DNA from: Sulfurovum sp. UBA12169
GTDB taxonomy: Bacteria > Campylobacterota > Campylobacteria > Campylobacterales > Sulfurovaceae
Length of the DNA stretch: 64,000 nt
Assembly: GCA_002742845.1 (NCBI GenBank)
Contig: DLUH01000005.1
Coordinates: 682,553 to 746,552 of the forward strand
Reading direction: 5' to 3'
Under the pieces are notes generated by a model, which saw only the letters and a list, made by a program, of their open reading frames with translations, was not told the DNA's origin and searched no databases. The translations under genes and the position numbers were made by a program. Shown here piece by piece: positions 1-64,000 of the stretch; positions within the stretch are counted from its first letter, which is position 1; each line of letters opens with the position of its first letter.

Positions 1-1053
1 CTCTCTCAGATCAAAAGCTTTTCAGAGATACTTACGCCGCCGATTGAGAGAAAAGGGGTGCGCACGTTTGTAAAAAGCTATGACGAGAAGATCATTAAAG
101 AAGCTATTGTGCGTGAACGTCGTCGGGGAGGACAGATTTTTTATGTCTTCAATTCTATTGCGGGCATTGATGAGAAGAAAAAAGAGTTGCTGCACATCCT
201 TCCGGGTATACGTATAGCGGTGCTTCATTCTAAAATTTCAGCCAAAGAGACCGAAGATGAAATGATGAAATTTGAAGAAGGAGAGTATGATGTACTGCTT
301 TCTACCTCCATTGTTGAATCGGGTATCCATATGCCTCACGCCAACACGATGATCGTTGACGGGGCAGACAGCTTTGGCATCGCTGATCTTCACCAGCTTA
401 GAGGACGTGTAGGACGCGGCGGCAAAGAAGGGTACTGCTACTTTATGGTCGCAGACAAAGAGCGTCTTACTGACAATGCCAAACGAAGGCTGCTTGCGCT
501 GGAATCCCACTCCGATCTTGGCAGCGGGGCAGTGCTTGCTTTTCATGATCTTGAGATCCGCGGAGGAGGCAATATTATAGGGGAAGCACAAAGCGGGCAC
601 ATCAAACAGATCGGCTATTCGCTTTATCTGCGCATGCTTGAAGATGCGATACGTGAACTAAGCGGAGAACACAAAGAAGCAGAACAGCATGTGGATATGA
701 AACTGTCAGTAGATGCTTATCTGAGTGCAGAGCTTATTGAAGAAGACAGGTTGCGGTTGGAACTTTACCGTCGGCTCTCTCTTTGTGAAACTGCAGGCGA
801 AGTGTATGAGATTGAATCCGAGATTGCAGATCGTTTTGGCAAACTTGACAGGATCACAAGACAGTTTATCGATATCATGGTCATGAAGGTGCTTGCAAAA
901 GAAAAAGGCATTGCCAAAGTCTCTTCGTATGGCGAAAATGTTTTTATCGAGTTTAAAGATGAACGCAAAGCGCGTGCGGTTTTGAAGTCATCAAGCAAAG
1001 ATGATGATGACATTATAGCAACAGCGATGACCTATTTGAAAGCATCTTTATAA
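1..1053 (+). CDS. mfd: Transcription-repair coupling factor Mfd, C-terminal part (5' end outside window)
   Basis: The reading frame is open from base 1, so only the last 350 residues or so are present. Mfd is an ATP-driven DNA translocase that removes RNA polymerase stalled at lesions and recruits UvrA. Visible are the end of helicase lobe 1 (TPPIERKGVRTFV), lobe 2 with the TSIVESGIHMPHANT segment and the arginine-finger motif QLRGRVGRG, and then the TRCF C-terminal domain that contacts UvrA. A GTG at 58 is an internal codon and not a start. No terminator hairpin follows the stop; the next 350 bases are the leader of the adhesin locus. Confidence 0.95.
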   Translation, partial: LSQIKSFSEILTPPIERKGVRTFVKSYDEKIIKEAIVRERRRGGQIFYVFNSIAGIDEKKKELLHILPGIRIAVLHSKISAKETEDEMMKFEEGEYDVLLSTSIVESGIHMPHANTMIVDGADSFGIADLHQLRGRVGRGGKEGYCYFMVADKERLTDNAKRRLLALESHSDLGSGAVLAFHDLEIRGGGNIIGEAQSGHIKQIGYSLYLRMLEDAIRELSGEHKEAEQHVDMKLSVDAYLSAELIEEDRLRLELYRRLSLCETAGEVYEIESEIADRFGKLDRITRQFIDIMVMKVLAKEKGIAKVSSYGENVFIEFKDERKARAVLKSSSKDDDDIIATAMTYLKASL

Positions 1054-1282
1054 GCGAATCAAATAAAACTATACAATTGAATACTCCGATTAGATTATAA
1101 GCTAGATTGAGGATTATGCCTGCAATGACGAAAATCACGCTATCTTAAACTAGATTAGGGATCTAAAACGATCATTATCCAGAGAGCCCAATTTCATCTT
1201 AATGCATTTTAAGCAACATTGCACTATGATAGTTCATAATTTTTCCTTATCTGGGAGAGAGTGGAAAAATTCGGATCAAACG
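1054..1282 (+). other. Gene-free leader upstream of the riboswitch
   Basis: No coding frame is supported here. The heptamer CTAGATT occurs at about 1102 and 1153 and again inside the aptamer at about 1336. A possible weak sigma-70 -10 (TATGAT, near 1227) lies in an AT-rich stretch, but no convincing -35 box goes with it, so the promoter of the adhesin locus is not located with confidence. Confidence 0.5.
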
Positions 1283-1353
1283 CGCGTTAAAGCCAAACTA
1301 CCCGCGAGAGTAGGACGGAAAACTACGGGTCTCTAGCTAGATTGCCGAGTTGC
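1283..1353 (+). promoter_or_regulatory. Class I cyclic-di-GMP riboswitch aptamer (GEMM-I)
   Basis: The segment follows the GEMM-I layout closely. AAAGCCAAAC corresponds to the conserved GGGCAAACC strand. A hairpin CUACCC/GAGUAG (one C-A mismatch) is capped by a GNRA tetraloop GCGA. It is followed by GGACGGAAAAC, matching GGGACGCAAAG, and by a second stem with an asymmetric internal loop at the tetraloop-receptor position (CGGGUCU pairing with AGAUUGCCG). It closes with GAGUUGC, matching GGGUUACC. The ligand-contacting positions of the Vc2 structure (G20, A47, C92) align to G1292, an A of the GGAAAA run and C1353. A guanine at the G20 position suggests c-di-GMP rather than cGAMP. The outer P1 stem is not obvious by eye. 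It lies 55 bases before the OmpA-domain gene. Confidence 0.8.
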
Positions 1354-1367
1354 ATTGTTAATTGTAT

Positions 1368-1386
1368 TGTTGATTTTTTCAGCAAC
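1368..1386 (+). promoter_or_regulatory. Hairpin between aptamer and RBS, possible expression platform
   Basis: UUGUUGA pairs with UCAGCAA (one G-U pair) around a loop of five U, about 10 bases before the Shine-Dalgarno AAAGGA. The GCAAC in the 3' arm (1382-1386) is also complementary to GUUGC at 1349-1353, the conserved 3' strand of the aptamer. The two pairings exclude each other, as expected of a switch. That it controls ribosome access is inference. Confidence 0.4.
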
Positions 1387-1407
1387 CAAAAACCTAAAGG
1401 ATGACGA

Positions 1408-1914
1408 ATGAAGCCTAAATGGATACAACAAATTTTAGGATTTTTTGTATTGTTAGCAACAATTTCTACAAGCAGTATGGCCGATAAAACAGGCTATTTT
1501 ATCCCAAGAGTACAAAAAATCATGCTCAATACCACTATTAGTTTAAATACGGATGCGCTCTTTGAATTCAACGAAACAGAGCTAAAAGGAGAGGGCAAAC
1601 GATGTTTAAATCAATTCATATCCAATATCAAAGCGAATAAACTGAATGTAGCCTCCTTTGATATCACCGGATATACCGATAGAATCGGCAGTCGTAACAA
1701 AAATTTAAATCTTTCTCAAAGAAGAGCGGATTCTGTAGCTGCTTATCTCAAGTCACAAGGTGTTCAAAGTGTTTTTAATGTTCAAGGCAAAGGAGAAGCA
1801 AAACCTGTAACTAGAGGCTGCAGTGATAAAATGAAACGATCAGCTCTTATAGCATGCCTGGCTCCAGACAGAAGAGTTGAGATCATACTTCATGGTAAAC
1901 AAAACTTAAAATAA
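1408..1914 (+). CDS. OmpA-family protein with peptidoglycan-binding domain
   Basis: A 168-residue protein with a Sec signal peptide (hydrophobic stretch at residues 9-24, likely cleavage after SMA) and then an OmpA/MotB C-terminal domain from about residue 48. The characteristic TGYTDRIGS and NLSQRRADSV segments contact the meso-diaminopimelate of peptidoglycan in this family. There is no beta-barrel, so the protein is probably periplasmic. It starts at ATG after AAAGGA and sits 12 bases upstream of the RTX adhesin, with which it is probably co-transcribed under the c-di-GMP aptamer. Small OmpA-domain proteins often accompany type I-secreted adhesins; a role in anchoring the adhesin or the secretion machine to the wall is inference. 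Confidence 0.85.
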   Translation: MKPKWIQQILGFFVLLATISTSSMADKTGYFIPRVQKIMLNTTISLNTDALFEFNETELKGEGKRCLNQFISNIKANKLNVASFDITGYTDRIGSRNKNLNLSQRRADSVAAYLKSQGVQSVFNVQGKGEAKPVTRGCSDKMKRSALIACLAPDRRVEIILHGKQNLK

Positions 1915-1926
1915 GAGGATTCCAAT

Positions 1927-4134
1927 ATGTCACAAATTAAAATTATAGAACATCTTGGCACTAAGGTTGTAGGTCAGCAAGCCGTTTCTTCTTCCGCTTC
2001 AAATCCAATAGTGATACAAGCGCAAAAAGGTGTCAAGTATGAGCTAAAAGATATGACTACAAACACAGCACCGATAAAAATGATGGTTAAAAAAGTTGGT
2101 AAAAATCTAGAAGTAAATCTAGATGGAGACCACAATGGCGCACCTGACCTTATTTTAGAAAACTTTTTTGATACTTCGGATACTGATATGATTGGCATAG
2201 ACGAAACGGGTACATATTATTCGTATGTTGCTCAATCTGAGGGCGACATAGTGAGTTTGAATCAAATAGTTTCAGGGCAAGAGGATCTCTCCATGCTTGG
2301 AGTTCCTGGTGAAAAAGATGCTATGCCGATATGGGCATATCTCGCAGGCGCAGGCGCATTGATTGGCATAGCTGCCGCCGCTGGTGGCGGAGGCGGAGAT
2401 GGAGAAGAAGATGGAGGTGGAGACGAAGTTGGCGGCGTAGACGATGCGGGAAGCGTGACGATCGAAGGATCGGCGGTTGTCGGTCAAACCCTGACGACAG
2501 ATCTTGTCGATCCTGACGGAATCAGCGGTACGCCAACGTACACATGGTCAGTGGACGGAACAGCGGTTACCAATCCAAACCTCGATCAAAGCACCTTTAC
2601 CCTGACTCCGGCAGAAGAGGGAAAAACGGTCAGTGTATCCGTAACGTATAACGATCCGTTCGGAAGCCATACTGTTACTGATGCGATTGATGCGGGCAAT
2701 AACGGCGGCACAACCGTTGGCGCTGACACTACGCCACCGCCAACGGCCGCATCTGTCGAGATCGCACTGGATATCAATAATGATGGTACCATCGATGGGA
2801 CAGAAAAAGGAGGAGCTACTACGACGGATGTCACGGTAGGTATTCCATCAGATGCACAGATAGGCGATGTTGTCACAGTTACGAATAATCTGACCGGATC
2901 GGTAATTGCAACTTATACCGTGGACGGTACGGCTGTGGCTGCTGGTTCTACCCAGACAATATCCGGTGTTGCGCTTCCAGCAGGTGTTCAAGTTCTAACG
3001 ATTACCACGGCTATCCAAGATGCCTCAGGAAATGTTGGGCCAAGCTCCAGTGATAGTGCAATTGTCAACCAGGCACCTGTGGTGAGTGCCAATAACTCTA
3101 CATTATTAGGGCTTGTCGGCGTGGAGGCGTTGGGTGTGCTTGATATTTCAAATCAAGCAGTATTTGCGATGGATGCCAACAATAATATTAAAACGGTTAC
3201 GGTGAAATACACAACATTGCTCAATGTGAGTACGTACCAGCTCACGGCTTCCAGTGCGTTGGCGGCAGAGTTGGGATTGACTATATCGATTGTCAATAGT
3301 CCTGGATTGCTGGGATTGTTGGCAGCTTCATCGACGATTACTATCACGGCTACTGATGGCGGTCCAATCGATAATATGAAACTAAATGAGTTGTTAACAA
3401 CAATACATTCCGATAACACAATACTTGACGTAGGTTTATTGGATACGTTGAGCATTACCGCAACCGATATGAACGGGTTATCAGATACGGATAGCAGTAG
3501 TGATCTGCTTAATATTGGGCTACTTGCAGAGCAAGGGACAAACTCCGGTATCCAAGAAGGTACTTCCGGAAATGACGGTCTAAACGGTACAGCAAGCAGT
3601 GATCGACTTTATGGTTATGCGGGTAATGATACATTATCGGGCGCAGCAGGGAACGATCTGCTTCGTGGCGGTGATGGTGATGATAGACTAAATGGAGGAG
3701 ATGGGAATGATATTCTCATTGGAGGAAATGGTATTGATATGCTGTATGGGGATGCCGGAAATGATATACTTGTATATGATGCTATGGATTCCATTATTGA
3801 TGGAGGAGCAGGTGTTGATATGCTTTTAATTCAAGGCAGCAATGTTACCCTTGATCTGGCAGGTGTTGCCGGTACCCAAATAGTGGGGATTGAAAAAATT
3901 GATATTACCGGAGATGGTGATAATGCTTTGGTGATAAATTATAACGATCTTCTTGCATTGAGTGATAGCAGTGATACGCTTTATATAACAGGGAATGGAG
4001 GTGACACAGTGACGCTTTCTAATGAAACATTTATAGGATCAGCCACTGTTAACGGAGTTATCTACAATGCCTATGATATGGGCGGAACAAGTGCCGCTGA
4101 TATTTGGATACAACAAGATATTCGGGTATTGTAA
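1927..4134 (+). CDS. Type I-secreted RTX adhesin, BapA-like N-terminus
   Basis: A 735-residue acidic protein without a Sec signal. The N-terminus resembles the BapA prefix domain of biofilm adhesins, followed at about residues 136-165 by a hydrophobic [18 protein letters not shown] segment and a Gly/Glu/Asp linker. Ig-like beta domains follow (about 178-400), then a Thr/Ser/Leu-rich domain. RTX calcium-binding nonapeptides lie at about 553-618 ([27 protein letters not shown]), and the C-terminal 110 residues look like a type I secretion signal region. It should leave through the ABC/HlyD/TolC exporter encoded just downstream. It is very short for this class, which commonly exceeds 2000 residues, because it has only one or two Ig-like repeats. 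Confidence 0.85.
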
Positions 4135-4150
4135 GCATCGTTTTGGAGGC

Positions 4151-4175
4151 GGTCAGATGTTTTCACTGTCTGACC
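4151..4175 (+). repeat. Inverted repeat after the adhesin gene
   Basis: GGTCAGA and TCTGACC form a 7-bp stem 17 bases after the adhesin stop codon, directly in front of the terminator-like hairpin. It may stabilise the 3' end of the adhesin mRNA. Confidence 0.5.
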
Positions 4176-4219
4176 AATCCTTATCATGTATGACCGTAAG
4201 GATTATTTTTGTTTTTTTT
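4176..4219 (+). terminator. Rho-independent terminator after the adhesin gene
   Basis: AATCCTTA (4176-4183) pairs with TAAGGATT (4197-4204) in an 8-bp stem. The T-rich run ATTTTTG followed by eight T's comes immediately after. It would separate the OmpA/adhesin transcript from the secretion genes downstream. Confidence 0.75.
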
Positions 4220-4423
4220 AAGAGTGAATAAGCCTTATCTGCATTAAAACGAACAATATCCTATAACATAATAATTATAGTTCAAACGGAAATGAAGACC
4301 CTCGAATATAAAACACCCGTCGAAGTTTTTATGGTAGAATTTTAGGATTAGAGGATTTAGTTTGGGTGTATTGCAATAGTGAGCTTAATTCAGCTCTTTA
4401 AAATAGTTTACGAAGGCAGAAGT

Positions 4424-5695
4424 TTGAGGTATCAGCGTTTATGGATCGTTTATGTCTTGTGTATAGTGTATGCAAAGGCTGAGTTTATTACTATTGATAG
4501 CCAGGTCGGAGAAGGGCGTTCGTGTGTCAAGCAGATTTCTTCTTTGCTTCAAGATGCTTATGGACATTATCCAAGCATAGAGGTTTCAAAAAAGATGATT
4601 ATGGATGCTGATGCGCAGAGGCAGAGTGCGAAATGGAACTACTTTCCGACGCCGTCTATGGAGATCTCGCAAAGGGCGGGACGACGAGGAACAACCTTGC
4701 GGCTTGATCAGCCTTTGTGGACAGGGGGGAAGCTTGACGCGATCAGCGACCTGGCGTCGGCGCGTGAAGATGAAGCGGAATATACGTTGGGTGAGACCAG
4801 TTATGCATTGGCTCAAAAAGTTTTGAGTGTTTTGCAATACTATATCCAAGCAGACGGCGAGATAAAAGGTTTTAGCGAAGGCAAACAGCAGCTTGAAAGT
4901 TTGGCCAAGATGCTGGAAAGGCGTATCGAGGCAGGTGTTTCTTCTGAATCGGACCGAGAGCTTCTCCATGCACGTATCGCACAGATCGATGCGGATCTGA
5001 TGTTGGCGCAGTCGAAGTATGATATGGCGCTTTCCCAGCTTGAACTGCTTACCGGCAATTCCGAACCATGCGCCATCAGTTTTGCAAAAGACCGTATTGT
5101 GAGATACAAAATATCTCTTAAAAAAATGGAAGAAGAGCTTTTGCAAACACATCCTGCACTTAAAAAACTGACAGCCAAAATCGCAATGGCAAATGCTGAA
5201 AAAAAAGGTGCGGATGCAGTTATGATGCCAAATATATCGTTACGGGCAGAACATCAAAAGGGAACGATCTACGATATTGAGGCGCAAGATGATACGGTCG
5301 CGTATGTCGCAGTTTCATTTAGCCCGGGCGCCGGACTCTCGGCGATATCCAATATAGAAAGTGCTAAATACAGAGTACTTCAGGCACAAGATGAACTCAA
5401 GGTCAAAGAGCAGGAACTTAAAGAGAGTTTAGTCGTGGACTATGCGGATTTTATCGCGGCAGCTGCCCGCACAGAGAGCATACGCCAAACTATCGAAGCA
5501 TCCCAAAGAGTCCTCGAGTCGTACACGCGTCTTTTTATCGCAGGAAAACGCCAGTGGCTTGATCTTGTCAATACTTCACGCGAGGTAACACAAAATAAGA
5601 TCGCTTTGGCAACACTCAAAGCAGTATGGATCACATCTGCATACAGGCTGGCGTTACAAACAGGAAAAATCGAGTTTGGAAATGAAGGAAAATAA
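4424..5695 (+). CDS. TolC-family outer membrane channel of the type I secretion system
   Basis: An outer-membrane efflux protein (OEP family) of about 423 residues. A short signal peptide (RYQR, hydrophobic LWIVYVLCIVY, cleavage after AKA) is followed by two repeats of long amphipathic helices typical of the TolC tunnel, with the family-type ISQRAGRRGTTLRLDQPLWTGGKLD segment near the start. I prefer the TTG at 4424, which has GAAGG seven bases upstream and leaves a normal signal peptide. The frame is also open to a GTG at 4379, but that start has no clear RBS and would add 15 residues. The stop overlaps the ATG of the ABC exporter by one base (TAATG), indicating translational coupling. Confidence 0.85.
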   Translation: MRYQRLWIVYVLCIVYAKAEFITIDSQVGEGRSCVKQISSLLQDAYGHYPSIEVSKKMIMDADAQRQSAKWNYFPTPSMEISQRAGRRGTTLRLDQPLWTGGKLDAISDLASAREDEAEYTLGETSYALAQKVLSVLQYYIQADGEIKGFSEGKQQLESLAKMLERRIEAGVSSESDRELLHARIAQIDADLMLAQSKYDMALSQLELLTGNSEPCAISFAKDRIVRYKISLKKMEEELLQTHPALKKLTAKIAMANAEKKGADAVMMPNISLRAEHQKGTIYDIEAQDDTVAYVAVSFSPGAGLSAISNIESAKYRVLQAQDELKVKEQELKESLVVDYADFIAAAARTESIRQTIEASQRVLESYTRLFIAGKRQWLDLVNTSREVTQNKIALATLKAVWITSAYRLALQTGKIEFGNEGK

Positions 5696-7809
5696 TGTTC
5701 TATCAAGATATTGAAAGCGCAAAGCGTGATGTAGCGTGGCTTACGCAAGCATGTGCACTTCCGCCGTTTTCTGTTTTGAGGTTGACTTCTTATGAGCTTG
5801 AGATACTAGAACAAACACTGGAGAATACTGAAGAGAACACTATCCTTTCTTTATATGATCACCTGTTTGAGAATCTTGGGCTGAAAAGTACACAATGGAG
5901 CAAAAGTATCTCACATGCCCATCTTCCCGTTTTGGCATTGATTCCGGGTGAGGGGATACGCATCGTTATAGAAAAAGAAGCCGAAGGAAGTTGGAAAAGC
6001 GAAGGAAGAGATGGGCTAAGGAGTTGTAGGACATTTCCTAAAGGTACATGGTTTACCTCCATCAAATCCGAACGTAAAAGTATTGATAAATTGTCCGCCA
6101 AAGAGATGTTTAAAACTATCGCATTAGAGCAAAAGCCGATTATTTGGTATGCAGCAATCGCATCATTGAGTATCAATATTCTAGCGTTGGCGACATCATT
6201 TTTCAGTATGCAGGTTTATGATCGGGTGATTCCGACGCAGGGGCTATCAACTCTTGCGGCTCTGAGCGTAGGAGTATTTATCGCTATTTTTTTGGAGATG
6301 ATTCTCAAGCTTTCCCGTTCGTATATTCTTGATCGGGCTGCTACGAGTATGGATATGGCCTATTCCCACCATATTTTTGATCGTTTTTTAAAAATACGTC
6401 TGGATGCATTGCCAAGAAGCATCGGAACACTTTCAGGACAATTGCAAGGCTATGCAACGGTGCGGGCTTTTATCTCTGCAGTTGCGCTGTATGTGTTTAT
6501 TGATTTTCCTTTCTCAATGATTTTTTTGGCGGTCATCATCATGCTTGCGGGATGGATGATAGGAGCGATTGTTCTGGGGTTTTTGATCATCGCTGTTTTT
6601 GTCGGTATGATTTTTCGCAAGAAGATAGAGGAGCTTTCGAGAACCTCTACCTTGGCATTGCATCAGAAGCTTGGACTGCTTGTGGAGAGTGTTGAAAATG
6701 CAGAAAATGTGAAGGCGAGCGGAGCCGGATGGAAACTGTTGAGTCGATGGAATGCATTGAGTGAAGATGCCATTCATGATGATATACGGATTCGCCATTA
6801 TAGTGAAATGTCCAGCTATGTCTCAGGGTTTTTGCAGCAGTTGAGCTATATCTCTTTGGTAGCGATGGGAGCATATCTGGTGAGTACGACGGAAAATTTG
6901 ACTATGGGAGGATTGATCGCGACGACGATCCTTTCAGGCAGGGCACTTTCTCCTATTGCTATGTTGCCAAACTTGCTTGTTCAATGGGGAAAAACCAAAA
7001 TGGCGGTTGAGGATCTAGACAGAGTTTATGCATTGGAGCGTGACAATGAAGGTGTGGAGCGTCCGCTTTCTCCTGGTGTGATAGCACCGCATTTTCGACT
7101 TGAAAATGCTCAGTTTAGCTATGGAGAAAATGCGCCGTCGGTTAATATGGGGGGAATAACTATTGCACCCGGAGAGCGTGTAGCCATTTTGGGCATGATC
7201 GGTTCAGGAAAATCTACGTTGCTTAAGATGCTGGCCGGACTCTATAGGCCGAAACAAGGAAAAGTGTTTATCGGCGGTATGGATATGCAGCATATTTCAC
7301 GAAACCGTTTAAATGAAATGATCGGATATTTACCTCAAAATGTAAAATTGATCTCAGGGACACTTCGGGATAACATTTTGCTCGGTCTTGCTGGGATCAA
7401 CGATGAAATGGTACTAGATGCTGCCAAGCAGACGGGGCTGATCCATCTGATCAATGTCTTGGCGCAAGGCCTTGATGCACCTGTGCCCGAAGGAGGAGAA
7501 AGCGTCTCGGGCGGACAGAAACAGATGATTGCATTGACACGTTTGATTCTTATGAAGCCTAAGGCATGGCTTTTAGATGAACCGACTGCCAATATGGATG
7601 AGCGAACGGAACGACAGATGCTCGAAGCGATAGATCGAAGATTAAGCCCTGAAAGTACGCTAGTGGTTGTGACACATAAGCCGGCATTGCTTGGATTGGT
7701 CAACCGTGTGATAGTAGTAAGGCCCCAAGGGGTCGTGATGGATGGACCAAAAGAGGTGATTTTGGCTAAATTAAATCCGACAGCTCAGGTCAAAAAACAA
7801 GGAGCGTAA
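5695..7809 (+). CDS. Type I secretion ABC exporter, LapB/HlyB-like
   Basis: A 704-residue fused permease-ATPase. Residues 1-140 form a C39-like domain with no catalytic Cys-His pair, as in LapB and HlyB, where it binds substrate instead of cleaving it. About six membrane helices lie at residues 150-430. The ATPase has Walker A GMIGSGKST near residue 500, Q-loop GYLPQ, signature VSGGQ near 603, Walker B WLLDEPT near 625 and the H-loop VVTHK. The upstream RTX protein is the obvious substrate. Both neighbours overlap it by one base, so tolC-abc-hlyD is one tight operon. Confidence 0.92.
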   Translation: MFYQDIESAKRDVAWLTQACALPPFSVLRLTSYELEILEQTLENTEENTILSLYDHLFENLGLKSTQWSKSISHAHLPVLALIPGEGIRIVIEKEAEGSWKSEGRDGLRSCRTFPKGTWFTSIKSERKSIDKLSAKEMFKTIALEQKPIIWYAAIASLSINILALATSFFSMQVYDRVIPTQGLSTLAALSVGVFIAIFLEMILKLSRSYILDRAATSMDMAYSHHIFDRFLKIRLDALPRSIGTLSGQLQGYATVRAFISAVALYVFIDFPFSMIFLAVIIMLAGWMIGAIVLGFLIIAVFVGMIFRKKIEELSRTSTLALHQKLGLLVESVENAENVKASGAGWKLLSRWNALSEDAIHDDIRIRHYSEMSSYVSGFLQQLSYISLVAMGAYLVSTTENLTMGGLIATTILSGRALSPIAMLPNLLVQWGKTKMAVEDLDRVYALERDNEGVERPLSPGVIAPHFRLENAQFSYGENAPSVNMGGITIAPGERVAILGMIGSGKSTLLKMLAGLYRPKQGKVFIGGMDMQHISRNRLNEMIGYLPQNVKLISGTLRDNILLGLAGINDEMVLDAAKQTGLIHLINVLAQGLDAPVPEGGESVSGGQKQMIALTRLILMKPKAWLLDEPTANMDERTERQMLEAIDRRLSPESTLVVVTHKPALLGLVNRVIVVRPQGVVMDGPKEVILAKLNPTAQVKKQGA

Positions 7810-8978
7810 TGAAGCAAACAAAACATCCGTATCAAACAAGGATTGATCCTCTGTGGATTATTTTTGGCAGTTTGGGAATAGTGATTGTACCATTTTTTAT
7901 CTGGGCATCTTATGCCAGGATCGATCAGATTTCTCATGCCAGAGGGCAAGTGATTGCCGCAGCCAAAACACAGGAGATCCAGTCGGCGATAGACGGAGTC
8001 GTTGAAAAGATATTTGTACGAGAAGGCGATCATGTCAAAAAAGATGATCATTTGATCGTCTTGGAAAAATCACAGGCTCAAGCGGCATACGAAGATAGCA
8101 AAGCAAAAGTTGCAGCACTTAAGGCGGCTTTGGGGAGATTGAAAGCCGAAGTCTATGAAAAACCGCTTGTTTTTGATGACTCACTTAAAGAATATCCCGA
8201 ATTTGTGGAAAACCAAAAAGCACTATTCCAAAGACGTCAGCGTGCACTCAATGATGATATCACTGCGCTCAATGAATCGTTGGCTTTGGCAAAAGAAGAA
8301 CTAAGCCTGAACCTCCCTCTGCTCAAAAGCGGAGATATCGGAGCTACCGAGATTATCAGGCTTAAGCGGCAGATAGCAGATCTTAAAGGTAAAATTTCAA
8401 ATACAAGAAATAAGTATTTTCAAGATTCACAGGCAGAGATGACGAAAGCCGAAGAGGAGCTCTCAACCAAGAAGCAAGAGCTGGTGAATAGAACGATTAC
8501 ACTGGAGCGCACAACGATCTCTTCACCGATGAATGCGGTCGTTAAAAATATTCTTGTTACCACACAGGGCGCGAGAGTCCGTCCCGGAGATGTTATCATG
8601 GAGCTTGTACCATCGGGTGACGAACTGATCATTGAAGCGAAGATCAGCCCTTCGGATATCTCGTTTGTTAAAAGAGATCAGCCCGCAGCGGTGAAGCTCG
8701 ATGCGTATGATTATAGTATTTACGGCATTTTCCACGGAACCGTCAAATACATCAGTCCCGATGCACTCGTAGAGCAGAGCCAGGAGGGTGAAAAATATTA
8801 CTTTAGGGTTTTGATAACAATGAAGCAAATCGAACTTTTGGCAAAGAACGACAGAACAATCGAATTGACACCCGGGATGACTGCGCAGGTTGATATTATA
8901 ACGGGAAATAGAAGCGTTTTAACCTATCTTTCTAAACCGATTATTAAAACATTTTCTGAGGCATTGCATGAACGATAA
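7809..8978 (+). CDS. Type I secretion membrane fusion protein, HlyD/LapC family
   Basis: A 389-residue periplasmic adaptor linking the ABC exporter to TolC. A short cytoplasmic tail and one membrane helix (about residues 14-35) are followed by a barrel-sandwich half-motif (GQVIAAAKTQEIQSAIDGVVEKIFVREGD region), a long coiled-coil hairpin (about 85-245) and the second half-motif (TISSPMNAVVKNILVTTQGARVRPGD). A beta-barrel and the family C-terminal LTPGMTAQVDI motif close the protein. It is the last gene of the exporter operon; no terminator hairpin follows. Confidence 0.92.
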   Translation: MKQTKHPYQTRIDPLWIIFGSLGIVIVPFFIWASYARIDQISHARGQVIAAAKTQEIQSAIDGVVEKIFVREGDHVKKDDHLIVLEKSQAQAAYEDSKAKVAALKAALGRLKAEVYEKPLVFDDSLKEYPEFVENQKALFQRRQRALNDDITALNESLALAKEELSLNLPLLKSGDIGATEIIRLKRQIADLKGKISNTRNKYFQDSQAEMTKAEEELSTKKQELVNRTITLERTTISSPMNAVVKNILVTTQGARVRPGDVIMELVPSGDELIIEAKISPSDISFVKRDQPAAVKLDAYDYSIYGIFHGTVKYISPDALVEQSQEGEKYYFRVLITMKQIELLAKNDRTIELTPGMTAQVDIITGNRSVLTYLSKPIIKTFSEALHER

Positions 8979-9031
8979 TTATGTTCATTGAAAGGAAAAA
9001 AGAAACAAATATTTATGGATTGATTAGGATA

Positions 9032-9232
9032 TGAAACAACGCTTTTGGCGTATGATACGCGTGTTTGTTTAACATGACTTATAAAGAAAATAGATTTAGT
9101 TTTGGGGCCGACATCAAGTATGATCTAAAAGATGAAAAGCGTCAGGTAAATGCGATAGAAGTTTTGATACTCAGGCCAATCAAGGAAATGGGTGTGGAGA
9201 TCGTTTGTGGATTATCAAAATCTGCTACATAA
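9032..9232 (+). pseudogene. Possible decayed cold-shock-domain gene
   Basis: An open frame at 9074-9232 (52 codons) reads FGADIKYDLKDEKRQVNAIEV. This resembles the last beta-strands of a cold-shock domain, where a hydrophobic-G-D-hydrophobic-V-x-F/Y-D segment precedes A-x-N/E-V. Upstream, in other frames, fragments such as RVFV and HDL recall the RNP2 motif (VFVHxxDL). The parts lie in different frames with stops between them, suggesting frameshift decay. The similarity is short and judged by eye. The rest of the 440-base gap between the secretion and moxR operons holds nothing else I recognise. Confidence 0.3.
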
Positions 9233-9370
9233 AAAAGGACCGTATGATGCACAATTCTGCATTGTTAAATTTGAAACAGTCTACGATTTTTAAACGAATA
9301 TTTCTCAAGAGATTTTCCTTTTTATTTTCGTTTGTCCTGTCTTGCATTTATTTACTTTCAATTAACTTCG

Positions 9371-9386
9371 CTAAAGTATACTTTAG
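9371..9386 (+). promoter_or_regulatory. Perfect 16-bp palindrome over the putative moxR -10 box
   Basis: CTAAAGTATACTTTAG is its own reverse complement and contains TATACT, a good -10 hexamer, 34 bases before the moxR start codon. No strong -35 box is seen, which is usual in Campylobacterota. A dimeric regulator bound here would cover the -10. Confidence 0.5.
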
Positions 9387-9419
9387 ACATCAATACACCC
9401 GAATAGACAGGAGAAAAAC

Positions 9420-10367
9420 GTGAGTTATATTATCAATGATATCAAATCTGAAATATCCAAAGTTTTGGTTGGGCAGGAGAAGATGATCGAAGGATTGCTT
9501 GCGGGTTTGTTATGTCGCGGCCATATTTTGCTGGAGGGAGTTCCGGGATTAGCCAAGACGACAGCAGTCAATGCTTTGGCAAAGAGCCTGGGACTCAATT
9601 TTAAACGTATTCAGTTTACCCCCGACCTTCTTCCTTCTGATATTATAGGAACAGAGATCTATGATCCTACCAGCAACTCGTTTAAGATCAAAAAAGGACC
9701 GGTTTTTACCAATCTGCTGCTTGCCGATGAGATTAACCGTGCCCCTGCAAAGGTTCAGTCAGCATTGCTGGAGGTGATGCAGGAGCGTCAGGTAACGATA
9801 GGAGATGAAAGTTTCAAGATCGATCCTCCTTTTTTAGTTATGGCGACCCAGAATCCGGTCGAACAAGAAGGAGCCTACGAACTGCCTGAAGCACAGCTTG
9901 ATCGGTTTATGATGAAAGTGGTTGTGGGATATAATACTAAAGAAGAAGAGCTTGAAATCGCGCGCCGTGTAGCCAACAATAGCTTTGAAAGCATAGCACA
10001 AGTGGCAACAGTTGAAGATTTAAATCGTATTGCAGATGAAGTGATGCAGGTGCATCTTGATCCTGAGATAGAAGCTTATATCGTTGAACTGGTTACAGCT
10101 ACACGCGATCCAAAAGCCTATGGACTTGAAGAGATTGCTCCCTATATAGAGTTTGGCGCCAGCCCCAGGGCGAGTATTGATATGTATAAAGCTTCGCGGG
10201 CAATTGCTTATCTTAAAGGAAAAGACTATGTTTCTCCTATAGAGATAGCTTATATTGCCAAAGAGATATTGCGTCATCGTGTGATTCTCTCTTATGAAGC
10301 ACAGGCAGAAGATGTTACGCAAGATCAGATCATAGAGAAGATATTGGCCGCAGTACCGATACCTTAG
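9420..10367 (+). CDS. MoxR-family AAA+ ATPase (Bat operon)
   Basis: A 315-residue ATPase thought to act as a chaperone or metal-insertion factor for VWA proteins. Walker A is GVPGLAKTT (about residues 39-47), Walker B LLLADEIN (about 98-105), and the sensor region is [22 protein letters not shown]. It starts at GTG with AGGAG upstream and is the first gene of moxR-DUF58-DUF4381-batA-batB-TPR-batD, the order of the Bacteroides aerotolerance (Bat) operons. Confidence 0.9.
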
Positions 10368-10433
10368 AAATTAATAATTAAGTGTTGGTTTGTATGCGTC
10401 GGAGTGTTTGTATCAGCGTAAGAGGGACATGGT

Positions 10434-11267
10434 TTGAATAAAACAGCAAAAAAGATAATCCTCAAAACTAAAAAACAAGTTTATGGAGAGATGCTTGGCA
10501 ATAATGCTTCTCTTTTTCAGGGTGAGGGATTTGAATTTTCAGAACTTCGCGAGTATGTGTATGGAGATGATGTACGCAAAATAGACTGGAAAACCACTGC
10601 TAAGCTCGGTAAACCCTATGTTAAGGTTTACAAAGAAGAGAGAGAGCTCAATGTCGTGGTGGTTTCGATGCTCGGCGGATCTGTTTATTTTGGGACCGTT
10701 AGACAAAAATCTGATGTGATAGCAGAAGTGGTTGCCATACTTGGATTTTCTGCCGTAAAAAATAGTGATCTCTTTTCTCATTTTGTGTTCGCAGATGATT
10801 TATATAGTGTCGGCAAACCAAGTAAAAAACATTTTGCTATCCATCAGGCAGTAGAAGAAGTTGTCCGTTTTGAGCCATTAGGCAAAGAAGCCAATTATGC
10901 TGCCTTGGTCGAGATGCTGGTTAAGCGGATAAAAAAGAAAGCCCTTCTTTTTATCCTATCGGATTTTGTAGGAGATATAGATCTTAAATTTCTTAGCAAA
11001 AAACATGATCTGTTTGCCGTGATTGTGCGTGATAGGTTTGAAGAAAATCCTGACCAATTAGGCTATTTGAGACTCATAGATATGGAAAATCAAAAAAGTT
11101 TTGAAGGAGATATAGATGTACAGACACTTAAGCACTATAAAAAAGCACTTCATGAGAATGATGAAAAGCTCTACAGGCAGTTCAAAAAGCGAGGGATCCG
11201 GTTTACTAAAATCTATACCGATGAAGAGCCGTTATTGAAGCTCATGAGACAGATGAGGAGGGCATAG
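10434..11267 (+). CDS. DUF58 domain protein of the Bat operon
   Basis: 277 residues with the diagnostic DUF58 block GEGFEFSELREYVYGDDVRKIDW (about residues 24-46) and a degenerate VWA-like fold behind it. TTG is the only sensible start, with AGAGGGA upstream. DUF58 proteins always travel with MoxR ATPases and VWA proteins; their biochemical role is not established. Confidence 0.88.
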   Translation: MNKTAKKIILKTKKQVYGEMLGNNASLFQGEGFEFSELREYVYGDDVRKIDWKTTAKLGKPYVKVYKEERELNVVVVSMLGGSVYFGTVRQKSDVIAEVVAILGFSAVKNSDLFSHFVFADDLYSVGKPSKKHFAIHQAVEEVVRFEPLGKEANYAALVEMLVKRIKKKALLFILSDFVGDIDLKFLSKKHDLFAVIVRDRFEENPDQLGYLRLIDMENQKSFEGDIDVQTLKHYKKALHENDEKLYRQFKKRGIRFTKIYTDEEPLLKLMRQMRRA

Positions 11268-11269
11268 GA

Positions 11270-11824
11270 ATGAGAAAGGGGAGATCAGGAATCAGGAGTG
11301 CCGGTATCCTTTTCTTTGAAAAGCGTTTATTGCACAGAGGTACTGCAACGCAGTGCACTCTAAAGCCCTTTACCCTTTACGCTTCGCTTCTCATTGTTTT
11401 GATGACTGCAGCGCAGGCAGAAGAACAGAATTTAACGGCGCAACTTCGCGATATCAAACCGCTTTTGGAGATACCTGACAGCAGTTTTTATTTTTATTGG
11501 GGTCTGCTCGGTTTTGGTCTGCTGTTGGTCGGGGGGATTCTTTTTTTTGCGATTAAAAAGATTTTGGAGAACCGAAAGGTCAATCTTGCCAAAAAGTATC
11601 TTGCAGCCCTTAAAGCGATCGATTGGAACGATTCCAAAAAATCAGCCTATCAGGCAACGCAGTATGCAAGGCTTTTAGCGACAGATGCACGCAAAAAAGA
11701 GTTGTTTTTTCAGCTTGAAACGATGCTGGAAAAATATAAATACAAAAAAGAAGTAGAGGCGCTAGATGATGAGACGCGTAATCAATTCAATCTTTTTGTG
11801 CAGGTAGCCGATGAATCAATTTAG
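11270..11824 (+). CDS. DUF4381-like membrane protein of the Bat operon
   Basis: 184 residues with a predicted signal/anchor at about residues 33-50 (LYASLLIVLMTAAQA), a second membrane helix at about 73-98 and a cytoplasmic helical tail. Position and topology fit the DUF4381/BatC-like component between DUF58 and the VWA genes. The N-terminal 30 residues (RKGRSGIRSAGILFF...) are odd: the DNA there contains a small hairpin (ACTGC-AAC-GCAGT) and a CCCTTTACCCTTTA repeat. The true start may therefore be an internal codon closer to the hydrophobic stretch. Confidence 0.7.
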   Translation: MRKGRSGIRSAGILFFEKRLLHRGTATQCTLKPFTLYASLLIVLMTAAQAEEQNLTAQLRDIKPLLEIPDSSFYFYWGLLGFGLLLVGGILFFAIKKILENRKVNLAKKYLAALKAIDWNDSKKSAYQATQYARLLATDARKKELFFQLETMLEKYKYKKEVEALDDETRNQFNLFVQVADESI

Positions 11825-12728
11825 TTTTGAGTATCCGTTTTTACTTTTGGCTATTTTATTTTTTGTCATCTGTGCCCGATGGTGCAAACAAAGATCGCGT
11901 GCGATTTTTTTCCCTCATGTCGAACGATTGATCGTGCAAAACTCCCCTAAAAACTCTTTGCTTGAATGGCTCAAGTGGATAGGTATCGTTTCAGCAGTGG
12001 TCGCTTTTGCTTCACCTGTCATCACCAAAAGCTATACGAGCAGCAAAAAAGAGGGGCGCGATATCGTATTGATTCTTGATGCGAGTGATTCGATGCGTCA
12101 AGGCGGATTTGATGCAAGCGATCCTTGGAAAAATAAATTTGATGTTACCAAAGAGGTGGTCAGTGCATTTGTGGCAAAACGAATAAATGACCGCATAGGG
12201 ATGGTGACATTCGCAGATGTTGCATTTATCTCTTCTCCTTTGACTTTTGAAAAAGATTTTTTGCAAAATATCATCCAAATGCAGCAGCTTGGTATGGCGG
12301 GTAAGCGCACAGCGATCAATGATGCAATTGTGCAAAGCTACAGCATACTCTCTCGAAGTAAAGCCAAATCCAAAATTGCTATTTTGCTAACCGACGGCAT
12401 AGAAAATATAAGTAAAGTATCTTTTGAAGAGCTTTTAAAAATGATACAGAAACATGATATTAAACTCTACACCATCGGCATAGGCGGTCAACATGATTAC
12501 GACAGGCGTTATTTGCACGCTTTGGCTAACGCGGGCAAAGGTCAGGCTTATGGTGCGGGCAATGCAGCCATGCTCTCAAAGATCTACGAAGAGATAGACA
12601 AACTTGAAGTAACCAAAATGGATAACAAAAAGACAGCAGAATATACATATCTTTATGTTTACCCTCTTTTTTTGGGGATTTTGAGTTTGCTGTTCTTTAT
12701 CTATTTTAGAAATGCCAAAGGAGTATAG
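11811..12728 (+). CDS. batA: VWA-domain membrane protein BatA-like
   Basis: 305 residues: an N-terminal helix pair (about 6-22 and 58-72), a periplasmic or cytosolic VWA domain with an intact MIDAS motif DASDS (about residues 90-94), LLTDGIENIS at about 188, and a C-terminal membrane helix (about 282-298). The start codon lies inside the 3' end of the preceding gene. Bat VWA proteins support oxidative or envelope stress tolerance in the organisms where they were studied. Confidence 0.88.
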   Translation: MNQFSFEYPFLLLAILFFVICARWCKQRSRAIFFPHVERLIVQNSPKNSLLEWLKWIGIVSAVVAFASPVITKSYTSSKKEGRDIVLILDASDSMRQGGFDASDPWKNKFDVTKEVVSAFVAKRINDRIGMVTFADVAFISSPLTFEKDFLQNIIQMQQLGMAGKRTAINDAIVQSYSILSRSKAKSKIAILLTDGIENISKVSFEELLKMIQKHDIKLYTIGIGGQHDYDRRYLHALANAGKGQAYGAGNAAMLSKIYEEIDKLEVTKMDNKKTAEYTYLYVYPLFLGILSLLFFIYFRNAKGV

Positions 12729-13736
12729 ATGAGTTTTGTCTATCCCTATCTGTTTTGGGTACTGGTTGTTCCTTTTGCTCTTTTTGCTGTATTGATCTTG
12801 ACGAACAAAGAGAGGCTCTCTCGTGTTTTTGACGAGAAGGTGCTCGAAAGACTTAGTGCAACAAAAGGAAGTGTTCCTCTTGCGGTGCGTCATATGTTGA
12901 TGTTTGTTGCACTATTTTTTATGATAGTAGCGATGGCAAGACCCGTGATAGAAAAAGGAGATAAGCTTGTATCGGTGGAAGGTTTGCACTTGCTCGTAGG
13001 GCTTGATATTTCAGGCTCCATGCGAAGCCAAGACCAATACCCCAATCGCTTAGAGTTTGCCAAGAAAAAAATAGAATCGCTTTTTGATGCCATGCCAAGT
13101 GATGAGATAGGCGTGTTAGCCTTTGCGCACTCTTCTTTTATGGTGGCGCCGTTTACTGCTGATAAAGAAACGCTCAAAGAGATGATAAAAGGGGTTGATG
13201 AAAATTATATCAATATGAGTTCGACTGATTTTGAAAGTCTAGCGGCGCTGTCTGTGCAACTTTTGGAGCATAAATCTCCTAAGATTTTGATCGTGTTTAC
13301 TGATGGCGGAGACAAGGAGGCTCTTGGAGAATTTGCAGAGATTCTTAAGTCAAATGATGTCGATCTCTATGCAGTGCTTTTGGGCACTGCAAAAGGGGCA
13401 CCTGTCATCGATGAAAAAGGTAAACCGTTAACACAACAAGACGGTTCAATCGCTATTACACAGAGAAATGATGCACTTTTGGAAGTTGCCAAAAACAGCG
13501 AAGGCATGGGCGTGATAGCGAGCAACTCAAAAGAAGACATAGAAAAACTTGTTACTAAGATACGAAGTAAATATAAAAATCAACAACAAGGTGAAGTAAA
13601 AATCAAAGAGCGTTCAGAATTGTTTTATTATCCCTTGGGGCTTGGTTTACTGCTGCTGCTGATTGCATTAAGTTCGATACCCGGAAAAACAGCAAACAGC
13701 AAACCGCCGGAAACGGGCAACGGAGGCAAAAAATGA
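12729..13736 (+). CDS. batB: VWA-domain membrane protein BatB-like
   Basis: 335 residues with the same architecture as its neighbour: two N-terminal helices, a MIDAS motif DISGS (about residues 95-99), an FTDGGD motif near 193 and a C-terminal helix (about 297-315). It starts immediately after the stop of batA and its stop overlaps the next start by four bases (ATGA). Paired batA/batB genes are normal for these operons. Confidence 0.88.
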   Translation: MSFVYPYLFWVLVVPFALFAVLILTNKERLSRVFDEKVLERLSATKGSVPLAVRHMLMFVALFFMIVAMARPVIEKGDKLVSVEGLHLLVGLDISGSMRSQDQYPNRLEFAKKKIESLFDAMPSDEIGVLAFAHSSFMVAPFTADKETLKEMIKGVDENYINMSSTDFESLAALSVQLLEHKSPKILIVFTDGGDKEALGEFAEILKSNDVDLYAVLLGTAKGAPVIDEKGKPLTQQDGSIAITQRNDALLEVAKNSEGMGVIASNSKEDIEKLVTKIRSKYKNQQQGEVKIKERSELFYYPLGLGLLLLLIALSSIPGKTANSKPPETGNGGKK

Positions 13737-14581
13737 AAAAAATAATAAAAGTATTTTCTGTTTTAAATATAGGATGTTTTGTATTTTTGAGTGCAGGTTT
13801 GACAGATTTTAAAACTATTCAAGAGGCAAAAGAAGCGTATGAAGCAAAAGAGTACGGCAAAAGCGCAGCTTTGCTCAATAATTTGGATGCCAAATCACCT
13901 CAAAAAACGTATAATATAGGCAACGCTTACTATAAAGCAAAGAAATATGACGAGGCGATAAAAGCATATGAGCAAGCGCAAGGCATAGACGAAGCTGTAA
14001 GGCTGCACAATATAGGCAACAGCTATTTTCAAAAAAATGATCCGGACAAAGCGATAGACTTCTACGAGAAAGCTTTAAAAATAAAAGAGGATCAAGATAC
14101 CCGCTTTAATTTGGAGCTGGTGAAAGAAAAAAAGAAACAGCAAGAAAATGAGAAATCCCGGCAAAACGATCAAAAAAATAAAGACAAGCAAGAACAAGAA
14201 AAAAACGAACCAAACAAGGATCAAAACCATCAAGAGCAAAACTTAGACAAAAACAAACAAAACGATCAGCAAAAGCAAGACCGCCAAAATAAAAATCAAG
14301 AGCAAAATAATCAGCAAAAGCAAGATAAAGACTCACAAGATAAAAACCAAAAAAAAGAAGAGACATCCGAGAAAGAGCAAGCACACCAAGAGAACAATAA
14401 AAAAGAAGAGACCTCTTCTGAGCAAACCAAAACTTCGGCACCTTTGAGTCAAGAAGAGAAGCTTAAGGCCGAAGAACTCAAAAGATTGCTTAAAAAAACA
14501 GGAGACCAAAAGATGCCCACCTTGATGTACCGGATGGATAATCAAAAAAAACAAAGGAGTGAAGATGCAAAACCTTGGTAA
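13733..14581 (+). CDS. TPR protein of the Bat operon (BatC/BatE-like)
   Basis: 282 residues. An N-terminal signal-like segment (VFSVLNIGCFVFLSAGL) is followed by three TPR-type helical pairs (about residues 28-130, with YNIGNAYYKAKKYDEAIKAYE and LHNIGNSYFQKNDPDKAIDFYE). The tail from about 133 to 270 consists almost only of K, E, Q, N and D and is probably unfolded. It is presumably a scaffold for the Bat complex in the envelope. Confidence 0.8.
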   Translation: MKKIIKVFSVLNIGCFVFLSAGLTDFKTIQEAKEAYEAKEYGKSAALLNNLDAKSPQKTYNIGNAYYKAKKYDEAIKAYEQAQGIDEAVRLHNIGNSYFQKNDPDKAIDFYEKALKIKEDQDTRFNLELVKEKKKQQENEKSRQNDQKNKDKQEQEKNEPNKDQNHQEQNLDKNKQNDQQKQDRQNKNQEQNNQQKQDKDSQDKNQKKEETSEKEQAHQENNKKEETSSEQTKTSAPLSQEEKLKAEELKRLLKKTGDQKMPTLMYRMDNQKKQRSEDAKPW

Positions 14582-16061
14582 ACTCATTTTACTTAGTATC
14601 GCTATAGTTCAGTTTGCATGGAGCGCAAGTGTTGAAGCGACAGTTTCGAACTCCCAGGTAGTCCAAGGCAACCCCGTTCAGCTGAAAATAACTGCGACAG
14701 GAGATCAGACCGTGTTTCCTGATATCCAAAAGATAGGGGATGCGCGTATTTTGGGACAATCAAGATCTAGCAGTACTTCAATTACATCGGTCAACGGAAA
14801 AAGCAGCCGACAAAATCGTACTACACTGCTGTTGAGCTTTATTCCAGAGCAAAATATGACCATCCCTTCTTATGCTGTTGTGGTAGACGGTACAACCCAT
14901 CAGACAAAACCCATCAAGATCGCAGTAGTGCAGTCAACTGCCCCAAAAATGCAAAATAATGCAAAATTTTCGCTCCAAATCCATGCCGAGAAAAGCGAAG
15001 TAACTGTGGGTGAATCTTTTGTGGCAACGGTTTATTTTTTATTTGCAGACGGATTGAGATTGGTTGACAATCCAAGATATGAAAAGCCGGCTTTTGAAGG
15101 TTTTTTTGTCAAAGAGATACAGGAGCCAAAAACGTATAGAAAAGACAATCAAAACGTACAAGAGATTCGTTACATATTGACTGCAAAACAGGAAGGCAAT
15201 TACACGATAGGCCCGGCCAGGGTAGACATTCCGGAGCAAGACAGCAACACAAAAGATCCTTTTGGGATATTCATGAATGCAGAATGGACAAAAGTGACGT
15301 CAAATATGATCCCCATCAAAGTGATGGCCGCCCCACAATCAAGCGACTTGATAGGGGCATTCACATTGCAAAGCAGTGCAGATACGCACGAAGTAAAGGC
15401 CAATAAACCTGTTAATCTTACGATAAAAATAGAAGGTGAAGGAAGCCTTGAGACCTTTGAAATGCCACCTTATGATATTGATGATGTTACCGTATACAGT
15501 AATGACGCAAACGTGCAGACCGATGTGGCAAACCATAGTATCAAGAGTAGCTATACCAAAAGTTTTGCTTTTATCGGCGATCATGATTTTACTATACCTT
15601 CTCGCGAGTTTTCTGTGTATAATCCAAAAACAAAACGTTTAGAGAAACTGCAAATACCTTCCTATGAGATTAAAGTCAAAAGTGTCAAGCCGCCGCAAAC
15701 ACCAAAAGAAAACACTATTTTGGATGCCGGAGCGCAAAAAGAGAATAGCATTGGCGATAAAACTCAGATTAAGCATAAGGATCAAAATGAATTTATCGTC
15801 TCCTGGTGGATGCTCATTGTCTCTTTTGTCTTCGGGCTGGCAGTCATGTATGTACTTTCGGCGGGATTGCCAAAATGGAAGTATGCTGCCGGCAAAAATA
15901 GCCTCAAAACTTCCGAGGCACTAAAAATACTTTATCCGCATATAAGCAAATCTGCCGAAGTGGAAGAAATGGTTCGAAAGTTGTATGCAAAGAAAAATGG
16001 AGATAAAAATATTCAAATAGATAGAAAAGTACTCAAAGAAATGATGGAGCAATTTATATAG
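14559..16061 (+). CDS. batD: BatD family protein
   Basis: 500 residues with a signal peptide (LGKLILLSIAIVQFAWSASVEA), repeated Ig-like beta domains (about 20-390) including the family-type SVTVGESFVATVYF-like segment near residue 146, a single membrane helix (about 412-432) and a short cytoplasmic C-terminus. It overlaps the TPR gene by 23 bases. It ends the operon and converges on tyrA with only 23 bases between them and no obvious hairpin. Confidence 0.85.
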   Translation: MKMQNLGKLILLSIAIVQFAWSASVEATVSNSQVVQGNPVQLKITATGDQTVFPDIQKIGDARILGQSRSSSTSITSVNGKSSRQNRTTLLLSFIPEQNMTIPSYAVVVDGTTHQTKPIKIAVVQSTAPKMQNNAKFSLQIHAEKSEVTVGESFVATVYFLFADGLRLVDNPRYEKPAFEGFFVKEIQEPKTYRKDNQNVQEIRYILTAKQEGNYTIGPARVDIPEQDSNTKDPFGIFMNAEWTKVTSNMIPIKVMAAPQSSDLIGAFTLQSSADTHEVKANKPVNLTIKIEGEGSLETFEMPPYDIDDVTVYSNDANVQTDVANHSIKSSYTKSFAFIGDHDFTIPSREFSVYNPKTKRLEKLQIPSYEIKVKSVKPPQTPKENTILDAGAQKENSIGDKTQIKHKDQNEFIVSWWMLIVSFVFGLAVMYVLSAGLPKWKYAAGKNSLKTSEALKILYPHISKSAEVEEMVRKLYAKKNGDKNIQIDRKVLKEMMEQFI

Positions 16062-16084
16062 CTTAAAAGAGAAAAGAAGAGCCC

Positions 16085-16927
16085 CTAACTCAAAATATGA
16101 TGAAGCCTATTGGCCTCTTGCATCCATTTGTTGAGAGTGTCCCACTCTTCATTTTCAACCATTGTGCGGCATTTATCCAACTCTGTTTCAAACGCTCCAA
16201 TAGCTTGGAGTAAATTGGTTTTGTTTTGTCTGAAGATATCTTCCCACATAGTTGGAGAAGATTTGGCAATCCGGCTCATGTCTCTAAAGCCTCCCCCCGC
16301 AAGAGCAATGATGTTATTTCTGTCCTCTTGCTGCATCACACTGTTTGCTAAAGAAAAACTTAATGCGTGAGGCATATGAGAAATAAATGCTGCATGCCTG
16401 TCATGCTCTTTGGAGCCCATAAAAACAAGCTTCATGCCTATTTGCTTGAAGAGTCTTTTGGCTGCTTCTTGTTGATAGGCGCCACTCATTTCCATATCGC
16501 ACAGCACAACCACTTTGTCGGTATAGAGACCTTCTATCGCAGCAGTTGGCCCAAATTTTTCAGTCCCTGTCATGGGGTGCGCTGTTACAAAATTTTTGCG
16601 CAAATGAGAAGGGATCGCGTGCGATATCTTCTCTTTCGTGCTTCCTAGGTCAATGACCGTACAAGCTTCATCTAAACTTTTCATCTGCTGTGCTACAGCG
16701 ATAATGCTATCTACGGGAATGGTTAAAAAGATAACATCGCAAGCAGTGATCTCTTCCATGCTATTTGCAACGATATCGGCCAAATGTAACTCTAGGGCTT
16801 GCGCGGCGTGAGAAGCATTGTGGTCAAATCCGACAATCTTCAGATGAGGCGAAATTTTTTTAAGCGCAAGACCCAAAGAACCTCCCATCAAACCAAGACC
16901 GACGATGCCGATAGTTTTTTCTCTCAT
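16085..16927 (-). CDS. tyrA: Prephenate dehydrogenase TyrA
   Basis: 280 residues. The N-terminal Rossmann motif is GLGLMGGSLGLALK (residues 10-23), with TAHPMTGTEKFGP near 115-127 and SHMPHALSFSLAN near 186-198 in the active site. It converts prephenate to 4-hydroxyphenylpyruvate in tyrosine synthesis. There is no fused chorismate mutase or ACT domain. It is divergent from bamA. Confidence 0.92.
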   Translation of the reverse strand: MREKTIGIVGLGLMGGSLGLALKKISPHLKIVGFDHNASHAAQALELHLADIVANSMEEITACDVIFLTIPVDSIIAVAQQMKSLDEACTVIDLGSTKEKISHAIPSHLRKNFVTAHPMTGTEKFGPTAAIEGLYTDKVVVLCDMEMSGAYQQEAAKRLFKQIGMKLVFMGSKEHDRHAAFISHMPHALSFSLANSVMQQEDRNNIIALAGGGFRDMSRIAKSSPTMWEDIFRQNKTNLLQAIGAFETELDKCRTMVENEEWDTLNKWMQEANRLHHILS

Positions 16928-17033
16928 GCGATTCCTTTGTGATGTGGCGGAAATTATAGCATGATTTTATGAACCTCTTATTGAAAAAAAGATAAACTAT
17001 TGACAAAATACATACATTAACTAAAGGTTGACA

Positions 17034-19334
17034 ATGAAGATGAAAAAAATTGTTTTTTCGTGGATATTGATAGGATCATTGCTTTTGGCACAAAAAGTAA
17101 CGCAGATCAAGTTTGAAGGTCTCTCCCATCTGTCCCCGAGTGTTGCGATGGAAATTGCCGGTATCCATGTGGGCGATGAGATGAGCGCGGTAAAGATAAA
17201 CGAATCGATTAAAAACTTTTTTTCACAAGGGTATTTCAAAGATGTATGGGTAGATCAAAATGGCGGTACGCTTGTATATCATTTTAAAGAAAAATTAGCT
17301 ATTGCCAATCTGGAAATCAAAGGATACGGAAGCGGCGATGACGCAGATAAACTTTCGCAGAGCATTGGACTCAAAAAAGGTGATTTGTATGATGAGACGC
17401 GTGTTAAAAAAGCAAAACAGGAGATTATTTCAAAACTTGAAAGCGAAGGCTACTATGATACTGTCGTTGAAGTGACAACCGCAGCTGTGGGCGAAAGCAG
17501 TGTATCTGTTGTCTTTGATGTCAACAAAGGCGAAAAAATAAAAATCAAAAAAATGAATTTTGTGGGAGCCTTGGAGGTGGACCAAAGCGATCTTGAATTG
17601 CCGCTTGCAAACAAAGAGGAAGATTTTCTCGGTTGGATGCCTTGGAGAAATGACGGTGTTGCAAAAGTCGATCAGCTGGAGTATGATGCCTACAGAGTTA
17701 AAGATGTGTATATGAAACACGGATATTTAGACGCGTATGTCAGCAAACCATTGATGCGTGTAGATTTTGGTTCTTACAATGCAAAAGTAGACTATAAGGT
17801 TGCCGAAGGTGCACAATATCGGGTAGGAAAAATTAGTATAGCACAAAACGTGGAAGGACTTGAGAGCGAAGAACTTTTAAGCAATCTTACACTAAAAGAA
17901 GGCAAAATCTTCAATATAGACCGCATGAGAAAAGATATGAAATACTTGGAGGAGGCCGTGGGAAATCTTGGATATGCCTATGCTAAAGTTTCTCCGCAAA
18001 TGAACAAAAATGCTGAAGAAAAAATGATCAACCTTCAATATGTGATTCAGCCGGGCGAGAAGGTAATCATCAATGACGTATTAATCTCTGGAAACGACAG
18101 CACAAAAGACAGGGTAATCCGTAGATACATCTATCTTGCTCCGGGAGATCTTTATAATGCCGAAGATTTAAAAGATTCTAAAAATGCTTTAGGCAGAACA
18201 GGATTTTTTGAAAGTGTAGAGATCGAAAATCAAAGAGTCTCTGAAGACAAGATCAATCTCCTTGTTAAAGTCAAAGAGACGGCAACAGGAAGTATTTCTG
18301 CAGGAGGGGGCTATGGAAGTTATGAAGGCCTGATGTTTAACACAAGTGTATCTGATAGAAATATTTTTGGATCAGGGATTGATGCAAGTGCAGGATTTGA
18401 AATCTCAGAGATTTCCACCAGCTACAACCTCTCTTTTACCAACCCAAAAATTTGGGACAGCCAATACAGCTTAGGACTCAATCTCTATAAAAAAGATTAT
18501 GAGTACATCGACTATACGCAAGACCAGATCGGCGGAACGTTGATGCTGGGCAGACAGTTTCTTAGAAATTTCCACGGCTCCGTGGGCGTAGGATATGTCG
18601 ATAATCAATCTGAATTTGCAGACAATAACAATTCGCTGTATTCGTCTTATTTGGACGATGTTTATAAGGAGCTTTATAACGATAAATACAAAAAAAGTTC
18701 GGTATATTTCAGTCTCTCCTATGACAATACCGACGATTTTTATACTCCAAGAGAGGGAATGCTTGCCGCAGTAACGACGGAACTGGCCAATGTAAGTGGA
18801 GACGATGTGAATCTTACAGCTTATCCTGGCGGATATGGAAATTTTGTCAAAACAAGCGGTAAAGTAGGGTTTTACTATGGGTTGGAAGATTGGATAGACT
18901 ATGATATGATCCTGCGCCTCAAAGGAAGAATGAGTGCAGTTAGCGCAGGAGACGGTGAAAAAATTCCTACGGCTGAAAAACTTTTCCTGGGCGGGTTGGG
19001 AAGCGTGAGAGGCTATAGCCCATATTCTATTTCACCGCTTTATGACCCGAATGATCCTTATTCTAGACGTATGGGAGGAAAATACAGTGCCTCATCATCA
19101 GTGGAAGCCAGCATTCCGCTTTCCGAAGCGGCCAAGATGCGTTTGGCATTCTTCTATGACTACGGGATGATCGGTGAAGATAGCTTTGATGAGATCAAGC
19201 GCAGTTCAACCGGTGCCGTGGTAGAGTGGCAATCCATGTTCGGTCCCATCAATCTCGTCTTTGCAAAAGCACTTGACGATGAACCGGGAGATGATACGGC
19301 CAGTTTTGAGTTCTCTATGGGATCCAAGTTCTAA
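17034..19334 (+). CDS. bamA: Outer membrane protein assembly factor BamA
   Basis: About 766 residues: signal peptide (IVFSWILIGSLLLAQ), five POTRA domains (about residues 20-410) and a 16-strand Omp85 barrel (about 415-766) with the VRGYSPYSISP loop motif that corresponds to the conserved VRGF/Y. It inserts beta-barrel proteins into the outer membrane. I chose ATG 17034, which has AAAGG six bases upstream; the TTG six bases earlier is too close to that RBS. Confidence 0.94.
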   Translation: MKMKKIVFSWILIGSLLLAQKVTQIKFEGLSHLSPSVAMEIAGIHVGDEMSAVKINESIKNFFSQGYFKDVWVDQNGGTLVYHFKEKLAIANLEIKGYGSGDDADKLSQSIGLKKGDLYDETRVKKAKQEIISKLESEGYYDTVVEVTTAAVGESSVSVVFDVNKGEKIKIKKMNFVGALEVDQSDLELPLANKEEDFLGWMPWRNDGVAKVDQLEYDAYRVKDVYMKHGYLDAYVSKPLMRVDFGSYNAKVDYKVAEGAQYRVGKISIAQNVEGLESEELLSNLTLKEGKIFNIDRMRKDMKYLEEAVGNLGYAYAKVSPQMNKNAEEKMINLQYVIQPGEKVIINDVLISGNDSTKDRVIRRYIYLAPGDLYNAEDLKDSKNALGRTGFFESVEIENQRVSEDKINLLVKVKETATGSISAGGGYGSYEGLMFNTSVSDRNIFGSGIDASAGFEISEISTSYNLSFTNPKIWDSQYSLGLNLYKKDYEYIDYTQDQIGGTLMLGRQFLRNFHGSVGVGYVDNQSEFADNNNSLYSSYLDDVYKELYNDKYKKSSVYFSLSYDNTDDFYTPREGMLAAVTTELANVSGDDVNLTAYPGGYGNFVKTSGKVGFYYGLEDWIDYDMILRLKGRMSAVSAGDGEKIPTAEKLFLGGLGSVRGYSPYSISPLYDPNDPYSRRMGGKYSASSSVEASIPLSEAAKMRLAFFYDYGMIGEDSFDEIKRSSTGAVVEWQSMFGPINLVFAKALDDEPGDDTASFEFSMGSKF

Positions 19335-19358
19335 CATCGGTCCAAAAGGTCGTTACTA

Positions 19359-19380
19359 TTCAGGAGGGTATCCTCCTGAA
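19359..19380 (+). terminator. Hairpin after bamA
   Basis: TTCAGGAGG and CCTCCTGAA form a perfect 9-bp stem with loop GTAT, 24 bases after the bamA stop. It is not followed by a T-run on either strand, so it may be a processing or stability element and not a classical intrinsic terminator. Confidence 0.5.
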
Positions 19381-19401
19381 ATAAAAAATAGTGCCCTAAC
19401 C

Positions 19402-19424
19402 TTAGGCTTAATTTAGAGCCTAAA
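19402..19424 (+). repeat. Second hairpin in the bamA-ppx intergenic region
   Basis: TTAGGCT and AGCCTAA form a 7-bp stem with an 8-base loop, followed by a short A-rich then T-rich run. It could end transcription from either side. Confidence 0.4.
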
Positions 19425-19500
19425 AAATTTATGTATTTATTAAATCCTCAATTGTAAAATACTTCTGCAAAATACCTCAAGAATTTGCAATTTTAAGTGC

Positions 19501-19530
19501 GGCAAACAAAGCGTATATTACGCGTTTGCC
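19501..19530 (-). terminator. Hairpin after the ppx/gppA gene
   Basis: GGCAAAC pairs with GTTTGCC, and inside it GCGTA pairs with TACGC, with a three-base AAA bulge. It sits 35 bases beyond the minus-strand gene stop. No T-run follows on the minus strand, so termination is plausible but unproven. Confidence 0.4.
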
Positions 19531-19564
19531 TGTCGCGGATTTACCTCTAAAACAAAAATAATTT

Positions 19565-21091
19565 TTAGACTATATTAAGTGCTTTATTTTTTGGTATATG
19601 ATCCTCGTCTTTGACAATAATGGCAAAAGGTACAGGTTTCTCTAACGCTTTAATTTTTTCTTTGGCCAGATAGAGCGGCTTATCCGAGGCGATTGTGAGC
19701 ACTTTGTTGGCATAATGAAATTCTATAGCCGCATCGTTAGAGGCTTCATGCAAGAGTATCGTTAGCGTATAGATAAAACTCAGCCAAAGCAGGGTCTCTT
19801 TGGAAGGAAGCAGCATTTTAAAATCCTGATAAAGAGGCTTAAGGAGCAGCTCTTTGCCGTGCATACGCAACAACAGTGAGATAAGTGTTATTTGTTCGTG
19901 TGTAAAACAATAGCTTAATTCTTGCATGGCGATATAAAAAGCATGCTGATGGGATTTGTATATCGTAAGTGTATTTCCTATACTTGAAAGCTCAAGTGCA
20001 TAAAGCAGTTCAGTGAGATGATTATCGTTTTGATCAAAATTACTGTTGAGCGTATCGAAAAGTTTTGAGCCAAGCTTGAGAATGCTTTTCCTTTTTCTTG
20101 CTGATAGGACAAAAGGTTGAAATCTATCCAAAATAGATACGATACTTGGGTTGAGTGTGCTTGGAAATTTAAAATGATCATTTTTTAGTAAATGTTCCAA
20201 GAAAACCCCTTCTCTGACACCTACGCCGCTGGATATGACAGAATTTGCCTCGATAGCGTAAAGAATTTCCTTAAATATCAGGGTGCCTTCCCTGATGGTG
20301 TCATACCGATTTTTGTCAAGCATAAAACGTTTAAGATTTTTGGCGCTGCTTAGAGGAATCGCTTCAAGGTAAGTACGATGATCATCAACAGCATAGGTGA
20401 AGGCATGCAGTTTATCCAATGGATGAGAGGATCGTTTCATGATCGCTTTGCTTAATGTCCTGGCTGTTCCTCCTATGCCTATGGCAAAAGCATGCTTAAA
20501 ATGTTTAGGAAGTTTTTGCAACTCTTTTTGTATGTATTCTTTTGCTTGCTGATTGATGATTTCTGCGGGTATTGGTTTGTCAAAAAAAAGTTCTTTTAGC
20601 CTCACGGTACCCAAATTCAATGAATAGGTATCGAGAATTTTTCCTTCTTTTATCAAAGCCATATCGGATGAGCCTCCGCCTATATCTATAGTGATTCCTT
20701 CCTGCAGAGGAAGCAGATTGCTCGCGGCTATAGCACCGTATTGTGCCTCTTTTTTCCCGTCTATAATTTTTATAGAAAGTCCCAGCTCTTTTTTAATCCA
20801 CGAGATAAATAGGTTTCCGTTAGGGGCGTCCCTGATTGCAGAAGTGGCAACGCAGACTATTTTGTGAGTTTGGTATTTTTGGACAGTATTGAGAAAAGAT
20901 TTTAAAGCCAGATAGGCCCTTTTGAGACCTATGGGTTGAAGAAATCCCTCTTTTTCATAGGCTCCTTCGCCTATGCGAACTTTGGATTTCTGTTCACAAA
21001 CGATAAAGAAACCGTAACGGCTTGTTCTTTCAAAAATAACAAGCCTTGCAGAATTTGAACCGATATCTATAATTGCGGTTCGTTTTGCCAT
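19565..21091 (-). CDS. ppx: Exopolyphosphatase / pppGpp phosphohydrolase (Ppx/GppA)
   Basis: 508 residues of the ASKHA fold. The phosphate-binding loops are DIGSNSARLVIFE (about 6-18) and IDIGGGSSDMAL (about 138-149), with a GIGGTARTL segment near 206. An HD-like C-terminal domain (about 310-508) is present as in long-type Ppx/GppA. It degrades polyphosphate and/or pppGpp; sequence alone does not separate the two activities. It lies 8 bases downstream of the ferredoxin gene and is probably co-transcribed with it. Confidence 0.88.
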   Translation of the reverse strand: MAKRTAIIDIGSNSARLVIFERTSRYGFFIVCEQKSKVRIGEGAYEKEGFLQPIGLKRAYLALKSFLNTVQKYQTHKIVCVATSAIRDAPNGNLFISWIKKELGLSIKIIDGKKEAQYGAIAASNLLPLQEGITIDIGGGSSDMALIKEGKILDTYSLNLGTVRLKELFFDKPIPAEIINQQAKEYIQKELQKLPKHFKHAFAIGIGGTARTLSKAIMKRSSHPLDKLHAFTYAVDDHRTYLEAIPLSSAKNLKRFMLDKNRYDTIREGTLIFKEILYAIEANSVISSGVGVREGVFLEHLLKNDHFKFPSTLNPSIVSILDRFQPFVLSARKRKSILKLGSKLFDTLNSNFDQNDNHLTELLYALELSSIGNTLTIYKSHQHAFYIAMQELSYCFTHEQITLISLLLRMHGKELLLKPLYQDFKMLLPSKETLLWLSFIYTLTILLHEASNDAAIEFHYANKVLTIASDKPLYLAKEKIKALEKPVPFAIIVKDEDHIPKNKALNIV

Positions 21092-21099
21092 ACTGTTTG

Positions 21100-21351
21100 T
21101 TAATCTTCTTCTTGAAGCTGACGGAACTTAAACATAAGCTCTTCAACGCTCTCAACATTGTCCGGATCGGGAACAATACAATCCACAGGGCAAACCCCGA
21201 TACATTGAGGTTCGTCAAAATGCCCTACGCATTCTGTGCACCGGTCAGGGTCTATAATATAAATAGGATCATTCTCTTCAATTGCTTCATTGGGACACTC
21301 TTCCCTGCACGCATCGCATGCTATACATTCATCTGTTATTATCAGTGCCAT
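21100..21351 (-). CDS. 2[4Fe-4S] ferredoxin, YfhL-like
   Basis: 83 residues with two cluster motifs. The first is CIACDACREECP. The second, CTECVGHFDEPQCIGVCP, carries the longer spacing typical of the Allochromatium/YfhL ferredoxin type. It is a low-potential electron carrier in the cytoplasm. It has a good RBS (AGAGGA) and precedes ppx in a two-gene unit. Confidence 0.93.
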   Translation of the reverse strand: MALIITDECIACDACREECPNEAIEENDPIYIIDPDRCTECVGHFDEPQCIGVCPVDCIVPDPDNVESVEELMFKFRQLQEED

Positions 21352-21501
21352 TTTTTCCTCTGTTTTGATATTATTTATAGGAGTTATAACCGAAGAAAGC
21401 TTATGCTTTATTTAAAATATGATTTTGTATCTTTATATTGAAGGGAGTGTTGAAAATACTATAGAATATCGTGGCAGCAAAGACCACAATATTATCTTGG
21501 A

Positions 21502-22176
21502 TTAGGATATTTTTTTTGGAAAACAAAATCTATAACCGCGTCTTCTGACAGTTTCTATCGTCGTGATGTCTAAAGGCTTATCCATTTTCTGACGAATTTG
21601 GTTAATGGCCACTTCGATTACATTGGGTGTCACCAATTCAGGTTCTTCCCAAATGGCATCCAAAAGTTGCTCCTTGGAAACGATTTGATCTTTATGCATC
21701 GCCAGGTGTGTCAATACCTCAAACGGTTTACCTTTCAGCTCGATTTCATTTCCCTGATAAATAATTTTTTCTTCTTCGGGATTGATGATAAGATCTTCAA
21801 TCTCAATAATATTTGAAGCCCCAAAACGTAATTTGGCTTCGATGCGGACAAATAAAATATCGAAATCAAGAGGTTTTCGTATAAAATCATCTGCACCCAG
21901 CTTGAGCGCTTTGATCTCGCTTTCTTTGTCTTTCTGTCCGGAAATAACAATAACAGATGATTTGTGAGAATTGCTTTTGATATCTTGAATAATATTCAAA
22001 CGTGTTGTATCGGGACCTTCCCAACTCAAGAGTACAAGATCATAATTTCTGATATCAATATAATACCGCCCGTCTTCTAGATTTTCGGCAATATCATTTT
22101 GATATCCATGCTCTGTCAGCTTTTCTGAAAGCGTTTTACTTAAGGCCACTTCATCTTCAATAATCAATACCCTCAT
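21502..22176 (-). CDS. hsrA: Orphan OmpR-type response regulator HsrA-like
   Basis: 224 residues: receiver domain (1-118) and winged-helix DNA-binding domain (about 122-220, ending TIETVRRRGYRFCFPKK). The acidic pocket EDE is present, but the expected phospho-acceptor at residue 51 is Ser (DLVLLSWEGPD). That matches HsrA/HP1043 of Helicobacter and its Campylobacter orthologue, which are essential, act without phosphorylation and have no cognate kinase. None is found here either. It stands alone in its transcription unit. Confidence 0.85.
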   Translation of the reverse strand: MRVLIIEDEVALSKTLSEKLTEHGYQNDIAENLEDGRYYIDIRNYDLVLLSWEGPDTTRLNIIQDIKSNSHKSSVIVISGQKDKESEIKALKLGADDFIRKPLDFDILFVRIEAKLRFGASNIIEIEDLIINPEEEKIIYQGNEIELKGKPFEVLTHLAMHKDQIVSKEQLLDAIWEEPELVTPNVIEVAINQIRQKMDKPLDITTIETVRRRGYRFCFPKKIS

Positions 22177-22260
22177 TTCACAAAGCCCTTCTATTTTTAA
22201 GATTTATTTAATAATTATAACATAGAAAGCAGAGTTTCTAAAAATTTTTTTAAAAAATTA

Positions 22261-22599
22261 TTATTGTTCGGGAAGAAAAGACCAGTATTCACTTAAAGCA
22301 ACGCTGCATTTTGGCAAAATATCCGGTTTTGAAATTTTCAATGAAAGCGTTTGAATATGAGGATAAGCGGAAGAGAGTATGTTTTTAATGCCAAATAGAG
22401 CCTCCTCAAGAAGCGTGTAGCGTTTTTCTTTGAGTTCTTTTTCGATAAGAAAAACCATATCGGCATAGTCGATAAAGTTTTCATTTTCATACAGATAGGA
22501 AGCCTCCAAATCAATACGTACACGCTGAGACCTATCTCTCTCAAAGTCCAGCAAACCTATAATCACATCGAGCATCAATGCTTCTATATGAATCGTCAC
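22261..22599 (-). CDS. folB: Dihydroneopterin aldolase FolB
   Basis: 112 residues of the small FolB/FolX tunnelling fold (IEALMLDVIIGLLDFERDRSQRVRIDLEA at the N-terminus, SLKISKPDILP near the C-terminus). It acts in folate biosynthesis. It starts at GTG two bases after the plsY stop, so the pair is co-translated. Confidence 0.85.
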   Translation of the reverse strand: MTIHIEALMLDVIIGLLDFERDRSQRVRIDLEASYLYENENFIDYADMVFLIEKELKEKRYTLLEEALFGIKNILSSAYPHIQTLSLKISKPDILPKCSVALSEYWSFLPEQ

Positions 22600-22601
22600 G
22601 G

Positions 22602-23228
22602 CTAAATTTTCCCCTCTTCTTTTTTAATCAATCTTATGATGTTGGGTATATGTTTGTAAAAAATAATAAGTGCAATGATCCAAATGGGGGCATGCGACTC
22701 TATGCCCGGTACTTGAGGATAAAGCAAGTAAGAAGCAATGATAAATGAAACAAGACCAATTAAGGAAGAGAGAGAAGAAATCTTCAGTCCTTGACTTGCG
22801 ATAAACCATATAGCTATGGCAATAAGTGCAGGTATGGGCATCATCACAAGCAGCACCCCAAATCCTGTAGCAACACCTTTACCTCCTTCAAAATTCAAAA
22901 AGACGGAAAAGCAATGGCCCGCAACACTCAGTACCGCAATGGTCCAAAGTACGCTTTCGGGTGCTTTTAGCACCATGGCAACAAGTATGACTGCAACACC
23001 CTTGATTGCATCTAAAAAAAGTGTTGCTGCGCCTAGCTTTTTGGCCAAAACAGGGTTTTTTTCTTTAACAACACGAAGGACATTGGTTGCACCGATATTG
23101 CCGCTTCCCGCATTTTTGATATCAACCCCGGCGAACTTTTTGGCCAAAAGATACCCAAAAGGTACACCTGAGATCAGATAAGCCGCAAGATAAAGTAAAA
23201 TGTTTTGATTAAGTAGGATATCCATCAT
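22602..23228 (-). CDS. plsY: Acyl-phosphate glycerol-3-phosphate acyltransferase PlsY
   Basis: 208 residues with five membrane helices and the three PlsY motifs: SGVPFGYLLAK (about 20-30), GSGNIGATNVLR (about 41-52) and FEGGKGVATGFG (about 113-124). It makes lysophosphatidic acid at the cytoplasmic membrane. It is divergent from nadA. Confidence 0.93.
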   Translation of the reverse strand: MMDILLNQNILLYLAAYLISGVPFGYLLAKKFAGVDIKNAGSGNIGATNVLRVVKEKNPVLAKKLGAATLFLDAIKGVAVILVAMVLKAPESVLWTIAVLSVAGHCFSVFLNFEGGKGVATGFGVLLVMMPIPALIAIAIWFIASQGLKISSLSSLIGLVSFIIASYLLYPQVPGIESHAPIWIIALIIFYKHIPNIIRLIKKEEGKI

Positions 23229-23424
23229 TGTTCCATTATTTTAAATTTATAAGAAATATGCAATTTTAACTGAATTTTGATAAAATAGCCAGATTGTAAG
23301 AGTTCAAAACAGCTTAGAGCGTTTTGTGGTGTAGATCTATTGCTTTGGCTTTAAAGTAACAAAGCGGTCAATAAAGAATCTTCCGAAACGGCTTAAGATG
23401 ACTAAAAATGAGGGTAAATAAATT
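23229..23424 (+). other. plsY-nadA divergent intergenic region
   Basis: 196 bases without a gene. A possible nadA -10 (TAAAAT, 23281-23286) follows an AT-rich stretch. No operator, terminator or riboswitch was recognised. Confidence 0.4.
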
Positions 23425-24420
23425 ATGAATATAGACTACAAGGCTGAAATACAAAGACTGAAAAAAGAGCTTGACGTAACAGTGGTAGCCCACTATTATC
23501 AGCGCGATGAGGTTTTTGAAGTAGCTGATATTACCGGAGACAGTTTAGAGCTGGCTCGCAAGTGTAAAGCTGACAGCAATACCTGGGTGGTCTTTTGCGG
23601 CGTTGGATTTATGGGACAAAGCGTTAAGATTATCGCGCCTGAAAAACGTGTTTTGATGCCCAAGCTTGCCTGTTGTGCGATGGCGCGTATGATTGATAGC
23701 AGTTATTTTGACGACAGCGTCAAATATATGACAGACAGAGGAGTAGCCAAAGAGGATATTTTGCCTATTACCTACATCAACTCGGATGCTTCGGTCAAGG
23801 CCAAAGTGGGTGAAATGGGAGGAATGGTGTGCACATCGTCAAATGCCTTTAAGATTATTGAAAAGGGGCTGGCAAGCGGGAAAAAAATCCTTTTTGTTCC
23901 TGATCGATGTTTGGGACAAAATTTTGCAATACAAATGGGACTCAAATCCTGTGTCATTGGCGAAGGAGAATGTGATCCTAAAAAAGCAGATATTATTTGT
24001 TTTAACGGTTTTTGCTCTGTGCACCAGCTTTTTACTGTAGATGATATTGTGTTTTACAGAAGCAGGTACCCCGATATCAAGATAGCCGTACATCCCGAGT
24101 GTGATCCCAAAGTGGTATTGGCTGCAGATTTTTCCGGCTCAACATCACAATTGATCAAATATGTCAATGAGCTTGATCCGGAGCAAAAAGTGGCGGTTGG
24201 AACAGAATACAATTTGGTAAATCGAATGAGAAAGAAAAATACTTATGTTCTTTCTTCTACAAAGCCTGAATGTCCCACGATGAACGAAACAACACTTGAA
24301 GATCTTTATAGAACATTGAAGTCTATCGAAGACGATAAGCCGATCAATGAAGTTATTGTAGACCCTGATATCGCAAAATATGCCAATTTGGCTCTTGAGC
24401 GAATGCTGGCAGTAGAGTAA
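23425..24420 (+). CDS. nadA: Quinolinate synthase NadA
   Basis: 331 residues; condenses iminoaspartate with DHAP using a [4Fe-4S] cluster. Cluster cysteines are expected in CCAMARM (about 87), ECDPKKAD/GFCSVHQLF (about 185-200) and KPECPTMNETT (about 285); HPECDPKVV and GTEYNLVNRM are also present. It is followed four bases later by nadC, giving two consecutive steps of NAD synthesis. Confidence 0.95.
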   Translation: MNIDYKAEIQRLKKELDVTVVAHYYQRDEVFEVADITGDSLELARKCKADSNTWVVFCGVGFMGQSVKIIAPEKRVLMPKLACCAMARMIDSSYFDDSVKYMTDRGVAKEDILPITYINSDASVKAKVGEMGGMVCTSSNAFKIIEKGLASGKKILFVPDRCLGQNFAIQMGLKSCVIGEGECDPKKADIICFNGFCSVHQLFTVDDIVFYRSRYPDIKIAVHPECDPKVVLAADFSGSTSQLIKYVNELDPEQKVAVGTEYNLVNRMRKKNTYVLSSTKPECPTMNETTLEDLYRTLKSIEDDKPINEVIVDPDIAKYANLALERMLAVE

Positions 24421-24424
24421 TCCT

Positions 24425-25243
24425 ATGATAAAAGATAAATTTATAGAAGCAATCGTGGCTGAGGATGTTGGAAGAGGGGATCTTTTTTCTCGTATCGGCC
24501 ACAACAAACAGATACGTGCTTATATTCTTGCCAAGAGCGAAGGGGTTTTTTCCGGAAGGGAGTATCTTGAGGTATTCAGTAAAAAATACGATTTAAAGAT
24601 GGAGTGGCATACAGATGATGGCAAGCCGTTTAAAAAAAGGGATATTCTTCTTTATCTTGAGGGGGACTCCAAAACATTGCTTTCGCTGGAGCGGTCTATT
24701 TTGAATATCGCATTGCACGCAAGCTCTATAGCAACGCTTACGTCTTTGTATGTAGCTAAAATCAAAGAAACGGGCGTTAAACTTTTAGATACGCGTAAAA
24801 CCCGCCCGATGTTGCGTGATTTTGAAAAATATGCCGTACGTTGCGGAGGCGGCGTCAATCATCGAATGGGACTGGATGACTGTTTGATGCTCAAAGACAC
24901 CCATTTGAAAACGATTGAGAATTTGGATATTTTTATGCAAGAGGTGCGTCAAAAAATTCCCTTTACTTCAAAAATAGAGATAGAATCTGAGAGTGTCGAG
25001 ATGGCAAAAAAGGCGATGAAAGCAGGCGCTGATATTGTAATGTGCGATAATATGTCCTTAAAAGAGATCAAAGAGGTAGTGTCTTATCGAAACAGCCATT
25101 ATCCTCATATACTGCTTGAGGCGAGCGGGAATGTGACGCTTGATACGATCAAAGAGATAGCGCTGACAGGTGTGGATGCTATAAGTTCCGGAAGCGTTAT
25201 CCATCAGGCAAACTGGATTGATTTGTCCATGAAAGTAGAATAG
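24425..25243 (+). CDS. nadC: Nicotinate-nucleotide pyrophosphorylase NadC
   Basis: 272 residues. The catalytic block LLDTRKTRPMLRDFEKYAV and the PRPP-binding CGGGVNHRMGLDD (about 120-153) are intact, as is LLEASGNVTLDTI near the C-terminus. It converts quinolinate to NaMN. It is part of nadA-nadC, and its stop overlaps the next start (TAGTG). Confidence 0.95.
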   Translation: MIKDKFIEAIVAEDVGRGDLFSRIGHNKQIRAYILAKSEGVFSGREYLEVFSKKYDLKMEWHTDDGKPFKKRDILLYLEGDSKTLLSLERSILNIALHASSIATLTSLYVAKIKETGVKLLDTRKTRPMLRDFEKYAVRCGGGVNHRMGLDDCLMLKDTHLKTIENLDIFMQEVRQKIPFTSKIEIESESVEMAKKAMKAGADIVMCDNMSLKEIKEVVSYRNSHYPHILLEASGNVTLDTIKEIALTGVDAISSGSVIHQANWIDLSMKVE

Positions 25244-26235
25244 TGAACGATCAAGATTTTCAAGATGCCGTAAAAAAGCTGAAATATCTTATCGACAATG
25301 CTTCTGCGATTACTATTTTGTCGCATATCAATCCTGATCCTGATGCTTTGGGTACAGCATTGGGAATATATGCCTTGCTGCGTCAAGATAAAAACAAAAA
25401 AATAGAAGTAGTAAATGCATCAAAAGAGCTGCCGCGTTTTCTTGATTTTTTACCCTATTTTAACCATATTAAACATAAAATGGATTATAATAAAAGTTTG
25501 GTGATCTCATGTGATTGCGGAAATGCAGACAGGCTTGGATTTGATGTTGGCGGGAGAGAAATACTTAACATAGACCATCATTATAGCAATACGCACTATG
25601 GAAGTGTTAATATAGTAATCCCTGAATATGCTTCAAGTTCGCAGGTGGCGTATGAGATATTTAAAACATACCGCACTATCATCCCTGAGGCCGCTACATG
25701 TTTTTATGCGGCATTGCTTTCAGATACACGATATTTTACAACAAGCAGTGTGAACCACAAAGTATTTGATGTGGCAAGCGAGTTGATCAAGGCAGGAGCT
25801 TGTGCTGCGGATATCTCTTCTCATTTTACACAGAGACGCCCATTGGCTTCTTTGCGTATTTTACAGAGAGCTCTGGATAGTCTGACATTATACCAAAATG
25901 CAACTATCGCATGCATGACGATCACTCAAGATGAGGTATATGCTTCAGGTGCAACGATGCCCGATATGGATGGAGTGGTTGATTATGCAAGATCTTTGGC
26001 GACTGTTGAGATAGCGATATGTGCAATACAGACAGAGGACAGTATTCGGATCTCTTTGCGCAGTAAAAATGCAGATGTTTCCAAGATCGCATTGGCGTTT
26101 GGCGGAGGCGGGCATAAATTGGCTGCAGGATTTACGCTTAAGCAAAGCGGATTACAGCAAGCCGTAAATGCAATTTTAGAAAAAATAAAAATATTAGGAC
26201 TAACAGATGAGAAAAGCAGCCAAAAGGACAAATAA
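25243..26235 (+). CDS. DHH-family phosphoesterase (NrnA-like)
   Basis: 330 residues with the DHH motif set: HINPDPDALGTALG (about 27-40), CDCGNADRLG, NIDHHYSN (about 108-115), SDTRYF, and the DHHA1 glycine motif GGGHKLAAGF near the C-terminus. NrnA-type enzymes degrade nano-RNA, pApA/pGpG or pAp. It starts at GTG overlapping the nadC stop. Confidence 0.88.
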   Translation: MNDQDFQDAVKKLKYLIDNASAITILSHINPDPDALGTALGIYALLRQDKNKKIEVVNASKELPRFLDFLPYFNHIKHKMDYNKSLVISCDCGNADRLGFDVGGREILNIDHHYSNTHYGSVNIVIPEYASSSQVAYEIFKTYRTIIPEAATCFYAALLSDTRYFTTSSVNHKVFDVASELIKAGACAADISSHFTQRRPLASLRILQRALDSLTLYQNATIACMTITQDEVYASGATMPDMDGVVDYARSLATVEIAICAIQTEDSIRISLRSKNADVSKIALAFGGGGHKLAAGFTLKQSGLQQAVNAILEKIKILGLTDEKSSQKDK

Positions 26236-27601
26236 AACAAGCGGTATAAAAATTATGGCAGGGTTATTGTTGGTGGCGGGAAGTATGGGCACAGGTTATA
26301 TATATACGGCGCCGCAATTTGAGCGCCAAGCCCCCCAGATAGAGATACAGGAAAATCTGTTTTGGAACCGAAAAAACCCTTTACAAATCAAATTGACCGA
26401 TAATGTTGCCTTAAAAGATTTTGAACTTATTCTAAACGACGGCAAAACAAGTCTTATTGTAGGCAAAGGGGAATTTGGCGAAGCGACGAATGAGCAGATT
26501 TTACAAGTTGGTTATCCAAAAAGCAACACGCTTGATTCCAAAGCAACACGCTTAAAGCTTCAAATTTCTGTCAATGATGACAGTTTATGGAATTTTTTAA
26601 AAGGAAATCACGCACAAAAAACGATTGATATCCATATAGACTATAAAAGCCCCGATGTAAATATATTAGCCAACACACGCACTATTACACAGGGAGGAAG
26701 TGCGTTGGTGGTTTTCCAGGCGGAAGATGAAAATCTAGATACGCTTCATATTAGGGCGGCAGGCGAGACTTTTAAGGCGGTGCCTTATAAAAAAGAGGGA
26801 TATTATGCTGCTTTGATCGCGTGGCCTTTTCTGTATCAAGACAATTTTAAAGCAGAAGTTGTTGCTACGGATCTGGCCGGCAACACACGCGTAGTTCATG
26901 TCCCATTGTATATCAAAACCCATCAATATAAGGTTTCGTGGATTCAGGCTACGGATAATTTTATTGATGGAAAGATTACAGATTTAATCTCAAGCGATCC
27001 CGAATATGCAGCCATAGAAGATAAATTAGAAAAATTTCGTGCAGTCAATGAAACTATGCGTTTGAAAAATGAAGATAAAATTCATACCTTGGGACGTAAA
27101 ATTTCAGATGCAATGATTCAAAATTGGCAAATTAAAAAGTTTTATCCTTTAAGAAACGGACAAAAAGTTGCCGGTTTTGGTGACACAAGACATTATTATT
27201 ACGACAATAAAGAACAGGAAGTATCACGCTCTTATCATTTGGGGCATGATTTTGCGAGTACAAAAATGGCAACAATCAAAACATCAAATCCCGGAGTAGT
27301 GGTTTATGCCGGAGATAACGGTATCTATGGCAATATGCCGATGATCGATCATGGTTTGGGGCTTTATACGCTTTATGGGCATTGCTCTCAAGTACTGGTT
27401 AAAGAAGGCGACAAGGTACAAGAAGGGCAGGATATTGGAAAAACCGGCACAACAGGATTGGCATTGGGAGATCACCTCCATTTTGGCGTTTTGGTACAGG
27501 GGGTGGAGGTGCAGCCTATGGAGTGGTATGATGCGAGTTGGATTAAAATTAATATCGATGATATTTTTAAAGCAGCAAACAAGATAATAGAGGGAAAATA
27601 A
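26207..27601 (+). CDS. Membrane-anchored M23 metallopeptidase
   Basis: 464 residues with one N-terminal membrane helix (about 16-34), a beta-rich middle part (about 40-240), a short helical stretch, and a C-terminal lysostaphin-type domain (about 320-440). The zinc ligands are in HLGHDFAS and in GDHLHFGV, with LYGH in between. It is a predicted periplasmic peptidoglycan endopeptidase. Helical members of this phylum use such enzymes (Csd proteins) for cell shape; membership of that group is not shown. The start lies inside the DHH gene. Confidence 0.88.
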   Translation: MRKAAKRTNKTSGIKIMAGLLLVAGSMGTGYIYTAPQFERQAPQIEIQENLFWNRKNPLQIKLTDNVALKDFELILNDGKTSLIVGKGEFGEATNEQILQVGYPKSNTLDSKATRLKLQISVNDDSLWNFLKGNHAQKTIDIHIDYKSPDVNILANTRTITQGGSALVVFQAEDENLDTLHIRAAGETFKAVPYKKEGYYAALIAWPFLYQDNFKAEVVATDLAGNTRVVHVPLYIKTHQYKVSWIQATDNFIDGKITDLISSDPEYAAIEDKLEKFRAVNETMRLKNEDKIHTLGRKISDAMIQNWQIKKFYPLRNGQKVAGFGDTRHYYYDNKEQEVSRSYHLGHDFASTKMATIKTSNPGVVVYAGDNGIYGNMPMIDHGLGLYTLYGHCSQVLVKEGDKVQEGQDIGKTGTTGLALGDHLHFGVLVQGVEVQPMEWYDASWIKINIDDIFKAANKIIEGK

Positions 27602-27660
27602 ATTTCACAACCAATTCACACAAACAATCTATACTTCCTTTAAAAAGAGAAAGATTATAC

Positions 27661-27666
27661 TATAAT
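27661..27666 (+). promoter_or_regulatory. Putative sigma-70 -10 box of lpxC
   Basis: TATAAT preceded by TTATAC in an AT-rich stretch, 58 bases upstream of lpxC. The -35 region is weak, as is common in Campylobacterota promoters. Confidence 0.45.
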
Positions 27667-27723
27667 TGCAGATTGGAAAAAGGGAGTGCTGTATGTATTG
27701 TTTTTGCATGAAAGGAAAAAGGT

Positions 27724-28608
27724 ATGCAACAAAGAACGATTAAAAAGCCTGTAGAAGTAATAGGCATCGGTTTACATAAAGGTGAGCCGGTCAGGCTTCG
27801 GCTTGAGCCTCTTGATGCAAATTCGGGTATTGTTTTTTATCGCGAAGATTTGGCAATAAGCATACCGCTTTGCCCTTCAAGTGTTATTGATACACGTATG
27901 GCTACGGTTATTGGAAACGAAAAGGGATTTATTTCCACTATCGAACATTTTTTATCAGCGGTTTATGCGTACGGTATCGATAATTTGCGGGTAATTGTAG
28001 ACGGAAATGAAATGCCCATTATGGACGGTTCTGCTATCTCTTTTTGTCTTTTATTGGATGAGGCGGGCATCCAGATGCAGGATGTGCCAAAAAAAATAAT
28101 TCGCGTCAAAGAGGTGATTGAGGCAAGAGAAGGTGACAAGTTTGTACGTCTTGTGCCGCATGAGTATGCAGTATTTGATTTTAGTATCAAATTTGATCAC
28201 CCTGCTATAGGAGAGCAAAGCGAATATTTTAAGTTTAGCACAAGCGGTTTTGTTGAAGAGATAGCCAGAGCTAGAACTTTTGGATTTGCCAAAGATATTC
28301 AGTACTTAAAAAGTCAAAATCTTGCATTGGGCGCAACTCTTCAAAATGCAATCGGGCTTGATGAATACAAAATCCTAAATCCGGAAGGTTTGCGTTTTGA
28401 TAATGAATTTGCCAGACACAAGATACTTGACGCGATGGGCGATATGATGGTTGCAGGACACAACATTTTGGCAAAATATGAATCTTTTGCCGGAAGTCAC
28501 AAGCTCAATTTTGAACTTACATCCAAGCTGCTTTCTGAGAGTAAAAATTATGAATTTGCAACAGTTGAAACGCTACAAAGCAAAGCATTTGCCAAAAGCT
28601 TTGCTTAA
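27724..28608 (+). CDS. lpxC: UDP-3-O-acyl-N-acetylglucosamine deacetylase LpxC
   Basis: 294 residues. The zinc ligands are in EHFLSAVYAYGIDN (about 77-90) and KILDAMGDM (about 235-243), with the opening GIGLHKGEPV. It catalyses the committed step of lipid A synthesis. The length and motifs are complete. Confidence 0.95.
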   Translation: MQQRTIKKPVEVIGIGLHKGEPVRLRLEPLDANSGIVFYREDLAISIPLCPSSVIDTRMATVIGNEKGFISTIEHFLSAVYAYGIDNLRVIVDGNEMPIMDGSAISFCLLLDEAGIQMQDVPKKIIRVKEVIEAREGDKFVRLVPHEYAVFDFSIKFDHPAIGEQSEYFKFSTSGFVEEIARARTFGFAKDIQYLKSQNLALGATLQNAIGLDEYKILNPEGLRFDNEFARHKILDAMGDMMVAGHNILAKYESFAGSHKLNFELTSKLLSESKNYEFATVETLQSKAFAKSFA

Positions 28609-28628
28609 GTATTTGTGAGATAAAAATT

Positions 28629-29090
28629 GTGACAGACCACAAGTATGAACTTTTAATTGTATCTATTGCCTCGCCCCTTTTGGTGGGTGTTTATAAAGAT
28701 GGTGTACTTATCGAAACGATTTCAAACCAAAAGCAAACATCACAAATACTTTTACCTATTGTCGATAGATGTATGCAAACATATAATATCTCTCATATTA
28801 TCTATACACGTGGACCGGGAAGCTATATGGCGATAAAATTGACCTATATCATGCTTAAAACAATAGAAATTATTAAAGGTATAAAGTGTTCAGGATGCAG
28901 CGGTTTTGAGTTAAATCAGCGAGAACCTATAAAAGCTGTCGGGAATCTCTATTTTATCAAGGAAAAAGAGACTATAATTACAAAAAAAATTGAACAGCCA
29001 ATCCTATCTCAATTTGTTTTGCCGCAGTATTTACAAGATATTGTTTTAGATGAAGAATCAGTCCCAGAGTATGTTTTGCCCGCTGTTTAA
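28629..29090 (+). CDS. tsaB: TsaB-like tRNA t6A synthesis protein (short)
   Basis: 153 residues that start like TsaB/YeaZ (LLIVSIASPLLVGVYKDGVLIE) and keep the TRGPGSYMAIKL segment corresponding to the family GPGSFTGLRIG motif. The normal C-terminal half is largely missing, as is usual for Campylobacterota TsaB. It helps TsaD make t6A37 in tRNA. The start is GTG, and it lies between lpxC and thrB. Confidence 0.7.
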   Translation: MTDHKYELLIVSIASPLLVGVYKDGVLIETISNQKQTSQILLPIVDRCMQTYNISHIIYTRGPGSYMAIKLTYIMLKTIEIIKGIKCSGCSGFELNQREPIKAVGNLYFIKEKETIITKKIEQPILSQFVLPQYLQDIVLDEESVPEYVLPAV

Positions 29091-29165
29091 AGCACCATAT
29101 AGAGTTAATAAATTATTGTTTATTCTATAATATGTATATATGTTAGGTTAAAAAGAAGGAATAGA

Positions 29166-30047
29166 ATGCTTGTAAGTGTACCTGCCACCAGCGCAAATCT
29201 AGGACCGGGTTTTGATACTCTGGGTCTTGCCGTAGATTTAAAAAACGAAATCATTATCAAGCCCTCAAAGTTTTTAAGCATCTCTACTCACGGTGAAGGG
29301 GCAGATAATCCAAAAATTAAAAAAAATACGCTTTTTTTAAATATTTTTAACGAAAACTATAAACGGTTGACCGGCAAAGAAGACAATTTTAGATTTGAAT
29401 TTTATAACAATATTCCTATCTCTAGAGGATTAGGAAGTTCATCTGCTGTAATTGTTGCCTCGTTGACTGCTGCATACACAGCAGCAGGCGTTAAGTCAAA
29501 TAAACGAGAGATACTCAACCATGCGCTTCGCTATGAGCAGCATCCGGACAATATCACACCGGCGGTGATGGGTGGTTTTAACGTGGCTTGTGTGGAAGGA
29601 GATCGGGTGTATAGCAAAAAACGCCGTATGCCCGATCATCTTAGAGCAGTTGTTGTAATCCCAAACCGTACTATTTCTACGGCCCAATCCCGTACGATTT
29701 TGCCTAAAATGTATAAAAAAGAAGAAACGGTCTATTCTCTTTCCAGGGCTGCCTACATGACGGCTTTGTTTATGAGTGAATCTTGGGATTTGCTGCGTAT
29801 CGCGTCTAAAGACAAGCTGCACCAATCTAGACGTATGAAGATGATGCCTGAACTTTTTGATGTGCAAAAACTTGCACTTAAACATGGGGCACTCATGAGT
29901 ACGCTTTCGGGCTCAGGATCCACTTTTTTTAATCTATGTTATGATAAAGATGCAGATAAAATGGCACAAGCATTACAGGCGCGCTTCCCGCAATTTAGGG
30001 TTTTGACTCTCGCTTTGGATAACCATGGCGTTACAACCAAGCACTAA
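29166..30047 (+). CDS. thrB: Homoserine kinase ThrB
   Basis: 293 residues of the GHMP kinase family: [17 protein letters not shown] (3-19), the ATP loop [14 protein letters not shown] (about 84-97) and the C-terminal [11 protein letters not shown]. It phosphorylates homoserine for threonine synthesis. Confidence 0.93.
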
Positions 30048-30082
30048 GAAGTGCTCTTAATCTCTTTTTAGGTATAATATCC

Positions 30083-30325
30083 ATGAAAAAGTCACAGCCT
30101 ATACGAATGTGTATCGCTTGTCGCAGCAGATTTCCTCAAAAAGACTTGATTAGACTTAAGCAAGCGGAAGAAGGATTTGTTGCATATGACAATGAAGGAA
30201 GAAGTTTTTATCTGTGTGATGAGTGTAGTGTAAATGAAAAAAAAATCAAAGGCTTAATTAAACGTTTTAAACAAGAGGAAGAACGGTTTATTAAGCTTTT
30301 AAAGGAGTTAATCAAGAATGGATAA
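30083..30325 (+). CDS. ylxR: YlxR family RNA-binding protein
   Basis: 80 residues with the YlxR hallmark RMCIACRSRFPQKDLIRL and a CDEC pair. It usually lies in the nusA-infB operon, as here, where it overlaps infB by eight bases. The upstream nusA is absent from this neighbourhood. Confidence 0.85.
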   Translation: MKKSQPIRMCIACRSRFPQKDLIRLKQAEEGFVAYDNEGRSFYLCDECSVNEKKIKGLIKRFKQEEERFIKLLKELIKNG

Positions 30326-32957
30326 AGTTAAAATCCAAGAAATAGCAGCAGAAGCAGGATTGTCAAATGGAGATTTATTGGCAAAAGCCAAAGAGCTTGG
30401 CTTTGATGTGAAAGCTGCTAACAGTACCATCAGCATGGAAGATGCTGGTATTTTAGTCGATTATGCGATCAGTGGGACATTGCCAAAAGAGTTTGCACAA
30501 CCAAAAGTCAAATCAAAAATGACTGTAGTGAAAAAACCGACTCTTAAAACGGACCAAGAGCATAAGGCAGAAGAAAGAGTATCAGAAGACATTTTGGTCA
30601 AAGAAGAGGTGCTTCAACAAGAAAAAGCGGAGTCAGTAACCGTAGAGGTTTCTGCTGAAAAAAAACTTACCCCTGTATCAAGCGTGCCAAAAAAACGTAA
30701 AGGGATTTCAGTTGTAAGTAAAAAAGAGGAACCAGATGCTGCGGAGGAAATTGAAAAAATTTCTGATGTGCAGCCTCAAAGAAAAACACTTTCTCGTGCC
30801 GGAATTAAAATTGTAAGAAAAGCAAAACCTGCACCGGTAAGAACTGCCGCGAAAATCTCGATGGAAGATCAGACATCTTATGCCTCCAAAAAGAAGCCTA
30901 AAAAAGTAGCCGAAGCAAGAAGCGGAGGAGAGAAGCTTGATATTTTCAGCCATACAAGTCTTGACGGCGAAATTAGCAGTGTCTTTGATGATGAAGAAGT
31001 AGTGCTTTTAGATTTTTCTGATAAAAATATTTATGAAGAGATGATGAGGCAAGAGCAAAAACGCAAAGAAGAAGCCAAAAAAAGAGAAGCAATCCAAGGA
31101 GGAGCGGGCGGCAAACATGTTTTTCAAGGACAGCAGAATCGTTCCATCAGACGCGGAGGAAAACGTAAAAGATATATCAAAGAGGAAAGTAAGGAAGCAG
31201 TAACTTCTGTTGAGATTCCTGAAAACGTAAGAGTTTACGAGTTTGCCGAAAAGGTTAACAAGAGTGTCGGCGAAGTGGTAAAAGTACTTTTTGCATTGGG
31301 TATGATGGTAACTAAAAACGACTTCTTGGGAAAAGACGAGATAGAGATTCTTTCTGAAGAGTTTGGTGTAGAGGTAACAACCGTCAACCCTCTTGATGAG
31401 TTGGATTATGCAGGCGCTTATGATGCGGTTGAAGATACGCATCTCAAAGAAAGACCTCCGGTTATTACTATTATGGGCCACGTTGATCATGGTAAAACGT
31501 CATTGCTGGATAAAATACGAGCATCTAAGGTTGCAGACAAAGAAGCAGGCGGAATTACGCAGCATGTGGGTGCCTATCAGGTTGAAAAAAATGGCAAAAA
31601 AATTACTTTTGTCGATACTCCCGGTCACGAAGCTTTTACAGAGATGCGTTCTCGGGGAGCGCAAGCGACGGACATTGTTATTATTGTTGTTGCCGCTGAT
31701 GATGGAGTGATGCCTCAGACTAAAGAGGCCGTCGCGCATGCAAAAGCCGCCGGAGTACCTATTATTGTGGCAATCAATAAAATGGACAAAGAGAGTGCAA
31801 ATCCTGACAATGTTAAATCTCAGCTGTCTGAATTGGGAATTATGCCGGTAGATTGGGGCGGAGAGCACGAATTTGTTCCTGTATCCGCTCATACAGGCAT
31901 GGGAATAGATGAATTGCTTGAAACAATCCTGCTTCAAGCAGAACTGATGGAGCTTAAAGCTGATCCGACAAGGGATGCAAAAGCAGTGGTTGTAGAGAGT
32001 TCATTGGAAAAAGGATTTGGACCGGTTGCCAATGTAATCATTAAAAATGGTACCCTGCGAGTGGGAGACAATGTGATTGCCGGCAAAACATACGGACGTA
32101 TCAAGGCGATTAGACTTGATGACGGTTCTAATGCAAAAGAGATCGGACCAAGTACGCCAGCAGCAATTGTGGGACTCAATGATGTGCCAGATGCCGGAGA
32201 TACGCTTGTTGTAATGAAAACAGATAAAGAGGTGCGTGAACTTGCAGAAAAAAGAGCAGAATATGACAGAGCAAAGACTCTTTCTAAAAGTACGAAAGCT
32301 TCATTGGACGATCTTTCTTCTTTGATCGCAGAAGGACAGCTTAAAGCGTTGCCTGTGATTATCAAAGCGGATGTTCAAGGTTCGCTTGAAGCAATCAAGG
32401 GCAGTCTGGAAAGACTAAGAAATGAAGAGGTAAAAGTTAACATCATTCATGAGGGTGTGGGTGGTGTGACAGAGAGTGATGTAACGCTGGCATCTGCAAG
32501 CGAACATACTGTTGTTCTTGGATTTAATGTGCGTCCGACAGGAGCAGTAAAGAAAAAAGCCAAAGAGCTCGGTGTAGAAATCAAGTCTTATTCAATTATC
32601 TATGACTTGATTGATGATGTTAGAGCACTTCTTGGAGGCATGATGAGTCCTGTGATTAAAGAAGAGGTGACGGGGCAAGCAGATGTACGTGAAACATTTG
32701 TAGTGGCAAAAGTGGGTACGATTGCAGGATGTAAAGTTTCTGAAGGCGTGATTACCAGAGGAAGCAAAGCCAGACTCATTCGTGACGGTGTTGTCATACA
32801 TGAAAGCACCATTTCTTCATTGAAACGCTTTACAGAGGATGCTAGAGAAGTAAAAAGCGGATATGAATGCGGTATCATGCTTGCAAACTTTAATGATATG
32901 AAGCCGGGCGATGTGATCGAAACATTCAAAAATGTTGAGGAACAAGTGACGCTATGA
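30318..32957 (+). CDS. infB: Translation initiation factor IF-2
   Basis: 879 residues. A variable, charged N-terminal region (1-380, including a Lys/Arg-rich RSIRRGGKRKRY) precedes the GTPase domain with G1 GHVDHGKT (about 388-395), G3 DTPGHE, and G4 NKMD, then domains II-IV. It places initiator tRNA on the 30S subunit. It overlaps rbfA by four bases. Confidence 0.96.
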   Translation: MDKVKIQEIAAEAGLSNGDLLAKAKELGFDVKAANSTISMEDAGILVDYAISGTLPKEFAQPKVKSKMTVVKKPTLKTDQEHKAEERVSEDILVKEEVLQQEKAESVTVEVSAEKKLTPVSSVPKKRKGISVVSKKEEPDAAEEIEKISDVQPQRKTLSRAGIKIVRKAKPAPVRTAAKISMEDQTSYASKKKPKKVAEARSGGEKLDIFSHTSLDGEISSVFDDEEVVLLDFSDKNIYEEMMRQEQKRKEEAKKREAIQGGAGGKHVFQGQQNRSIRRGGKRKRYIKEESKEAVTSVEIPENVRVYEFAEKVNKSVGEVVKVLFALGMMVTKNDFLGKDEIEILSEEFGVEVTTVNPLDELDYAGAYDAVEDTHLKERPPVITIMGHVDHGKTSLLDKIRASKVADKEAGGITQHVGAYQVEKNGKKITFVDTPGHEAFTEMRSRGAQATDIVIIVVAADDGVMPQTKEAVAHAKAAGVPIIVAINKMDKESANPDNVKSQLSELGIMPVDWGGEHEFVPVSAHTGMGIDELLETILLQAELMELKADPTRDAKAVVVESSLEKGFGPVANVIIKNGTLRVGDNVIAGKTYGRIKAIRLDDGSNAKEIGPSTPAAIVGLNDVPDAGDTLVVMKTDKEVRELAEKRAEYDRAKTLSKSTKASLDDLSSLIAEGQLKALPVIIKADVQGSLEAIKGSLERLRNEEVKVNIIHEGVGGVTESDVTLASASEHTVVLGFNVRPTGAVKKKAKELGVEIKSYSIIYDLIDDVRALLGGMMSPVIKEEVTGQADVRETFVVAKVGTIAGCKVSEGVITRGSKARLIRDGVVIHESTISSLKRFTEDAREVKSGYECGIMLANFNDMKPGDVIETFKNVEEQVTL

Positions 32958-33340
32958 CGCATGAAGAGATCAAGCGGCATCGTGTAGAATCAGTGCTAAA
33001 AGAGATTATTCCAGAAGCACTTGCCACGCTGGACGATGAACGCATTAATGCATTACTGGTAACTGACGTAGTATGTTCGAAAGGCAGAAGCGACGCAAAA
33101 GTCTATCTTGAACCTTCATTTTTAAATGAAAAAGAACAAAATGAAGCCTTAAAGCAGTTGCGTATTGTTGCAGGCTATATTCAAAACCACTGCAAGCAAA
33201 GCGAGGGCTGGTTTAAGGCCCCGCGTTTAACTTTTGAATTTGATGATCAGCTAGAAAAAGCAACACGCATTGAAAAGCTTTTTGAACAGATCGCAAGTTT
33301 AAAAAGTAAAGAAAACGAGGAACAACAAGATGAATCTTGA
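32954..33340 (+). CDS. rbfA: Ribosome-binding factor A
   Basis: 128 residues with a KH-like fold (RHRVESVLKEIIPEALATL at the N-terminus, DVVCSKGRSDAKVYLEP). It is needed for late 30S maturation. Both ends overlap their neighbours (infB and rimP). Confidence 0.88.
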   Translation: MTHEEIKRHRVESVLKEIIPEALATLDDERINALLVTDVVCSKGRSDAKVYLEPSFLNEKEQNEALKQLRIVAGYIQNHCKQSEGWFKAPRLTFEFDDQLEKATRIEKLFEQIASLKSKENEEQQDES

Positions 33341-33764
33341 ATCTCAAATAGCAAAAATTATAGAAGCTAACGGTGCGGCACTCTATGACACAGAAGTGGT
33401 GACAGAATTTGATGAGACTGTTTTTCGTATTTATGTGACAAAAATAGGCGGCGTGAGCCTTGATTTGTGTGCCGCTATCTCAAACGAACTTTCTCCCTTT
33501 TTTGATGTTCATCCTCCTGTGAGCGGACAATACCGTTTGGAAGTAAGCTCTCCCGGAATTGAAAGAAAGTTAACCAAGCCTATACATTTCAAAAATGCAA
33601 TAGGCGAAAAGGTAAAAGTAAAGATACCGGGTCGAGAACGTTTTAAAGGCACCCTTAAAAGCGCAGATGATCATGGTATCACAGTAGAGACAAAAGAGGG
33701 CGATACCTGTTTGACCTATGCACAGCTAGGAAGCGTTAAAACCTATTTTGACTGGAACAATTAG
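33330..33764 (+). CDS. rimP: Ribosome maturation factor RimP
   Basis: 144 residues with the RimP pattern (RIYVTKIGGVSLDLCAAISNELSPFFD, YRLEVSSPGIERKLTKPIHF) and a C-terminal SH3-like domain. It assists 30S assembly and ends the translation cluster. Confidence 0.9.
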   Translation: MNLESQIAKIIEANGAALYDTEVVTEFDETVFRIYVTKIGGVSLDLCAAISNELSPFFDVHPPVSGQYRLEVSSPGIERKLTKPIHFKNAIGEKVKVKIPGRERFKGTLKSADDHGITVETKEGDTCLTYAQLGSVKTYFDWNN

Positions 33765-33805
33765 GCGTCAATATTGGGCCGTTTGACAGAAAGGGGGATG
33801 TGTCT

Positions 33806-34798
33806 ATGGATTTAGATGCATTGTGTATGCGGCTTGCGCTTGATGAAGCATGGAAGTACCAAGGATTAACCTATCCTAATCCTGCGGTGGGTGCAGTGAT
33901 CACTGCAGGCGGCAAGGTGATTGCTGTTGAGGCTCACCAAAAAGCCGGAACATCGCATGCTGAAGTGTTAGCACTTTTGCGTGCCTATGAAAGCATAAGT
34001 CAAACGCCTATTGAAATTGATCCTTTTGACGCACATGGGGCACATGCTTTTCTTTTAAATCTTCCTTCCGGTTTTTTTAACCATTGTACTATCTATGTTA
34101 CGCTGGAGCCTTGTTCCCATGAAGGAAAAACACCATCCTGCGCAAGCTTGCTTTATGCTTTGGGTCTCCAGCGCATTGTTGTGGCAACCTATGATCCCAT
34201 ACAAGAGCATAGCGGGGGGCTGCGCAAGCTCAAGAATGTATGCTTTGGAGTACTCCAAAAAGAAGCAGAGGTCCTTCTTGAGCCTTTTGTAATTTGGCAA
34301 AAAAGAGCCTTTGTGCTGTTTAAGATCGCACAAACAAGCAATGGAAAAATCGGCGGCGGATATTTAAGCTCAAAGGCATCTTTAAAGCACGTGCATCATT
34401 TAAGAAACGTTTGCTCCGAATTGCTTATAGGAGGCAATACTGTACGTATAGACAGGCCGACATTAGATTGCCGTTTTATTGCCAAAAAAGCCCCCGATGT
34501 GATAATTTATTCCAAAAAAGACAGTTTTGACAAAACAATTCCTTTGTTTGATATTCCGGGCAGAAAAGTGGAGATCAGCAGTGATTTGTATTTTTTGGAT
34601 CGACCTTCTTTTGTACTCGTCGAGGGGGGAGAAGGGATGCTCTGTGCCCTTAAGAAAAAAATAGATTGGGTTTTAATCTACCAAACGCCTAAGCTCTCTA
34701 CCAATAATTTAACCTATAATATCAATATGAATTTAAATTTTCTGCATCAAGCCAAAAAAGATGTAGATTTGCTGATATGGAGTAAAAGAATTGACTGA
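33806..34798 (+). CDS. ribD: Bifunctional riboflavin protein RibD
   Basis: About 330 residues. The deaminase domain has zinc/catalytic residues in TSHAEVLA (about 50-57) and LEPCSHEGKTPSC (about 99-111). The C-terminal part is a short reductase domain (KIAQTSNGKIGG and following). It performs steps two and three of riboflavin synthesis. ATG 33806 is preferred because GGGGG lies eight bases upstream; a GTG at 33800 is too close to it. It overlaps the next gene. Confidence 0.88.
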   Translation: MDLDALCMRLALDEAWKYQGLTYPNPAVGAVITAGGKVIAVEAHQKAGTSHAEVLALLRAYESISQTPIEIDPFDAHGAHAFLLNLPSGFFNHCTIYVTLEPCSHEGKTPSCASLLYALGLQRIVVATYDPIQEHSGGLRKLKNVCFGVLQKEAEVLLEPFVIWQKRAFVLFKIAQTSNGKIGGGYLSSKASLKHVHHLRNVCSELLIGGNTVRIDRPTLDCRFIAKKAPDVIIYSKKDSFDKTIPLFDIPGRKVEISSDLYFLDRPSFVLVEGGEGMLCALKKKIDWVLIYQTPKLSTNNLTYNINMNLNFLHQAKKDVDLLIWSKRID

Positions 34799-35513
34799 AA
34801 AACAACAAAAACAACAAAACATAGTTCACATGTTTAATGATATCGCTTCGACATATGACCTGGCCAACAGAGTACTAAGCTTTGGTATTGATAAGCAATG
34901 GCGCAAAAAAGGGTGTGATAAAGCTTATGAGCTTTTGGGAAAAAAAGAGTTGACACAAATAACAGATGTAGCCACCGGGACGGGCGATTTATTACTTTAT
35001 TGGCGCGACAGGGCATCAAAGCATGGCATAAAGGTGAACAAATATATAGGTGTGGACCCGTCGGTAGGAATGCTTGAAGTTGCTAAAGAAAAAGTTGACT
35101 TTGCTGATTTTGTTGAGGGAAAAGCACAAGCGCTCCCCATTGAGAATGAGAGCACGGATATTATCTCCATATCGTACGGCATACGTAATGTTATAGACAG
35201 GGCAGAGGCACTTCAGGAGTTCAATCGTGCCCTAAAAACCGGCGGGATGGTTGTTATTTTGGAGTTTACCAAGCAGGAGAAAAGCGGATATATTTCCAAG
35301 ACGGTGGATTTTTATATGAAAAAAATTCTTCCTGCCATAGGGGGATTTGTCTCTAAAAATTATGCTGCCTATCGTTATTTGCCAAACTCTATCGAAGGGT
35401 TTTTAACAACTCAAATGCTAGAAAAAGAGCTTCGTGAGGCAGGATTTGAGATGAAGTATACAAAATCTTTTTCTTTGGGAATTTCAACTCTTTTGGTTGC
35501 ACAAAAAATATAA
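34791..35513 (+). CDS. ubiE: Demethylmenaquinone / ubiquinone methyltransferase UbiE-MenG family
   Basis: 240 residues with the class I SAM-binding motif DVATGTGDLLL (about 56-66), YGIRNVIDRAEALQEF and the C-terminal FSLGISTLLVAQK. Campylobacterota use menaquinones, so the substrate is probably a demethylmenaquinone; this is inference. The start codon is TTG, overlapping ribD by eight bases. Confidence 0.88.
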   Translation: MTEKQQKQQNIVHMFNDIASTYDLANRVLSFGIDKQWRKKGCDKAYELLGKKELTQITDVATGTGDLLLYWRDRASKHGIKVNKYIGVDPSVGMLEVAKEKVDFADFVEGKAQALPIENESTDIISISYGIRNVIDRAEALQEFNRALKTGGMVVILEFTKQEKSGYISKTVDFYMKKILPAIGGFVSKNYAAYRYLPNSIEGFLTTQMLEKELREAGFEMKYTKSFSLGISTLLVAQKI

Positions 35514-35523
35514 GAGATGATTG

Positions 35524-36786
35524 ATGTTTTCATCTATGATGAGCGTAACCTCCCTCAATACTAAAATAAAATCTCTTTTAGAGGCCACATTTATGCATAT
35601 CCTTGTAGAAGGAGAAGTGGCTTCTGTAACCTACCATACTTCAGGACATGTTTATTTTTCTATCAAAGATAAAGAAAGTGCTATTAAGTGTGTCATTTTC
35701 AAGTCAAATGCCAATAAGCTCAAATTTCGTATGGAAAATGGAATGCATATTGTGGTGGAAGGTTCAGTGGGAGTATATACTCCAAGAGGAGAGTATCAGT
35801 TTTATGCGGTGCATATAGAGCCTTATGGGCAGGGGGCTCTGGCTTTGGCCTATGAGCAGCTCAAAGAAAAACTTAAAGCCAAAGGGTATTTTGACAGTGC
35901 CCGGAAAAAACCGATCCCCAATACTATCCATAAAATCGCTTTGGTGACAGCCAAAGAAAGCGCGGCATTGTATGATATGCTTAAAATTATAGATAAACGG
36001 TGGGCGTTGGTTGAGGTGACGATAGTTGATACTTTGGTGCAGGGAGAATCCGCGGCTTCACAAATAGTAAGAGCCCTAAAATATGCCGATACACTAAATG
36101 TTGATGTGGTTATCCTCGGAAGGGGGGGCGGAAGCACAGAAGATCTTTGGTGTTTCAATAATGAAATTGTGGCTGATGCCCTCTACGGCATGAAAACCCC
36201 CGTTGTTAGTGCGGTAGGACACGAAGTAGATGTAATGATTAGCGATTTTGTGGCAGATTTGCGCGCACCCACCCCTAGTGCAGCGATTGAGATGATATTG
36301 CCCGATGCAAAAGAGATACTTTTTATGCTAGATGATTATGTTCAGCGATACAAACAGGCTCTTGAGCAAAAGTTGGAGCAAAAGAGACATTTGCTAAAGC
36401 ATATTGAGGAAATGTTTCTGCGAAGTTCGCCTTCAAGATATCTGGGAGATTTCAGCGAAGATTTTAAGCGTCTTGAGAGAGAATTTTTTAGAGTGATATT
36501 ATACAAAGTAGAGCGTGTCCAAAGCATGTTGCCTGAACTTAAAAAAAGTTTTATGCAGCATATGTATTTTGTTTTAAAGCAAAAAGAGCAACAGTATATC
36601 AGCCTGGGCAGGCAGTTAGAGATCAAAAATCCGACATTGCAGTGTAAAAAAGGGTGGGTGCAGCTTTCTCGTGAGGGAGAGCTGATTGAGCTTGAGAGTC
36701 TCATGGTCGATCAGCAATTCACTCTAGAAGATGCGAACGTCAAAATTGAAGCGGTATGTTTGAGTAAAAAGAAGTATCATTTGTAG
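35524..36786 (+). CDS. xseA: Exodeoxyribonuclease VII large subunit
   Basis: About 420 residues: an OB-fold (about 25-100) and the catalytic core with VTAKESAALYDM, VVILGRGGGSTEDLWCFNNE and PVVSAVGHEVDVMISDFVADLRAPTPSAA, then a coiled-coil tail. It degrades single-stranded DNA together with XseB, which is not in the window. ATG at 35524 is preferred over the adjacent TTG. Confidence 0.93.
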   Translation: MFSSMMSVTSLNTKIKSLLEATFMHILVEGEVASVTYHTSGHVYFSIKDKESAIKCVIFKSNANKLKFRMENGMHIVVEGSVGVYTPRGEYQFYAVHIEPYGQGALALAYEQLKEKLKAKGYFDSARKKPIPNTIHKIALVTAKESAALYDMLKIIDKRWALVEVTIVDTLVQGESAASQIVRALKYADTLNVDVVILGRGGGSTEDLWCFNNEIVADALYGMKTPVVSAVGHEVDVMISDFVADLRAPTPSAAIEMILPDAKEILFMLDDYVQRYKQALEQKLEQKRHLLKHIEEMFLRSSPSRYLGDFSEDFKRLEREFFRVILYKVERVQSMLPELKKSFMQHMYFVLKQKEQQYISLGRQLEIKNPTLQCKKGWVQLSREGELIELESLMVDQQFTLEDANVKIEAVCLSKKKYHL

Positions 36787-36852
36787 GGCCGATACTAAAT
36801 TTGAAAAATTTGCAGTTAGTTTTTGAAGGAATTTGAGTTGTGAAGATTTTAC

Positions 36853-36879
36853 TTTTCAGAAGCATGATGCTTCTGAAAA
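36853..36879. terminator. Bidirectional terminator between xseA and groEL
   Basis: A perfect inverted repeat: TTTTCAGAAGCA, loop TGA, TGCTTCTGAAAA. The T4/A4 ends give a U-tract on both strands. It serves the convergent xseA (plus) and groEL (minus) transcripts. Confidence 0.8.
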
Positions 36880-36885
36880 TGAAGG

Positions 36886-38535
<1,650 letters not shown>

Positions 38536-38547
38536 TTAAATGTTTTT

Positions 38548-38814
38548 TTAGTTTAGGATTCCCAAGATATCGTCACTCTCCAAAATCAACAACTCTTGAC
38601 CATCCATTGTGATTTCCGTGCCTTTAAATTTACCAAAAATGACTTTATCGCCTTCTTTGATTCCCTTTTTTGCAGCCTTTTCGGCTAGGGCAATGACTGT
38701 TCCCTGTAGAGGTTTCTCTTTTGCATTATCTGGGAGAATGATACCCGATGCCGTTGTTTTCTGTTCCTCTTCTCTTTTGATAAGAACACGTTTACCTAAT
38801 GGTTTAAAGTTCAT
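38548..38814 (-). CDS. groES: Co-chaperonin GroES
   Basis: 88 residues with the mobile loop ([20 protein letters not shown], about residues 16-35) and the closing [13 protein letters not shown]. It is the first gene of groES-groEL. A strong promoter and a long inverted repeat lie upstream. Confidence 0.97.
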
Positions 38815-38847
38815 AAGTATCTCCTTTATAATAGTTTTATGAAGTGT

Positions 38848-38876
38848 ATTCTAATGATTTTTAAAAAAAATGTCAA
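38848..38876 (-). promoter_or_regulatory. Sigma-70 promoter of groES-groEL
   Basis: On the minus strand TTGACA and TAGAAT are separated by exactly 17 bases. The -35 is unusually close to consensus for this phylum, fitting a strongly expressed heat-shock operon. Confidence 0.8.
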
Positions 38877-38894
38877 CACCTTTTTTAAAATTAT

Positions 38895-38931
38895 TTAAAA
38901 TACTTTAGTCAATATGGCTAAAGTATTTTAA
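38895..38931. promoter_or_regulatory. 14-bp inverted repeat with 9-bp spacer upstream of groES
   Basis: TTAAAATACTTTAG, nine bases, CTAAAGTATTTTAA. The arms are perfect. The spacing matches CIRCE elements (9-9-9 layout), but the sequence is not that of CIRCE (TTAGCACTC). It lies 18 bases upstream of the groES -35, between that promoter and the divergent tRNA promoter, so a regulator bound here could affect both. Confidence 0.5.
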
Positions 38932-38979
38932 TTAAAAATATATATTTTAATTTGTCGTAAAAAAATAGATAAAATAGTA

Positions 38980-39008
38980 TTGACATTAAAGGTTAAATTT
39001 GATAGAAT
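38980..39008 (+). promoter_or_regulatory. Sigma-70 promoter of the tRNA gene
   Basis: TTGACA at 38980-38985 and TAGAAT at 39003-39008 are spaced by 17 bases, ending 17 bases before the tRNA. Confidence 0.8.
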
Positions 39009-39025
39009 TTCGGCTCTTCATTAGT

Positions 39026-39102
39026 GGCAAGGTAGCTCAGCTGGTTAGAGCGCTGGTCTCATAAGCCGGAGGTCGGGGATTCGAGTTCCCCCCTTGCTAC
39101 CA
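39026..39102 (+). tRNA. tRNA with CAU anticodon (tRNA-Met, elongator type; Ile2 not excluded)
   Basis: The 77-base cloverleaf starts GGCAAGGTAGCTCAG and has anticodon loop CTCATAA, T-loop TTCGAGT and an encoded CCA end. The acceptor pair 1-72 is G-U. The anticodon stem lacks the three G-C pairs of initiator tRNA. A CAU anticodon can also belong to lysidine-modified tRNA-Ile2. It is probably the attachment site of the prophage that follows. Confidence 0.93.
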
Positions 39103-39427
39103 TCTTTTTAAAAAACACAAAAACCTTTAAAATAGCGGTATATTGGGCTTTTAGTAGCTTGGCATATACATCATTTCTAACAAAATTTAATGGCGCTGCA
39201 TCTCTTGCGCCTGTCAAAAAATCTTCATTTTTAACAAAAAATAACGACTTTTACTGCCGAGTTACTGCCGAGTTTTTAGAGCTAAAAACTTATTTTTTCC
39301 AGGCCTCTCCACTCCAATCATTTTTTAATAAATTTTCTGTTAAGCCCATACCAAAAAGCGTCTTTACTCCTTCTTTTATACAGGTGTGGGCTGACCAGAG
39401 TGTTTATATATTTAGAAGGGAGCATAA
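39103..39427 (+). other. Gene-poor left end of the prophage (putative attL arm)
   Basis: 325 bases without a convincing gene. An open frame at 39159-39431 has no RBS and an unconvincing composition. The nonamer TACTGCCGA occurs twice with an 11-base period (39252-39260 and 39263-39271), a layout like integrase arm-binding sites. No integrase gene adjoins the tRNA. Confidence 0.4.
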
Positions 39428-39535
39428 ATGACAAAGATATTTTGTAAGATTTTTAGGCGGCGAGGAGTGATCGGCTCTGAAGTGAAAAGACCGGCACATT
39501 TAATCATCAGCCTAATGAGAGGAATCGGAAAATGA
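39428..39535 (+). CDS. Small basic ORF at the prophage left end
   Basis: 35 codons (MTKIFCKIFRRRGVIG...) with a good AAGGGAG RBS. The stop overlaps the next start as ATGA, which argues that it is translated. The product is basic and unrecognised. Confidence 0.45.
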   Translation: MTKIFCKIFRRRGVIGSEVKRPAHLIISLMRGIGK

Positions 39536-39927
39536 AACTGAAAATGCTTGAAAAGAAATTTACTTTTTCAGAGCTTGAAAAGGAATGTAAAAAGCAAGGA
39601 TGGAGGATACCTTCGATCGAAGAACTCAAAGGAACTGTTAAACTGTCTACTTTTGTTTTTGTGAGTGACGATACAGGAGAAGAAAGCAGATGCTACATCT
39701 ATGATGGTGAAAAAAAGCACAACGTAACAAAAGATATGCACTTGTATAGCAGCATTGTAATAAAAGAAAATTGTAAATGGCGCCAATCCGGCCCTGGGAA
39801 ATTTCATGTGCAATGTGCCCACACCGTAATAAGTTATGCCGGCCAAAAAAATAATTATGCACCGCGTGATTTTAACTATTGCCCCTATTGCGGGAAAGAA
39901 ATAGAGATTGTTTTGGTAGTGAAATAA
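39532..39927 (+). CDS. Phage hypothetical protein with zinc-ribbon C-terminus
   Basis: 131 residues; no family recognised. The C-terminal CPYCGKEI, with an upstream Cys and His (QCAH, about residue 97), may form a zinc ribbon. The N-terminal part is charged (ELEKECKKQGWRIPSIEELKG). It is translationally coupled to the preceding small ORF. Confidence 0.6.
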   Translation: MKLKMLEKKFTFSELEKECKKQGWRIPSIEELKGTVKLSTFVFVSDDTGEESRCYIYDGEKKHNVTKDMHLYSSIVIKENCKWRQSGPGKFHVQCAHTVISYAGQKNNYAPRDFNYCPYCGKEIEIVLVVK

Positions 39928-39967
39928 TTTATTTGGAAAATGAAAAATATAAGTAAAAGGATAAGTA

Positions 39968-40276
39968 ATGAAACCAATCAAAGTGAGTGAAGCGAAAACA
40001 AAAATGTGCCCATTTATTTTAAATACTGGAGCCAATATTGACTGCAAATGTGGTGACTGTATGGCATGGGAATATACCAATACAGAAGATATAGCGGAAT
40101 ATCCTTATGCAAAACGAGGAGAAAGCAAAGAGGAGTACGATAAAAGGCTGGCAGACCTTGAGACAGAAATAAAGTCAAAGGGTTACACGATAACCAAAGA
40201 TGATGCAGTAGGTCGTAAAGAATTGGATGAGGATGAAAAGTTAGGGTATTGTATAAGGCTAAAAACATGCCAATAA
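39968..40276 (+). CDS. Phage hypothetical Cys-rich protein
   Basis: 102 residues with a cysteine cluster in the first 35 residues (MCPF, DCKCGDCMAW) suggestive of metal binding. It overlaps the primase gene by ten bases. Function unknown. Confidence 0.6.
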   Translation: MKPIKVSEAKTKMCPFILNTGANIDCKCGDCMAWEYTNTEDIAEYPYAKRGESKEEYDKRLADLETEIKSKGYTITKDDAVGRKELDEDEKLGYCIRLKTCQ

Positions 40277-41859
40277 CAAACGAGTCAAAAGAAGCACTAA
40301 AGAGCTCTGTAGATATCGTCGATGTGATAAGCGATTATATAGAGTTGAAAAAGAACGGGGCGAATTTTAAGGCGTGCTGTCCCTTTCATGGAGAAAAAAC
40401 ACCCTCTTTTGTGGTAAGTCCTTCCAAGCAGATCTACCACTGCTTTGGGTGCGGCGCCGGCGGCGATGTGTTCAAGTTCGTGCAGGAGATGGACAAGCTT
40501 GAGTTTACCGAGGCGGTAGAGAAGATCGCTTCGCGCTTCAACTTCACGCTGCACTATACCGACGACAACGGTGCGCGCAAGGACTACGACCGCACCATGG
40601 AGACTATGACGCGCTATTATGCGCAGCAGCTTCGCGAGGAGGATATGCGGTATCTTTCCGGCAGGGGCATGCACGCAAAAACGATGCGGGAGTGGGAGCT
40701 TGGCTATGCGCCTTCTACAAAAAAACAGATGCATGATCTCGGTGCGATGATGCTGCCGCCTGACGAGCTGCTGGAGCTTGGGATCACAGTGGAGAAGCAG
40801 GGGCGCATCAGCGCGAAATTCTGGGACCGCCTCATGTTCCCCATACGAGACCACCGGGGCAAGGCGGTGGGCTACAGCGGACGCACACTGCAACCAGGCG
40901 GCGTGCCAAAATACATGAACTCCCCGCAGACGCCGCTCTTTGACAAGTCGCGCATACTCTTTGGGTACGACAAGGCAAAAGAGCATATCTATGCAAAGAA
41001 GTTTGTCATCATCATGGAGGGGCAGCTGGACGTGATCCTCTCCCGTCAGTGCGGCATACAGACCGCCGTGGCGACGCAGGGAACGGCGCTGACGGAACAC
41101 CACTTGCCGCTACTGTCAAAACCGAACGCAAAAGTGATACTCGCATACGACGGAGACAAAGCAGGGCGCGCTGCCGCGTTCAAGGCCGCTGTGATGCTGA
41201 GTACGAAAGGATTTGACGGTGGCGTGGTGTTGTTTCCTGAAGGAGAAGATGCTGCTTCCATGGTGGCGGCCGGAAAAGAAGAAGTTCTCAAACAGCTGCT
41301 CAAGAACAGAACAGACTTTGTGCGTTTCTGCCTTCAGTCGTATGCGTCCGGATACGATCTTGGAGAGCCGCACGGCAAAAGCCAGGCGCTAAAGGCATGC
41401 GTCGCATACCTAAAAAGTATCAAAAATGACATCATCGCGCAGGAGTATGTAGGGTTTCTTTCTTCGCTGCTGGGCATCGATAGGGTACACATCAGGATGG
41501 ACGGCAGCGCAGCGCCTCCCGCATCTGTCTCTAGCGCAAAAGCAAGCGCAGAGGATCTGCTGCTGTACACGATGTATATGCGTCCGGGCATGGTGGATGC
41601 CGCTGTCGATGTAGCGGACGATGAAGTATGGAGTAACCAGACATGCTATCGTGCGCTGCTCTCAGGGGTACGAGACGAAGCGGTTTACGCGCCAGTCACT
41701 ATGAAAGAGGGCTTGGCGGTGCTGGATGACAAACAGTTCTACGCGGTGCTGAGGGTGAAGCAGAAAAGCTACCTGCAAACGCTCAAAGCCAGACTACAGG
41801 CAAACGGAGCGGGTATCGATGAGATACTTGCGGTGAATGAGAGGATGAAAGGGTTGTGA
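40267..41859 (+). CDS. Phage DnaG-type DNA primase
   Basis: About 530 residues. An N-terminal CHC2 zinc finger (CCPFHGEKTPSF ... YHCFGCGAGGD, about residues 35-67) is followed by a TOPRIM core (EGQLDV near 250 and AYDGDKAGRAAA near 295). The C-terminal 180 residues differ from a standard DnaB-interaction domain. It synthesises RNA primers for phage replication. ATG 40267 follows TAAGG. Third-position G/C rises sharply after the first 50 codons, unlike the AT-rich ORFs upstream, which suggests a separate origin. Confidence 0.9.
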   Translation: MPITNESKEALKSSVDIVDVISDYIELKKNGANFKACCPFHGEKTPSFVVSPSKQIYHCFGCGAGGDVFKFVQEMDKLEFTEAVEKIASRFNFTLHYTDDNGARKDYDRTMETMTRYYAQQLREEDMRYLSGRGMHAKTMREWELGYAPSTKKQMHDLGAMMLPPDELLELGITVEKQGRISAKFWDRLMFPIRDHRGKAVGYSGRTLQPGGVPKYMNSPQTPLFDKSRILFGYDKAKEHIYAKKFVIIMEGQLDVILSRQCGIQTAVATQGTALTEHHLPLLSKPNAKVILAYDGDKAGRAAAFKAAVMLSTKGFDGGVVLFPEGEDAASMVAAGKEEVLKQLLKNRTDFVRFCLQSYASGYDLGEPHGKSQALKACVAYLKSIKNDIIAQEYVGFLSSLLGIDRVHIRMDGSAAPPASVSSAKASAEDLLLYTMYMRPGMVDAAVDVADDEVWSNQTCYRALLSGVRDEAVYAPVTMKEGLAVLDDKQFYAVLRVKQKSYLQTLKARLQANGAGIDEILAVNERMKGL

Positions 41860-41891
41860 TATAATATTGTATCAAGAAGGAGGGCCAAAAA

Positions 41892-42143
41892 ATGAAAAAG
41901 ATTTTGATGATGATAGCGATAGCGACGGCAATACATGCAGAATATTTCAAGTTGATGGTGACAAGTTTCAATCCAAACCTGTACAGAACAGATGAAGGCA
42001 TATACATAGAAACCAGAATGTGTGTGGTTGTAGGAAACGATATGGAAGCAGTATTAGACTATGAGTCGTACCGTGGCATATACGGCAATACGATAAGGTT
42101 TGTATCCGGCGAAGAGTGCGATGTCGTCAGAGTGTTTAGGTAG
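41892..42143 (+). CDS. Small secreted prophage protein
   Basis: 83 residues with a clear signal peptide (KKILMMIAIATAIHA, cleavage after HA). The mature part of about 67 residues has two Cys (MCVVV, EECDV) that could form a disulphide. No family recognised. Between the primase and the repressor-like genes, it is a candidate lysogenic-conversion or superinfection-exclusion factor; that is inference. Confidence 0.65.
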   Translation: MKKILMMIAIATAIHAEYFKLMVTSFNPNLYRTDEGIYIETRMCVVVGNDMEAVLDYESYRGIYGNTIRFVSGEECDVVRVFR

Positions 42144-42161
42144 AGATGTTGGAGGTGACGG

Positions 42162-42680
42162 ATGATAAGTGAAGCTTGTTTTTGGGAGAAGGTGACGGGG
42201 GCTGTAATGCTTCCGATTAAGATACTTTGGGCGTTGATCGTTTCCGGTCTAATCGTGGCAGGGTTTATACTTTGGTGGGGGTTTCTGTTTGGCTCGGTAA
42301 TCGCCATAGTGCTTGTGCTAATATTTGATGCAAGCTTGCTGTTTCTTCCACTATATATTTCTGTGCTTTATGTCCCACTGATCCCCAGCGATAAAGAAAG
42401 TATTTGTGAAAAAGAGAAACGACTCAAAAGAAAAATCATTGTGAAAAATACAATCAAAGAAGAAGATGAAGCTTGGATGGAATTTTTACATTTTTTTTCA
42501 AAGCAAATAGACAAAACGCCATCTTCACTACAGGGGTCAATAGAACTGCTTAATTTTAATAAGGGAAAGTTCACCGTAGAGGTAAAGAATGAAGTTGGCG
42601 AGGAGATGGAAAACTCTCTATGTGAGGCGTTCTCAAAATATTTTACAGCCGATGCAACGCTGAAAATAGTTAGATTTTAA
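42162..42680 (+). CDS. Prophage membrane protein with cytosolic domain
   Basis: 172 residues: two or three membrane helices (about 20-75) followed by a charged soluble domain (about 80-172). Family not recognised. It lies between the secreted protein and the XRE regulator, where temperate phages often keep host-altering genes. Confidence 0.65.
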   Translation: MISEACFWEKVTGAVMLPIKILWALIVSGLIVAGFILWWGFLFGSVIAIVLVLIFDASLLFLPLYISVLYVPLIPSDKESICEKEKRLKRKIIVKNTIKEEDEAWMEFLHFFSKQIDKTPSSLQGSIELLNFNKGKFTVEVKNEVGEEMENSLCEAFSKYFTADATLKIVRF

Positions 42681-42696
42681 AAGAGAAAGGATTCAA

Positions 42697-42945
42697 ATGA
42701 ATGACAAGATTGAAGAACAAAAGCCGCCGTACGGCGGTAATATCGTCAAGGATACGGCTAAAGAGCTGGGGATGACGCAGAAGGAGTTGGCAGCATATAT
42801 GGGAGTAGGGGAAAACACTATTGGAAATTGGTCAAGAGGTGTTGTGGATACTCCAGAATGGGCAATAAAGATGTTTAATCTTCTTAAAATAGAGAAAAAA
42901 TTCAACACAATAAAACAAATAATTGGTGATGAACTTAACAAATAA
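42697..42945 (+). CDS. XRE-family phage regulator
   Basis: 82 residues with a helix-turn-helix at about 22-55 (TAKELGMTQKELAAYMGVGENTIGNWSRG). There is no peptidase or oligomerisation domain, so it is Cro-like or a small repressor. Two matching palindromes lie just downstream of its stop, in the promoter of the next genes, and are its likely operators. Confidence 0.8.
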   Translation: MNDKIEEQKPPYGGNIVKDTAKELGMTQKELAAYMGVGENTIGNWSRGVVDTPEWAIKMFNLLKIEKKFNTIKQIIGDELNK

Positions 42946-42961
42946 ACACCAATATTGTGTT
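42945..42961 (+). promoter_or_regulatory. Operator O1
   Basis: AACACCAATATTGTGTT; arms AACAC/GTGTT around seven bases. It is the same as the site 32 bases downstream apart from one central base, and overlaps the last base of the XRE gene. Confidence 0.65.
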
Positions 42962-42968
42962 TTTATCC

Positions 42969-42998
42969 TTGACAATAACACCAAAATTGTGTTAATAT
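42969..42998 (+). promoter_or_regulatory. Sigma-70 promoter with operator O2 between -35 and -10
   Basis: TTGACA (42969-42974) and TAATAT (42993-42998) are 18 bases apart. Operator AACACCAAAATTGTGTT (42977-42993) fills the spacer, so a bound regulator would block polymerase. A further palindrome, TCACCATGATGGTGA (43009-43023), lies in the leader and may be a third, divergent site. Confidence 0.7.
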
Positions 42999-43046
42999 CC
43001 TTTTTAAGTCACCATGATGGTGATAACCTACTCAAAAGGATATACA

Positions 43047-43190
43047 ATGTCAGTAAAACAACTCGCACAATTCGCACTAAGCCACGGCTTTAAAACAGCA
43101 CTTTTCTCTACCTTTGTACTTGTATGGGATGCAGACGGTTCTTGTGTCGCTACAGATCTGCATGGCCTTAAAGCATGGATGGGGTACTAA
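43047..43190 (+). CDS. Small phage protein (47 aa)
   Basis: MSVKQLAQFALSHGF... with RBS AAAAGGA, ending one base before the Rha gene. It is the first gene after the operator-controlled promoter. No family recognised. Confidence 0.6.
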   Translation: MSVKQLAQFALSHGFKTALFSTFVLVWDADGSCVATDLHGLKAWMGY

Positions 43191-43191
43191 G

Positions 43192-43917
43192 ATGCATGAG
43201 ATCGTACACATCAACAACACCGATGTGGTGTTTGAAGTCGTAAGCGGCAACGTCTTTGCAAACAGCCTGCAGATCGCGGACGTATTTGAAAAAAATCACA
43301 AAGAAGTCATGCGTGCCATGCGCAACCAGCCGGACGATGAATTTGCTCGGCGCAATTTTGCGCAGTCCTCCTATATCAATCAACAAAACAAACAACAACC
43401 GATGTATCAAATGACCCGCGACGGGTTTTCGCTCATTGTCATGGGCTTCACCGGGCAGAAAGCAAGAGAGTGGAAGATACAGTTCATCAAAGCGTTCAAT
43501 CTCATGGAAGAGAAGCTTCGCAGCGGAGCATCTGCCGCGCTCCCGGACATGACAGAGATGAACAGGCGTATGCTCGACATTCAGGCACGGGTGCACCATC
43601 TGTACGAAGACCGGGAGACCCTGAGAGAGCAGCTCTCCAAAAACGATAGCAGGCTGCAAAGATCAGATATCCTTATGAACCGCATGGCGGAGAAGCTCGG
43701 CGATATGCCTATGGGTTTTGGCGATATGAAGTACGTGCGGGAGATGATACAGAAGCACGGCAGGAAACTGGCTGACAGGTACGGGGTAGGCATGGAAACT
43801 ACGGTCCCGGCAATCTATATAGCGATACGCAAGCGTTTTGCAGTGGAGAGCTACCACGAAGTGCCTCACAGCAGCTTCTTTGAGCTGCTTGGTTTTATCG
43901 AAACTATTACATTATAG
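43192..43917 (+). CDS. Rha-family phage regulatory protein
   Basis: 241 residues. The N-terminal Rha domain (about 10-105) has SLQIADVFEKNHKEVMRAMRN and YQMTRDGFSLIVMGFTGQKAREWKIQFIKAFN, as in the phage phi-80/P22 Rha group. The C-terminal part is helical (about 130-240). Rha proteins interfere with lytic growth in hosts lacking IHF and are thought to be regulators. ATG 43192 is one base after the previous stop; the frame is open further upstream but overlaps that gene. Confidence 0.85.
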   Translation: MHEIVHINNTDVVFEVVSGNVFANSLQIADVFEKNHKEVMRAMRNQPDDEFARRNFAQSSYINQQNKQQPMYQMTRDGFSLIVMGFTGQKAREWKIQFIKAFNLMEEKLRSGASAALPDMTEMNRRMLDIQARVHHLYEDRETLREQLSKNDSRLQRSDILMNRMAEKLGDMPMGFGDMKYVREMIQKHGRKLADRYGVGMETTVPAIYIAIRKRFAVESYHEVPHSSFFELLGFIETITL

Positions 43918-43926
43918 GAGAAAAGT

Positions 43927-44109
43927 ATGAAAGAAGAACTACAACAAAATATCGACGCTATCGTCAATTCCGTGCAGTATCTAAAAGATGTTAACGACCT
44001 TTTTATCAAAGAGCATGTCAATGTCGCCTTATACGACATCCTCGCGCCGATGCTTGAGAATATAGACCACTGCACACATAATTTACAGGCCATGATACGT
44101 TCTGCGTAA
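43927..44109 (+). CDS. Small helical phage protein (60 aa)
   Basis: An all-helical, acidic protein of 60 residues, with its RBS (AGGAG) directly after the rha stop. No family recognised. It is the last gene before a 940-base region without supported genes. Confidence 0.6.
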   Translation: MKEELQQNIDAIVNSVQYLKDVNDLFIKEHVNVALYDILAPMLENIDHCTHNLQAMIRSA

Positions 44110-44342
44110 GCCCGCGCCAATCAGGCGCTGCTCGCAGGCAATGCATCGTTATACTGCTCCAAAATAACTTCTGCAATACAAAACAAGCCATAAATGCCAA
44201 AATAAGCGCGAAATACATCTTTGCCTTGCCCCGTGATATGGATGAATCGTTTTAACGCTTAATTTTCGATGCCACACTACTCAGATAGCTAGCAATCCAA
44301 TTACAAAACTACCCAAACCATCCTTCAGCCCTACCGCCCCTT

Positions 44343-44356
44343 TTCGCGATTTTTTA
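44343..44356 (-). repeat. Left copy of 14-bp inverted repeat
   Basis: TAAAAAATCGCGAA read on the minus strand, followed outward by a G-rich stretch. Its inverse copy lies at 44905-44918. Confidence 0.6.
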
Positions 44357-44663
44357 AGCCTATCGGCTTGATTTCTATCTTTTGTGTTAGAGATCTTGTT
44401 TTTTAGTATTGTTTTTGGGGGGATGCCTTGAATTTTTGGGAATTGGGAAATATGCGGCGCAGGCGCGTGCAGGTGTGAACAAGTGGAGTGCAGCGTCAGA
44501 TATTCACATATGCCAATTTGTCGGGATCGCAAAAAAGCGAAGCTTCCTTACTGTCTCGGCTGATTATCGGCGCCAAATTTTAGGACGCAGGCTGAACAAG
44601 CCGGCACGCTTTAGGCTTAAACACACGTGTATATCGATGTTTTCTTATTTCTGTTATTGTCGG

Positions 44664-44683
44664 TCGGCAGTATTTCGGCAGTA
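44664..44683 (-). repeat. Tandem TACTGCCGA pair, internal copy
   Basis: On the minus strand TACTGCCGA occurs twice at an 11-base period, the same period as the plus-strand pair at 39252-39271. Confidence 0.5.
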
Positions 44684-44904
44684 TTTCACTAAAAAACAGG
44701 GGACATCACAATGCATGCCGGCGCCATGGATGCATCTGTTTGCTCCTGGAGTACGGGCAAATCAGCAGACTTATTTTGAGGGGGGGGTGAGTCCCAGTCA
44801 GGCGGCAGATCACGGAGGGACAGCCGTGCAAATACAGGTTGCTGCACTGTTTTTGGCAATGCTTTTTTATCCTCTTCCTGCCATGGCCGGCATGCCTAAA
44901 CCTA

Positions 44905-44918
44905 TAAAAAATCGCGAA
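44905..44918 (+). repeat. Right copy of 14-bp inverted repeat
   Basis: TAAAAAATCGCGAA, directly followed by eight G. It is identical to the minus-strand copy 560 bases to the left. Confidence 0.6.
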
Positions 44919-44981
44919 GGGGGGGGTCGGCTTGGCGGCGCAATAAAAACTATATAAAATCACTCAAAAAAAATAAAAAAT

Positions 44982-45022
44982 ACTTCAAAAACCTTGACAA
45001 ACACTTCAAAACAAAGTAGAAT
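44982..45022 (+). promoter_or_regulatory. Sigma-70 promoter of the replication operon with direct repeats
   Basis: TTGACA (44994-44999), a 17-base spacer and TAGAAT (45017-45022). ACTTCAAAA occurs at 44982-44990 and 45003-45011, 21 bases apart (two helical turns), flanking and overlapping the -35. This would suit a regulator binding one face of the helix. Confidence 0.75.
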
Positions 45023-45051
45023 TAAGCTATCATTTTACGAAAGGAGAGGCC

Positions 45052-45276
45052 ATGGAAAAAACACCGTTTGATCGTATCGAAGAAGAGTTTGCTGCGGGCA
45101 GCCTTCCAAAATTATGCGAAGATCATCTTCATGTTCCGCTCAGGACCTATGAGAACTGGAAATATCGGGGGGAAATCAGCAAAAAAGGGATCAAGGCGAT
45201 CTCTGAAAATACAGGCTTGAGCGCTGCATGGATCGAATACGGCATCGGCGAAAAGTATATAAAGGAAGCAGTATGA
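45052..45276 (+). CDS. Cro/CI-like phage DNA-binding protein
   Basis: 74 residues. The LCEDHLHVPLRTYENWKYRGEISKKGIKAISENTGLSAAWIEYG pattern matches the N-terminal helix-turn-helix of phage CI-type repressors that end in WIxYGxG. It lacks the C-terminal peptidase domain. A GGAGAG RBS precedes it, and its stop overlaps the initiator gene (ATGA). It is probably the first early regulator. Confidence 0.7.
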   Translation: MEKTPFDRIEEEFAAGSLPKLCEDHLHVPLRTYENWKYRGEISKKGIKAISENTGLSAAWIEYGIGEKYIKEAV

Positions 45277-46229
45277 GCCGGGATGAAACCAAACCAAGGC
45301 CGTATATTATACTCCCGCATTTTATCTACTCGTCAAACATGGGATGTGTGGGGCAGCGAATCTGCGGAATCATCTACGGACTTTCATCAGAATATGGGTT
45401 CTGCACCGCAAAGGATGAATATATCGGCAGTCTGCTATGTATGAGTCCAGGTGCTGTAAGACGGCAGATACAGCAACTGACCAAAGACTTATATATCAGA
45501 AATATAGGAAGTGTCCAGCACAGAAAACTTGTTCTAAACTACATAGATAATGCGGACACAAAAGAACTTATGGAGTGTTCGACCCAAACACGAAAAAATT
45601 TCGCGAAAGTGTCTGAAATACGAAAAAATTTCGCGCAAACACGAAAAAATTTCGCGTATCTACCTATTATATATAAAATTAATAATAATATTGGTCATTT
45701 TAAGACAAATGACCTGAATGCTATCGATGAAAAACAAGCTTTTCAGATGCTATTTGATCTCTTCTGGGATATGTACGGCAACAAACAAAAAAAAGCAGAG
45801 ACACAAACTGTTTTCAAAAAGCTCAGCGAAGAGGATATCGTTGCTTTGATCGCCTCCCTCCCTTACGTCAATGAATTTCACGACAAGACAAACAAAACCG
45901 CTTTCGTACCCCAAAAGCCTCATCCTACTACTTTTTTACGCGGCAGACGTTGGGAAGACGAATGCTATGCTTTAAAAAAAATCGAAAAAAAGGGGGCCGC
46001 GGATGCAGTAACGGCAGACGAAGGATCTCTGGCGGAGAGCTTGGAAAGATTTAGGAAAATCAGCGACGGTGAAGCGGTGACGCTTGAAGATGCAGATATA
46101 TCTGTTTTGGCAGCATTGGGCATCTCTGTATCCAGCGCGGCTGAAGAGATCAACATCGACGGCATGAAAGTGTTTGCAAGCAGAGTGCGCGCCGTGTGGG
46201 ATGCTATCGGGAAGGGTGAAAAAAAATGA
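45273..46229 (+). CDS. Phage replication initiator (lambda O-like)
   Basis: 318 residues. The N-terminal winged-helix-like region (about 10-90, GFCTAKDEYIGSLLCMSPGAVRRQIQQLTKDLYI) would bind DNA. A hinge (about 105-145) contains three RKNFA repeats. The C-terminal domain has the pattern of phage replisome organisers (FWDMYGNKQKKAET ... PHPTTFLRGRRWEDE), which contact the helicase. The hinge DNA carries three iterons and an AT-rich stretch, as in lambda O. The start at ATGA is coupled to the upstream regulator. Confidence 0.8.
   Translation: MSRDETKPRPYIILPHFIYSSNMGCVGQRICGIIYGLSSEYGFCTAKDEYIGSLLCMSPGAVRRQIQQLTKDLYIRNIGSVQHRKLVLNYIDNADTKELMECSTQTRKNFAKVSEIRKNFAQTRKNFAYLPIIYKINNNIGHFKTNDLNAIDEKQAFQMLFDLFWDMYGNKQKKAETQTVFKKLSEEDIVALIASLPYVNEFHDKTNKTAFVPQKPHPTTFLRGRRWEDECYALKKIEKKGAADAVTADEGSLAESLERFRKISDGEAVTLEDADISVLAALGISVSSAAEEINIDGMKVFASRVRAVWDAIGKGEKK
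45590..45656 (+). repeat. Three replication iterons inside the initiator gene (putative phage origin)
   Basis: ACGAAAAAATTTCGCG occurs identically at 45590-45605, 45620-45635 and 45641-45656. Each copy contains the inverted repeat CGAAA/TTTCG. Spacings are 30 and 21 bases. The following 55 bases (to about 45711) are strongly AT-rich. This matches the lambda origin, where iterons and a melting region lie in the O gene. Confidence 0.75.
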
Positions 46230-46624
46230 AACAGAAAGAAACTTTCCTTTCTTTGGGTGAAGTCGCGCGACAGTACGGCTTCAGCAAAGACTATTTTGCA
46301 AGAATGAAGCACACAAATCCAAAAAAATATGCATATATCGCCTCTTTGGATGATGATTTTTTTATCGCGTTTGGGAAATTCAAACACGAATATGAATCGC
46401 TCTTTTACGCGCTGGAAAAAATGTTTTTTGATCTGGAACAAAAAAGAAAAATCTATCAATTTTCTCAGATCTTGCACAAAAAAGGATTTTTCAAGCACAC
46501 AAATTCATATGTTACCGGTGTGCAAAAATTGGTTTTCAAGGCTGATCAAAAGTTTAACTTTGGTGTGTTTGTGAAATATAAAAATATTTTAAATGTGTTT
46601 GAGGAAGTGAAAAATGAGATTTGA
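46226..46624 (+). CDS. Phage hypothetical protein with HTH-like N-terminus
   Basis: 132 residues; residues 8-30 (LSLGEVARQYGFSKDYFARMKHT) read like a helix-turn-helix. The rest is helical and rich in Phe and Lys. It overlaps the initiator by four bases and may assist replication. No family recognised. Confidence 0.6.
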   Translation: MKQKETFLSLGEVARQYGFSKDYFARMKHTNPKKYAYIASLDDDFFIAFGKFKHEYESLFYALEKMFFDLEQKRKIYQFSQILHKKGFFKHTNSYVTGVQKLVFKADQKFNFGVFVKYKNILNVFEEVKNEI

Positions 46625-46700
46625 GACTGTTTTGGCCGGTTTGTATGCGGCAGCGATGCTTTATGTGCTGTACGGCAGTGCCGTAGTGATTTTAAACTAA
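46614..46700 (+). CDS. Tiny membrane peptide (28 aa)
   Basis: MRFETVLAGLYAAAMLYVLYGSAVVILN is essentially one membrane helix. It overlaps the preceding gene by 11 bases, and GTGA precedes its start as a weak RBS. Translation is plausible but unproven. Confidence 0.4.
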   Translation: MRFETVLAGLYAAAMLYVLYGSAVVILN

Positions 46701-46711
46701 AGGAGTGATGG

Positions 46712-46804
46712 ATGGAAAAAATGAAGAATACGAGAATGATGTACCGCGCGATGGCTGCAGGATGCAAGACGGCTGCGGATCTTGCGCGATACATCAATCG
46801 ATAG
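46712..46804 (+). CDS. Tiny phage ORF (30 aa)
   Basis: MEKMKNTRMMYRAMAAGCKTAADLARYINR with RBS AAAGGAG. The CKTAADLARYI segment looks like the first half of a helix-turn-helix, but the ORF ends there. It is coupled to the gene 12 bases downstream. Confidence 0.4.
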   Translation: MEKMKNTRMMYRAMAAGCKTAADLARYINR

Positions 46805-46816
46805 GGAGGAAAGGCG

Positions 46817-47260
46817 ATGCAGGTGTGGGACAACCAAAAAAGCGCAAAAGATAATTTTGATGCGCTGAAACGTCTTGAGGGGATAACGGCAAAAGATATT
46901 GCCGCAGCCGCAGACACGAGCACAAATGCAGTGAATGTGTATGTGGCCAACGGGTTTTTGTCCCGTTCAGGGAATGAAACAGAAGATGCAAAAAAAATCA
47001 AAGCGGCTCTTGCGCAGTATTTTATGGGCGGCATACCAAAAAACTTGGGCTTAAAAAAAGAAAGCGTTGACCTTTTTGATCTCTACGGCTGCAGAGGGTG
47101 CAACTACAGGATGCGCAGCGAGCCTGGATGCGCAAAATTTTCTCTCACAAAAGAGGAGATCAACGGCGGCGCATACATAGAGACGCTCACGGAAGGATCC
47201 TTTGAATTGAGCGCAAAACAGCGCTGTCCGTATGCAGTCAAAAAAAGAGACGAAACATGA
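46817..47260 (+). CDS. Phage hypothetical protein, HTH plus Cys cluster
   Basis: 147 residues. The N-terminal half resembles a helix-turn-helix (ITAKDIAAAADTSTNAVNVYVANGFL, about 23-48). The C-terminal half has CRGCNYR, GC and RCPYA, a likely zinc or Fe-S site. A related HTH segment (NAVNMYF) occurs in the gene at 48193. It overlaps the next ORF by ATGA. Confidence 0.6.
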   Translation: MQVWDNQKSAKDNFDALKRLEGITAKDIAAAADTSTNAVNVYVANGFLSRSGNETEDAKKIKAALAQYFMGGIPKNLGLKKESVDLFDLYGCRGCNYRMRSEPGCAKFSLTKEEINGGAYIETLTEGSFELSAKQRCPYAVKKRDET

Positions 47261-47418
47261 AAGGTATCAATAAAAAAAGTTTCTGGGGAGACCATGCGCG
47301 CCCATACCGCCCTGCAACAATGACGTTGCGAATTAATAAGGCAAACAAGAATAGGCCAAGAGGCACGGTCCGCGAGATTGTGTACCTGGATAGAGTTGAA
47401 ATAGCAGTGTGGAGATGA
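47257..47418 (+). CDS. Small basic phage protein (53 aa)
   Basis: MKGINKKSFWGDHARPYRP..., rich in Arg and Lys. Both ends overlap their neighbours as ATGA, strong support for translation in a coupled chain. Function unknown. Confidence 0.55.
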   Translation: MKGINKKSFWGDHARPYRPATMTLRINKANKNRPRGTVREIVYLDRVEIAVWR

Positions 47419-47642
47419 GAATGAAGGTGATGAGCAAAGAGGAAGTTGTGGCAAAAATCAAGAAAATAGCGTATATGAGCAAAGAGGATGTTTTGGCCTA
47501 CAGAGTAAAGGTGTCGGTAGCGAATATCGATGCCAAGGCAAAAAAGTTTTTGTTTAGGGCGTGCGATGCGGCGGCCGCTTCTTATGCAAAATGTGATGCC
47601 ATGGTGCAAAATGGGGAGATTGATATGGGAGAAATACAATGA
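47415..47642 (+). CDS. Small helical phage protein (75 aa)
   Basis: MRMKVMSKEEVVAKIKKIAYMSKEDVL... is a helical protein with one Cys pair (RACDAAAASYAKC). I chose the ATG that forms ATGA with the previous stop over the GTG six bases upstream. Confidence 0.55.
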   Translation: MRMKVMSKEEVVAKIKKIAYMSKEDVLAYRVKVSVANIDAKAKKFLFRACDAAAASYAKCDAMVQNGEIDMGEIQ

Positions 47643-47812
47643 TCGAGGAACAATGTGTGTACTGTAAACACAGTGATGTCATCATCGGCGATGACGGAGA
47701 GTTTGATGATGATTTTTTGTGGTGCAAAAAGATAAACATTTGTGTTCGCGATATTGATCGCTGCGACCACTTTTGTGAAAATAAACAAGTGGCAAAGGAG
47801 GCGAAATGGTAA
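47639..47812 (+). CDS. Small Cys-rich phage protein (57 aa)
   Basis: MIEEQCVYCKHSDVI... has six cysteines (CVYC, WC, IC, RC, FC) and acidic stretches and is probably a zinc-binding protein. It starts at ATGA with the previous stop and overlaps the next gene by seven bases. Confidence 0.55.
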   Translation: MIEEQCVYCKHSDVIIGDDGEFDDDFLWCKKINICVRDIDRCDHFCENKQVAKEAKW

Positions 47813-48000
47813 ACGGCCCGCTTAATATAATTTTGCACCAACGCTATATCAACCATGCAGAAAAAAGAGAAGAGACTCTCATGGAGGTGTATGGCGCTAT
47901 GGTGATAACGGATTTCGGTATGGTCAATATGGACTATTTTCGTTCTAACTATACGATCAAGGGATATGATGATGCAAAGCAAAAAACACAGTCATTTTGA
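47806..48000 (+). CDS. Small phage protein (64 aa)
   Basis: MVNGPLNIILHQRYINHAEKREETLMEV... is unrecognised. Its RBS AAAGGAGG is among the best in the region. It overlaps the next gene by about 35 bases. Confidence 0.55.
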   Translation: MVNGPLNIILHQRYINHAEKREETLMEVYGAMVITDFGMVNMDYFRSNYTIKGYDDAKQKTQSF

Positions 48001-48196
48001 GGTCATAGCCAACAGTGCGCTTGGCATCGTGATAGGATGGTGCCTTGTGTACTTTGCGTTTCCGTACATCGGCATAAAAACGACTGTGTCCCAGGCTTCC
48101 GCTTCGTCAGTGATTTTTTTTGTTGCTTCTTATGTGCGGTCGTACTATGTGAGACGTACGTTTGTATGGATGTATGCAAGAGGGCGGTTGAGATGA
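47966..48196 (+). CDS. DUF7220-like phage membrane protein
   Basis: 76 residues with two membrane helices. The order QSKxxSHFEVIANSALGIVIGW ... YIGIKTTVSQASASSVIFFVASYVRSYYVRRTF resembles the small phage membrane family DUF7220, with its SxxRSYxxRRxF ending. Function unknown. ATG 47969 is an equally possible start. It is coupled to the next gene by ATGA. Confidence 0.6.
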   Translation: MMMQSKKHSHFEVIANSALGIVIGWCLVYFAFPYIGIKTTVSQASASSVIFFVASYVRSYYVRRTFVWMYARGRLR

Positions 48197-48594
48197 AGGA
48201 GCAGTGGATCGGAGCGAAAGAGTTTGCATCAATCACGGGATGCAGCGTGTCTGCCGTGTATAGCCGCATCAGTCTTACTCAAAATACAGACCCGTACTAT
48301 AACAAAAAATATAAAAAAGACGGCGGCCGAAGGCTTGTAAATCTCGCATATTTCCGCCGGCGAGAGCAAGCTGCTGATGAGATGCAGGGCAGATTTGAAT
48401 CGGCATATTTTGCATTGCTTGAAAAGTACGGCAATGAGCACGCGCTGGCAAGAGCTGTTGCAGATGATCTAGGCATGACGGCCAATGCGGTGAATATGTA
48501 TTTTAAAACCTGTTTTGTTGTTACGCGTTTGGGTGCGGTAAAGAAAAGGCTGAAATATATCGAAGCAATGGAAAAAATATTGGAGGAGAAATAA
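48193..48594 (+). CDS. Phage HTH protein
   Basis: 133 residues. The N-terminal helix-turn-helix (WIGAKEFASITGCSVSAVYSRIS, about 5-27) is like excisionase/terminase-type MerR folds. A second helical domain has VADDLGMTANAVNMYFK (about 88-104). It could be an excisionase-like or replication accessory factor. The frame is open far upstream, but ATGA at 48193 is the supported start. Confidence 0.6.
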   Translation: MKEQWIGAKEFASITGCSVSAVYSRISLTQNTDPYYNKKYKKDGGRRLVNLAYFRRREQAADEMQGRFESAYFALLEKYGNEHALARAVADDLGMTANAVNMYFKTCFVVTRLGAVKKRLKYIEAMEKILEEK

Positions 48595-48962
48595 TGAGTT
48601 GGGCAGTAGGGTTTGATGAGCATTGGGGCAGAGATGTAGGATATGGCGTTCCTGCTATATGTGACCATCCAGATTGCAAAAAGAAGATAGATAGAGGATT
48701 GAGTTATGTTTGCGGCGGAGATCCTTACGGCGGAGAGCATGGATGTGGTTTGTTTTTCTGTGAAGAGCATTTCCATATCGTCGCAACATCAGATTCGTCA
48801 AAATTTGTATGCGAAAGATGTGCTAAAAATGAACAACCATTTTTCCCAAAACATGATACTAAAGAGTGGATAAAATGGAAACTTGAAGATTTGAGCTGGA
48901 AAAAATGGAGAGATGAAAACCCAGAAAAAGTTGAGAAAATGAAGAATTATTTGTCGAAGTAA
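48594..48962 (+). CDS. Phage zinc-finger-like hypothetical protein
   Basis: 122 residues with several paired ligands: CDHPDCKKKI, CGGDPYGGEHGC, FCEEHFH and CERC, which would bind two zinc ions. The C-terminus is charged (EWIKWKLEDLSWKKWRDENPEK). Similar small proteins are common near phage ssb genes. It overlaps the previous stop by one base. Confidence 0.65.
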   Translation: MSWAVGFDEHWGRDVGYGVPAICDHPDCKKKIDRGLSYVCGGDPYGGEHGCGLFFCEEHFHIVATSDSSKFVCERCAKNEQPFFPKHDTKEWIKWKLEDLSWKKWRDENPEKVEKMKNYLSK

Positions 48963-48984
48963 CGACAAAATCAAAAGGACGAAC

Positions 48985-49443
48985 ATGTACAACAAAGTTA
49001 TTTTGGCAGGAAACCTTACCAGAGATATAGAGATCAGGTACACCCAAGGCGGTTCGGTTATTGGAAGTACGGGCATTGCAGTCAGTAGAAAATTCAAATC
49101 GCAAACGGGAGAACAAAAAGAAGAGACAACCTTTGTTGATCTTACCTTTTTCGGAAGAACTGCCGAAATAGCCAACCAGTATCTGCATAAGGGAGGCAAA
49201 GTTTTAGTAGATGGAAGATTAAAGCTTGACCAGTGGACAGCACAGGACGGCACAAAAAGAAGCAAACACTCCGTGATCGTAGAAAACCTGCAAATGATTG
49301 GCTGCAGAGACGATACGCAGACCAATAGCGGATACGGAAATGCAAAGGCGGAAGAACAGTATGATGCGGAAAGCCGGTTAGCCACTGCTCCCAACGGTGC
49401 GCCTGTGGTGTTGGATGAGCCTAATGATGAGATACCGTTTTAG
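48985..49443 (+). CDS. ssb: Single-stranded DNA-binding protein
   Basis: 152 residues. The OB-fold starts MYNKVILAGNLTRDIEIRYTQGG and contains the usual KFKSQTGEQKEETTFVDLTFFG. The acidic C-terminal tip EPNDEIPF is the conserved partner-binding peptide. It is a phage-borne copy acting with the adjacent helicase. Confidence 0.95.
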   Translation: MYNKVILAGNLTRDIEIRYTQGGSVIGSTGIAVSRKFKSQTGEQKEETTFVDLTFFGRTAEIANQYLHKGGKVLVDGRLKLDQWTAQDGTKRSKHSVIVENLQMIGCRDDTQTNSGYGNAKAEEQYDAESRLATAPNGAPVVLDEPNDEIPF

Positions 49444-49463
49444 AGAGAAAGGAAGGAATCAGT

Positions 49464-50822
49464 ATGAGTAAATCGCAGTATGATATCAATGCGCTTGCCG
49501 ATATAGACACGGAGCGTTCTTTGCTTCGCGCGCTGATGGAGTTTGACACGGATGAGACGGTTATGGCCCTTGTGAAGCTGAAAGAGCAGCATTTTTTTGA
49601 TGAGAATCATGGGCGTATTTTCGCCTGTCTTAAAGAGCTTGAAAGCAGGGGGTATAATCTTGAACCTCAGACGGTCCATGCCGAGTTGATGCGAGAACAT
49701 ACGCTGCTGGTTGAGACGCTAAAGCTCATCATGCTTTCAGAGCCTGTTGCAGCAGTGCTGTTTGCCGTGGACGCACTTGAGGAGTGGAGTAAAAAAAGAG
49801 AGCTGCATCGCGGGTTTCTGCTAGGCCTTCAAGGGCTTCACGGCGGAGACAGTTCGCTGCTGTGTGCTAACAGCATAGCCAAGGTTGCCGACGAGGTGAG
49901 TATCTCAAGCGTGGACAGTTTTACTTCGTATGCAGCGCTCAAGGCAAAGATAGAAAAAGAGCCGCCTGTCCCGAAGATACCGACCGGAATACCGCTTATC
50001 GATGTCAAACTAAAAGGCGGCATAGAGTACGGGCAGCTGATCGGAATCATGGGTGATCCTGAGGCAGGCAAGACGGTCATTATGACGCAGATACTCAAGC
50101 ATATCTCTTCGATGGGGCATGAGACGCTGTTCTTTAACTTTGAGTTTCACTACAGAAGCTTCGTAGAGCAAAACCGTCTCAACGAAGACCGTTTCAGCGT
50201 TGAAAAGTTTTTGATGGAAATGGACAATAACGACATTTTGGACCTTGAAGCAAAAATCAAGATCTTTGCGAAGCGCGGCGGCCGTGTCGTGGGGATAGAC
50301 TCTCAGATGATGATCACGAATATCCGCAATAACGGCACAAGCTCGGAGCGAGAGACGGAAAAATTTTTTCTCCTTCAAAGGCTGGCGATCAAGTACGGCC
50401 TCATCATCATGCTGATCGCTCAACAGGGCAAAGAAGACAGCAGAAGCAGCACAGTAACGCCGATGGGAAGCAAAAACGCCGCGCACGCGCTGCATCAAAT
50501 CTGGTACATTAAAAAGCCCAAGCTTGAGTTTGACGATGACGGAAACGACGAAAGAAAAGGTTCCAGGGAAATCGTGTGTTACAAAAACAAACAGACGGGG
50601 GTACACTTTAGCAAGCCCATCCAGCTGGACCCTCGCAGACTTGAGTTTAGAGGGGTGCAGTTTGATGAAGATGACCACAGAAGCAACAGAAGTGTTGGAA
50701 GCGGCAGGCCGAAGAAAAACGCCGATGAATTTGACGTGCAATATGTAGAGTATGTGATGGAGGATGCCAAAGGTGTGCAAACCGGCTTTGATCCGTCTCA
50801 ACTAGATATGCCTTTGCTCTAA
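49464..50822 (+). CDS. Phage replicative DNA helicase, DnaB family
   Basis: 452 residues. The N-terminal helical domain (about 8-110, DTERSLLRALMEFD ... FFDENHGRIFACLKEL) is that of DnaB. The RecA-like core has Walker A GDPEAGKT (about 196-203) and Walker B VVGIDSQMM (about 275). A C-terminal extension ends in a Lys/Arg-rich stretch. With the initiator, SSB and primase it makes a nearly complete phage replisome. Confidence 0.88.
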   Translation: MSKSQYDINALADIDTERSLLRALMEFDTDETVMALVKLKEQHFFDENHGRIFACLKELESRGYNLEPQTVHAELMREHTLLVETLKLIMLSEPVAAVLFAVDALEEWSKKRELHRGFLLGLQGLHGGDSSLLCANSIAKVADEVSISSVDSFTSYAALKAKIEKEPPVPKIPTGIPLIDVKLKGGIEYGQLIGIMGDPEAGKTVIMTQILKHISSMGHETLFFNFEFHYRSFVEQNRLNEDRFSVEKFLMEMDNNDILDLEAKIKIFAKRGGRVVGIDSQMMITNIRNNGTSSERETEKFFLLQRLAIKYGLIIMLIAQQGKEDSRSSTVTPMGSKNAAHALHQIWYIKKPKLEFDDDGNDERKGSREIVCYKNKQTGVHFSKPIQLDPRRLEFRGVQFDEDDHRSNRSVGSGRPKKNADEFDVQYVEYVMEDAKGVQTGFDPSQLDMPLL

Positions 50823-50833
50823 AAGGAAAGAAG

Positions 50834-52417
50834 ATGAGCATCACAAAAACAGCCGGCAAAGAGCTGCAGCGCAGAAACATACGCAATGAGATCATCCGCA
50901 GAGGTGAGAACGGAGAGTCGTTTTTGCTGTACATGGAGACGGTATTTGAATTTCACTATAAAAAAACGTATGTGAGAACCTGGTGGGACGAGCAGCTGGC
51001 TCAAGCACTCATGGATGTGTTTCACGGTGTGATAGACAGGCTTGTCGTCTCCATGCCGCCGCGGCACGGAAAAACAGAAAGGGTCGTTCGGATGTTCGGT
51101 TCGTATATCCAAGGGCTTCGTTCCTCCCTTAAAATACAGTACGGTACCTATTCGGGTACGCTTTCTGTGTTGACTGCGGTGGATACGAAAGACATCATGG
51201 AAAGCGAGATCTACCGCGAAATTTTCCCTGAAGTGGCTTTTAACCCTAAGCTCAATCTCAAAGAGCATTGGAAGCTTACTGCGGGCGGAGAATTTCTCGC
51301 CACTTCCGTAGGAGGTTCCAATACCGGTATCGGTGCGGATATATTTTTCGGCGATGACCTTTTAAAAGCTGCGGATGCAGACTCTAAGGCACGCCGCGAT
51401 GAAGCGTACAACTTTTACAACTCTTCAGTGCTTACAAGGCTTGAGGGGCTCAAAGCGGTGATACTTATCATGCAGAGGCTGCATGAAGACGATCCGGCCG
51501 GGCGCGTCATCAAGCTTGGGGGACTTGCTGAGCATGGCGGGCTTTGGCATGAGCTTAGGTACCCTATCATCAACGAAAAACGTGAGGTGTACAAGTACCG
51601 AAACACGCAGGTGATACGCGAACCGTTTACGCCTCTTGACCCTGTCAGGTACGGGCTTGACTTTATCGAACAGCAAAAAAAAGAGATGAGCAAAGTAGAG
51701 TTTAAGCGGCAATATATGCAAGATGCCGAAGTGAGCGAAGCGGGGCATTTTAAGAGGGAGGACTTTGTCTATGTGTCTGATGCAGATCTTCCTGAGATGT
51801 ACCGATATATCCTTGTGGACCCCGCAGAGAGCGAAGAAGCAAGCGCGGATGACCGCGGCATCCCGGTAGTGGGGAAATGGACGGATGCCAGCGAGATCGT
51901 CAAAACCGTCGTGCTGGACGGCAAATACGGAAAATGGGATGTATACGGAACGGCAGAGCAGATCATCAGCTTGATGCTGAAGTATCCTGATGCGCCTGTG
52001 CTGATCGAGGGGGCCGGCGGGGGACTGTCTTTGGTAAAGGTGCTAAGAAGAGAGATGCTTGTCTATAACGCCAAAGCTCAGGCGCAAGGAAAACCGCAGG
52101 TGTCTAATGGCATTACCGTGTTTAAGCCGGACAATCAGTCAAGCAAAAATGAGGGCATCAAGCTGATGACAGCGCCGATGGAACATCATACGCTTGTATT
52201 TTACAAGTTTATGGATACGGCGTTTATGGAACAGATGGAAAAAGAGTTTCTTAAATTTAATCCAGAACGTAAAAGCAATACAGACAACATCATAGACCCG
52301 ATCAGCAAATCCTACATACTGCCGCAGTGTACGGCTAAAAAAAACCTTCCGCTAAAGCCTGAACAGGTGCAGCGCCGCAAGAAAAAAGGCAAAAACGGCG
52401 GGTGGAGCAAAATCTAA
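50834..52417 (+). CDS. terL: Terminase large subunit
   Basis: 527 residues. The N-terminal packaging ATPase has Walker A-like MPPRHGKTE (about 75-83) and Walker B-like DIFFGDD (about 172-178). The C-terminal nuclease domain has ILVDPAES (first catalytic Asp, about 336), VLIEGAGGG near 394 and a late acidic site. It packages DNA into the prohead. It follows the helicase with an 11-base gap instead of opening a separate late operon. Confidence 0.93.
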   Translation: MSITKTAGKELQRRNIRNEIIRRGENGESFLLYMETVFEFHYKKTYVRTWWDEQLAQALMDVFHGVIDRLVVSMPPRHGKTERVVRMFGSYIQGLRSSLKIQYGTYSGTLSVLTAVDTKDIMESEIYREIFPEVAFNPKLNLKEHWKLTAGGEFLATSVGGSNTGIGADIFFGDDLLKAADADSKARRDEAYNFYNSSVLTRLEGLKAVILIMQRLHEDDPAGRVIKLGGLAEHGGLWHELRYPIINEKREVYKYRNTQVIREPFTPLDPVRYGLDFIEQQKKEMSKVEFKRQYMQDAEVSEAGHFKREDFVYVSDADLPEMYRYILVDPAESEEASADDRGIPVVGKWTDASEIVKTVVLDGKYGKWDVYGTAEQIISLMLKYPDAPVLIEGAGGGLSLVKVLRREMLVYNAKAQAQGKPQVSNGITVFKPDNQSSKNEGIKLMTAPMEHHTLVFYKFMDTAFMEQMEKEFLKFNPERKSNTDNIIDPISKSYILPQCTAKKNLPLKPEQVQRRKKKGKNGGWSKI

Positions 52418-52433
52418 AAAAGGAGGCAAGGCA

Positions 52434-53045
52434 ATGGCAATAGGCGACGATATGGAAATACGTGTGAGGATGTACTATGAGACGCATGATCTCTCTACGG
52501 CTAAGGTCGAGGAGTATTTTACCTCGATAGGGCATGCGCAGATAAAGAGAAAAACGATGGAGTCCTGGATGCAGCGGGATAAAAAAGCGGGCATACCTTG
52601 GATAAAGAACAGGTACGCTACCTTGGATGAGGCTTTTGAGTCGCTTGTTGATATCGGAGTGCTGGGGAGCGTAGAGGATAAGGCCAAAGGCATCCTGAAA
52701 GAGTCATTGACAAAAGAGCATGGCGCTGTGCTTAATGCGGACGTGATAGAGGATATGGCGCAAGAGGGTGCCAGGCAGATGGTGTATCGTACGCTGAACA
52801 AATATTCGCTGGGAGAGAAAATGGCTAAAAACCTTGAGAGGGCAGAGACTATCGTCCTTAGAGCGACAACGATGGGCAATGTCGCCACGTTTCACAGGAT
52901 GCTGATCGATACGCATCAGGCGGTGCACGGCAAGACAACCAATATAGGGCTGCAAAACCCTAACAGCCAATCGCTCAGCGAAGAGGAGATAAAAACAAAA
53001 AGCACTGAAGAGCTGAGATCGATGCTTGAGGAGGGATTGAGATGA
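52434..53045 (+). CDS. Probable terminase small subunit-like protein
   Basis: 203 residues. The N-terminal part (RVRMYYETHDLSTAKVEEYFTSIGHAQIKRKTMESWMQRDKKAG) reads like the DNA-binding helix-turn-helix of DUF1804-type small terminases. The rest is helical. Lying downstream of terL is less usual but known. Identification is tentative. Confidence 0.5.
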   Translation: MAIGDDMEIRVRMYYETHDLSTAKVEEYFTSIGHAQIKRKTMESWMQRDKKAGIPWIKNRYATLDEAFESLVDIGVLGSVEDKAKGILKESLTKEHGAVLNADVIEDMAQEGARQMVYRTLNKYSLGEKMAKNLERAETIVLRATTMGNVATFHRMLIDTHQAVHGKTTNIGLQNPNSQSLSEEEIKTKSTEELRSMLEEGLR

Positions 53046-53473
53046 TACGAAAAGCAAAAAGATGGGGCGCAACCAGATGCCTAAGGGATATCGACCATAA
53101 GTTTTGGAGGGACGACAATGAGCACAAGCGCGTCTATGTGCCGGAATTTAACATGCTTAAAAGCGATCTTGCTTATCTGCACGGGCTTGCAAGACGAAAA
53201 AAAACAAGCCATAGCGCTGTGATAGAACAGATGATCGATCGCCGGCTGCTCATCGGATGGGATATCATGCGGTGCTATACTTTATGCGGCCGCCCTAGAA
53301 AACACAGTACGATATTGCTGTGTGATCAGAAAGTTTCACGAAGAAAATATATGATGCACCCCTCTACGCTTGCTATCGTCAACAAAATCAAAGAGGGCTA
53401 CGGTATTTCGTATTCTGTTTTTTTTGAGCGGCTGCTTGCAGAGTACAAGGAAAGTTTTCCGATCACAATCTAA
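53042..53473 (+). CDS. Phage hypothetical protein
   Basis: 143 basic residues; no family recognised. It contains two similar halves that could each be a short ribbon-helix-helix-like unit (EFNMLKSDLAYLHGLARRKKTSHSAVIEQMIDRRL and STLAIVNKIKEGYGISYSVFFERLLAEY), suggesting a DNA-binding regulator. It overlaps the preceding gene by ATGA. The putative late promoter begins inside its 3' end. Confidence 0.55.
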   Translation: MIRKAKRWGATRCLRDIDHKFWRDDNEHKRVYVPEFNMLKSDLAYLHGLARRKKTSHSAVIEQMIDRRLLIGWDIMRCYTLCGRPRKHSTILLCDQKVSRRKYMMHPSTLAIVNKIKEGYGISYSVFFERLLAEYKESFPITI

Positions 53474-53516
53474 ACTTCCCCCCCTTTTTCTTTGCAAAAA
53501 AATATATCTATACTTA
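53468..53516 (+). promoter_or_regulatory. Putative phage late promoter PL1
   Basis: ATCTAAACTT, seven C and five T (53468-53489), then 18 variable bases, then CTATACTTA containing the -10 TATACT (53509-53514). The copy at 59178-59226 is identical in both blocks and in spacing. It overlaps the stop of the previous gene and precedes the scaffold-capsid genes. Confidence 0.7.
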
Positions 53517-53545
53517 CAAAACGAATATCTTGAAAAGGAGCAACA

Positions 53546-54208
53546 ATGCCAATGCCAGAAAAAAAAGGCATGCGTAAACCGGTGACCAGAGAAGATCTTG
53601 ATCGTTCAAAAATGCAGGTGAATAAAGATCAAGCCAGATATGAGGTGATGAAAAATGACTTTGAGTCGTTTCGGGCTTCCAGAGAAGAAGACTTTAAGAA
53701 GAATATAAAGTCCATCGTCTCCGAAGAGGATATGGATGCGATAGAGCTCGGCGGCGATCCGCTGAAGATCTATGAGATCATCAAAAAATATGAGCAGGAG
53801 TATATCTCGGATAAGATCGAAGAAAAAAGAGAAGATCTTGAAGCGTTTGAAGAGCAGCTGCATAAAAATACGGCGCTTGTAGAACAGCTTGAGATCGAGG
53901 CGCAGTTTTTGGAAGAAAATCCTGACTTGGATTTTGAAGGGCTGATCGACTTGCTTGAGAGCGGACTGAGCCCGAAAGAAAAGCAAACGCTCATGGAAGC
54001 TTCCGGCGGAGACAGTATGGAATTCTTGAAGCTTGCGAAAGAAAGGCTTGGAGGAGCCGCAAAAGGAGATACCGGCAAAGAAAAAGAAGAGGATCCTATG
54101 CGCCTGCCTACCGACTTGAGTTTTGCAGCCGGAGAGACAGGAGATGTGGACGGCGGAACGGAAGGGCAGGATGACAATGAGTACCTGGCTTCGATAGGAC
54201 TTGCATGA
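53546..54208 (+). CDS. Probable capsid scaffolding protein
   Basis: 220 residues, strongly charged and helical, with long coiled-coil stretches (about 15-150) and an acidic, Gly-rich C-terminus. This composition and the position two genes before the major capsid protein fit a scaffold protein. It opens with MPMPEKKG, like the MPM start of the other gene behind a late promoter. Confidence 0.65.
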   Translation: MPMPEKKGMRKPVTREDLDRSKMQVNKDQARYEVMKNDFESFRASREEDFKKNIKSIVSEEDMDAIELGGDPLKIYEIIKKYEQEYISDKIEEKREDLEAFEEQLHKNTALVEQLEIEAQFLEENPDLDFEGLIDLLESGLSPKEKQTLMEASGGDSMEFLKLAKERLGGAAKGDTGKEKEEDPMRLPTDLSFAAGETGDVDGGTEGQDDNEYLASIGLA

Positions 54209-54399
54209 TGGATAACACAACTAGAACAGAAGAGAAAAGATGGGCACTTGAAAGGGATCTTGACGTACTGAGACGTGCCATAGGGATCGCAAAAGACAAA
54301 AAAAGGCTCAAAGAGGTACAAGACTTCGCCAAAGAAAGAAAAGCGGAACTTGAGATGATAGAGGATGCCGGCTATCTTGAAAAGATAGGGCTAAAATAG
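54205..54399 (+). CDS. Small helical phage protein (64 aa)
   Basis: A highly charged single long helix (TRTEEKRWALERDLDVLRRAIGIAKDKK...) between scaffold and capsid. It starts at ATGATGG, overlapping the previous stop. It may be a scaffold partner or head accessory; function unknown. Confidence 0.55.
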   Translation: MMDNTTRTEEKRWALERDLDVLRRAIGIAKDKKRLKEVQDFAKERKAELEMIEDAGYLEKIGLK

Positions 54400-54427
54400 A
54401 TAAAAACAAAGAGTAAAGGATAATATA

Positions 54428-55579
54428 ATGTCAGCATTGATTACGGCAAGCGCCTTCGCGGAAAAAGACCCGAAGGTATTGGTAGGACACGCAAAAGAGG
54501 TGATGGTCGCAGCAACGAGAGCTTCTGCTTTTTCTTCGTTGAGAGGAACAGATGATAACTCGATCATCAAAACACAGCTCGAAGACGGAAAGAGCACGAT
54601 CGTAACGATGAGTATGGTCGCGCCTCTGAGAACGCTCGGCGTAAGAGGCAATACGTCACTTGATAATACAGAAGGCAAGATCAAGCGTATGTTCATGGAT
54701 GTTCGCGGGAATGTCATCGCGGAAAGCGACATCTCTCAAAACAAAAAACTTTTGTCACGATCAAGCTGGCAGACATTTAGACGAGACGCGAAGAATGGAT
54801 TGGCTGAGTGGAGAAAATGGCTTACTGATTGCGAAATTTTCTCCAAACTGTCACGCGACTGTACAAAAATCACCGTAGTTCAGGCAGACGGAACAGTCTC
54901 TGAAAATCCTGCTGATCTGGCACCCGGCGATACCTTCGGCGCGGCCCATCTTGATGCGGCGTACAGCAGAGCCAAAAACGGATATACAGACGCTGCGGAT
55001 AAAAGACACCCAAAAATGAAACCGTACCGTGTTGAGATGGGGCAGGTCAAGGGGCAAACCACTGAAGTAGAGGTTTTTGTGATGCTTCTGGGGACTGCTT
55101 CGATCGAAGCACTTGGGCAAGACCCGTTGTATCTTGAGAAGGTCAAAGAGCTTTCCGATGCGGATAAAGAGAAATTGCCTTTTGCCGGAGGCATCGGGCT
55201 GTACGATAACAAAATGGTGATCGTAGACAAGGGAACATGGAATGAAGAAGACCCAGGTATCGTAAGATCTGACACTGCAGACTGGACGGATATCAACGGC
55301 CAGACGATCGGCGGGTTTAGCCAGTATGCAGGTACGGGCGTGGCGACAGAAGTGAACCTCCTTTTGGGCGCAGGCGCAGGGATGGAACCGTTCCAGGCGG
55401 TTCCGGACTACGGTGAAGACGGCACAACCATCGACAGCGGCAGAAAACTGAAAGTGTATGTTGACCAGTTCTGGGGATTTGAAAAATTCCGGCCTCAAGG
55501 TAAAACAGCAGAAGAGCAGGCGCTTGCATGGCATGATGAGGATTATGGCGTGCAAGCAGTTATCGCGGCAGTCGTATAA
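54428..55579 (+). CDS. Major capsid protein, N4-gp56/DUF4043 type
   Basis: 383 residues. The N-terminal GVRGNTSLDNTEGKIKRMFMDV and LSRSSWQTFRRDAKNGLAEWRKWLTD segments and the late NLLLGAGAGMEPFQ resemble the N4-gp56-family capsid proteins (an HK97-fold branch found in N4-like and other podoviruses). Size and position after the scaffold also fit. The family call is by eye. Confidence 0.7.
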   Translation: MSALITASAFAEKDPKVLVGHAKEVMVAATRASAFSSLRGTDDNSIIKTQLEDGKSTIVTMSMVAPLRTLGVRGNTSLDNTEGKIKRMFMDVRGNVIAESDISQNKKLLSRSSWQTFRRDAKNGLAEWRKWLTDCEIFSKLSRDCTKITVVQADGTVSENPADLAPGDTFGAAHLDAAYSRAKNGYTDAADKRHPKMKPYRVEMGQVKGQTTEVEVFVMLLGTASIEALGQDPLYLEKVKELSDADKEKLPFAGGIGLYDNKMVIVDKGTWNEEDPGIVRSDTADWTDINGQTIGGFSQYAGTGVATEVNLLLGAGAGMEPFQAVPDYGEDGTTIDSGRKLKVYVDQFWGFEKFRPQGKTAEEQALAWHDEDYGVQAVIAAVV

Positions 55580-55587
55580 AAGGAGAG

Positions 55588-56157
55588 ATGATGGCAGTCT
55601 ATACTCCAGGTATGCTTGCTGTTGAATATGTGGGGGGTTTCCCCTACGTTGTAAGGGAAGTAAAATATGCGCGGTTTGAGCCGTCCGTCACGCTCGAAGA
55701 AGGGGATATCATTTTCCTTCCTATGCTGTCTGCCATGATGCTGTTGAGGCGAAAACATCGTCTTTTCCGGCCGGCAACAGGTAAGCCGTTCTTCAACTCA
55801 GATGCAGCTGAAATCACGAAAGAGAACATCATGGACGTTACCACGGTGAGTGATGAGATGATCATGGGAGACCAACCTGAAGGAGAAACCTTCTTTGAAG
55901 AAGATGCAGCTGAAATCACGAAAGAGAACATCATGGACGTTACCACGGTGAGTGATGAGATGATCATGGGAGACCAACCTGAAGGAGAAACCTTCTTTGA
56001 AGAAGATGTAGCTGAAATCACGAAAGAGAACATCATGGACGTTACCACGGTGAGTGATGAGATGATCAGGGCGGCGTGCCGATCGTACGGCATCAAGACA
56101 GGCAAAAAGACGAGAAACGACCTTGTCGCGCTTTTGCTTCCTTTTCTTGAAAAATAA
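55588..56157 (+). CDS. Phage head-region protein with three tandem 34-residue repeats
   Basis: 189 residues: a 70-residue unique N-terminus, then EITKENIMDVTTVSDEMI-type repeats starting at residues 72, 106 and 140, then a short C-terminal helical unit (RAACRSYGIKTGKKTRNDLVALLLPFLEK) that looks like a SAP/HeH-type DNA-binding motif. It lies between capsid and adaptor and could be a head decoration or completion protein. Function unknown. Confidence 0.65.
   Translation: MMAVYTPGMLAVEYVGGFPYVVREVKYARFEPSVTLEEGDIIFLPMLSAMMLLRRKHRLFRPATGKPFFNSDAAEITKENIMDVTTVSDEMIMGDQPEGETFFEEDAAEITKENIMDVTTVSDEMIMGDQPEGETFFEEDVAEITKENIMDVTTVSDEMIRAACRSYGIKTGKKTRNDLVALLLPFLEK
55801..56070 (+). repeat. 102-bp tandem repeat, 2.6 copies
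   Basis: Copies start at 55801, 55903 and 56005. They are nearly identical in DNA (for example GCAGCT versus GTAGCT in the third), so the duplication is recent. The unit is a multiple of three and keeps the frame. Confidence 0.9.
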
Positions 56158-56191
56158 GCTATGGCTTCCGCCATAGCGTTTGGATGTTTTT
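56158..56191 (+). terminator. Hairpin after the repeat-protein gene, possible attenuator
   Basis: GCTATGGC and GCCATAGC with loop TTCC form a perfect 8-bp stem directly after the stop. A T-run follows nine bases later, further than in classical terminators, so leakiness or processing is likely. Confidence 0.5.
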
Positions 56192-56193
56192 CT

Positions 56194-56240
56194 CATGGTA
56201 TCAAGTGTCTTCCTCGCGTTGCGAGTGTTTTGATGCCATG
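56194..56240 (+). repeat. Long imperfect hairpin before the adaptor gene
   Basis: CATGGTATCAA pairs with TTGATGCCATG (one G-U), and inside it CTCGC pairs with GCGAG. It ends 26 bases before the adaptor start codon and could act as an RNase site or 5' stabiliser. Confidence 0.5.
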
Positions 56241-56266
56241 GCAAAGATATACCCAAAAGGAGACAC

Positions 56267-56881
56267 ATGATAGACGTAAGTATGCTGACCCTTTCCATCC
56301 GAACCAAGATAGGCGATACGGACGCGGCAAAATACCGTTTCAGCGATATGCAGATCATCGATGCGGTTAATGCCGCGCTCGATGAGTTGAGCGAAGGGCT
56401 GCTATGGTCTGTACGTACCTGGGTGATACCGTGCAAGGACGGTGTGGGAAGGTATGCGCTTCCGGATGATTTTCTGCGCCCTGTGTATGCTTCCTTCAAC
56501 GGAAAAATCATCAAAGAGATAGAAAGCCTTGAACATCGCGCGATCTCTGACAACTTCAGCACCGGCATAGCGTATGACAACCGTACGCTGCATCTCTTTC
56601 CTGAGGAATCTATCCGTGCTTCTGATACAGTAGAGCTATATTACAACAACTATGAGAACATAAATGACAAGAGCGATACTCTCGACCTCCCAAACGGATA
56701 CAAGCTGGTGATAGAGTACTATGTGCTGCATCTTTTGTATCAAAATCCCATAGCCAACAATCATATGCAAAAGAGCGCCGAAGCGCTGCAGCTGTTTGAG
56801 CGACGCCTGGAGAAGATCAAGGGTATCACTCGCGCGAATGTGCAGAGCAAAAGGGTGAGAAGCCCGTACAATAAAGTATAA
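56267..56881 (+). CDS. Phage adaptor / head-completion protein (DUF6682-like)
   Basis: 204 residues. The helical N-terminus (KYRFSDMQIIDAVNAALDELSEGLLWS), the RYALPDDFLRPVYASFNGK segment and the helical C-terminus resemble podovirus adaptor (gp4/gp11-like) proteins. Such proteins join the portal to the tail. RBS is AAAAGGAG. Confidence 0.6.
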   Translation: MIDVSMLTLSIRTKIGDTDAAKYRFSDMQIIDAVNAALDELSEGLLWSVRTWVIPCKDGVGRYALPDDFLRPVYASFNGKIIKEIESLEHRAISDNFSTGIAYDNRTLHLFPEESIRASDTVELYYNNYENINDKSDTLDLPNGYKLVIEYYVLHLLYQNPIANNHMQKSAEALQLFERRLEKIKGITRANVQSKRVRSPYNKV

Positions 56882-56893
56882 CAGGAGTGCAAT

Positions 56894-57493
56894 ATGGCGT
56901 ATGATGTGAGTATGTTTATGGCTGACGTAGAGACAATCTCTGATGAGCTTCGCGAAAACAGCATCTATAAAGATGCCAAAGAGAGCATCGAAAAAGCAAT
57001 GGATAATGTAGAAATCTCCAGTGAAGAGAAAAAGAAACTTCTTTCAGGGTATCTGCAAAATTTCAGCATTCCTGCGCTGCAGATGGCATTTGACGCTGCA
57101 AGCAAGATCAAGCTGCTAGAGCATGAAATAGAAAAAGCGGCTTTTGAAAAGCTTCGCGTGCTTGCAGACATCAAAAAGAATTACGGCTTTGGTAATGCAT
57201 CGGCTGAAGCAGGTCTGGGTGAAGATACGAAAGACGGCCTGGTCGATGAGCAGAAAGCAGGGTTTTTTAAAGATCAAATCTATAAACTGGCCAAGACGCT
57301 CTCAGAAAACTCCTACATGCTAGCGCAAAACGACGTCCCGACACCGGAATGGATGGCGGATGCAATCAAGCTTTGCTCTGAATTTCTCTCTGCGGGCAAA
57401 ATCGATATAACAGTGGACAGAACCCTGCCGGAAACTGTTACCACGGTGACGTATAATGCTAATGCTACTACCCCTAACGGGCTAGACGTGTAA
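56894..57493 (+). CDS. Phage virion-region hypothetical protein
   Basis: 199 residues, helical and acidic for the first 165 residues, then a Thr/Asn-rich tail ending TTPNGLDV. No family recognised. It lies two bases upstream of the large membrane-containing virion protein and could be its partner. Confidence 0.6.
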   Translation: MAYDVSMFMADVETISDELRENSIYKDAKESIEKAMDNVEISSEEKKKLLSGYLQNFSIPALQMAFDAASKIKLLEHEIEKAAFEKLRVLADIKKNYGFGNASAEAGLGEDTKDGLVDEQKAGFFKDQIYKLAKTLSENSYMLAQNDVPTPEWMADAIKLCSEFLSAGKIDITVDRTLPETVTTVTYNANATTPNGLDV

Positions 57494-57495
57494 CG

Positions 57496-59178
57496 ATGGC
57501 GGCGATCCGGCTCAACACGTATGACGGTTCGCTTGATCTTGGCGAAAACATGCGCGCAAACTTTTTGGCAGACCGTCTGGCTAAAAACAGATGGGGCAAA
57601 AAATTTGCCAGACTGTACACAAGGCATATGGGCGCAAAAAGCATCGGCGGAATTGACGTGGTGGGGACGTACGACTACACTAAAGGAATGCGTGCGATCA
57701 CGACAACGCTGGATGATGCGTGGGAAGAGCTTGACCGAGCGGAAACATTTAAGAGTATGCTTCAGGAGAATCTTTCTGTCAATATAGCTGGAACATGGCA
57801 TGTCGCCGGAGCGCTGAAACACAGTTTTTTCTCTGTGCTTGCAGAACAGAGCGATACCTCTTCGTTGTTTTATACCCCTGTCGTCAATGTGACGGGGCTT
57901 CGTATTTCTTTGAGCATAGAAACGGACGGGGGAGACGGAAGACGAGTGTCATACTTCCATACCACCGGAAACAGTGATACCAGTGCGAGCATCCTTGAGC
58001 CGCTCGAAGAAGCCGATGATACCTGCGGGGTGTATCTGTATGACAATACGGCAACGCCGTACGGGCATTATGACGGCGGGCTGAAAGGCGGCACGACACA
58101 TGACAACGTGCTTAGCAGTTACGGCATAGAAGATACGGCAAACCCTGCATTTGCAGCAAACCAGGAAGATAGGTTTGCTGCGATATGGAGCGAACTGGAA
58201 TACTATGGCGGGATGATCGCGAAGCTGCGCCTGCCTGAACATGAAGAATACACACTTCCGCCGCCGTTTTCTGTCGTGATAGGGCTTGGTCAGCTATTTG
58301 ACTATCTTGACAAGCGCATAGAGACGCTAAACGAGACGATCGAGACGCTAGAAAACGATGACGGCAGGAAGGGCGAGGATATCGAGCTGCTTGAGCATCT
58401 CGGCGTCGCCGATACCCTCAGCGAAAACATCAGCGACCCAGGCGAGATCAAGTATATCTGGTTTGAGTTTTTCAAGAAAGATGTAGAGATACAGTATGTA
58501 TACAATATGGACACGCAAACCTATGAGCCTGATCCTAGCTCTCCGTGGTGGGAAGCCGAAGAGTTTGACGAGATACGCAAGCATGTGAAGAATTTCCATG
58601 AGTATTGCGTTTTGGATGTCAGCATCGGTGCAACCGTGTATGTCAAGAAGGAAGTGCTTTCGCTTGCGGGGTGGAAGATATTTTGGTTTGTTTCTGCGTT
58701 TTTGGGTACGGATGCCAAAGCGAAGGACAAATCGTTTTTTGAGAAGCTGCTGAGTTTTGTGCTGCTGGTCGTAGCAATCGTACTGACGGTACTCTCAAAC
58801 AACCCGATGTGGCTCAAAGTGCTGCTCGTGACTACCACCGTGATGGGATATATGGGGGTATTGACTCCTGAGCTTGCGCTGGCTGTTGCTATCATCAGTT
58901 TCGGGTACGGACTCTACAGCACGGACTTTTCCTCGTTGAGCGGCATGGAAATGTTCAAGTTTGCCGTGCAAAACATAAATATGGTGATGAAAATCGTGCA
59001 TTTGTACGATGCGGTAGGGCTGCAAGAGCGTCTCGAAAAAGAAGCGAAAGAAAAGAATGACGAAAAAAGCATCGCACAGATGCAAGATGATGCGATGCGG
59101 TACATCTACTCTGATGCGTACAGCCAGTACGATGAATTTTATTCTTTGCTGTACCGTTACGAACCCATTTACCTGTGA
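57496..59178 (+). CDS. Large putative virion/ejection protein with membrane segments
   Basis: 560 residues; no family recognised. Residues 1-250 are globular with beta-rich parts, 270-310 form a coiled coil (RIETLNETIETLENDDGRKG), and about 415-480 hold two or three strongly hydrophobic helices (LLSFVLLVVAIVLTVLS and following). The C-terminus is charged. Membrane helices in a structural-cluster protein suggest an ejection protein that spans the host membrane during infection; this is inference. Confidence 0.6.
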   Translation: MAAIRLNTYDGSLDLGENMRANFLADRLAKNRWGKKFARLYTRHMGAKSIGGIDVVGTYDYTKGMRAITTTLDDAWEELDRAETFKSMLQENLSVNIAGTWHVAGALKHSFFSVLAEQSDTSSLFYTPVVNVTGLRISLSIETDGGDGRRVSYFHTTGNSDTSASILEPLEEADDTCGVYLYDNTATPYGHYDGGLKGGTTHDNVLSSYGIEDTANPAFAANQEDRFAAIWSELEYYGGMIAKLRLPEHEEYTLPPPFSVVIGLGQLFDYLDKRIETLNETIETLENDDGRKGEDIELLEHLGVADTLSENISDPGEIKYIWFEFFKKDVEIQYVYNMDTQTYEPDPSSPWWEAEEFDEIRKHVKNFHEYCVLDVSIGATVYVKKEVLSLAGWKIFWFVSAFLGTDAKAKDKSFFEKLLSFVLLVVAIVLTVLSNNPMWLKVLLVTTTVMGYMGVLTPELALAVAIISFGYGLYSTDFSSLSGMEMFKFAVQNINMVMKIVHLYDAVGLQERLEKEAKEKNDEKSIAQMQDDAMRYIYSDAYSQYDEFYSLLYRYEPIYL

Positions 59179-59226
59179 TCTAAACTTCCCCCCCTTTTTT
59201 TTCTGCAGTTTTCTTTTCTATACTTA
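59178..59226 (+). promoter_or_regulatory. Putative phage late promoter PL2
   Basis: ATCTAAACTT, seven C and five T (59178-59199), 18 variable bases, and CTATACTTA with TATACT at 59219-59224. The layout is identical to the copy at 53468-53516, with 38 bases between TAAACTT and TATACT in both. It overlaps the preceding stop codon and serves the genes from 59259 on. Confidence 0.7.
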
Positions 59227-59258
59227 GGACCATATGACTTTAAAAAAAGGACAGAGAT

Positions 59259-59573
59259 ATGCCAATGACAAACTATGGAACATTTACACCGGAGCTTTTA
59301 TTCAAAGATCTTGCAGGAAGCTCTTTGATGGGGGCGCAAACGGTGCAGCCGAATGTGGGAGCTCAAACAGAAGAAAACACCTCCGGAATATTGTCAGATA
59401 TTGGCGGCCTGCAGGGGATATCGTCTCTGCTGGGCGCCGTAGGCGGCATCATGGGCGCAAGAGACGAATCTAAATGGAGAGAAAGGCAAGAACGCCGCGA
59501 AGAAGCACGAGTAGCACGCGAAGAGCGCAGACAGGAAAAGTTTGAATCTGATATGAACAGGGCATGGAACTAG
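59259..59573 (+). CDS. Small phage virion-associated protein
   Basis: 104 residues. A Gly/Ser-rich middle with a weakly hydrophobic GISSLLGAVGGIMGA (about 52-66) is followed by a very Arg/Glu-rich coiled-coil tail. Such proteins occur next to ejection proteins in podoviruses. It is the first gene after late promoter PL2, with an MPM start like the scaffold gene. Confidence 0.6.
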   Translation: MPMTNYGTFTPELLFKDLAGSSLMGAQTVQPNVGAQTEENTSGILSDIGGLQGISSLLGAVGGIMGARDESKWRERQERREEARVAREERRQEKFESDMNRAWN

Positions 59574-59574
59574 A

Positions 59575-60033
59575 ATGCGGACTGTGGCGCTTGCAACGCC
59601 TTTGGCAGAAGGCGACACCTTGACTGTAGAAAAAAGAAGCCGGTATCTGCATCCGATAGGTTGCGATATCGTGACGTTGACGGCAGGTGCGGGCGGCATC
59701 GCGCAGGCCGAACTTGAAGAAACGGCGCAAGACGAGTGTTATGCTGCCGTGTTTGCAGGCGGGAAAACGCTACCGTTTTGGGTGTATGAGGGTGAAAGCG
59801 TACAGGAAATCGACCTTACAGGCCCTATCTATCCGCGCAACGCGATACAAAATTATGAGGGCCGCATCGAAGAAGCAGCGGCCAACGCTGTGCGCATGAT
59901 AGATATGAGCGTATGCGGATATCCGAATGTAAACCAGGAAGACCAGCGTCTTGGGTGCCGGTATGCTGCATACGAATCAGGCGAAGAAGATATGCGCGTC
60001 TGTGAAATAGATACAGCGATAGGTAATCCCTAA
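59575..60033 (+). CDS. Phage structural-region hypothetical protein
   Basis: 152 residues, beta-rich. LPFWVYEGESVQEIDLTGPIYP near 63-84 looks like a small structural domain. No family recognised. It starts one base after the previous stop. Confidence 0.55.
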   Translation: MRTVALATPLAEGDTLTVEKRSRYLHPIGCDIVTLTAGAGGIAQAELEETAQDECYAAVFAGGKTLPFWVYEGESVQEIDLTGPIYPRNAIQNYEGRIEEAAANAVRMIDMSVCGYPNVNQEDQRLGCRYAAYESGEEDMRVCEIDTAIGNP

Positions 60034-60054
60034 TAGAATAAAAAAGAGGCAAAG

Positions 60055-60804
60055 ATGAGCACATGTGATAAAGAAAACGGGTTTGCGGCGAAGCTGAACA
60101 GCGTTTATGGGTGGCTGACGGAGTTGATGCCTAGCCTAAGTGCGCTTTTGGGCATTGTGGACAGCAAGGACGAGATAATAGCGGCGGCTGATGAAGCCAC
60201 GGAGGCTAGCAGTGAAGCGCAGCTGCGCGTGTGGGAAGCGCAGGCGAAGATGCTTACGGCGGACAGCTACGCCAATGAGCTTTCGGGCGTTTTGGTGAAG
60301 ATATATAGCAGCAACGGGGACGGGACGTTTAGTTCTGTTGATTCGGACGAGTACAGTGCGCTGCATTGGGCAGGGGTATTGGAAACTTTGGGTACCGGAG
60401 GAACGGTGCTCGAGCTTGATCTTGCTCCTAAATTGGGCGGCGCGCTTGACTGCAACTTGAAGACTATCAATAAGAGTGCCGTAAGGCAGATCATCGACGC
60501 AAGTGTTTCTGCCGGAACGCATACGTTTGATTATGCGAACGGGGATATGCAGCAGCTGACAGTTACGGGCAATATGGCGATCGCTTTTAGCGGTTTTCCT
60601 GCCGGGCAGGTTTCTGCGTTTATCATAGATGCCGTAAACTGGGGAAGCTACACCGTGACGCATCCTGTAGGTATGCTATTTGGCAACGGTGAAGCCCCAA
60701 TCTATACTTCTGCCGGGACAGACAGACTTTTGGTGACATGTGATAAAGACGGAATTTTCACGCTTAGCGTAACAGAGCAGAATATCAAGGCGGTCGTCGC
60801 ATGA
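60055..60804 (+). CDS. Putative tail fibre protein
   Basis: 249 residues. The middle part (EAQLRVWEAQAKMLTADSYANELSGVLVKIYSSNGDGTFSSVDSDEYSALHWAG) has the pattern found after the N-terminal domain of phage tail fibres. The C-terminal part is beta-rich, with GALDCNLKTINKSAVRQIIDASVSAGTHTFDY repeats typical of fibre shafts. It overlaps the next gene by four bases. Confidence 0.65.
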   Translation: MSTCDKENGFAAKLNSVYGWLTELMPSLSALLGIVDSKDEIIAAADEATEASSEAQLRVWEAQAKMLTADSYANELSGVLVKIYSSNGDGTFSSVDSDEYSALHWAGVLETLGTGGTVLELDLAPKLGGALDCNLKTINKSAVRQIIDASVSAGTHTFDYANGDMQQLTVTGNMAIAFSGFPAGQVSAFIIDAVNWGSYTVTHPVGMLFGNGEAPIYTSAGTDRLLVTCDKDGIFTLSVTEQNIKAVVA

Positions 60805-61541
60805 TGATAGCTAAAAAAATGATGACAGCAAAGAAGGATAAGCTTGTTTATGTCGGCGGCAAAGTATTTACCGCAGGAAGTGTGGGCGCCGCCGGTCTGT
60901 CTATACCTCTGACGGATTTGTCTGGGGGCATAAACTCGGAGCCCTCTGAGGGCGATATAGTAATCGTAGCGAATGCAGTGTCCGGGCAATCTGCATACAC
61001 TCTTACGTCATATTACCCTGTCGATTTTACCACGCTAGCGTCTGTGACGGCTACAGATGCAAATAAAACAACTCTTAAACTTTCGTATAAGATTATGGCA
61101 GCAATACCAGATACGAGTATAAGCATCCCGACAAACGCAGACTCATATACAGGAAACGCCGTGATCGTGCAGGTGTGGCGAGGTGTAGATCCTTTGCTTC
61201 CTATAAGAGATCTTTATGGTTTTTATATGGCTGCTACGCATATAGACGGCGCGCACCCTAATCCTCCCGTGTGTGAGCCTATAACAAAAGGAGCAGTTGT
61301 AGCTGCTTTCGGCGCAGAGGGATGCGCAGGCATGGTCGGAGGGGTATTTTCTTCTGGTGATCTTGAAAAGTTCATTTCTGGTCTTGGTGAGGCTGCGAGT
61401 TATATCGGCGTAGCCTGCGCCGGCGGTTATAAAAGATGCAGTGAATATGACGCCGTAGACCCTGCGTCGTTTAGTTTTTCAGGTACCGGCTCGGCAGATA
61501 ATGCATCGGTAAGTTTTTCAATCGTACTCAATCCGGCGTAA
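60801..61541 (+). CDS. Putative tail-associated protein
   Basis: 246 residues, Gly/Ala/Ser-rich and beta-predicted. No family recognised. Its position between the fibre-like gene and the DUF4376 protein suggests a receptor-binding or fibre-tip protein; confirmation would need structure comparison. Confidence 0.5.
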   Translation: MMIAKKMMTAKKDKLVYVGGKVFTAGSVGAAGLSIPLTDLSGGINSEPSEGDIVIVANAVSGQSAYTLTSYYPVDFTTLASVTATDANKTTLKLSYKIMAAIPDTSISIPTNADSYTGNAVIVQVWRGVDPLLPIRDLYGFYMAATHIDGAHPNPPVCEPITKGAVVAAFGAEGCAGMVGGVFSSGDLEKFISGLGEAASYIGVACAGGYKRCSEYDAVDPASFSFSGTGSADNASVSFSIVLNPA

Positions 61542-61553
61542 AAGGAGAAATAA

Positions 61554-62072
61554 ATGTACGCAGAAATAAAAGACGGAAACATAACAAAAATAGTAAGGCC
61601 GGGGGGGAGTTATAAAAATATCTCTTTTGGGAAATTGGCACAAGATCAAGAGTACCTTGATGCCGGGCTGTATAAGCTCATGGAAGAAACTCCGGTTACT
61701 ACCGAATACCAAAAACTTGGCGGGGAGATCATCGCAATAGACGAAGCTTCAAAAACGGTCACACGCACGAAAGAAGTGCTTGGTATAAGCCTCGAAGAGA
61801 TAGAGGCTGCCGATAAGAGAAAAGCTCAAAAAGCAAGGAAAGAAGCCATGCTTGCAGGTGCACCGTACACGCTCAATAACACGGTGTACCAAATCTCTTT
61901 TACTTCGGATGATGCCAACGGCCTAATGCAGGTGGGCAAAGCGTTTGAGCTGGGGGTAACAAGTACCGTTGTGAAATTTGAGAATGGCACTACTATGCCG
62001 GTCACGCCTGCTGAATTTAGCGATTTTGCTGTATGGTTTGTAGCAGAGCGCAATAGGTTTTTTGTGAATTAA
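61554..62072 (+). CDS. DUF4376-like tail fibre protein
   Basis: 172 residues. The C-terminal half (KRKAQKARKEAMLAGAPYTLNNTVYQISFTSDDANGLMQVGKAFELG ... FVAERNRFFVN) has the pattern of DUF4376, found at the ends of tail fibre or assembly proteins. A run of seven G falls in codons 20-22 and could be slippage-prone. Confidence 0.65.
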   Translation: MYAEIKDGNITKIVRPGGSYKNISFGKLAQDQEYLDAGLYKLMEETPVTTEYQKLGGEIIAIDEASKTVTRTKEVLGISLEEIEAADKRKAQKARKEAMLAGAPYTLNNTVYQISFTSDDANGLMQVGKAFELGVTSTVVKFENGTTMPVTPAEFSDFAVWFVAERNRFFVN

Positions 62073-62088
62073 AACAGGGAGATGAGGG

Positions 62089-62403
62089 ATGAGGGACTTT
62101 TTACTTTTATTGACGGCGCTAATGCTGTTCGTGCCCGTTTTTGTGGCGGGCACGGTGATACATCTGAGGAAAGAATTTAAACTTCGACATCGTTTTTCGA
62201 TGACTGGTTATGCGTACAATATCGCGCTGCATATTGACCGCGCGGGGGGTGCGATGCTTTTCAACTCTGAAAACAAGACGATCTCCGCGATGGCGTACGA
62301 GAAAAATATCCGATGGCTTGTGGTTCTTGTTAACTGGATATTTCGCGACCAATACCACTGCCTTCATGCCTGGCAGGATGAGTTTGGGAGGGCAAAACTG
62401 TGA
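62089..62403 (+). CDS. Small phage membrane protein before the holin
   Basis: 104 residues with an N-terminal membrane helix (FLLLLTALMLFVPVFVAGTVI) and a soluble part containing NWIFRDQYHCLHAW. It overlaps the holin gene by four bases and is probably part of the lysis cassette. No family recognised. Confidence 0.6.
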   Translation: MRDFLLLLTALMLFVPVFVAGTVIHLRKEFKLRHRFSMTGYAYNIALHIDRAGGAMLFNSENKTISAMAYEKNIRWLVVLVNWIFRDQYHCLHAWQDEFGRAKL

Positions 62404-62846
62404 GCGAGGCATATACTACATGGATGATCATCTACAACACGCTGCTCGCAGGCTTTGCAATGTTTTTGACGTACCTGGGGCTAAATAAAGAAGCGTTTAC
62501 GCTGTTTGCCGCGCTTCTTTTCATCGACTACCTGACGGGCGTGGGCAAAGCGGGAGTGCTGGGGCAAAGCATCACGTCAAACAAGATGAAGTACGGCATC
62601 GCCTCGAAAATGGTGCTGCTCTTCATACCTATCGTGCTGGCTATCGGGGCGAAGATCATCAAGCATGACGCTGAGGATATACTCTTTGTGGGGATCAACA
62701 TCCTGGTGCTGAGCGAAGTGTACAGCATCATCGGCAATATCTACTCCATGCGTACCAAAGAAGAGCTTCCTGAGATCGACGCGGTGGCCGCGATAGGCAA
62801 ATTCATCCGCGACAAACTCATCGCGCTGAGCGGGGGTGAGAAATGA
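62400..62846 (+). CDS. Phage holin (phage_holin_4 / Bacteriophage holin family)
   Basis: 148 residues with three or four membrane helices. LFAALLFIDYLTGVGKAG and KYGIASKMVLLFIPIVLAIGAKII match the holin-4 family pattern (D-x-x-T-G followed by S-x-K/GxxxK). It permeabilises the membrane to release the endolysin. GTG start; coupled to the spanin gene. Confidence 0.85.
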   Translation: MSEAYTTWMIIYNTLLAGFAMFLTYLGLNKEAFTLFAALLFIDYLTGVGKAGVLGQSITSNKMKYGIASKMVLLFIPIVLAIGAKIIKHDAEDILFVGINILVLSEVYSIIGNIYSMRTKEELPEIDAVAAIGKFIRDKLIALSGGEK

Positions 62847-63121
62847 TGTATCAGTTCAGGGTTTATCTTTACGCGGCAGTTATTTTGGGCGCAACAGCGT
62901 TTCTGTACTTTTGGCATTACAAGCCCATGGGTGAGCTTGAAGAGGCAAAAAAAGAGATCGAAGCCAAAGAGCTCATCATCGATCTAGGCAAGCATGACAA
63001 AGAAAAAGCGGTGTTTGAAGCGAAACAGCAAGCGAAAAAAGAGACGCTGCAAGATCAAAAAAAGGAGGTACACGATGAGATCAATAGTTCTGTTGGTCAT
63101 CATATCATTTGGATTCGTTAG
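62843..63121 (+). CDS. Rz-like inner-membrane spanin
   Basis: 92 residues: one N-terminal membrane helix (about 6-25) and a long periplasmic coiled coil (about 30-80). It overlaps the holin by four bases, and the lipoprotein spanin starts inside its 3' end, the classical Rz/Rz1 arrangement. Confidence 0.75.
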   Translation: MMYQFRVYLYAAVILGATAFLYFWHYKPMGELEEAKKEIEAKELIIDLGKHDKEKAVFEAKQQAKKETLQDQKKEVHDEINSSVGHHIIWIR

Positions 63122-63236
63122 CTGCGGCACGCCAAAGACGCACTATGTGTATCTGCCGTGTCCGAAGCTGCAACTTTATGAGCTGAATGTTACGGAAGAT
63201 GTGCCGTTTGCATTACATTATGAGGTGCAAAAATGA
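63075..63236 (+). CDS. Rz1-like outer-membrane spanin lipoprotein
   Basis: 53 codons starting at ATG after a strong AAAGGAGG. The signal peptide ends in the lipobox FVSC, giving a mature lipoprotein of about 38 residues with a Pro. It overlaps the Rz-like gene by 47 bases in another frame. The two would fuse inner and outer membranes in the last step of lysis. Confidence 0.75.
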   Translation: MRSIVLLVIISFGFVSCGTPKTHYVYLPCPKLQLYELNVTEDVPFALHYEVQK

Positions 63237-63406
63237 GTAGAAATGTCGTGCTGGAGGAGAAAGAGTTTAAGACGCTGGTCGAAGAGCTTCAGAAGCTTAG
63301 AGAAGAGAAAAAAGAGCTGCTTAAAGCTAATGAGTTTTTGAACGGACAAATAAGAGAATATAACGAAAGGTTTGCCAATGAGCATCAAAGAAAAGATCAT
63401 CAATAG
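63233..63406 (+). CDS. Small coiled-coil phage protein (57 aa)
   Basis: MSRNVVLEEKEFKTLVEELQKLREEKKELLKANEF... is almost entirely one coiled coil. It starts at ATGA with the spanin stop and overlaps the endolysin by 29 bases. Function unknown. Confidence 0.5.
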   Translation: MSRNVVLEEKEFKTLVEELQKLREEKKELLKANEFLNGQIREYNERFANEHQRKDHQ

Positions 63407-63923
63407 CATCATCGACATCGAGGGCGGCTATGTGAATGACCCAAAGGACAGCGGCGGCGAGACGAAATACGGCATCACTAAAGCAACGGCATACGCGTAT
63501 GGATATGCAAAGAACATGAGAGATCTGCCGCGTGAGCTTGCGTTTGAAATCTACGCGAAAAAGTACTGGGACAAGCTCAACCTTTCTCTGGTCGAAGCGC
63601 TATCCCCTGCGCTTGCCGAGGAGCTGGCGGATACGTCGGTCAATATGGGGCCGCAAACTGCCGCGAAGTTTCTGCAAAGAGCGCTGAATGTGCTCAATAT
63701 GCAGGGCAGAAAATACGACGATCTGATCGTGGACGGCGACCTGGGGCAAAAAACGCTTGTCGCGCTTCGGGCCTATTTCGCGCATCGCGGGATAGCAGGC
63801 GAGACGGTATTGCTCCTGCTTCTCAACAGCTTGCAGGGCGCAAAGTACGTATCTCTGGCAGAACGAAGAGAAAAAGACGAAGCTTTTATCTTCGGCTGGT
63901 TCCAAAACCGAGTAAAAATCTAA
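63378..63923 (+). CDS. Phage endolysin, GH108 lysozyme
   Basis: 181 residues. The catalytic Glu lies in IIDIEGGYVNDPKDSGGETKYGIT (about 8-31), the GH108 signature. A PG-binding-3-type C-terminal part contains NMGPQTAAKFLQRALN and VDGDLGQKTLVALR. There is no signal peptide, so it depends on the holin. ATG 63378 is preferred (AAAGG seven bases upstream); the TTG six bases earlier is too close to the RBS. Confidence 0.9.
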   Translation: MSIKEKIINSIIDIEGGYVNDPKDSGGETKYGITKATAYAYGYAKNMRDLPRELAFEIYAKKYWDKLNLSLVEALSPALAEELADTSVNMGPQTAAKFLQRALNVLNMQGRKYDDLIVDGDLGQKTLVALRAYFAHRGIAGETVLLLLLNSLQGAKYVSLAERREKDEAFIFGWFQNRVKI

Positions 63924-63936
63924 AAAAGGAGAAGAA

Positions 63937-64000
63937 ATGACACAAGATCTTATAGTGACTGAAACGCAAGGATGGGTAGCGATCCCGCTGGGTGCAACGG
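63937..64000 (+). CDS. Phage gene running off the window
   Basis: The frame opens with MTQDLIVTETQGWVAIPLGAT after RBS AAAAAGGAG and continues past base 64000. Too little is visible to name it. Confidence 0.55.
   Translation, partial: MTQDLIVTETQGWVAIPLGAT

Follow-up and report, generated by a model that had tools for sequence, protein, structure and literature searches.

Class I c-di-GMP riboswitches of the GEMM-Ia type (RF01051), represented by Vc2 and Vc1 of Vibrio, have a P2/P3 architecture with a GNRA loop and its receptor, an interhelical C44–G83 pair, and residues G20, A47, and C92, all of which recur in the aptamer described here. Vc1 lies before the adhesin gene gbpA and acts as an ON switch (PMC4744006). 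The 3′,3′-cGAMP riboswitch of Geobacter (GEMM-Ib, PDB 4YAZ) carries C15–G40 in P2, A9–A14 in J1/2, and A41 in J2/3 (PMC6274999); both ON switches and tandem copies have been described in its group. A further Rfam family, c-di-GMP-I-GGC (RF03167), has a similar overall model with the consensus GACGCGAA, and we infer that the letters GGC in its name denote residues 20, 47, and 92.

For the Campylobacterota, we found no paper on c-di-GMP riboswitches in the open literature (most subscription papers lay outside the search), in agreement with the preliminary description of the present locus, which knew of none. A 2022 study of signaling in this phylum tallies the enzymes of c-di-GMP, makes no mention of riboswitches, and states that not all c-di-GMP effectors are known (PMC9239204); the view that c-di-GMP signaling is poorly mapped in these bacteria holds, then, for the effectors but not for the enzymes. 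Automatic annotation may already carry Campylobacterota copies, since the Rfam models find them directly. The riboswitch class is known, and the copy reported here is a new instance of it; the broad use of the class in this phylum, often in genomes without PilZ, the usual protein sensor, seems to be undescribed.

The window, that is, the whole stretch of 64,000 nucleotides analyzed from a Sulfurovum genome, contains a single match to RF01051 (E = 1.3e-7 over the whole 64 kb), the sole other Rfam match being a tRNA at 39026. The aptamer is situated between mfd and a gene for an OmpA-domain protein, 50 nt before the start of the latter (Table 1). Every motif named in the preliminary description is in place, as are the equivalents of G20, A47, and C92, and the search with RF01051 that it proposed gave a score well over the cut-off; a GEMM-I aptamer in a Campylobacterota genome is therefore supported, with a Sulfurovum metagenome-assembled genome (MAG) as the nearest named relative. 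The base of P2 is formed by two pairs, C21–G46 (1293–1318) and C22–G45 (1294–1317), beyond which lie an internal loop (AAA/GAC) and a stem (1298–1313) closed by the GNRA loop GCGA (1304–1307); one nonstandard pair, C1302·A1309, occurs within P2. The interhelical C44–G83 pair corresponds to C1316–G1344 in the Rfam alignment and is conserved in 96 of 97 relatives.

Table 1. Positions of the aptamer, its landmarks, and the surrounding genes in the window
Feature	Position	Strand	Basis or remark
mfd (TRCF)	1-1053	+	upstream neighbor of aptamer
c-di-GMP-I (GEMM-I) riboswitch aptamer	1282..1357	+	RF01051 53.4 bits, cut-off 35
AAAGCCAAAC	1289-1298	+	read in sequence
G20, ligand-discriminating residue (A in cGAMP aptamers)	1292	+	G in 97/97 relatives
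P2	1293..1318	+	Rfam alignment; pair counts over 97 relatives
GGACGGAAAAC	1313-1323	+	read in sequence
A47, stacked between both ligand guanines (G in GGC-variant model)	1319	+	A in 97/97 relatives
P3 (tetraloop-receptor arm)	1321..1351	+	Rfam alignment
GAGUUGC	1347-1353	+	read in sequence
C92, ligand contact residue	1353	+	C in 94/97 relatives
Leader, aptamer to start codon	1354..1407	+	stem-loop and SD sequence; no intrinsic terminator
OmpA-domain protein, 168 aa, first gene after riboswitch	1408..1914	+	PF00691, E 1.9e-18
RTX-repeat protein, 735 aa	1927..4134	+	PF00353; RTX models at domain level
TolC-type outer membrane factor, type I secretion	4379..5695	+	PF02321; TIGR01844 below cut-off
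Type I secretion ABC transporter (LssB/LapB-like)	5695..7809	+	TIGR03375 612 bits, cut-off 693
HlyD-type membrane fusion protein	7809..8978	+	TIGR01843 297 bits, over cut-off

Three features set the window aptamer apart from Vc2 and Vc1: a C21–G46 in place of a G21–C46 pair, a poorly formed P1, and the lack of a clear expression platform. The weakness of P1, noted early on, is real: position 93 is occupied by A1354, so that the usual G14–C93 pair is absent. We did not treat this as excluding membership in RF01051, because P1 lies outside that model, C93 is missing from 39 of the 97 relatives, and the P1-poor aptamer Cd1 of C. difficile, whose P1 is undetectable, still binds (PMC9262584). G14 accompanies C93 in 31 of the 58 relatives that have the latter, versus 2 of the 39 that do not (p = 2.6e-7); P1 therefore exists in many members, though not in the window aptamer.

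The relatives referred to above are 97 unique gap-free aptamers from the class Campylobacteria, in which 98.3% of pairs are standard over 19 pair columns (P2, P3, and C44–G83). When pairing partners are slid by one or two positions, standard pairs drop to 24 to 48%, and cells in which both partners have changed number 262 in the true register versus 22 to 39 in the slid controls, such that covariation, whose absence the preliminary description had named as one refutation, is present. A48 and A49 are conserved in 97 of 97 aptamers, as are G20 and A47, but these conservation figures lean toward the model: the register was taken from RF01051 match boundaries, and admission to the set required G at position 20 and AAA at positions 47 to 49. 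Seven aptamers excluded by this rule also have G20 and A47 when judged by eye, one of them (in G329) being a doubtful match. In such a model-guided set, the double changes are stronger evidence than residue conservation, and the aptamer is not a chance resemblance.

At the orthologous adhesin locus, where a comparison of leaders had been proposed, the Sulfurovum MAG (L133), with a 91%-identical copy of the OmpA gene, keeps the aptamer ahead of the same genes. Its aptamer (53.7 bits) differs from that of the window at 2 of 76 nt, neither of them in a pair, whereas the region further upstream diverges much more. At another locus of the window's own genome, before a DUF4382 lipoprotein gene, four genomes retain the aptamer amid drifting flanks. 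Elsewhere in the set, ten aptamers (L090, L131, L132, L136, L137, L138, L119, and L123) show joint changes on the two sides of the P2 internal loop (C24 with C or U43 in place of A24 and A43, or comparable replacements); P3 is longer in most of them, and they could form a subtype.

The sequence GACGG in place of GACGC (1314–1318), initially listed as a departure from the consensus, is better read together with GCC in place of GGC (1292–1294): these are the two sides of one base pair, G21–C46, which has become C21–G46 (1293–1318) and which the Rfam alignment marks as compensated. Among 108 RF01051 matches in 397 sampled genomes of the class, the 21–46 pair is C–G in 105, G–C in 2, and U–G in 1, the last in a weak and probably false match; the adjacent pair, 22–45, alternates between C–G and U–A across relatives. 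Positions 21 and 46 are not among the highly conserved ones in a survey of riboswitch conservation (PMC3764141). The C21–G46 core is lineage-typical and near-fixed in Campylobacterota but is not new: C15–G40 of the Geobacter cGAMP aptamer occupies the same place, and the same orientation appears in L203, a copy on a Pseudoalteromonas plasmid (59.8 bits), and in several viral contigs (judged by eye, about 6 with real C–G aptamers and 14 with G–C). The proposal of a lineage-specific variant thus holds insofar as the pair is typical of the lineage, and we reject it insofar as it implies that the pair is unique to it. A search of phages for aptamers with the 21–46 pair found none. The only two G21–C46 aptamers (L050 in G200 and L080 in G186) both precede DUF4214-like genes and, in a genus that otherwise has C–G, possibly represent a separate import.

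With G20 and A47 present in all 97 aptamers, the window aptamer is predicted to bind c-di-GMP. The C–G pair closing P2, shared with C15–G40 of the Geobacter aptamer (PMC6274999), would fit a GEMM-Ib riboswitch that senses 3′,3′-cGAMP, but position 20 is A in cGAMP aptamers (A14 in Geobacter numbering) and G here (G1292), as it is in 97 of 97 relatives. The predicted targets differ from those of Geobacter as well. The genome's enzymes also argue against cGAMP as the ligand: both GGDEF proteins with intact GGDEF and FKxxND..GHxxGD motifs retain the Asp of GHxxGD, in place of which Ser marks the hybrid cyclases. We therefore reject cGAMP on the identity of G20 and regard it as very unlikely.

An assignment to c-di-GMP-I-GGC, whose ligand may differ, is suggested by the score of RF03167, which exceeds that of RF01051 on the window (58.3 versus 53.4 bits) and on many relatives, including most of the highest-scoring ones. 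The window nonetheless falls just below the RF03167 cut-off of 59 bits (although many relatives do exceed it), and at position 47 the consensus of that model reads G, where the window has A1319 and the relatives have A in 97 of 97 cases; the 21–46 pair, too, is G–C in the variant consensus and C–G here. The better score may be owed to a shared short P3 and to a P1 that is included in the model. On A47 and the cut-off, we reject the GGC variant, which we consider very unlikely, and, as judged by their pocket residues, the Campylobacterota copies are predicted to be ordinary c-di-GMP-I aptamers. Some small chance attaches to a decayed or orphan aptamer, still recognizable but no longer switching: the A at position 93, the C·A mismatch in P2, and a leader with neither a terminator nor a predicted change at the Shine–Dalgarno (SD) sequence would be expected of such a relic, but every core residue is retained, the aptamer of L133 differs at only the two sites mentioned, and both the frequent absence of C93 and the binding by Cd1 speak against decay. 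We are confident that the window contains a working class I c-di-GMP riboswitch.

As with Vc1 and gbpA, attachment genes lie downstream of the aptamer. The OmpA-domain, RTX, and TolC/ABC/HlyD genes all occupy the plus strand, and their matches to PF00691, PF00353, and the secretion-gene models bear out the OmpA-domain/RTX operon that had been read from the sequence; the RTX protein is a probable type I secreted surface protein. An OmpA gene copy as close as that of L133 was detected in only 1 of 77 other genomes of the genus (G467), and the operon is therefore not widespread in the genus. LapG-type control of the adhesin was considered and rejected, there being no LapG peptidase in the genome. 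Further along the window, a MoxR–DUF58–VWA gene set (9420–12728), likewise on the plus strand, comes immediately after the secretion genes, and a prophage-like stretch (39159–63923) beside the tRNA encodes a DnaG primase, a Rha regulator, a DnaB-like helicase, a capsid protein, and a GH108 endolysin. Of the genome's two further aptamers, one precedes a gene for a lipoprotein of the DUF4382 type and the other a gene for a CAP-domain-type protein (both assigned by likeness to relatives).

In the proposed mechanism, the P2/P3 tuning fork would fold in the nascent or mature 5′ untranslated region, the GCGA loop would dock into P3, and c-di-GMP would be clamped between G20, A47, and C92. Binding would then alter expression of the operon, presumably the whole of it from the OmpA gene through the secretion genes, and would thereby link an RTX protein, whether secreted or bound to the surface, to the sessile state, in which c-di-GMP is high.

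How binding might be converted into a change in expression is less evident from the leader, which contains a stem-loop (UUGUUGA/UCAGCAA, 1367–1385) and an SD sequence (AAAGGA, at about 1396–1401) but no detectable intrinsic terminator. Its minimum-energy fold pairs CGUUA (1285–1289) with UGACG (1402–1406) and CC (1293–1294) with GG (1399–1400); this fold is no better than those of shuffled sequences (z = 0.62), and the predicted accessibility of the SD is about equal with and without the aptamer (0.61 versus 0.66), leaving SD sequestration a guess. Two sibling loci in other genomes, L116 (−22.3 kcal/mol, z = −4.7) and L093 (−19.5 kcal/mol, z = −3.7), carry strong terminators that incorporate the aptamer's 3′ strand, and ligand binding and termination are therefore predicted to be mutually exclusive; transcriptional ON switches, among them Geobacter pilM, are laid out in this way (PMC9262584). 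Over all loci, a predicted OFF arrangement, with the SD hidden in the bound state, occurs in 16%, versus 6% in a swapped-leader control; ON can therefore not be assumed, and these models indicate that the phylum probably has switches of both kinds. For the window copy, control is likely to be translational, because no terminator is seen, and by elimination and by analogy with the adhesin biology of Vc1 and gbpA, we lean somewhat toward ON. Just upstream of the aptamer, at 1238–1271, is a perfect 9-bp inverted repeat (AATTTTTCC...GGAAAAATT; fold of −9.2 kcal/mol, z = −1.7), one U–A pair of which is U·G in L133; this repeat could form a hairpin at the 5′ end of the mRNA or serve as an operator.

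In the class, 43 of 397 sampled genomes, spread over 13 of 68 genera, carry an RF01051 match. Within the family of the window the count is 106 of 175 genomes, and a single genome of ~2.1 to 2.2 Mb can hold as many as 21 aptamers. The window's own genome has five GGDEF and four EAL matches. GGDEF matches number five or more in each of the 43 positive genomes, and no aptamer was found in the ~174 genomes (counted by hand) with fewer than five (p = 3e-12, uncorrected for shared ancestry). PilZ was detected in 108 of the 397 genomes but in none of the sampled genomes of the window's family (searched with one profile, which can overlook PilZ domains). Of the 43 aptamer-positive genomes, 36 are without it. 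When only genomes with five or more GGDEF matches are compared, PilZ is present in 7 of the 43 aptamer-positive genomes versus ~99 of 180 others (p = 3e-6, again uncorrected for shared ancestry), which suggests that RNA sensors substitute for PilZ in genomes that lack it. We tentatively raise the possibility that in part of the Campylobacterota, above all in the Sulfurovum-like family of the window, riboswitches are the main dedicated c-di-GMP receptors, with a regulon of as many as ~21 aptamers per ~2-Mb genome taking the place of the PilZ proteins on which other bacteria rely and with a C21–G46 core that may tune affinity.

The first genes downstream of the aptamers, which were picked mechanically and some of which will be wrong, encode PilJ-type and PAS proteins, Ig-like/DUF11/SdrD surface proteins, CAP proteins, outer membrane beta-barrels, DUF4214 proteins, a prepilin peptidase, and HU. 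The aptamers name direct candidate targets of c-di-GMP in Sulfurovum-like and other free-living lineages, including secreted RTX and Ig-like surface proteins, PilJ-type sensors, PAS proteins, prepilin peptidase, and HU. One locus, L090 (577–784, in G225), has a tandem pair of c-di-GMP-I aptamers ahead of a gene for a predicted surface protein, an arrangement also known from Geobacter. At two others (L102, 879–1157; L118, 4571–4846), the gene directly after the aptamer encodes an HU-type DNA-binding protein, an unusual target for c-di-GMP.
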